In this document: one piece after another, positions 1 through 26,746 of the stretch
Layout: each line of letters begins with the position of its first letter
Numbering within the stretch: the first letter of the stretch is position 1
Assembly: GCA_003387805.1 (NCBI GenBank)
Contig: QGSR01000004.1
Span: 1-26,746, forward strand
DNA from: Bacillota bacterium
GTDB lineage: Bacteria; Bacillota; Limnochordia; Limnochordales; ZCTH02-B6
Direction: 5' to 3'
DNA: 26,746 bases
Position numbers and translations under genes: made by a program
The notes under the pieces: generated by a model
What the model was told of the DNA's origin: nothing
What the model saw: only the letters and a program-made list of their open reading frames with translations
The model's database searches: none

Positions 1-95
1 AACACATGACTGGATGTTTTTTTTTTTTTCAAGCAGAAAGCGGCAGGCGATATCAAGTACGGTCGCGTGGGCTGGGAGGTGTGAAAAAGGGCCAG
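1..95. other. Sequencing adapter debris (Illumina P7, index, Nextera read 2)
   Basis: This is not genomic DNA. A run of 13 T (17-29) is followed without any gap by a copy of the Illumina P7 oligo (30-53, 19 of 24 bases match), an 8-base index slot (54-61) and the 34-base Nextera read-2 adapter with mosaic end (62-95, 27 of 34 match). The element lengths 24+8+34 fit exactly. Poly-T before P7 is the flow-cell linker, so this is the reverse complement of a read that ran through its insert. Genomic sequence starts at about 96. Confidence 0.93.
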
Positions 96-128
96 GAGTT
101 TAGAACAGTATTGCGGGGGGGTATGTGT

Positions 129-380
129 GTGAAGGTGCAGATTCCCGGCCGGCCGCAGCTGCTGGGCAATACGCCGGAGGAAATCCTTGAAGGGCTGATG
201 GAGCTGGGTTTCATGGACCCGCCGTCGTCGTCGCCCGAAAGCTACGTGGAGCATCTGGCCGGCCAGCTGTCGTCCCGTTTCGGCGTCGAGGTGGACCGGG
301 ACGGCGACCTGGCCGACCGGGCCGAGGCCGTCATCTACGCGCTGGCGTCGGTGGGCCAGCTGGACGTGCTGGAAGACTGA
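129..380 (+). CDS. Hypothetical small protein, 83 aa
   Basis: I do not recognise this protein. From GTG 129 it reads MKVQIPGRPQLLGNTPEE and ends in LDVLED. It is soluble and acidic, with no signal peptide, membrane segment or cysteine cluster after the start. A short proline/serine stretch (near residue 30, PPSSSPES) separates two probably helical parts. The start was chosen because a G-run (114-121) sits 7 bases before GTG 129; ATG 123 is the alternative and is too close to that run. The open frame continues upstream to position 6, but that part is translated adapter and must be ignored. The gene lies only about 33 bases from the real contig edge, so a longer N-terminus or an upstream operon partner cannot be excluded. 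A strong terminator follows 23 bases after its stop, so it ends a transcription unit. Confidence 0.6.
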   Translation: MKVQIPGRPQLLGNTPEEILEGLMELGFMDPPSSSPESYVEHLAGQLSSRFGVEVDRDGDLADRAEAVIYALASVGQLDVLED

Positions 381-402
381 CGGTTCCGCGCATTGGCCTC
401 TA

Positions 403-455
403 GGCCATGGACGCGCTGACCGCTGCGCGGCGGTCAGGCGGCCATGGTCTTTTTT
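403..455 (+). terminator. Intrinsic terminator after the small protein
   Basis: An inner 8-bp perfect stem (CTGACCGC 416-423 with GCGGTCAG 430-437, 6-nt loop) is extended outward past a one-base bulge and a mismatch by a further long arm (403-414 with 438-449). A T-run follows at 450-455. This is a classic rho-independent terminator that separates the small gene from the repair operon. Confidence 0.85.
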
Positions 456-591
456 GTGTCGGAGCTTCCGGCTCGGTCCGGCGCGGCCGCCGGGCGCGGC
501 CGGTCCGGTTTTGCCGGCCCGGCGCAGGGACCGGGGGGCGCCACGGCGAAAACAGCTCAAACGGATGTTTGCTTCGTCGGAGGCGCAGGCG

Positions 592-1773
592 GTGTCGGAA
601 ACGCTGCGAATACTGCACTTGGCCGATTTGCATTTGGGCTGGAAACCGCATTTTCTCGGCCCGCTGGCGGAGGAGCGGCAGCGGGAGCGCGACGGCTTGC
701 TGCGGCGGGCCGTCGATTTCGTGCTGCAGGAGCGGGCGGCGGACATGGTGGTCATCGCGGGCGACCTCTTCGAAACGCACACGCCGCCGTCGGGGCTGGT
801 TGAGTCGGTCATCAGCGACCTGCAGCGCCTGGAGGCCGCGGGCGTTCCCGTGGTGACGGTGCCGGGCAACCACGACGAAATTACGTACGCCGACTCGGTG
901 TACCGCGTCCACGGCGGGCGCTGGCCGGGCGTGCTGGTGCAAAATCCCATGCCCGAACACGTCGGCACCATCACGGTCAAGGGCGTCCCCGTGCACGTCT
1001 ACGGCTTGGCGTACACGGGCGGGCTCACCCGCACGCGGCCGCCCATTGCCGAGTTTCCCCGCCTGGATCGGGACGGCGTCCACCTGGCCGTCTTCCACGG
1101 CTCCCTGGACTGGGACGCGGGCGACCGCAGCCTGCCGCTCATGTCACCCGCGCTGGCCGCCGCGGGCTACGACTACATCGCCCTCGGCCACATCCACCGG
1201 CCGGGCGAGAAAAAGGTGGGTCCCGGTCTGGCGGTGTACCCGGGCATGGTGGAGGGCAAGGGCTTCAGCGACCCGGGCACGGGCCGGTTTACCATCGTCG
1301 TCCTGCGCGTCGGACGGGAAGGGCCGCGCGTGCGGGCCGAGGGCGCCGAAGTGGTGCACGTCGCGGCGGGCGTGCGCCCGGTGCGGACCGTCGAGGTAGA
1401 CGTGACCCCGCTGAAGGACCTGGATGCGCTGGAGCCGTCGATTCGCGAGGCGGCCGGGGCCGCCGGCGAGAGCGCGGCGGGCCCCGGCCCCATCGTGCAG
1501 GTGCGGCTGGTGGGCGCGGCGCCGGGCTTTATCGACGTGGAGGCGCTGACGGCCCGGCTGGCGGCCGGCTTCTACTTCCTGGAGATCATCGACGACACGG
1601 CCGCCTTCGACGACGCCGTCATCGAGCGGCTGGCTCTGGAGCCGACGGTCCGGGGCGAGTTCGTCCGCCGCATGAGGGCCCTCATGGACGACGCCGAGGA
1701 CGAGGCCGCCCGCGAGCTGGCGGCTCGCGCGCTGCGCCGCGGCCTGGCGGCCCTGGGGGGGATGGCCCCGTGA
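592..1773 (+). CDS. yhaO: DNA repair exonuclease subunit, SbcD/Mre11 family (YhaO-like)
   Basis: This is a calcineurin-like metallophosphoesterase of 393 aa, the nuclease half of an SbcCD/Mre11-Rad50-type complex that processes DNA ends and hairpins. The two-metal motifs are in order: D12-x-H14 (LADLHLG), GDLFE with D58, GNHDE at 92-96, H169 in FHGS, and GHIHRPG with H200 and H202. Start: GTG 592 has GGAGG at 579-583 with an 8-base gap and places the first phosphodiesterase strand (LRILHLADLH) right at the N-terminus; ATG 565 is a less likely alternative. The next gene overlaps its stop (GTGA at 1770-1773), so translation is coupled. The partner has the YhaN architecture and the length fits YhaO (about 400 aa), so YhaO is a better name than classical SbcD. 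Confidence 0.88.
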   Translation: MSETLRILHLADLHLGWKPHFLGPLAEERQRERDGLLRRAVDFVLQERAADMVVIAGDLFETHTPPSGLVESVISDLQRLEAAGVPVVTVPGNHDEITYADSVYRVHGGRWPGVLVQNPMPEHVGTITVKGVPVHVYGLAYTGGLTRTRPPIAEFPRLDRDGVHLAVFHGSLDWDAGDRSLPLMSPALAAAGYDYIALGHIHRPGEKKVGPGLAVYPGMVEGKGFSDPGTGRFTIVVLRVGREGPRVRAEGAEVVHVAAGVRPVRTVEVDVTPLKDLDALEPSIREAAGAAGESAAGPGPIVQVRLVGAAPGFIDVEALTARLAAGFYFLEIIDDTAAFDDAVIERLALEPTVRGEFVRRMRALMDDAEDEAARELAARALRRGLAALGGMAP

Positions 1774-4700
1774 GCGTCGCGTGGCGCCGCCTGACGCTGG
1801 CGGGCTTCGGCCGCTTCGAAAACGAGGTGGAAGTGCAGTTCGGCCCCGGCGCCAACGTGCTTGTCGCCCCCAACGAATCCGGCAAGTCGACGCTGGCCGC
1901 GGGCCTGACGGCGGTCTTGTTCGGCCTGCCCGCCACGGCCAATCCGGACGAGTTCAGCCAGGCCCGCTGGCGCAACTGGAACGAGCCGCCGCGCTTTGAG
2001 GGCACGCTGGAGTTTTCCGCGGGCGGGGAAGTGTACCGCATCCGGCGGCGCTTCGACACCCACGCGGTCACCGTCTCCCGCCGGACCGACGGCGGCTGGG
2101 AGGACGTGGTGACCGGCGAGCACAATCCGCGGGCCCGCCGTCCCAACGCCGAGTACGAGTCGTTTCTGCGCCGCACCGTCGGCGTCGCGAGCCGGGATTT
2201 GTTCACGGCCACCTTCGCCTTCACGCAGCCGCTGCCCGGCGCGGCCCGGCTGGACGAGCACGTGCAGGAGCTTCTGACGGGCGCGGGCGCGGCCCAGTTC
2301 AGCCGGGCGCTGGACGCGCTGGTCAGCGAAGGGCGCCGGCTGACCAAGTTCACGAAGAGCGCGGGCCTGAGTCCCCGCGACGCCGTCAACGACGGCGAGC
2401 TGGAGAAGGTGCAGGCCCGCATCGACGCGCTGCGGGAAGCTCTGGAGGCCAGCCGGGCGGCGGTGGACCGGAGTCAGGCCCTTCAGGAGGACATCAGCCG
2501 CGCCCAGGCCGAGCTGGCCGCGGTCCGCCGGGAGCTGGAGCAGGTAGAGGAGCAAGTCGAGGCCTGGACCCGGTGGCAGCAGCTGCGGGACCAACAGCGG
2601 GCCGCCCTGCAGCAGCAGGCGCAGCTGCAGCGGGCGTGGGACACGTACCGCTCGCTGGAGGAGGAGCTGAAGTCCCGGCGCCGGGCGCTGCAGGAGGAGT
2701 TTCCCGACCTTCTGGGCGCGCCGGAGGGCACCGGGCAGAGGCTGGAAGAGCTGGAGCAGCTGCAGTCCGCCGCGGAGGCTCTGCGCCGCCAGCTGGCCGC
2801 GGAGCTGACCACCCTCAGGCGACGGGCCGGCGAGCTGCTGGCCGAATGGCGGCAGTTCGCGGCGGAGCGGGAGCGCTGGTGGGCCCTGCGGGACCGGCTC
2901 CGCACCGAGTTCGCGCCTTTTGAGGAAGCCGGGGAGGAGGCCCGGGGCTTCTACGCTTCCTACCGCGCCGCGAAGGCCGCGTTGGAGCTGCAGGCGGAGC
3001 AGGTGCGGGCGGAGCTGCAAAGGCGGGAGGAGGCGCGAGCCGCCCTGGCCCGGGAGCGGGCCCGTTTCGCCGAAGCCTACGGCGATCTGGACGAGCTGGG
3101 CGACGACGCGGCGGCCGCCGCCGAGGAGCGCGCGCAGCTGCTGGAGGAGCGGGAGCGGCTGGTCCCGGCGCTGGACGCCGCGCGCCGGAAACGTCAAACC
3201 GAGCGCCGGCGTGACATGGCTCTCCGAGCCGCGGCGGCCGTCCTGGGCGCCGCCCTGGCGGCGCTGGCGCCTCTTGCCGACCCGATGCCCGTTTGGCTGC
3301 TGGTCACGGGCTTGTCCCTGGCGGTCCTGGGCGCCGTGGGCCTCCTGCAAACGGCCCGGGCGCCGGTTTCGACGCCCGAAATCGAGGAGCTGACGGCGCG
3401 TCTGCAGGCGGTGGACGACGCGCTGGCGGCTGAAACCCGGCTCGGTTCATACACCGGCCTCGGCATCCCCGACCTCCGCGCGCTGCGGGAACGTCTGCTG
3501 GCGCGGCGGCAGGCCGCCGCGGCGGTGGCCGAGCGCGAAGCCGCGGCGCCCCCGTCGGACCAGGAGCTGCCGGCACGGCTGGAACGGGCCGAGGCGGAGC
3601 TGCAGCGGTTTCTCGACTTGACGGCGCCGGGCCGCGAACGGTTCGGTGACGGCGTCGAGAGGGCCTATGAGCAATGGGCGGCGCTGCGGGAGGAGGAGAG
3701 GCGGACGCGGCTGGAGCTGCTGTCCTTCAGCCGCCGCCATTTCGGCGTGGAGAGCGTCACGCCTGAAAGCGCGCCGGTGGACGGGCTGGCCGCGGAAGGC
3801 ATTCCGGGAGCGTGGCGGGCCCTGGCCCGCATGCTGGAGGACGCGGGCGCGGCGCCGCCGCGGGACGTGGGCCGGCTGGTGGCCGCCGTCGCGGAGCTGG
3901 ACGACGAGCACGTGGCCAAGGCCGCCGCGGCCCGCTTCGAGGTGAGCCCCGAAGCGGAAGGCCTGACCCGGCGCACGGCCGAACTGGCCGCGCGGCTGGA
4001 GCCCGTGCTGCGGGCGGCCGGCGGCGACGTGGGCGGCGCCCGCCGCCGCTGGGCCGAATACGTGCGGCGCGCCGCCGCGGCCGATATGGTGGAGAAGGAG
4101 CTGCGGGGCGTTTTGGCCGGCCAGGGCGCCCAATCCGACGAGGAACTGCACGCCCGCGCGCTGGCCGCGGCCAACGAGGCCCTCGATGCCCGCCGCCGGC
4201 TGGCCGAGCTGGCGGAACGGCACGTGGGGCTGCCGGCGCCCGACGATGACACGGCGCCGGCGGAAGTCCGGGCCGCCATCCACCGGCTCGCCGCCCGCCG
4301 CGACGAGCTGCAGCGGCGGAAACAAGACACGGAGGAGCGGCTCTTTCAGCTGCGGGAACAGCTGGCCGACGTGGCGGGCCGCACCGTCATCAACGTGGCC
4401 GAGGCCGAGCTGGAGCTGGAAGAGCTGGAGAAGGAACGGGCCCGCCTGGCGCGGGAGGTGGACGTGGTGGCCTTGGCCTACCGGGAGCTGCGCCACGCGG
4501 CCGACGCGTTTCGCAGCGCCCATCGCGACCGGCTGGCCCGGCGGGCCGGCGAGTACTGGCGGCGTTTCACGGGCCGCGACCGCCGAATCGTGCTGGACGA
4601 AAACTTCGGCGTGCAGGTGCAGGATCCGGACGGTCCCCGGCACGGGGTGAGCCAGCTGAGCCAGGGCGCTCAGGATCAGCTGTATTTGGCCCTGCGGCTG

Positions 4701-4898
4701 GCCATCGCGGATCTGGTGGCCGACGACGTCGCGCTGCCGCTGCTGCTGGACGATCCGTTCGTCAACTGCGACGACCGGCGCCTGGCCCGCATCCGGGAGG
4801 CGCTGACGGCGCTGGAAGGGACGCGGCAGATCATTCTTTTCAGCCACCGGGACGTGTTTGCCGGCTGGGGAACGCCGGTGGCGCCGGCGCATGACTAA
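1770..4898 (+). CDS. yhaN: SMC-like ATPase, SbcC/Rad50 superfamily (YhaN-like) with a membrane hairpin
   Basis: This 1042-aa ABC-type ATPase is the partner of the preceding nuclease. The N-terminal half-domain has Walker A (A33-P-N-E-S-G-K39-S40-T41). Long coiled coil follows at about 200-480, then two hydrophobic segments (about 487-503 and 508-526), more coiled coil to about 910, and the C-terminal half-domain: signature LSQGAQDQ from L963, Walker B LLLDDPF with D994 and D995, and switch H1026 in FSHRD. Rad50/SbcC carry a CxxC zinc hook at the coiled-coil apex. Here the only cysteine in the protein is in VNCDD next to Walker B, and the hydrophobic hairpin takes the apex position. This is the known YhaN layout and implies membrane tethering. 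The GTG start overlaps the upstream stop. YhaN of B. subtilis is slightly shorter (about 960 aa). Confidence 0.88.
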   Translation: MSVAWRRLTLAGFGRFENEVEVQFGPGANVLVAPNESGKSTLAAGLTAVLFGLPATANPDEFSQARWRNWNEPPRFEGTLEFSAGGEVYRIRRRFDTHAVTVSRRTDGGWEDVVTGEHNPRARRPNAEYESFLRRTVGVASRDLFTATFAFTQPLPGAARLDEHVQELLTGAGAAQFSRALDALVSEGRRLTKFTKSAGLSPRDAVNDGELEKVQARIDALREALEASRAAVDRSQALQEDISRAQAELAAVRRELEQVEEQVEAWTRWQQLRDQQRAALQQQAQLQRAWDTYRSLEEELKSRRRALQEEFPDLLGAPEGTGQRLEELEQLQSAAEALRRQLAAELTTLRRRAGELLAEWRQFAAERERWWALRDRLRTEFAPFEEAGEEARGFYASYRAAKAALELQAEQVRAELQRREEARAALARERARFAEAYGDLDELGDDAAAAAEERAQLLEERERLVPALDAARRKRQTERRRDMALRAAAAVLGAALAALAPLADPMPVWLLVTGLSLAVLGAVGLLQTARAPVSTPEIEELTARLQAVDDALAAETRLGSYTGLGIPDLRALRERLLARRQAAAAVAEREAAAPPSDQELPARLERAEAELQRFLDLTAPGRERFGDGVERAYEQWAALREEERRTRLELLSFSRRHFGVESVTPESAPVDGLAAEGIPGAWRALARMLEDAGAAPPRDVGRLVAAVAELDDEHVAKAAAARFEVSPEAEGLTRRTAELAARLEPVLRAAGGDVGGARRRWAEYVRRAAAADMVEKELRGVLAGQGAQSDEELHARALAAANEALDARRRLAELAERHVGLPAPDDDTAPAEVRAAIHRLAARRDELQRRKQDTEERLFQLREQLADVAGRTVINVAEAELELEELEKERARLAREVDVVALAYRELRHAADAFRSAHRDRLARRAGEYWRRFTGRDRRIVLDENFGVQVQDPDGPRHGVSQLSQGAQDQLYLALRLAIADLVADDVALPLLLDDPFVNCDDRRLARIREALTALEGTRQIILFSHRDVFAGWGTPVAPAHD

Positions 4899-4935
4899 GC
4901 CGCAAGAGGAGAGCGGCAGGCAGGGAGGGGCGCGG

Positions 4936-7900
4936 GTGAAGCTGCGGTTTTGGCTCGGCCGGGCCGGGACGGGCAAGACCCATGCGGCGCTGCAGGCCAT
5001 TCGGGAGGAGGCCAAGCGAAGTCCCGACGGCCCGCCGGTGGTGCTGCTGACGCCGGAGCAGGCCACGTTCCAGATGGAGCGGGCCCTGCTGACCGGCGGC
5101 CACCTGCGGGCGTCCCACCGGGCCCAGGTGCTGAGCTTTGAGCGCCTGGCCCAGCGGGTCATGCAGGCCGCCGGCGGCGGCGCGCGGCCCCGCCTGGGCG
5201 AGCTGGGCAAGCGCATGGTGCTGCGCGCGCTCATCCAGAAGCACGGCGGGGAACTGAAACTGTTCGGCCGGGCCGCCCGCCGGCAAGGGTTCGTCGACAA
5301 GCTGGCGGCGACGCTGACGGAGCTCAAGCAGTACCGCGTCGGCCCCGACGACCTGGACGCGCGCGCCCGCCGGGCCGCGGACGACCCGGTGCTGGCCGTC
5401 AAGCTGCACGACTTGGCCCTCGTGTACCGTTCCTTCACCGAGTACACCGCGGATCGGTTCACCGACCCGGATGACGTGCTCAGCGTGGTGGCGGGCGTCT
5501 TGCCCGGGTCGGGCGTGCTCACGGGCGCCCGCGTGTGGGTGGACGGGTTCACCGGTTTCACGCCGCAGGAGCTGGCGGTGCTGCGGGCCGTCTGGCAAAC
5601 GGCGGAGCGGATGGATATCGCGCTGTGCCTGGATCCCGACCAGGACGACGACGTGTTCGCCCCGACGCGGGAGACGTACGAGCGCCTCCTGAACATGGCC
5701 GCCGAAGACCGCATCGAGGTGGAGGAGCCCGTCGTCTTGGCCGCGGATCCGCCGGCCCGCTTTCGCGCCGTGCCCGAACTGGCCCACCTGGAGCGGGAGC
5801 TGTTCAAGCGGGCGGCCAAGCCCTATGCCGGCGCGCTGCCCTCGCGCGCCCCGGAGCAAGGCGCCGGGGCAGCCGTTGAGCCTCCGCTCAAGATCGTGGC
5901 GGCCGCCAATCCGCGAATCGAGGTGGAAGCCGCGGCCCGGGAAATTTTGCGGCTGTGCCGCGAGCGGGGCTGGCGTTTCCGGGACATGGCCGTCATCGTC
6001 CGGCATCTGGAGCCTTACAAAGACCTGATAGAGGCCGTGTTTTCACACTACGGCATTCCGTACTTCATCGACAGCCGCCGCTCGCTGTCCCACCATCCGC
6101 TGATTGAACTGGTGCGGTCGGCGCTGGAGGCCGCGGCGGGGCAGCGGACCGAGGCCGTCATGCGCTGCCTGAAGACGGACTTTTTCCCGGTGACCCGGGA
6201 CGAGGTGGACCGGCTGGAAAACTACGCCCTGGAGCACGGCATCGACGGACGGGGCTGGATGCAGACCCGGCCGTGGCGCTACGTGCGCCGCTACACGCTG
6301 GAGCCCGAGGAGGCCCGGCCTACGGCGGAGCAGGAGCGGTATCTGGAGGAGATCAACGACATCCGTGATCGCGCGGTGGCGCCGCTGCGCCGCCTGCGCC
6401 GGCGCCTGAGCGAGGCGCGGTACGGCACCGAGCTGGCGGCCGCGGTGTGGCGATTTCTGGAAGACGTGGGGGCGGCCGCGACGCTGGAGCGCTGGATGGC
6501 CGAGGCCGACGCGGCGGGCCGGCCCGACGAGGTGCAGGAACACCGGCGGGCGTGGCAAGGCGTGGTGCAGGTGCTGGACGAGTTCGCCGCCGCGCTGGGC
6601 GCCACGCAGCCTTCCGTCAGCGAGTTCCGGCAAATCGTGGAGGCGGGGCTGGAAACGCTGCGGGTAGGCATGGTCCCGCCGGGGCTGGACCAGGTCATGG
6701 TGGGCTCGGTGGAGCGATCCCGCCAGCCCGACATCCGCGCCGCGCTGGTTCTGGGCGCGGGCGACGGCCGCTTCCCGCCCGCACCGGCCGAGGACGTCAT
6801 TTTCACCGACGCGGAGCGGCAGCAGCTGGCGGCCATGGACGTGGAGCTGTCGCCCACCAGCCGCGAACAGCTGGTCCGCGAGCAGTACCTGATCTACATT
6901 TCGCTGACGCGCGCCAGCGAGTATTTGTGGCTCAGTTATCCCGCGGCCGACGGCGCGGGCAAAGAGCAGGCGCCGGCGGCCGTGGTGCGGCGGCTGGTGA
7001 AAATGTTTCCCCATGTACCGGTGGTTTCCGAGCCGGTGGAACCCGCCTCCGACGAGGCGCTGCTGGCGCGCGTCGCGGACCGCGCGGACCTGGCGGCCAC
7101 GGTGGCCCGCCGCCTGCGGCGCCACCGCTCGGGCGAGGCGGCGGGGCCGCTCTGGTGGCATCTCTACGACTGGATCGCGCGCGGCGGTCTCGGCGGCGCC
7201 GTTCCTCCGGCGGCGGAGAAGGTGTTCGCCGCGCTGAACCACCACAACGCCGTGCCGCCGCTGGCGGAAGACGTGACCGCGGCCCTGTACGGCCCGGTGC
7301 TCCAAGGCAGCGTGTCGCGCCTGGAGAGCTACGCCCAGTGCGCCTTCAAACATTTCGCCCGGTACAGTTTGCGCCTGCAGGAGCGGCCTCGCTGGGTGCT
7401 GGACGCCGCCCAGAGCGGCACCTTCGTGCACGCCGCGCTCAAGCTGTTCGTGGAGCGTTTGAGCGGCTCCGGCGCCGACTGGGGGGCCCTGAGCGACGAC
7501 GAGGCGCTGGCACTGGCTGATGCGTGCGTGGACAGCCTCATTCCGCACCTGGGCGGCGAGATTTTGCTGAGCTCGGCGCGGCACGGGTTTCTGGCCGGCG
7601 TGCTGCGCCGGGCCGTACGGCGGGCGGTGCTGCTGTTGACCGAGCACGCGCGCCGGGGCCGGTTCCGTCCCGTGCACGTGGAGCTGACCTTCGGCCGCGG
7701 CGCCCGGGGCGTGGAGCCGCTGGTGCTCCTCCTGGAGGACGGCGGGCGGCTGGAGCTGTCGGGTCAAATCGACCGCGTTGACACGGCCGAGGACGGCGGC
7801 CGCCGCTGGGTGCGGATCATCGACTACAAGAGCTCGAAGCGAGACCTGTCCATAACGGAGGTAGCCCACGGCCTGTCCCTGCAGCTGCCGCTCTATCTGG

Positions 7901-8430
7901 CCGCCGTGCTGGAGCTGGCCGAAAGTGGCCGCATCGCGGGCGGCCCCGCGGAGCCGGCGGCCCTTGTCTACTTCCCCGTGCGGGAGACCCTGGTCCGCAT
8001 CGACGCGCCCGTGCCGGAGGAGAAGCTGGAGGCCATGCTGAAGCGGGCGCTCCGCATGCGCGGCTTGTTCATCGATGATCCCGACGTGCTGCGGGCCATG
8101 GCCGACGACGTGGACGGCGGCTCGCAGCTTCTGAACGTTTCGGTGACGAAACGGGGCCACGTGGACAAGCGCAGCAACACCACCGACGCGGAGGGCTTCG
8201 CCGCGCTCACCGGCTTCGCCCGGCGCAAGGCCGCGGAGCTGGCCCGGAGCATCCGCGCGGGCGACGTCCGGGTCGCGCCCTTCGCCTTGGGCGACGACAC
8301 GGCGTGCCGCTTCTGCCCGTACAAGCCCGTCTGCCAGTTCGATCCGCTCCTGGAGGGCAACGGCTACCGCATGCTGGAGGACTGGTCCCGGGACGAAGCC
8401 TGGCAGCGCATCAGGGAGGCGGGATCATGA
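4936..8430 (+). CDS. addB: ATP-dependent helicase/nuclease subunit B (AddB)
   Basis: AddB is one half of the AddAB helicase-nuclease, which resects double-strand ends, recognises Chi and loads RecA. The protein has 1164 aa against 1166 in B. subtilis. It opens MKLRFWLGRAGTGKTHA, with Walker A G8-R-A-G-T-G-K14-T15. A RecB-type nuclease domain lies at the C-terminus (QIDR near 944-947, then IDYKSS with D963 and K965, and QLPLYL). The iron-sulfur staple of AddB is complete: C802 in SYAQC, then C1124, C1127 and C1133 in CRFCPYKPVC, at nearly the same positions as in B. subtilis. Start: GTG 4936 behind GGGAGGGG (4923-4930); an in-frame ATG at 4891 would add 15 residues and lacks a good ribosome site. 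The gene starts 37 bases after yhaN and its stop overlaps the addA start (ATGA), so it belongs to the four-gene repair operon. Confidence 0.95.
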   Translation: MKLRFWLGRAGTGKTHAALQAIREEAKRSPDGPPVVLLTPEQATFQMERALLTGGHLRASHRAQVLSFERLAQRVMQAAGGGARPRLGELGKRMVLRALIQKHGGELKLFGRAARRQGFVDKLAATLTELKQYRVGPDDLDARARRAADDPVLAVKLHDLALVYRSFTEYTADRFTDPDDVLSVVAGVLPGSGVLTGARVWVDGFTGFTPQELAVLRAVWQTAERMDIALCLDPDQDDDVFAPTRETYERLLNMAAEDRIEVEEPVVLAADPPARFRAVPELAHLERELFKRAAKPYAGALPSRAPEQGAGAAVEPPLKIVAAANPRIEVEAAAREILRLCRERGWRFRDMAVIVRHLEPYKDLIEAVFSHYGIPYFIDSRRSLSHHPLIELVRSALEAAAGQRTEAVMRCLKTDFFPVTRDEVDRLENYALEHGIDGRGWMQTRPWRYVRRYTLEPEEARPTAEQERYLEEINDIRDRAVAPLRRLRRRLSEARYGTELAAAVWRFLEDVGAAATLERWMAEADAAGRPDEVQEHRRAWQGVVQVLDEFAAALGATQPSVSEFRQIVEAGLETLRVGMVPPGLDQVMVGSVERSRQPDIRAALVLGAGDGRFPPAPAEDVIFTDAERQQLAAMDVELSPTSREQLVREQYLIYISLTRASEYLWLSYPAADGAGKEQAPAAVVRRLVKMFPHVPVVSEPVEPASDEALLARVADRADLAATVARRLRRHRSGEAAGPLWWHLYDWIARGGLGGAVPPAAEKVFAALNHHNAVPPLAEDVTAALYGPVLQGSVSRLESYAQCAFKHFARYSLRLQERPRWVLDAAQSGTFVHAALKLFVERLSGSGADWGALSDDEALALADACVDSLIPHLGGEILLSSARHGFLAGVLRRAVRRAVLLLTEHARRGRFRPVHVELTFGRGARGVEPLVLLLEDGGRLELSGQIDRVDTAEDGGRRWVRIIDYKSSKRDLSITEVAHGLSLQLPLYLAAVLELAESGRIAGGPAEPAALVYFPVRETLVRIDAPVPEEKLEAMLKRALRMRGLFIDDPDVLRAMADDVDGGSQLLNVSVTKRGHVDKRSNTTDAEGFAALTGFARRKAAELARSIRAGDVRVAPFALGDDTACRFCPYKPVCQFDPLLEGNGYRMLEDWSRDEAWQRIREAGS

Positions 8431-11400
8431 GCGGGGTGCGCTGGACGCCGGCGCAGCAGCGGGCTTTGACGACCCGCGGCCGTCACCTGCTGGTGTCCGC
8501 GGCGGCGGGGTCGGGCAAGACCGCGGTGCTGGTGGAACGCATCGTGCGCCGGATCACGGAGGAAGGCGGGGACATCGATGGGCTGCTGGTGGTGACGTTT
8601 ACCGACGCCGCGGCGACGCAGATGCGGGATCGGATCCGGGAAGCGGTGGAGGAACGCCTGGCGGCCCGTCCCGGCGACACGCACTTAAGCCGCCAGCTCC
8701 TGCTGCTGCCGCGCGCGGACATCGGCACGCTGCACTCGTTTTGCCTGGACGTGGTGCGGCGTCACTTTTACGCTCTCGGGCTGGATCCGAACGTGCGCGT
8801 CATGGACGAGCACGAAGCGCACCTGACCCGGCTGGAAGCGCTGGACCTGGTTCTGGAAGAGGCGTACGACCGCATGGACGAGGACAGGCCCTTCGCGCGC
8901 CTGGTGGACGGGTACGCCGGGCAGGGAGGTGATCAGGCGCTGCAGCGGCTGATGCTGGCGCTGCACGACTACGCGCGCAGCCTGCCGGATCCGGCGGGCT
9001 GGCTGCGGGAGGCGGGCCGGGCGTACCAGCGGCTGGACGAGGCCACCTTTGACGAAACGCCCTGGGCCCGGGAGCTGCAGCTGCACGCCCGCGTCGTCAT
9101 CGGCCGCGCCATCCGCCTGCTGGAGCGCGCGCTGTCCCTGGCCTGCGGGCCGGGCGGCGCCGCGGCCCACGCGGAAACCATCGAGGCCGACATCCAGCGG
9201 CTGGAGGGGCTGCGGGAAGCCGCGGGGCGGAGCTGGTCCGCGCTGGCCGCGGCGGCCGAAGCCGCTCTGTTTCCGGGCGCCAAGCGGGCGGCCAAAGACG
9301 ACGGCGACCCGGACGTGCGGACCGCCACGCTGGAGCTGCGCAACAAGGCGAAGCGGCTCATGCAGCAGCTGTACGACCGCCTGCTGTCGCGCCCTTTGGC
9401 GGAGCAGCTGGCGGCGCTGCGGGATCTGGCGCCCGTGGCCGCGTCGCTGGTGGAGCACGTCGTCCGGCTGGACGAAGCGTACGCCGAAATCAAGGCGGCC
9501 CGGGGCGTCATCGACTTTGGGGACATCGAGCATTTTTGCCTGAAGCTGCTGGACGACCAGGCCGTCGCGGAGCAAATCCGCAGCCGCTACGACGAAGTGC
9601 TGGTGGACGAATGCCAGGACCTCAACGGCGTCCAGGACGAAATTTTGCGGCGCATCGTCCGCCCGCCCCAACAGGGCGGCGAGCTGTTCATGGTCGGCGA
9701 CGTCAAGCAGAGCATCTACCGTTTCCGGCAGGCGGATCCGGGGCTGTTCCTGGAACGCTACCGCCGCGCGTCGCCCGAGGAGGACGCGCCGGAACAGCGC
9801 ATCGACCTGCGGGAGAACTTCCGCAGCCGCCGCGCCATCGTCGACGCGGTCAACTTCATCTTTCGCCAAATCATGACCCCCGGCGCGGCGGAGATGGCGT
9901 ACGGCCCCGAGGCCGAGCTGGTTTTCGGCGCGTCCTTCGGCCCGCCGGATCCCGGGACCGGGCGGGGCGGCGACGTGCCCGTGGAGGTCCACTTGCTGGA
10001 GAAAAGCGGCGCGGCCGGCGCCGCGCCCGGCGAGCCCGACGCCGGCGGTGCGGAGGCCGAGGCCGCCGGCGCCGCGGACGACCTGCTGGCGGACATGTCG
10101 TCTTTTCAGCGGGAGGCGGTTCTCGTGGCCCGGCGCATCCAGCAGCTGGTGCGGGGCGGCGAGGCCGTGGTGTGGGACCGGGCCGCGGGCCGCTATCGCC
10201 CGGCCCGCTACGGCGACATCGTCATTCTCCTGCGGACCGTGCGGCACCGGGCCAACGAACTCATCGACGTGCTGGCGCGCATGGACGTGCCCGCGTACGC
10301 GGAACTGGGCACGGGCTACTTCGCGGCCGCCGAGGTGGAGACCATGATGGCGCTGCTGGCGGTGCTGGACAACCCGCGGCAGGACATCGAGCTGGCCGCG
10401 GTGCTGCGGTCGCCGATGGTGGGCTGCAGCGTGGACGATCTGGCCCGCATCCGGCTCTGCCGGCCGGACGGCGACTTTTTCGACGCGGTCGTGGCCGCTG
10501 CGGCCGCGCCGGAGCTGGGCGAGCTGCAGTCGCGGCTCGCGGCGTTCCTTGGCTTTCTGGAGCAGGCCCGCACCGACGCCCGGCGCATGCCCCTTTCGCG
10601 CCTCGTCTGGCGCCTGCTTCAGCAAACCGGCTACTTTGACTACGTGGGCGCCATGCCCGGCGGGCGGCAGCGCCAGGCCAATCTGCGCGCGCTGCACGAG
10701 CGGGCCCGGCAATTCGACACGTTCGCGCGCCACGGTCTGGCCCGGTTCCTGCGCTTCATCGAGCGCCTGCGGGAAGCGGACGGCGATCTAGGCACCGCGC
10801 CGGCGGCGGGCGAGGGCGAGGACGTGGTGCGCGTCATGAGCGTGCACAAGAGCAAAGGGCTGCAGTTTCCCATCGTCTTCGTCGTGGGCTGCGGACGGTC
10901 GTTCCAGGACCGGCCCGTCCACCCTGACGCCGCGTTCCAGCAGCATCTCGGCGTGGGCCTGCGCATCGTGGACCCGGAGCGGCGCCTGTCCGAACCGTCG
11001 CTGCTGCACGCGGCCGCCCGGGCCCGCCGCCGGCGGGAGGAGCTGGCCGAGGAGATGCGGCTGCTGTACGTCGCGCTGACCCGGGCCCAGGAGCGCCTGA
11101 TTCTGGTGGGCGCAGACGATCTGGAGGCCAAGGCGCCCGGCTGGGCCACCGACCGGCCCGCCCACGTGTGGCCGCTGCCCGACGAGGACTTGCTGGCCGC
11201 CGGCAGCTGGCTGGACTGGCTGGCGCCCGCGTGGATGCGCCATCCCGGAGCCGCGGCGCTGCGGGAGCTGGCGGGCGGGGACGGGCCGCCTTTGCTGGAG
11301 GGAGACCCCTCCCGCTGGGACTTCCGCGTCTGGACCGCCGACGACTTGCAAGAGGCGGCCGACGACGAGGGCGCCGGGACGGGCGTGCGCGTGTCCTGGC

Positions 11401-12230
11401 CGAAGGTGGCGGCACTGCGGCCTTTGGCGGAGGCCGCGGGCCAGGAGGGCGCGGGGCGGCTGGCGTCCGATGACGCCGGGTTCGCACCCGTCCGCGAGGA
11501 GCTGGAGCGGCGGCTAGCGTGGCGCTACGACTGGGCGCCGGTGGTGGGCCGGCCGGCCAAGCAAGGCGTCAGCGAGCTGAAGCGGCGCTGGGATGACGCG
11601 GACCGGGACGAAAAGGCGCCGGTGGTCAAGCCCGTCATCCAGCTGGAGGAGCGGCCGGCCTTCCTGCAGGAGACCGCGCCGGCCCTGACCCCCGCGGAGC
11701 GGGGTTCGGCGGTGCACCTGGTCATGCAGCATCTGGACTTGGCGGGACCTTTGGCCGCCGGCGACATCGCGCGGCAAATCGCGGCCATGGTGGAGCGGCG
11801 GATGCTGACGCCCGAGCAGGCCGCGGCGGTGGACGTCGCGCCCATCGCGCGCTTTTTCGAGACGCCTTTGGGCCTCAGGCTCCGGTCCGGCGCGAGCCGG
11901 GTGCGGCGGGAAGTGCCGTTCATCATGGCGCTGCCCGCGCTGGAGGCGTACCCGGACCTGGCCGCCGACGCGGACGCGGCCCGGGACGAAATCGTCGTGG
12001 TGCAGGGCATCATCGACGTGCTGCTGCGGGACGGCCACTCGGTGCTTATCGTGGACTACAAAACGGACCACGTGTCCGCGGCCGCGGCGCCGCTGCGGGC
12101 CCGGGCGTACCGGAGCCAGGTGGCCCTCTACCGGCGGGCGGTGCGGGAAATCTACGGCGTGGGGGAGGTGGAGGCCCATCTGGTCTTTCTGACGCCGGGC
12201 GTGGCCGTCCCGGTGCCCGATGGCGAATAG
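8427..12230 (+). CDS. addA: ATP-dependent helicase/nuclease subunit A (AddA)
   Basis: AddA is the UvrD-type 3'-5' helicase and nuclease subunit of AddAB, with 1267 aa (B. subtilis 1232). Superfamily 1A motifs are in order: Q-motif WTPAQQ at 6-11, Walker A SAAAGSGKT with K31, TFTDAAATQM (motif Ia), GTLHSFC, DECQD with D394-E395 (motif II), GDVKQSIYRFRQAD, LRENFRSR, SVHKSKGLQFP near 805, and YVALTRAQERL near 882. The C-terminal RecB nuclease has GIIDVLL, IVDYKTD with D1210 and K1212, and YRSQVALYRRAV. The start ATG overlaps the addB stop, with AGGGAGGCGGG (8413-8421) as ribosome site inside addB. It is the last gene of the repair operon and faces the minus-strand flippase gene. Motif II is DECQD rather than the commoner DEYQD; the catalytic D-E pair is intact. 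Confidence 0.96.
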   Translation: MSGVRWTPAQQRALTTRGRHLLVSAAAGSGKTAVLVERIVRRITEEGGDIDGLLVVTFTDAAATQMRDRIREAVEERLAARPGDTHLSRQLLLLPRADIGTLHSFCLDVVRRHFYALGLDPNVRVMDEHEAHLTRLEALDLVLEEAYDRMDEDRPFARLVDGYAGQGGDQALQRLMLALHDYARSLPDPAGWLREAGRAYQRLDEATFDETPWARELQLHARVVIGRAIRLLERALSLACGPGGAAAHAETIEADIQRLEGLREAAGRSWSALAAAAEAALFPGAKRAAKDDGDPDVRTATLELRNKAKRLMQQLYDRLLSRPLAEQLAALRDLAPVAASLVEHVVRLDEAYAEIKAARGVIDFGDIEHFCLKLLDDQAVAEQIRSRYDEVLVDECQDLNGVQDEILRRIVRPPQQGGELFMVGDVKQSIYRFRQADPGLFLERYRRASPEEDAPEQRIDLRENFRSRRAIVDAVNFIFRQIMTPGAAEMAYGPEAELVFGASFGPPDPGTGRGGDVPVEVHLLEKSGAAGAAPGEPDAGGAEAEAAGAADDLLADMSSFQREAVLVARRIQQLVRGGEAVVWDRAAGRYRPARYGDIVILLRTVRHRANELIDVLARMDVPAYAELGTGYFAAAEVETMMALLAVLDNPRQDIELAAVLRSPMVGCSVDDLARIRLCRPDGDFFDAVVAAAAAPELGELQSRLAAFLGFLEQARTDARRMPLSRLVWRLLQQTGYFDYVGAMPGGRQRQANLRALHERARQFDTFARHGLARFLRFIERLREADGDLGTAPAAGEGEDVVRVMSVHKSKGLQFPIVFVVGCGRSFQDRPVHPDAAFQQHLGVGLRIVDPERRLSEPSLLHAAARARRRREELAEEMRLLYVALTRAQERLILVGADDLEAKAPGWATDRPAHVWPLPDEDLLAAGSWLDWLAPAWMRHPGAAALRELAGGDGPPLLEGDPSRWDFRVWTADDLQEAADDEGAGTGVRVSWPKVAALRPLAEAAGQEGAGRLASDDAGFAPVREELERRLAWRYDWAPVVGRPAKQGVSELKRRWDDADRDEKAPVVKPVIQLEERPAFLQETAPALTPAERGSAVHLVMQHLDLAGPLAAGDIARQIAAMVERRMLTPEQAAAVDVAPIARFFETPLGLRLRSGASRVRREVPFIMALPALEAYPDLAADADAARDEIVVVQGIIDVLLRDGHSVLIVDYKTDHVSAAAAPLRARAYRSQVALYRRAVREIYGVGEVEAHLVFLTPGVAVPVPDGE

Positions 12231-12254
12231 CGGCCGGCGAGGGGCGACCGGCCG
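12231..12254. terminator. GC-rich hairpin between convergent addA and spoVB-like gene
   Basis: A 7-bp perfect stem, CGGCCGG (12231-12237) with CCGGCCG (12248-12254) and a 10-nt loop, starts directly after the addA stop. It can form on either strand between two converging genes. There is no T-run, so efficiency as an intrinsic terminator is uncertain. Confidence 0.45.
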
Positions 12255-12293
12255 GTGCCGCCCGCCGGGCGTGAGCCCACCGCCCGCCCGTCT

Positions 12294-13673
12294 TCACCGC
12301 CGCCCCAGCTGCCGCCAGGCGGCCCAGCCGTTGAGCGCGGCCGTCAGCGCGTAGTCCACGTTCACCGCCCACAGCGTGCCGGCGATGCCGAGGCCGGGGT
12401 CGGCCGTCCAGTGGTACACCAGGACCATGCGCACCAAGGTGGTCAGCACGAAGGTGCCCAGCAGCCAGCTGGTGCGGCCCAGGGCGTGGAGCACCGAGGC
12501 GAAGATGCCGCCGGCGAAGGCAAAGGGGGCCGCCAGCCCCGCAATGCGCACCAGCGGGGCGATTTCCGGGGCGCCGTAGAGGATTTTGGGAATGGCGGCC
12601 GGCGCGGCCAGGCACGCCGCCAGCGTCAGCAAGCCCACCGCGGCGCTGCCGCCCGCGGCTTTGAAAAACAGCCGCCGCGCCGCGGCCAGGCGGCCCGCGG
12701 CCGCGGCCTCGGCCACGGCCGGCGTCAGCACCGTGGCCACGGGAAAGACCACCAGCATGGGCATGTACAGCAGCGGCAGCACCATGCCGGTCAGCTGCCC
12801 GTACAGCTCCGTGGCAGCGCCCAGCGAGTGCCCCGCGGCTATGAGCCGGCGGGGAATGAGGCCCACGTTGATCATTTGCGCGGCCGTGTTGACCAGCGTG
12901 GCCAGCCACAGCGGCAGGGCCACCGCCAGCAGCTCGCGGGCCGTGCGGATGTCGTTGACCACGACAAACACCGGTCCCGGGCGGCGTTGCCGCACCGGCC
13001 GCGGCCGGCCCGCGCCGTGCGGCGGACGGGAGGCCCGCTCCCAGGCCCACCAGCCCGACATGGCCATGGCGGTCAGCAGGCCCACCAGCTCGCCCGCGCC
13101 CAGGCCGATCACCAGGGCCGCGGCGGCGTGTTCGGCGCCACGGGCCGCCCACAGGGACAAGAGCCCGAACACGACGGGCACCCGCACCAGCTGTTCCATG
13201 ACTTGTCCCGCGGCCGTCGATTTCATGTTTTGCCGGCCTTCCGCAAAGCCGCGGAAAATGCCGGTGAGGGCCGACGGGACGAAGGCCAGGGGCAGCAGCA
13301 GGATGAGGCGCTCCGTCCGCGGGTCGGTCAGGAAACCTCGAGCCAGGAAGGGGGCCGAGGCCGCCACGGCCGCCGCGGTGGCAGCCGTCAGCACGGCGAT
13401 CAGCACCGCCGTCACGCGGCGGGCTTGGCGCACTTGATCGAAGTCGGACCGGGCCAGCCCGTCCGCGGTGAGGCGGGTCAGGGCCACCGGCAGCCTGAGG
13501 GTGGACATGGCCGACGCGAGGCGGAACACCGGCATGACCATCTGAAACAGCCCCAGCGCCTCGGGGCCCGCCCAGCGCACGACGACGATGCGGTATACGA
13601 CGCCCATGGCCCGCGTCACGGCCCCGGCGCCCATGAGCAGCAGCGCGCCTTGCAGCAGCGGACGCCTGCGCAA
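12294..13673 (-). CDS. spoVB: SpoVB/MurJ-like polysaccharide (lipid-linked) flippase
   Basis: This 459-aa, highly hydrophobic membrane protein of the MOP (MATE-like) exporter superfamily has about 12-14 predicted helices. Family features are the N-terminal GALLLMGAGAVTRAMGVVYRI, then a GPEALGLFQMVMPVF stretch, GIFRGFAEGRQNM (typical of SpoVB/YtgP/Amj-type flippases) and QMINVGLIPRRL in the second half. Members flip lipid-linked cell-wall or polysaccharide precursors; SpoVB acts in spore cortex formation, which would make this a spore former (inference). The start is TTG at 13673: GGGAGG (minus strand, 13682-13687) lies 8 bases upstream, and no better ATG exists nearby. It is somewhat shorter than B. 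subtilis SpoVB (518 aa). A basic arginine/proline-rich loop lies in the middle. It stands alone, convergent with addA and divergent from the deaminase gene. The exact paralogue (SpoVB versus YtgP or MurJ) is not certain. Confidence 0.8.
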   Translation of the reverse strand: MRRRPLLQGALLLMGAGAVTRAMGVVYRIVVVRWAGPEALGLFQMVMPVFRLASAMSTLRLPVALTRLTADGLARSDFDQVRQARRVTAVLIAVLTAATAAAVAASAPFLARGFLTDPRTERLILLLPLAFVPSALTGIFRGFAEGRQNMKSTAAGQVMEQLVRVPVVFGLLSLWAARGAEHAAAALVIGLGAGELVGLLTAMAMSGWWAWERASRPPHGAGRPRPVRQRRPGPVFVVVNDIRTARELLAVALPLWLATLVNTAAQMINVGLIPRRLIAAGHSLGAATELYGQLTGMVLPLLYMPMLVVFPVATVLTPAVAEAAAAGRLAAARRLFFKAAGGSAAVGLLTLAACLAAPAAIPKILYGAPEIAPLVRIAGLAAPFAFAGGIFASVLHALGRTSWLLGTFVLTTLVRMVLVYHWTADPGLGIAGTLWAVNVDYALTAALNGWAAWRQLGRR

Positions 13674-13804
13674 TGCTTCCGCCTCCCGCGGCGTTCGTCT
13701 TCATACGATTACGGGACAACCGCGGCGGCTAGAACCGCCGGGAAGGACCGGGGGCGCCCGCAAGGATTTCACCGGTTTCGGGGGAAGGAAACAAGAACGG
13801 CACA

Positions 13805-13821
13805 CGCGGGCGGCGCCCGCG
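13805..13821 (+). promoter_or_regulatory. Hairpin directly before the ada ribosome site
   Basis: CGCGGGC (13805-13811) and GCCCGCG (13815-13821) form a 7-bp stem with a 3-nt loop, ending 2 bases before the GGGAGG ribosome site of the next gene. The rest of the 163-base gap between the divergent genes (13674-13836) shows a 6-bp CGGCGG/CCGCCG repeat around 13724-13741 and no convincing promoter. A translational role for the hairpin is a guess. Confidence 0.35.
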
Positions 13822-13836
13822 ACGGGAGGTACCGGA

Positions 13837-14868
13837 TTGGACTGGACATCGATTCCCAAAGTTGAGCTGCATCTTCATCTCGACGGCTCGGTGCGGCCGG
13901 GCACGCTGTGGGAGCTGCTGGAGGAGCGGCGCCGGCGGCCCGGCGGGGACCACGGGCTGGCGCCTTTCGCCGCGCTGCGGAGCGCGGCAGACGTGCGGCG
14001 GTGGATGGAGGTGGGCGACCAAGCCCGGACGCTGGCCGAGTATTTGTCCCGCTTCGAGCTGCCTTTGGCCGTCATGCAGGATCCCGAATCCATGGAGCGC
14101 ATCGCCTACGAACTGGTGGAGGACGCGGCCCGGGAAAACGTGCGCTACATGGAGGTTCGTTTCGCGCCGATTTTGCACACCCGCGAAGGCATGACGATGC
14201 GGCAGGCCGCCGAGGCCGCGGCCGCGGGCCTGCAGTGGGGCGGGCGGGAGTTCGGCGTCGGCGTCGGCGTCATCGCCTGCTGCATGCGCCATGTGGACCC
14301 CGCGGACAACGTGGCCATGGTCCGGGAAATGGAGCCGCTGCTGGGCCGGGGTGTCGTGGCGGTGGATCTGGCCGGCGACGAAGCGGCCTTTCCGGGCCGT
14401 TTGCACCGGGAAGCTTTCGACCTGGCCCGGGCGATGGGCTTCAACGTCATCATCCACGCGGGCGAAGCCAGCGGCGCCGAGGAGATTCGCTACGCGCTGG
14501 AAACGCTGGGCGCCCGGCGCATCGGGCACGGCGTGGCTCTAGAGCAGGACCCGGAGCTGATGCGCTTCGTGGTGGAGGAGGGCATCCCGCTGGAGATGTG
14601 CCCCAGCAGCAACGTGCAGACCAAGGCCGTGGCCGGCCTGGAGCGGCACCCGCTGCGGCGCTACTTCGATGCCGGCGTGCGGGTCACCGTCAACACCGAC
14701 AACCGGACGGTGTCGGCCGTCACCCTGGCCGATGAGTACGAGCGCATCGTGGAGGCGCTGGGTTTCACCGCAGACGACGTGCGGACCATGATTCGCTACG
14801 CGGCCGAGGCCGCTTTCCTGCCCGGCGAGGAGAAGGCCCGGCTGATCGCGGAGGTGTCGGCGGGCTAA
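13837..14868 (+). CDS. add: Adenosine deaminase (adenosine/adenine deaminase family)
   Basis: This zinc-dependent amidohydrolase of 343 aa converts adenosine to inosine in purine salvage. Metal and active-site motifs are visible: H12-L-H14 in KVELHLHLDG, AVDLAGDE (substrate-side), H207-AGE210 (zinc ligand and proton shuttle), GHGV with H231, SSNVQTKAV, and NTDNRTVS with D288. The second residue of the usual D-D pair is N, as is common in Gram-positive and actinobacterial members. The open frame extends far upstream, but TTG 13837 has a perfect GGGAGG (13824-13829) 7 bases upstream and gives MDWTSIPKVELHLH, the normal N-terminus of the family. It faces trpS convergently. An adenine deaminase-type specificity cannot be excluded from sequence alone. 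Confidence 0.92.
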   Translation: MDWTSIPKVELHLHLDGSVRPGTLWELLEERRRRPGGDHGLAPFAALRSAADVRRWMEVGDQARTLAEYLSRFELPLAVMQDPESMERIAYELVEDAARENVRYMEVRFAPILHTREGMTMRQAAEAAAAGLQWGGREFGVGVGVIACCMRHVDPADNVAMVREMEPLLGRGVVAVDLAGDEAAFPGRLHREAFDLARAMGFNVIIHAGEASGAEEIRYALETLGARRIGHGVALEQDPELMRFVVEEGIPLEMCPSSNVQTKAVAGLERHPLRRYFDAGVRVTVNTDNRTVSAVTLADEYERIVEALGFTADDVRTMIRYAAEAAFLPGEEKARLIAEVSAG

Positions 14869-14871
14869 GCG

Positions 14872-14915
14872 GCCGGCCCGGCGGACGCCCAAGTCCCGGC
14901 GCCCGCCGGGCCGGC
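14872..14915. terminator. Bidirectional GC hairpin between add and trpS
   Basis: A 13-bp perfect inverted repeat (GCCGGCCCGGCGG 14872-14884 with 14903-14915, 18-nt loop) fills most of the 57-base gap between the two converging stop codons. There is no T-run on either side. The placement suggests a shared transcript end. Confidence 0.6.
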
Positions 14916-14925
14916 GAAGCCGAGG

Positions 14926-15909
14926 TCAGCCCAAAACGAGGCCCGTCTTCTCCCGCACCTCGGCCATGACTTCCCGGGCAATCGCGCGGGCCCGCTCCGC
15001 GCCGTCCCGCAGCATGTCCCGCAGGGTGTCCAGGTCCGCCAGCAGCGCGGCCCGGCGCTCGCGGATGGGCGCCAGCGCCTTCACGATGTCCTCGGCCAGC
15101 TGCTGCTTCAAGTCCACGTAGCGCAGCGTGCCGTCCTCGTAGGCGGCGCGGAAGCCGGCCACCACGTCGGGCGCGGAGAACTCCTGCAACAGCGTGAACA
15201 AGTTGGCCACGCCGGGGCTCATGGCGTCGCCCGCGGGCCCCGTGTCCGTCACGGCCCGCCGCACCAGCGCGCGGATTTCGTCCGGTTCCGCGTGCAGGGC
15301 GATGTAGCTGCCGGGCACGCTCTTGGACATTTTGCTGGTGGGGTCGTTCAGCGCCATGACCCGGGCCGCGTGTTCCGGCAGCAGCGTCTTGGGCTCCGGG
15401 AACGTCTCGCCGAACAAGTGGTTGAACTTGCGGGCCAGGTCCCGGGTCAGCTCCAGGTGCTGGGTCTGGTCTTCGCCCACCGGCACCATCTCCGCCTTGT
15501 AGAGCAAAATGTCCGCGGCCTGCAAGATCGGGTAGTTCAGCAGGCCCGCGTTGACGTTTTGCTTGTGCTGGCGGGCTTTGTCCTTGAACTGGGTCATGCG
15601 CTCCAGCTGGCCCAGCGGCGTGATGGTGTTGAGAATCCAGCACAGCTCCGTATGCTCGCGCACGTGGGACTGCACGTACAAAATGCTCCGCTCCGGATCG
15701 ATGCCGCAGGCGATGAGGGTGGCCGCCTTGTCCAAAACCTCGCGGGGCATCGCCTTGGCGTCGTAAGGAATGGTCATCGCGTGCAAATCAACGATGGAAA
15801 AAATGCATTCGTGCTCGTCCTGCAGCTTCACCCAGTTGCGCACCGCGCCCAAGTAGTTGCCGATGTGGATGTCGCCCGTGGGTTGAATGCCGGAAAACAC
15901 TCGTGCCAT
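14926..15909 (-). CDS. trpS: Tryptophanyl-tRNA synthetase
   Basis: This class I aminoacyl-tRNA synthetase of 327 aa charges tRNA-Trp. Its HIGH-type motif reads GDIHIGNYLG (H15-I-G-N18) and its KMSKS loop is at 193-197 (NDPTSKMSKS), both at normal positions; E. coli TrpS is 334 aa. Other family marks are SIVDLHAMT, NYPILQAADILLY and VPVGEDQTQHLELTRDLA. The start ATG at 15907-15909 has GGAG 7 bases upstream on the minus strand. It appears monocistronic, with a candidate extended -10 promoter about 33 bases before the start. That leaves no room for a T-box leader, the common control of trpS in Bacillota. Confidence 0.97.
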   Translation of the reverse strand: MARVFSGIQPTGDIHIGNYLGAVRNWVKLQDEHECIFSIVDLHAMTIPYDAKAMPREVLDKAATLIACGIDPERSILYVQSHVREHTELCWILNTITPLGQLERMTQFKDKARQHKQNVNAGLLNYPILQAADILLYKAEMVPVGEDQTQHLELTRDLARKFNHLFGETFPEPKTLLPEHAARVMALNDPTSKMSKSVPGSYIALHAEPDEIRALVRRAVTDTGPAGDAMSPGVANLFTLLQEFSAPDVVAGFRAAYEDGTLRYVDLKQQLAEDIVKALAPIRERRAALLADLDTLRDMLRDGAERARAIAREVMAEVREKTGLVLG

Positions 15910-15941
15910 GTGATCCGCTCCATTCCTTTTCTTACCGAATC

Positions 15942-15950
15942 AATATACCA
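15942..15950 (-). promoter_or_regulatory. Candidate extended -10 promoter of trpS
   Basis: On the minus strand the sequence reads TGG-TATATT (TG at 15950-15949, hexamer 15947-15942), an extended -10 with 5 of 6 matches to TATAAT. No good -35 is visible, as is typical for extended -10 promoters. The predicted leader is about 25 nt. Confidence 0.5.
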
Positions 15951-16061
15951 CAGCCGGGCGCCTTTCGGCATCCTGCACGGAGGAAAAGCGCCGGTGGCGG
16001 GGAATCTTCTTCAGGGCCGCGCCCTGCGCGGCACTTGCACACTTTTCCCGGAGTGATTGGC

Positions 16062-16796
16062 TTGGCCTTGATCGCGATTTTGTCGGACTTTGGGCAGACG
16101 GAGTACGTGGGGATTTTGCGGGGCGTCATTCAGCGGCTCGCGCCCGGAACGACGGTCACCGACCTCTACAACGAGGTGCGGCCGCAGTCCATCCGCGAAG
16201 GCGCCTGGGTGCTGTATACGGCCTACCGGTATTTCCCGGAGGACACCATCTTCCTGTGCGTCGTGGACCCGGGCGTGGGGTCCGACCGGCAGGCTTTGGC
16301 CATCCGCACCCGCCGCTACTTTTTCGTCGGGCCCGATAACGGTTTGCTGTTTCCGGCCGTCACCGAGGACGGCCTGAAAGAAGCGGTGCAGCTGCCCATC
16401 CCGCCCGACGCCGCGCCCACGTTCCACGCCCGGGACGTGTTCGCGCCCGCCGCGGCCCGGCTGGCCGCGGGCACGCCCATGAACGAGCTGGGGCCGTCGG
16501 CGGAGATCAAGGCCCGGCTGCGTTTCCACAAGAAGGGGCGCGAAGGCGAAATCGTGCGGGTGGACCGCTTCGGCAACATCATCACCAACTTGCCTCACAT
16601 CGGAAAAGACAGCTACCACGTCATCGTCGAAGGCTACCGGCGCACGCTGCCCTTCGTGCGGACGTACGCGGAGGCGCCGCGAGGGCGCCTGTTCGTCACC
16701 GAAGGCTCCGCGGGCACGCTGGAGATTTCGCTGCGCAACCGCAGCGCCTGGTCGGTCATGGACGTGCCGCTGGGCTCCAAAATCACCATCGAATGA
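16062..16796 (+). CDS. SAM hydroxide adenosyltransferase (DUF62 family)
   Basis: This protein of 244 aa belongs to the fluorinase-related DUF62 family. Characterised members hydrolyse S-adenosylmethionine to adenosine and methionine using water/hydroxide. Family motifs in order: LSDFGQTEYVG near the N-terminus, VVDPGVGSDR, RRYFFVGPDNGLL, FHARDVFAPAAARLA, VDRFGNIITNL, and the C-terminal FVTEGSAGTLEISLRNRSA. The start is uncertain: TTG 16062 has GGAG (16050-16053) 8 bases upstream; TTG 16068 would give MIAILSDFG and GTG 16053 overlaps the ribosome site. The 152-base gap before it (15910-16061) holds the divergent trpS promoter and no clear promoter of its own. Its product adenosine could feed the nearby adenosine deaminase, but the two genes are not co-transcribed. 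Confidence 0.88.
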   Translation: MALIAILSDFGQTEYVGILRGVIQRLAPGTTVTDLYNEVRPQSIREGAWVLYTAYRYFPEDTIFLCVVDPGVGSDRQALAIRTRRYFFVGPDNGLLFPAVTEDGLKEAVQLPIPPDAAPTFHARDVFAPAAARLAAGTPMNELGPSAEIKARLRFHKKGREGEIVRVDRFGNIITNLPHIGKDSYHVIVEGYRRTLPFVRTYAEAPRGRLFVTEGSAGTLEISLRNRSAWSVMDVPLGSKITIE

Positions 16797-16867
16797 CCCG
16801 CGGCCCGGCTCCTTGGCTGCCCCCGGTGCCGGCCATGAAATCACGGCTTCCCATGAGGAGAATCTTG

Positions 16868-16873
16868 TACAAT
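16868..16873 (+). promoter_or_regulatory. Candidate -10 element for tdh-kbl
   Basis: TACAAT (5 of 6 to consensus), preceded directly by TTG, lies about 105 bases before tdh. No matching -35 is obvious. A second weaker candidate, TATGAT at 16921-16926, lies in the same gap (16797-16977). The remainder of this 181-base gap is GC-rich with short inverted repeats and no recognised riboswitch. Confidence 0.35.
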
Positions 16874-16977
16874 AGGGGTGGAGAGCCGCCGCCGGCGCGC
16901 CCGGCGCGTCGCGGCGTGCGTATGATGGAGCCGGACGACACTTGCTTGGAAGGGCGGACGGATCGTTGAAGAAGCGA

Positions 16978-18006
16978 ATGAAGGCGCTGATCAAGCCCGA
17001 AGCCGGCCCCGGACTGAAACTGGCGGAGGTGGACGTGCCCGAGCCCGGCCGCGGCCAGTGCCTTGTCAAGGTGGAAGCGGCGTCCATTTGCGGCACGGAC
17101 CTGCATATTTACCAGTGGGACCCGTGGGCCGCCTCCCGGCTGAAACCGCCCCTTATCGTCGGCCACGAGTTCGCCGGCCGCGTCGTCGCGGTGGGCGAGG
17201 ACGTCACCAGCGTCGCCGTGGGCGACTACGTGGCGGGCGAAGGCCATCTGTTTTGCGGCGAATGCTACTACTGCCGCACCGGCAGCGCCCACATCTGCGA
17301 GCGCGGCCAAATCATCGGCGTCGACACCGACGGCTGCTTCGCCGAGTACATCCGCATGCCCGCGGTGAACTTGTGGAAGCTGGACGAGGACGTGCCGCCG
17401 GAGGTCGGCGCCATTCATGATCCTTTGGGCAACGCGGTGCACACCGTCATGGCCGCGGGCGTGTCGGGCCGGCGGGTGGCCGTGGTGGGCTGCGGGCCCA
17501 TCGGCCTGGTGGCCATCGCGGTGGCCCGGCGGGCGGGCGCGTCGGCGGTGTTCGCCATCGACCCCAATCCGTACCGGCGCGAGCTGGCCCGGCGCATGGG
17601 CGCGGACGCGGTGCTGGCGGCCGGACCCGGGGAGGACCCGGCGTCGCGGGTGCGGGAGCTGACGCAGGGCCGCGGCGCGGACGTGGTGCTGGAGATGTCG
17701 GGCCATCCCGCCGGCATCGACAGCGGGCTGGACATGCTGCGCAAGGGCGGGCGCATGGTGCTCCTGGGGCTGCCGCCGAACCCGGTGACGCTGGATTTGA
17801 CCGAAAAAGTCATCTTCAAAGAAGCGACCCTCATCGGGGTCAACGGCCGGCGGCTGTTCGAGACGTGGTACCAGACGGCGGAGCTTTTGCGCACCGGCCT
17901 GGACGTGACGCCGGTCATCACCCACGAGTTTAAGATGGAAGATTTCGAGCAGGCCTTTGCCGCTTTGATGGAAGGGCGCTGCGGCAAAATCGTGCTGAAG
18001 CCCTGA
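16978..18006 (+). CDS. tdh: L-threonine 3-dehydrogenase
   Basis: This zinc-dependent medium-chain dehydrogenase of 342 aa (E. coli 341) oxidises L-threonine to 2-amino-3-oxobutanoate with NAD. Catalytic zinc ligands C38, H63 and E64 ([13 protein letters not shown]) and the structural zinc cysteines C93, C96, C99 and C107 (CGECYYC...C) sit at exactly the E. coli numbering. The Rossmann motif is [11 protein letters not shown] near 170. [12 protein letters not shown] matches the family. ATG 16978 gives the usual MKAL start although its ribosome site is weak; TTG 16966 is a possible earlier start. kbl follows 61 bases downstream, which completes the pathway and confirms the specificity over sorbitol-type dehydrogenases. 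Confidence 0.94.
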
Positions 18007-18009
18007 AGC

Positions 18010-18029
18010 CCGCGGCCGCCGGGCCGCGG
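18010..18029 (+). other. Intercistronic hairpin between tdh and kbl
   Basis: CCGCGGCC (18010-18017) pairs perfectly with GGCCGCGG (18022-18029) over a 4-nt loop, just after the tdh stop. No T-run follows, so a role in mRNA stability or partial attenuation is more likely than full termination. This is inference from structure only. Confidence 0.5.
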
Positions 18030-18067
18030 AAATCCGACTGTGCAGGGAAGCGAAGGAGAGGGCAGCC

Positions 18068-19258
<1,191 letters not shown>

Positions 19259-19292
19259 CGTCCCGGGTCCCCTCCCGCGGACCGGGCAAGAG

Positions 19293-19301
19293 TGCTATAC
19301 T
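19293..19301 (+). promoter_or_regulatory. Candidate extended -10 promoter of the 274-aa gene
   Basis: TGC-TATACT is an extended -10 with 5 of 6 matches, 36 bases before the ATG. No -35 match is seen. A GGGAGGGA ribosome site (19324-19331) follows. Confidence 0.5.
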
Positions 19302-19337
19302 GGGACAAGTGAGTGGGTTGCTGGGAGGGACCGCAGC

Positions 19338-20162
19338 ATGCGTTTTGTCGTCAATGACGGATACCTGTACGTGTACGCGGACGTGGACCAACTGGCCGAA
19401 GGCGTCCGCGTGGAAGACGACGGCCGGCGGGAAGTGCAGGTGCTGGCCGTGCCCATCGAATACGGCACCAACAACGAACATATCGTGGAGCCTATGGCCC
19501 AGGGCATCGCCTCGGTGCTGGAGGCGGGCTGGCAGACGAAAAGCGCCAAGGTGCGGGACGTCATCGCCGTCACCGAGCACCCGGGCGGCGCGTACAGCTG
19601 GCTGTCGACGCTGCGCACCGGCGCGTGCGAAGGCAGCAACATCCTGGACGCGACCTTGGACATGGGCGTTCACTTCATCATGAACCACGAGGATCAGGAG
19701 CGCCACCTGGGGGCGCGGGAATACCAGGCCATCTCGCCCGAGGACGGCTTCGTTTTGGAAGTGTGCCAGACCATGCTGGAGCAGGTGTCGGTGCCGCCGC
19801 TGTTTGCCGACAGCGACCTGCTGGAGGAAGACGAGCCGTACGACGACGACTACGACGAACGGCCCACGTGGCAAGACTACGAGAAGCGCTATCAGCTGAC
19901 GACGGAGCAGCTGATGCACCGGCTGGCTTTGGGCGAAGAGGTGGCCGCGACCCGCTCCGAGTGGGAGGAACGGGCCGACTGGCTCTGGTCGTACGACGAG
20001 TACTTGCGGGAGCAGTGGCGCCGCACGGTGGTGGACCATATGACGGCGGAGCTCGCGAAGCTGAGGAAGCGCCTGGAGAACCTGGACGTGGAGCGGCAGC
20101 GCATCAGCGACGCCATCGCCCGGCTGGAGGAGCAGGGCGCGCGCTTCGCCGAGGAAAACTGA
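19338..20162 (+). CDS. Uncharacterised protein, 274 aa, with acidic linker and C-terminal coiled coil
   Basis: I do not recognise this family. The N-terminal part (about 1-160) looks like a compact alpha/beta domain opening MRFVVNDGYLYVYADVDQ, with conserved-looking stretches such as IEYGTNNEHIVEPMAQG and HPGGAYSWLSTLRTGAC. Around 165-185 is an aspartate/glutamate/tyrosine-rich linker (EEDEPYDDDYDE), then a tryptophan-rich helical part (WQDYEKRYQLT, EWEERADWLWSYDEYL) and a charged coiled coil to the end (ELAKLRKRLENLDVERQR). There is no signal peptide or membrane helix, so it is probably cytoplasmic. ATG 19338 has GGGAGGGA upstream. It has its own extended -10 promoter and a UUCG-loop terminator, so it is likely monocistronic despite lying between kbl and the nuo operon. 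Only two cysteines are present and no metal or nucleotide motif is evident. Confidence 0.75.
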   Translation: MRFVVNDGYLYVYADVDQLAEGVRVEDDGRREVQVLAVPIEYGTNNEHIVEPMAQGIASVLEAGWQTKSAKVRDVIAVTEHPGGAYSWLSTLRTGACEGSNILDATLDMGVHFIMNHEDQERHLGAREYQAISPEDGFVLEVCQTMLEQVSVPPLFADSDLLEEDEPYDDDYDERPTWQDYEKRYQLTTEQLMHRLALGEEVAATRSEWEERADWLWSYDEYLREQWRRTVVDHMTAELAKLRKRLENLDVERQRISDAIARLEEQGARFAEEN

Positions 20163-20166
20163 CGCC

Positions 20167-20199
20167 GAGGGCCCTTCGGGGCCCTTTGTGATTTTCTTT
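20167..20199 (+). terminator. Intrinsic terminator with UUCG tetraloop
   Basis: AGGGCCC (20168-20174), loop TTCG, GGGCCCT (20179-20185): a 7-bp stem closed by a C(UUCG)G tetraloop, followed by the T-rich TTGTGATTTTCTTT. It starts 5 bases after the stop of the 274-aa gene and insulates the nuo operon. Its tail is reused as part of the nuo control region. Confidence 0.85.
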
Positions 20200-20203
20200 A
20201 CAA
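20186..20203. promoter_or_regulatory. Candidate redox-regulator operator 1, overlapping the nuo -35
   Basis: TTGTGATTTTCTTTACAA is an imperfect palindrome (TTGTGA, 6 bases, TTACAA) that differs by one arm base from TTGTGA-N6-TCACAA. It covers the -35 hexamer (20197-20202) completely, the position expected for a repressor. See the second copy at 20270. On its own this site would be weak evidence. Confidence 0.5.
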
Positions 20204-20226
20204 CCGCGCGCGGCGTGTGTTATGAT
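20197..20226 (+). promoter_or_regulatory. Promoter of the nuo operon
   Basis: The -35 TTTACA (20197-20202, 5 of 6), an 18-bp spacer and -10 TATGAT (20221-20226, 5 of 6) with an upstream TG (TGT-TATGAT, extended -10) make the best sigma-A-type promoter in the window. The predicted start near 20233 leaves a leader of about 80 nt before nuoA. Confidence 0.75.
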
Positions 20227-20269
20227 CGAGGGGACCCAATCGTCACGCGAGCTTTCGGTGTGAAAGCGG

Positions 20270-20287
20270 TTGTGACCAGATTCACAA
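20270..20287. promoter_or_regulatory. Candidate redox-regulator operator 2 (Rex- or Fnr/Crp-type)
   Basis: TTGTGACCAGATTCACAA has perfect 6-bp arms and a 6-base centre. It fits the Rex operator pattern (TTGTGAA-N4-TTCACAA, one inner mismatch) and equally the TGTGA-N6-TCACA pattern of B. subtilis Fnr and of Crp. It lies about 45 bases downstream of the predicted start, where a bound protein would block rather than activate. Rex represses nuo operons in Streptomyces, so Rex is the favoured reading. Confidence 0.65.
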
Positions 20288-20314
20288 ATTCTCCGGCAGG
20301 GTGGTGTTACGGCC

Positions 20315-20661
20315 GTGCACCCGTACGCGCCGCTTCTGATTTTCATCGGCCTGGCGCTGCTCATTCCCGTCGCCATCTCCGTCCTTTACTCGCTGGTCAG
20401 TTCCCGACGTCCCGACCCTGTGAAGAGCACCCCCTACGAGAGCGGCTATCCGACGCCTCCCATCGAGGGCCGGTTCCCGGCCAAGTTTTACTTTATCGCC
20501 ATGCTCTTCGTCATCTTTGACGTGGAAGCAGCCGCCATGTACTCCTGGGCGGTGCTGTTGAGGGAGCTGGGCGCCTACGGATTGGCCGCCATGGCTCTCT
20601 TTTTGATTGTGTTCATTCTGGGCGACTTGTATGTGTGGAAAAAGGGAGGCTTCGACTGGAC

Positions 20662-20665
<4 letters not shown>
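20315..20665 (+). CDS. nuoA: NADH-quinone oxidoreductase subunit A
   Basis: This is a membrane subunit of complex I, 116 aa, with three helices (about 5-28, 57-80 and 86-105). Family marks are YESGYP at 41-46 (usual YESG/YECG) and [16 protein letters not shown] at 58-73 with the conserved D69 and E71 next to the quinone-channel loop. The typical LYPWA reads MYSWA here, a small deviation. The start is GTG 20315 with a weak, rather distant purine stretch (GCAGGGTGG). It is the first gene of the operon, and its stop overlaps the nuoB start (ATGA). Confidence 0.93.
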
Positions 20666-21143
<478 letters not shown>

Positions 21144-21147
<4 letters not shown>

Positions 21148-21764
21148 GCCCGAAGGAGCTGTACGCCCGGCCGTACACCGGCGGCGCGGAAGCCCAGGAG
21201 GAGATGCGCCGCACGCTGATCCCGGAGCTCCTGCGAGAGTTTCCGGACTCGGTGCGGGAGCTGGAGACGCCGTTTGACATCGCGCAGCTCGAGGTTCAGC
21301 CCGAGGCGCTGCGCGCGGTGGCCGTGCGCCTGAAGGAGCGCGGCTTCAACGTCTTGATGGACGTGGGCGGCGTCGACTACTTGCCGCGCACGCCGCGGTT
21401 TGAAGTCGTCTACCATTTCGTGGCCATTCCCGGCCTGTGGCGGCTGCGGCTGCGGGTGCCCGTGGAGGAAAGCGCTCCCGAAGTGCCGACGCTGTGCGAT
21501 CTGTGGCCGTCGGCCGAGCACGCGGAGCGGGAAGTGTGGGATCTGTTCGGCATCCGCTTCACGGACCACCCGAATTTGACCCGCATTCTGCTTCCGGACA
21601 ACTGGGTGGGCCATCCGCTGCGCAAGGACTATCCGCTGCAGGGCGAGCGGGCCAAGCACATGGGCCCCTTCTCGGTGCGCAACCGGTACCACGCGCCGAA
21701 GCGGCCGGGCGACCCGCCGGGCACGTGCGGCTTGCCGCGGGCCGATTTGGGAGGCGGGGATTGA
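21144..21764 (+). CDS. nuoC: NADH-quinone oxidoreductase subunit C
   Basis: This is the 30-kDa subunit of the peripheral arm, 206 aa, unfused to NuoD. The signature region [20 protein letters not shown] followed by the [13 protein letters not shown] stretch is clear, and [19 protein letters not shown] lies in the N-terminal half. GTG 21144 overlaps the nuoB stop (GTGA). The first 30 residues ([20 protein letters not shown]) are less conserved. Confidence 0.94.
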
Positions 21765-21765
21765 C

Positions 21766-22995
21766 GTGTCTCGCATCGTGCAGTCGGGTCAGTATCAGCT
21801 GAACGTCGATGACTTGAAGATCGCCGGCAGCGGCGACCGCATGACCCTCAGCATCGGCCCGCACCACCCGAGCACCCACGGCGTGCTGCGGGTCATTCTC
21901 GAGATTGAGGGCGAGCGCATCATCAAAGCCACGCCCGAAGTGGGCTTTCTGCACACCGGCATCGAGAAAAACGCGGAGCACCTGACGTGGACCCAGGCCA
22001 TCACGGTGCTGGACCGGATGGACTACCTGGCGCCGCTTTCCAACAACCTGGGCTACGTCCTGGCGGTGGAGAAGCTGCTGGGCATCGAGCCGCCGCCGCG
22101 GGGCCGCACCATCCGCATTTTGCTCACCGAGCTGCAGCGCATCGCGTCGCACGCCATCTGGCTGGGCACCACCGCGCTGGACATCGGCTCGCAGAGCGTG
22201 CTCATGTACGCGTTTCACATTCGCGAACTCATTCTGGACTTGTTTGAAGAAGCGTCCGGCGCCCGCATGAACCCCAGCTACTTCCGGGTCGGCGGCCTGG
22301 CCGAGGACGTGCCGGAAGGGTTCGAGGAAAAGGTCCGGGCGTTCCTGGACGAGATGCCCAAGCGGCTGAAAGAGATTCGCACCATCCTTGACAAGAACCC
22401 CATCTGGCTGGACCGGCTGAAGGGCGTGGGCGTCATCGACGCGGACCGGGCTCTGGCCCTGGGCGTGACGGGGCCCAACCTGCGCGCGTCCGGCGTGCCC
22501 TACGACGTGCGCAAGGCGTACCCGTACGCGGGCTACGACGAGTACGAGTTCGACGTGCCGGTGGGCGAGAACGGCGACAGCTACGACCGCTACCTGGTGC
22601 GGGTGCTGGAGATGATGGAGTCGCACCGCATCTGCCGCCAGGCGCTGGAGCGGCTGGAGCCCGGCCCGGTCAACGTCGACGACCGCAAGATCGTGCTGCC
22701 GCCCAAAGAAGAGCTGCGGCACAGCATGGAGGCCCTCATTCACCACTTCAAGCTGGTGTCGTACGGCTTCGACGTGCCGGCGGGCGAAGTGTACCAGGCG
22801 CTGGAGAGCCCCCGGGGCGAGATCGGGTTCTACGTCGTTTCCAACGGCAAGAACAAGCCGTGGCGAGTCCGCGTGCGCGGGCCGGCCTTCTACCACGTGT
22901 TCGCCCTGCCGGCCATGATGGAAGGGGCGCTTTTGGCGGACATGGTGGCGGTCATCGCCAGCGCGGACCCCGTGTTCGGGGAGGTGGACCGATGA
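21766..22995 (+). CDS. nuoD: NADH-quinone oxidoreductase subunit D
   Basis: This 49-kDa subunit of 409 aa is related to the large subunit of NiFe hydrogenases and forms the quinone site with NuoB. Marks: GPHHPSTHGVLRV (the quinone-site loop with its conserved histidines), PEVGFLHTGIEKNAEH, DRMDYLAPLSNN, ELQRIASHAIWLG, and the C-terminal ESPRGEIGFYVVSNG and ALPAMMEGALLADMVAVIASADPVFGEVDR. Nickel-binding cysteines of hydrogenases are absent, as expected. GTG 21766 starts one base after the nuoC stop, behind GGGAGGCGGGG. Its stop overlaps the nuoE start. Confidence 0.96.
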   Translation: MSRIVQSGQYQLNVDDLKIAGSGDRMTLSIGPHHPSTHGVLRVILEIEGERIIKATPEVGFLHTGIEKNAEHLTWTQAITVLDRMDYLAPLSNNLGYVLAVEKLLGIEPPPRGRTIRILLTELQRIASHAIWLGTTALDIGSQSVLMYAFHIRELILDLFEEASGARMNPSYFRVGGLAEDVPEGFEEKVRAFLDEMPKRLKEIRTILDKNPIWLDRLKGVGVIDADRALALGVTGPNLRASGVPYDVRKAYPYAGYDEYEFDVPVGENGDSYDRYLVRVLEMMESHRICRQALERLEPGPVNVDDRKIVLPPKEELRHSMEALIHHFKLVSYGFDVPAGEVYQALESPRGEIGFYVVSNGKNKPWRVRVRGPAFYHVFALPAMMEGALLADMVAVIASADPVFGEVDR

Positions 22996-23600
22996 GCGCC
23001 GAAAACGGACGGGCCGGCGCGGAGCGCGCCATGGAGAACGGCGCCGCGCAGGCGGCGCCGTGGTGGGAGCGCCGGGCCGAAGACGTGGAGCGGCTGATCG
23101 GCAAGTACCCCAACTCCCGGTCGGCCATCATGGGGCTGTTCTGGATGGCCCAGGAAGAGCGCGGGTACGTGTCCGACGAGGATCTGAACTGGATTGCCGA
23201 CAAGCTGGGCTTGACGCGAGGGTACGTCGATTCCACCATCACGTTCTACTCGCTCTACCATCTGCAGCCCGTGGGCAAGTACACCATCATCGTGTGCAAC
23301 AACGTCATCTGCGGGCTGAAAGGTTCCGAAGGGTTGGTTCAGGAGCTGGAGCGGCTGCTGGACGTGAAGGTGGGCGGCACCAGCGCGGACGGCCTGTTTA
23401 CGCTGCAGACGACGGGCGAGTGCATCGCGGCCTGCGACGGCGCGCCGGCGCTGCAGATCAACCAGGAGTACTTCCACAAAGTGACGCCCGAGCGGGCCAA
23501 GCTCATCATCGAGCGGCTGCGGGAAGGGGCCGAGCTGGAAGCGTTGTCGGAGGAAATCGGCCTGACCAAACCGGGCGCCGTCTGGGAAGAGGGTGACTAA
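22992..23600 (+). CDS. nuoE: NADH-quinone oxidoreductase subunit E
   Basis: This 24-kDa thioredoxin-fold subunit of the NADH module, 202 aa, binds the 2Fe-2S cluster N1a. The ligands are C102-x4-C107 (VCNNVIC) and C144-x3-C148 (ECIAAC). The N-terminal 25 residues (MSAENGRAGAERAMENGAAQ) are low-complexity and longer than usual; a second ATG at 23031 gives a more standard length. ATG 22992 overlaps the nuoD stop (ATGA). Confidence 0.94.
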   Translation: MSAENGRAGAERAMENGAAQAAPWWERRAEDVERLIGKYPNSRSAIMGLFWMAQEERGYVSDEDLNWIADKLGLTRGYVDSTITFYSLYHLQPVGKYTIIVCNNVICGLKGSEGLVQELERLLDVKVGGTSADGLFTLQTTGECIAACDGAPALQINQEYFHKVTPERAKLIIERLREGAELEALSEEIGLTKPGAVWEEGD

Positions 23601-23602
23601 AG

Positions 23603-24901
23603 GTGGCCCACCCGCTGGAAATGCGCGTGCTGACCCAAGGCATCGGCGAGGTCGATCTGACGCGCATTGAAAACTACGAGGCGCAGGGCGGCTACGCCGC
23701 GCTGCGCAAGGCGCTGAAGCAGATGACGCCGCAGGACGTGCAGGCGGAAGTGAAAAAGGCCAATCTGCGCGGGCGCGGCGGCGCGGGCTTCCCGGCCGGC
23801 GTCAAGTGGGGCTTTCTGCCCGACGACGGCCGGCCCAGGTACCTGGCGTGCAACGGCGACGAAAGCGAGCCGGGCACGTTCAACAACCGCATGCTCATCG
23901 AGTTCAACCCGCACCTTTTGATCGAGGGCATTCTCATCGCCGCCTACGCGGTGCGGGCGTCCAAGTCCTTCATCTACCTGCGGGGCGAGTTCAAGAAGGG
24001 CGCGCGGGTTTTGGAGGACGCCATCGAGCAGGCGCGCGCCAAAGGCTACTTGGGCGACAACATTCTCGGCACCGATTTCTCCCAGGAAATCGTCGTCCAC
24101 CGGGGCGCGGGGGCTTACATCTGCGGCGAGGAAACGGGCCTGCTCAGCTCGCTGGAAGGGGGCCGGGGCGAGCCCCGCAACAAGCCGCCGTTCCCGGCGG
24201 TGGCGGGCCTGTACGGCATGCCCACCGTGGTCAACAACGTGGAGACGCTGTGCAACGTGCCCTTCATCGTGGAGCGGGGCGCGGACTGGTTCTTGTCCAT
24301 CGGCACCGAAAACAGCCCGGGCACGAAGCTGTTTTCCGTCAGCGGCATGGTGCGGCGGCCGGGCAACTACGAGCTGCCTCTGGGCATTACCATGCGGGAG
24401 CTCATCTTCGACGTGGCCGGCGGCCTTCTCCCCGGGCGCACGCTGAAGGCGGTGCAGCCCGGCGGCGCCAGCTCGCCGGTGCTGCTGCCCGAGCACCTGG
24501 ACCTGCCGCTGGATTTCGACACCGTGCAGAAGGCGGGCTCCATTCTCGGCACCGCCGGCGTCATGGTGTTCGACGAGACCGTCTGCATGGTGCGGACGGC
24601 GCTGTACTACGCGGACTTCTTCTCCCACGAGTCGTGCGGCCAGTGCACGCCGTGCCGGGAGGGGACCGCGTGGACCGCGCGGCTGCTCCGCAAGATCGAG
24701 CGCGGCCAAGGCACCATGGAGGACGTCGAGGTCCTCAAGAGCCTGGACACGCTCATGTCCGGCACGACCATTTGTCTGCTCTCGGACTTCTCCAAGACGT
24801 TCTTGATGTCGGTGCTGAAGCATTTCCCGGAGGAGTTTGAGGCCCACATCAAAGGGCGCGCCTGTTTGGCGGAGCAGCCGCAGGAGGTGCGCAGCGCGTG
24901 A
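23603..24901 (+). CDS. nuoF: NADH-quinone oxidoreductase subunit F
   Basis: This is the FMN- and NADH-binding 51-kDa subunit, 432 aa, where electrons enter complex I. The FMN/NADH glycine loop is GRGGAGFPAGVKW at 57-69, followed by CNGDESEPGT at 83-92 and ICGEETGLLSSLEG. The N3 4Fe-4S ligands are C345, C348 and C351 (SCGQCTPC) plus C391. GTG 23603 follows the nuoE TAA by two bases. Its stop overlaps the nuoG start. Confidence 0.97.
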   Translation: MAHPLEMRVLTQGIGEVDLTRIENYEAQGGYAALRKALKQMTPQDVQAEVKKANLRGRGGAGFPAGVKWGFLPDDGRPRYLACNGDESEPGTFNNRMLIEFNPHLLIEGILIAAYAVRASKSFIYLRGEFKKGARVLEDAIEQARAKGYLGDNILGTDFSQEIVVHRGAGAYICGEETGLLSSLEGGRGEPRNKPPFPAVAGLYGMPTVVNNVETLCNVPFIVERGADWFLSIGTENSPGTKLFSVSGMVRRPGNYELPLGITMRELIFDVAGGLLPGRTLKAVQPGGASSPVLLPEHLDLPLDFDTVQKAGSILGTAGVMVFDETVCMVRTALYYADFFSHESCGQCTPCREGTAWTARLLRKIERGQGTMEDVEVLKSLDTLMSGTTICLLSDFSKTFLMSVLKHFPEEFEAHIKGRACLAEQPQEVRSA

Positions 24902-26709
24902 GCAAGCTCGTCAAAGTGACGTTCGACGGCATAGAAGTTGAAGTGCCCGAAGGCATGGGCCTGGTGGAGGCGGCGGCGCAGGCGGGCATCGAAATTCCGG
25001 TGTTCTGCCACCACCACAAGCTGGATCCGGTGGGCGTCTGCCGCATGTGCCTGGTGGAGGTGGAGGGCCAGCGCAAGCCGGTCACCGCCTGCACCATGAA
25101 GGCCGCCGACGGCTTGGTGGTCCGCACCGAGACGGACCTCATCCGGCACCTGCGCCAGGGCGTGCTGGAGTTTCTCCTGCTCAACCACCCGCTGGACTGC
25201 CCGGTGTGCGACAAAGGCGGCGAGTGCCCGCTGCAGGACAATACGTTCAAGTACGGGCCCACGGCCAGCCGCCTGACCATGGCCAAAGTGCGCAAGCGCA
25301 AAGCGGTGGACATGGGCAACTTCATCATTTTCGACGAAGAGCGCTGCATTTTGTGCCGCCGCTGCGTGCGCTTCGACGGCGAGATCGCCCTGGAGGGCAA
25401 CCTGGTGGTGGGCCAGCGGGCCCACGAGGCCATCATCACCACCACGGACGGCCAGGACTTTGACTCCTACTTCAGCGGCAACACCATCGAGCTGTGCCCG
25501 GTGGGCGCGCTGACGTCGAAGAACTATCGGTTCCAGGCCCGGCCGTGGGACCTCTCCAGCGTCCCGTCCATCTGCACCGGCTGTTCCGTCGGCTGCAACG
25601 TGCGCCTGGACTTCCGCTTCGGCGAGCTGGTGCGCCTGGTGGCCCGGGAGCATCCGGACGTGGACAACGGCTGGCTGTGCGACCGGGGCCGCTTCAACTA
25701 CCGCTACATCCACGGCGAGGAGCGCCTCACCCGGCCGCTGATGCGCAAGGGCGGCCAGTTCGTGGAAGTGAGCTGGAGCGAGGCGCTGATGGAAATCGCC
25801 AGCCGCCTGCGCACGGCCCGCCGGGACCACGGCGCCGGCAGCATCGGCTTCATCGGCGGCGGCCGGCTGACCAACGAAGAGGCGTACCTGTTCCAGAAGC
25901 TGGCCCGGGACGTGGTGGGCACGCCCAACGTCGACCACCGCGTGGGCGGACAGCAGGTGGCGTCCTTGGCCGAATACTCGGGCCGCATTGCCGACATCAA
26001 CGACGCCGACGTCATCTTGCTGGTGGACGTGCTGCCGCAGGAGCGCATCCCCGTGGTGGACCTGCGGGTGCGCCGGGCGGCCCGGCGCTGGGGCGCCAAG
26101 CTGTTCAGCGTGGGCGCGGCCAAGCCGCCCTATCGGGTGCCCCATACCCACATCGCCGCGGCGCCGGGGACCACCGCGGCGGTGCTGCGGCAGGCCGCGG
26201 GCGCCCCCGGCGACGGCGGACCGGTCCAGGAACTGGCCGACGCCGTGGCGGGCGCGAAAAAAGTGGTCGTCGTCTGGAACGGCGACGACGCGTCCGTCGG
26301 CGCGGCGCTGCTGGAGGCGGCGGCCGCGTGGGGCGCCGGAGGGGAGCGGCACGTCAAGGTGCTCATTCCCGGCGAGCAGGCCAACAGCCGCGGCGCCGAG
26401 GCCATGGGCGTGCGGCCGGACATGAAGCCGGGCTTTGCGCCCGTGCCCGCGGACGAGGCGGGCCTGGACACCCGGGCGATGCTGGAGGCCGCGCGAGACG
26501 GCCGGCTGCAGGCGCTGTATCTGGCCTCGGCCAACCTGGCCGGCACCTTCCCCGACGAGCTGCTGGTGCGGGAGGCGCTGGAGAAGGTGCCGTTCCTGGT
26601 CGTGCAGGATCTGTTCCTGACCGAGACGGCCAAGTACGCCGACGTCATCTTGCCGGCGGCCGAGTTCCCCGCCAAGAGCGGCTCGTACACGAACTTTGAA
26701 GGCCGCCGC
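24898..26709 (+). CDS. nuoG: NADH-quinone oxidoreductase subunit G, 3' end missing
   Basis: This iron-sulfur subunit of the peripheral arm is partial at the contig end, with about 604 codons visible. N-terminal 2Fe-2S ligands: C37, C48, C51, C65. N5 cluster: H97, C101, C104, C110. N4 cluster: C150, C153, C156, C200. A further set C226-x2-C229-x3-C233 with C261 corresponds to the accessory N7 cluster, which only some bacteria keep (for example E. coli and Thermus). A molybdopterin-oxidoreductase-like domain follows (about 275 on), with GFIGGGRLTNEEAYLFQKL and VILPAAEFPAKSGSYTNFEGR. GTG 24898 overlaps the nuoF stop. The frame stays open to the last base, but codons after 26709 are adapter and poly-G, so the residues after NFEGRR are not real. 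Confidence 0.95.
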
Positions 26710-26746
26710 CCGTCCCTGGGGGGGGGCACTGACCCCGCGGGGGGGG
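26710..26746. other. Sequencing debris: degraded Nextera end plus poly-G
   Basis: The NuoG homology stops at NFEGR. The first eight bases (CCGTCCCT) match the Nextera mosaic end CTGTCTCT at 6 of 8, with the same T-to-C error at the sixth base as the left-end copy read in the same direction. A run of 9 G, a CACTGAC resembling the read-1 side adapter, and a final 8 G follow, typical of two-colour Illumina read ends. The match is weaker than at the left end. Confidence 0.7.

Follow-up and report, generated by a model that had tools for sequence, protein, structure and literature searches.

Known Rex operators and the layout of the nuo leader

The closest described systems are the Rex operators of Streptomyces avermitilis and Staphylococcus aureus. 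In S. avermitilis, a published study places Rex operators at nuoA1-N1, rex, cydA1, atpI, and wblE, gives footprints of TTGTGACCTGCTTCACAT at nuoA1 and TTGTGCACGCGTTCACAA at rex, locates the wblE site at +108 to +135, and describes Rex as regulating its own operon, rex-hemAC1DB (PMC5355995). The S. aureus sites are of the form TTGTGAA-W4-TTCACAA and lie in or near promoters, and the targets named there include ldh1, pflB, and adhE (PMC2883068). The window, which is the entire 26,746-nucleotide stretch of DNA that we analyzed, carries the beginning of a complex I operon preceded by two palindromes of the related form TTGTGA-N6-TCACAA.

All genes of this operon lie on the plus strand. The first, nuoA (20315..20665, PF00507), begins with a GTG codon at 20315 and is followed by nuoB, nuoC, nuoD, nuoE, and nuoF (20635..24901; PF01058, PF00329, PF00346, PF01257, and PF01512), the open reading frames of which overlap, with the true start of some lying further in, and by nuoG (24898..26745; NADH-G_4Fe-4S_3, Fer4_Nqo3, and Molybdopterin), which reaches the window end. 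The nuoA leader comprises the 152 bases between the end of the upstream open reading frame at 20162 and the GTG at 20315, and its sole promoter-like site, TTTACA-N18-TATGAT (20197..20226, plus strand; shuffle mean of 0.1), would place the transcript start near 20233. Site 1 (TTGTGATTTTCTTTACAA, 20186..20203, plus strand) has one arm mismatch, is centered near −38, and lies over the −35 box TTTACA at 20197–20202, while site 2 (TTGTGACCAGATTCACAA, 20270..20287, plus strand) has perfect arms and is centered about +46 from the putative start. An earlier note on this DNA had given both palindromes at these positions, with these arms and with site 1 over the −35 box, as we find them here, and its 152-base gap and 84-bp center-to-center spacing are both correct on recounting. 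For the upstream gene, a terminator-like hairpin is weakly predicted (20167..20195, plus strand; one found against 0.5 expected), the T-rich tail of which overlaps the left arm of site 1; the right arm holds the −35 box.

If up to three mismatches are allowed, finding two matches in the whole window is no surprise (2.53 expected). Their actual quality, in contrast, is unusual: that of site 2 was reached by none of 2000 dinucleotide shuffles of the nuoA leader and that of site 1 by none of 5000 shuffled versions of the 107 bases preceding site 2, in a test that is partly circular for this window because the motif was itself derived from it. Across the window's own genome (G000; 2.37 Mb in 454 contigs, 91% complete, listed contamination 3.4%), the palindrome occurs at up to two mismatches in 18 places versus 4 for the reversed pattern. 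Site 2 is the only perfect copy; the three one-mismatch copies are site 1 and two places on contig C210, one at 12058 in an ndh leader and one at 13558, upstream in the same gene cluster. Against the Rex consensus TTGTGAA-N4-TTCACAA, site 2 has one mismatch and site 1 has two.

Like the S. avermitilis operators, the sites described here are 18-bp inverted repeats that occur in TTGTGAC and TTGTGC variants, the former in the window and the latter in order-level relatives, and that have a complex I operon as target, a putative one here (PMC5355995). They share with the S. aureus sites the same inverted repeat and a location in or near promoters, but the S. aureus paper has 0 mentions of nuo (PMC2883068). 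Whereas the Streptomyces nuoA1 site is described as lying over the −35 region, the conserved site here lies at about +46, a downstream position for which the wblE site at +108 to +135 provides a precedent (PMC5355995).

Conservation of the palindromes in relatives

Forty relatives were searched, four of which (G001–G004) belong to the same family and, together with G000, give five family genomes. Site 2 is perfect in the nuoA leader of all five, and none of these genomes has a second perfect TTGTGA-N6-TCACAA place. Its left arm reads TTGTGAC or TTGTGAT and never the Rex-type TTGTGAA, a point against Rex. The promoter, as TTTACA-N17/18-TATGAT, is likewise present in all five, and the distance from site 2 to the −10 box is 41–43 bp in every case, against a spread of 22 to 36 for its distance to the start codon. 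We note that G001 and G004 are not independent, since they belong to one genus and have identical sites. The position downstream of the −10 box, held at a conserved distance, argues for a repressor rather than an activator, as the earlier note had favored. At the position of site 1, the four family relatives show 4, 4, 6, and 6 mismatches with only the −35 TTTACA in common, and site 1 is found among the five family genomes only in the species of G000. The comparison of the nuoA upstream region in relatives that the earlier note had called for thus has a mixed outcome, with site 2 conserved (5/5) and site 1 absent from all four relatives.

Related matches extend beyond the family. In six order-level genomes, the best nuoA-leader match has two mismatches and a left arm of TTGTGC, TAGTGC, or TCGTGC. 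The top promoter guess puts the match at about +72 to +86 in G006, G009, G011, and G013 and the promoter guess for G008 puts it at about +94. For G005, the guesses listed first give about −18, and another with the same score gives about +96. Three genomes from other families of the class have best matches with three mismatches, located at about −42 to −44 (or at −37 if a lower-scoring guess is taken). Shuffled leaders gave a match as good with a frequency of ≤0.002 in 11 of 14 genomes and of 0.04–0.07 in the three other-family genomes of the class. Among the six distant named loci (L050–L055), the best match has one to three mismatches in four, and two have none at ≤3 mismatches; the leaders read were those of 10 of 54 loci (L046–L055), with 128 bases of leader present in L053.

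Candidate regulators of the nuo operon

We consider it very probable that site 2 is an operator of the NADH-sensing repressor Rex, which is the likeliest reader of the nuo palindrome, over Crp/Fnr. A rex gene is present in all 17 genomes searched (G000 and 16 relatives). The G000 protein encoded on contig C82 has both Rex Pfam domains and aligns with solved Rex proteins over residues 5–210 of 213 (E 4e-40), and we take this rex to be the genome's own copy. A second rex (L030) lies on contig C90, which is 99.65% identical to the sister species G002 over 3147 bases and which we for this reason take for contamination of the assembly by that species; the C82 copy is about 77% identical to G002. 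Two rex paralogues in G000 were accordingly rejected. The proposal of a redox-type Rex operator at nuo is in keeping with the rex gene in the genome, the conservation of site 2, the Rex-like variants of its arms, and the similar sites before some NAD- or ferredoxin-linked enzymes elsewhere, and the check for regulator genes that the earlier note had called for found both kinds, rex and fnr/crp, in the genome.

From the sequence we infer Rex binding, the direction of control, a roadblock, and the transcription start against which it is placed, as follows. When NAD+ is dominant, an NADH-free Rex dimer would sit at site 2, about 46 bp past the nuo start, where it would block RNA polymerase soon after initiation; the position of site 2 suggests a roadblock that is lifted as NADH rises. 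As NADH accumulates, Rex would bind it and release site 2, whereupon the cell would produce complex I, including the NuoE, NuoF, and NuoG subunits of the NADH-input module, and NADH would fall again. Site 1, if used, would work as the nuoA1 operator of Streptomyces does, which covers the −35 region. That it is a working second operator is a tentative reading, which we regard as rather doubtful, and at best it would serve this species alone as an additional operator across the −35 box. Nothing is new about the regulator, the motif, the target, or the mode; the additions are the lineage and, at nuo, a site placed downstream. Control of complex I by Rex, known from Streptomyces, would thereby extend to a deep, mostly uncultured Firmicutes lineage, probably near Limnochordia to judge by the names of the relatives, and site 2 would offer a simple prediction of the conditions under which these bacteria make complex I. 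A literature search for Limnochordia with Rex surfaced only work on cytochromes P450, and the main text of PMC11456536 has 0 occurrences of the word Rex, although a published description may nonetheless exist.

Autoregulation of rex is usual but not universal. The C82 rex leader has no palindrome at ≤4 mismatches, and no self-site was found in the family, the relatives of which give only one three-mismatch match (G004); this counts against Rex and differs from the self-regulated rex described for Streptomyces (PMC5355995). Apparent sites 5′ of rex in G006, G011, and G013 were rejected, as by eye they fall inside the end of the preceding coding gene. In G015 and G020 (L144 and L152; 57 bases before 1506), a two-mismatch site ending GTTCACAA overlaps the rex −10 box, as if rex were regulating itself there.

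The palindrome core fits Rex and Crp/Fnr alike. Crp/Fnr-type sites have the form TGTGA-N6-TCACA, so that core and spacing are shared, and a regulator of this family could repress from site 2 or act at site 1. G000 encodes three Crp/Fnr proteins, two of which have recognition helices that look CRP-like by eye, and the sensor domain was found in 12 of 13 relatives searched. A TGTGA-N6-TCACG site also precedes a copper-oxidase gene near one Crp/Fnr gene, and the ndh leader of G024 carries the Crp-like ATGTGAAAAGGATCACAT. However, G003, listed as 98% complete, has 0 matches to the sensor domain PF00027 and keeps the perfect nuo site together with one rex. Its best HTH_Crp_2 match, though 0.6 bits above the cutoff, is partial, covering 34 of 70 positions (22–55), and could be another kind of helix-turn-helix. 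Nor do the positions favor such a reader, site 2 falling past the promoter and the center of site 1, at about −38, being off the usual Crp/Fnr position of −41.5. We therefore reject on the evidence of G003 the Fnr/Crp reader that the earlier note had also entertained, as far as a general reader is concerned, and consider a Crp/Fnr-family regulator at nuo improbable. On contig C222 of G000 (L032), the TGTGA-N6-TCACG palindrome lies at about 4444–4461 and precedes a multicopper-oxidase gene, by eye resembling nirK, with two Crp/Fnr genes close by; the palindrome is possibly a target of the products of these two genes.

The earlier note had further proposed that the two sites lie on one face of the DNA and could be bridged by a looped repressor. 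The 84-bp spacing does equal eight turns of 10.5 bp, and site 1 surpassed every one of its 5000 shuffles, but the place of site 1 has 4–6 mismatches in all four family relatives, so there is no pair there. The 84-bp pair and its looping are unsupported for this reason. Rex is not known to loop DNA. Looping as a conserved design was rejected, and we judge a loop at this locus to be highly improbable. Least probable of all is that the conserved palindrome works as a leader RNA hairpin instead of a DNA operator, since, although it falls within the putative transcript and would allow a stem of 6 bp, the fold of the nuoA leader is no stronger than that of shuffled sequences (z 0.07), the leader has no Rfam match at E 0.1, and the arms are invariant in all five family genomes, with the order-level TTGTGC or TAGTGC variants breaking a pair; an RNA element here was rejected by fold and Rfam.

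Other Rex-type sites, the second complex I operon, and the ndh leader

Having set Rex above these alternatives as the reader of site 2, we turn to similar sites elsewhere; the places inspected were those taken as loci L207–L234, with redox enzymes picked by eye for Pfam. In nine order- and class-level genomes, the pattern TTGTGMN5TTCACAW has ten perfect places, two of them before nuoA (G005 and G008). Four others, at 1501–1518 of L214, L215, L216, and L217, precede a pyruvate:ferredoxin oxidoreductase (POR) subunit gene in 4/4 f3 genomes, and the remaining four (L211, L212, L219, and L220) precede neither nuo nor POR, one of them near a carboxymuconolactone decarboxylase-type gene. One-mismatch sites precede an aldehyde dehydrogenase in G003 and, among those picked by eye, an aldehyde dehydrogenase in G011, a NuoF-like subunit in G015, and, at a distance of about 200 bp, a Glu/Leu dehydrogenase in G009. 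Among the matches listed at ≤3 mismatches, the Rex consensus has 20, 31, 14, 25, and 25 places in G000–G004 versus 7, 13, 14, 13, and 16 for the reversed control, an excess of no more than about two-fold in four of the five genomes, among them G002 with none at all (14 vs 14), and a larger one in G000 (20 vs 7). The closeness of these counts to the control disfavors a large Rex regulon in the family, and the scan at three mismatches was set aside as too noisy to use.

G000 has a second complex I-like operon on contig C247 (L235, 4688–14635) with NuoA–D matches and, on this contig, no NuoE, NuoF, or NuoG match. Neither its nuoA leader nor the second nuoA leaders of the four family relatives have a Rex-type site at ≤3 mismatches. 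Of the two complex I operons of G000, site 2 thus singles out the one equipped with the NADH-input module. One- or two-mismatch sites before the second nuoA in G015, G020, and G024 speak against a general rule.

The NDH-2-like ndh gene (Pyr_redox_2) has two facing Rex-type sites in its leader in G000 (C210, L029, 12009–12078, minus strand), where they are 21 bp apart, and in G002 (C8, L196, 2684–2750, minus strand), where they are 20 bp apart. At the RNA level, the facing sites form a hairpin of 18 bp in G000 (z −7.1) and 17 bp in G002 (z −6.2) relative to shuffles, with a U run directly behind it in the former and three bases behind it in the latter. This hairpin may be a by-product, because two facing copies would form one anyway, and the candidate readings of the element are an operator pair, an attenuator, or both. 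Among the 11 ndh leaders read, a third site-bearing leader is that of G024, with the Crp-like ATGTGA-N6-TCACAT palindrome given above, and the other eight have no site; most of these siteless ndh genes share only 33–44% identity and may be no true equivalents, and for G003 the match is split in two. A broader notion seems to us unlikely, namely that both types of NADH dehydrogenase in this species are under Rex control by way of site pairs, spaced 84 bp at nuo and 21 bp at ndh, with the ndh inverted repeat serving as DNA operator and RNA attenuator at once. In the same G000 cluster, a one-mismatch palindrome, TTGTGATACTTGTCACTA (L029, 13558–13575, minus strand), is found some 110 bp ahead of the gene with which the C210 cluster of CBS-domain gene, short-chain dehydrogenase gene, and ndh begins.
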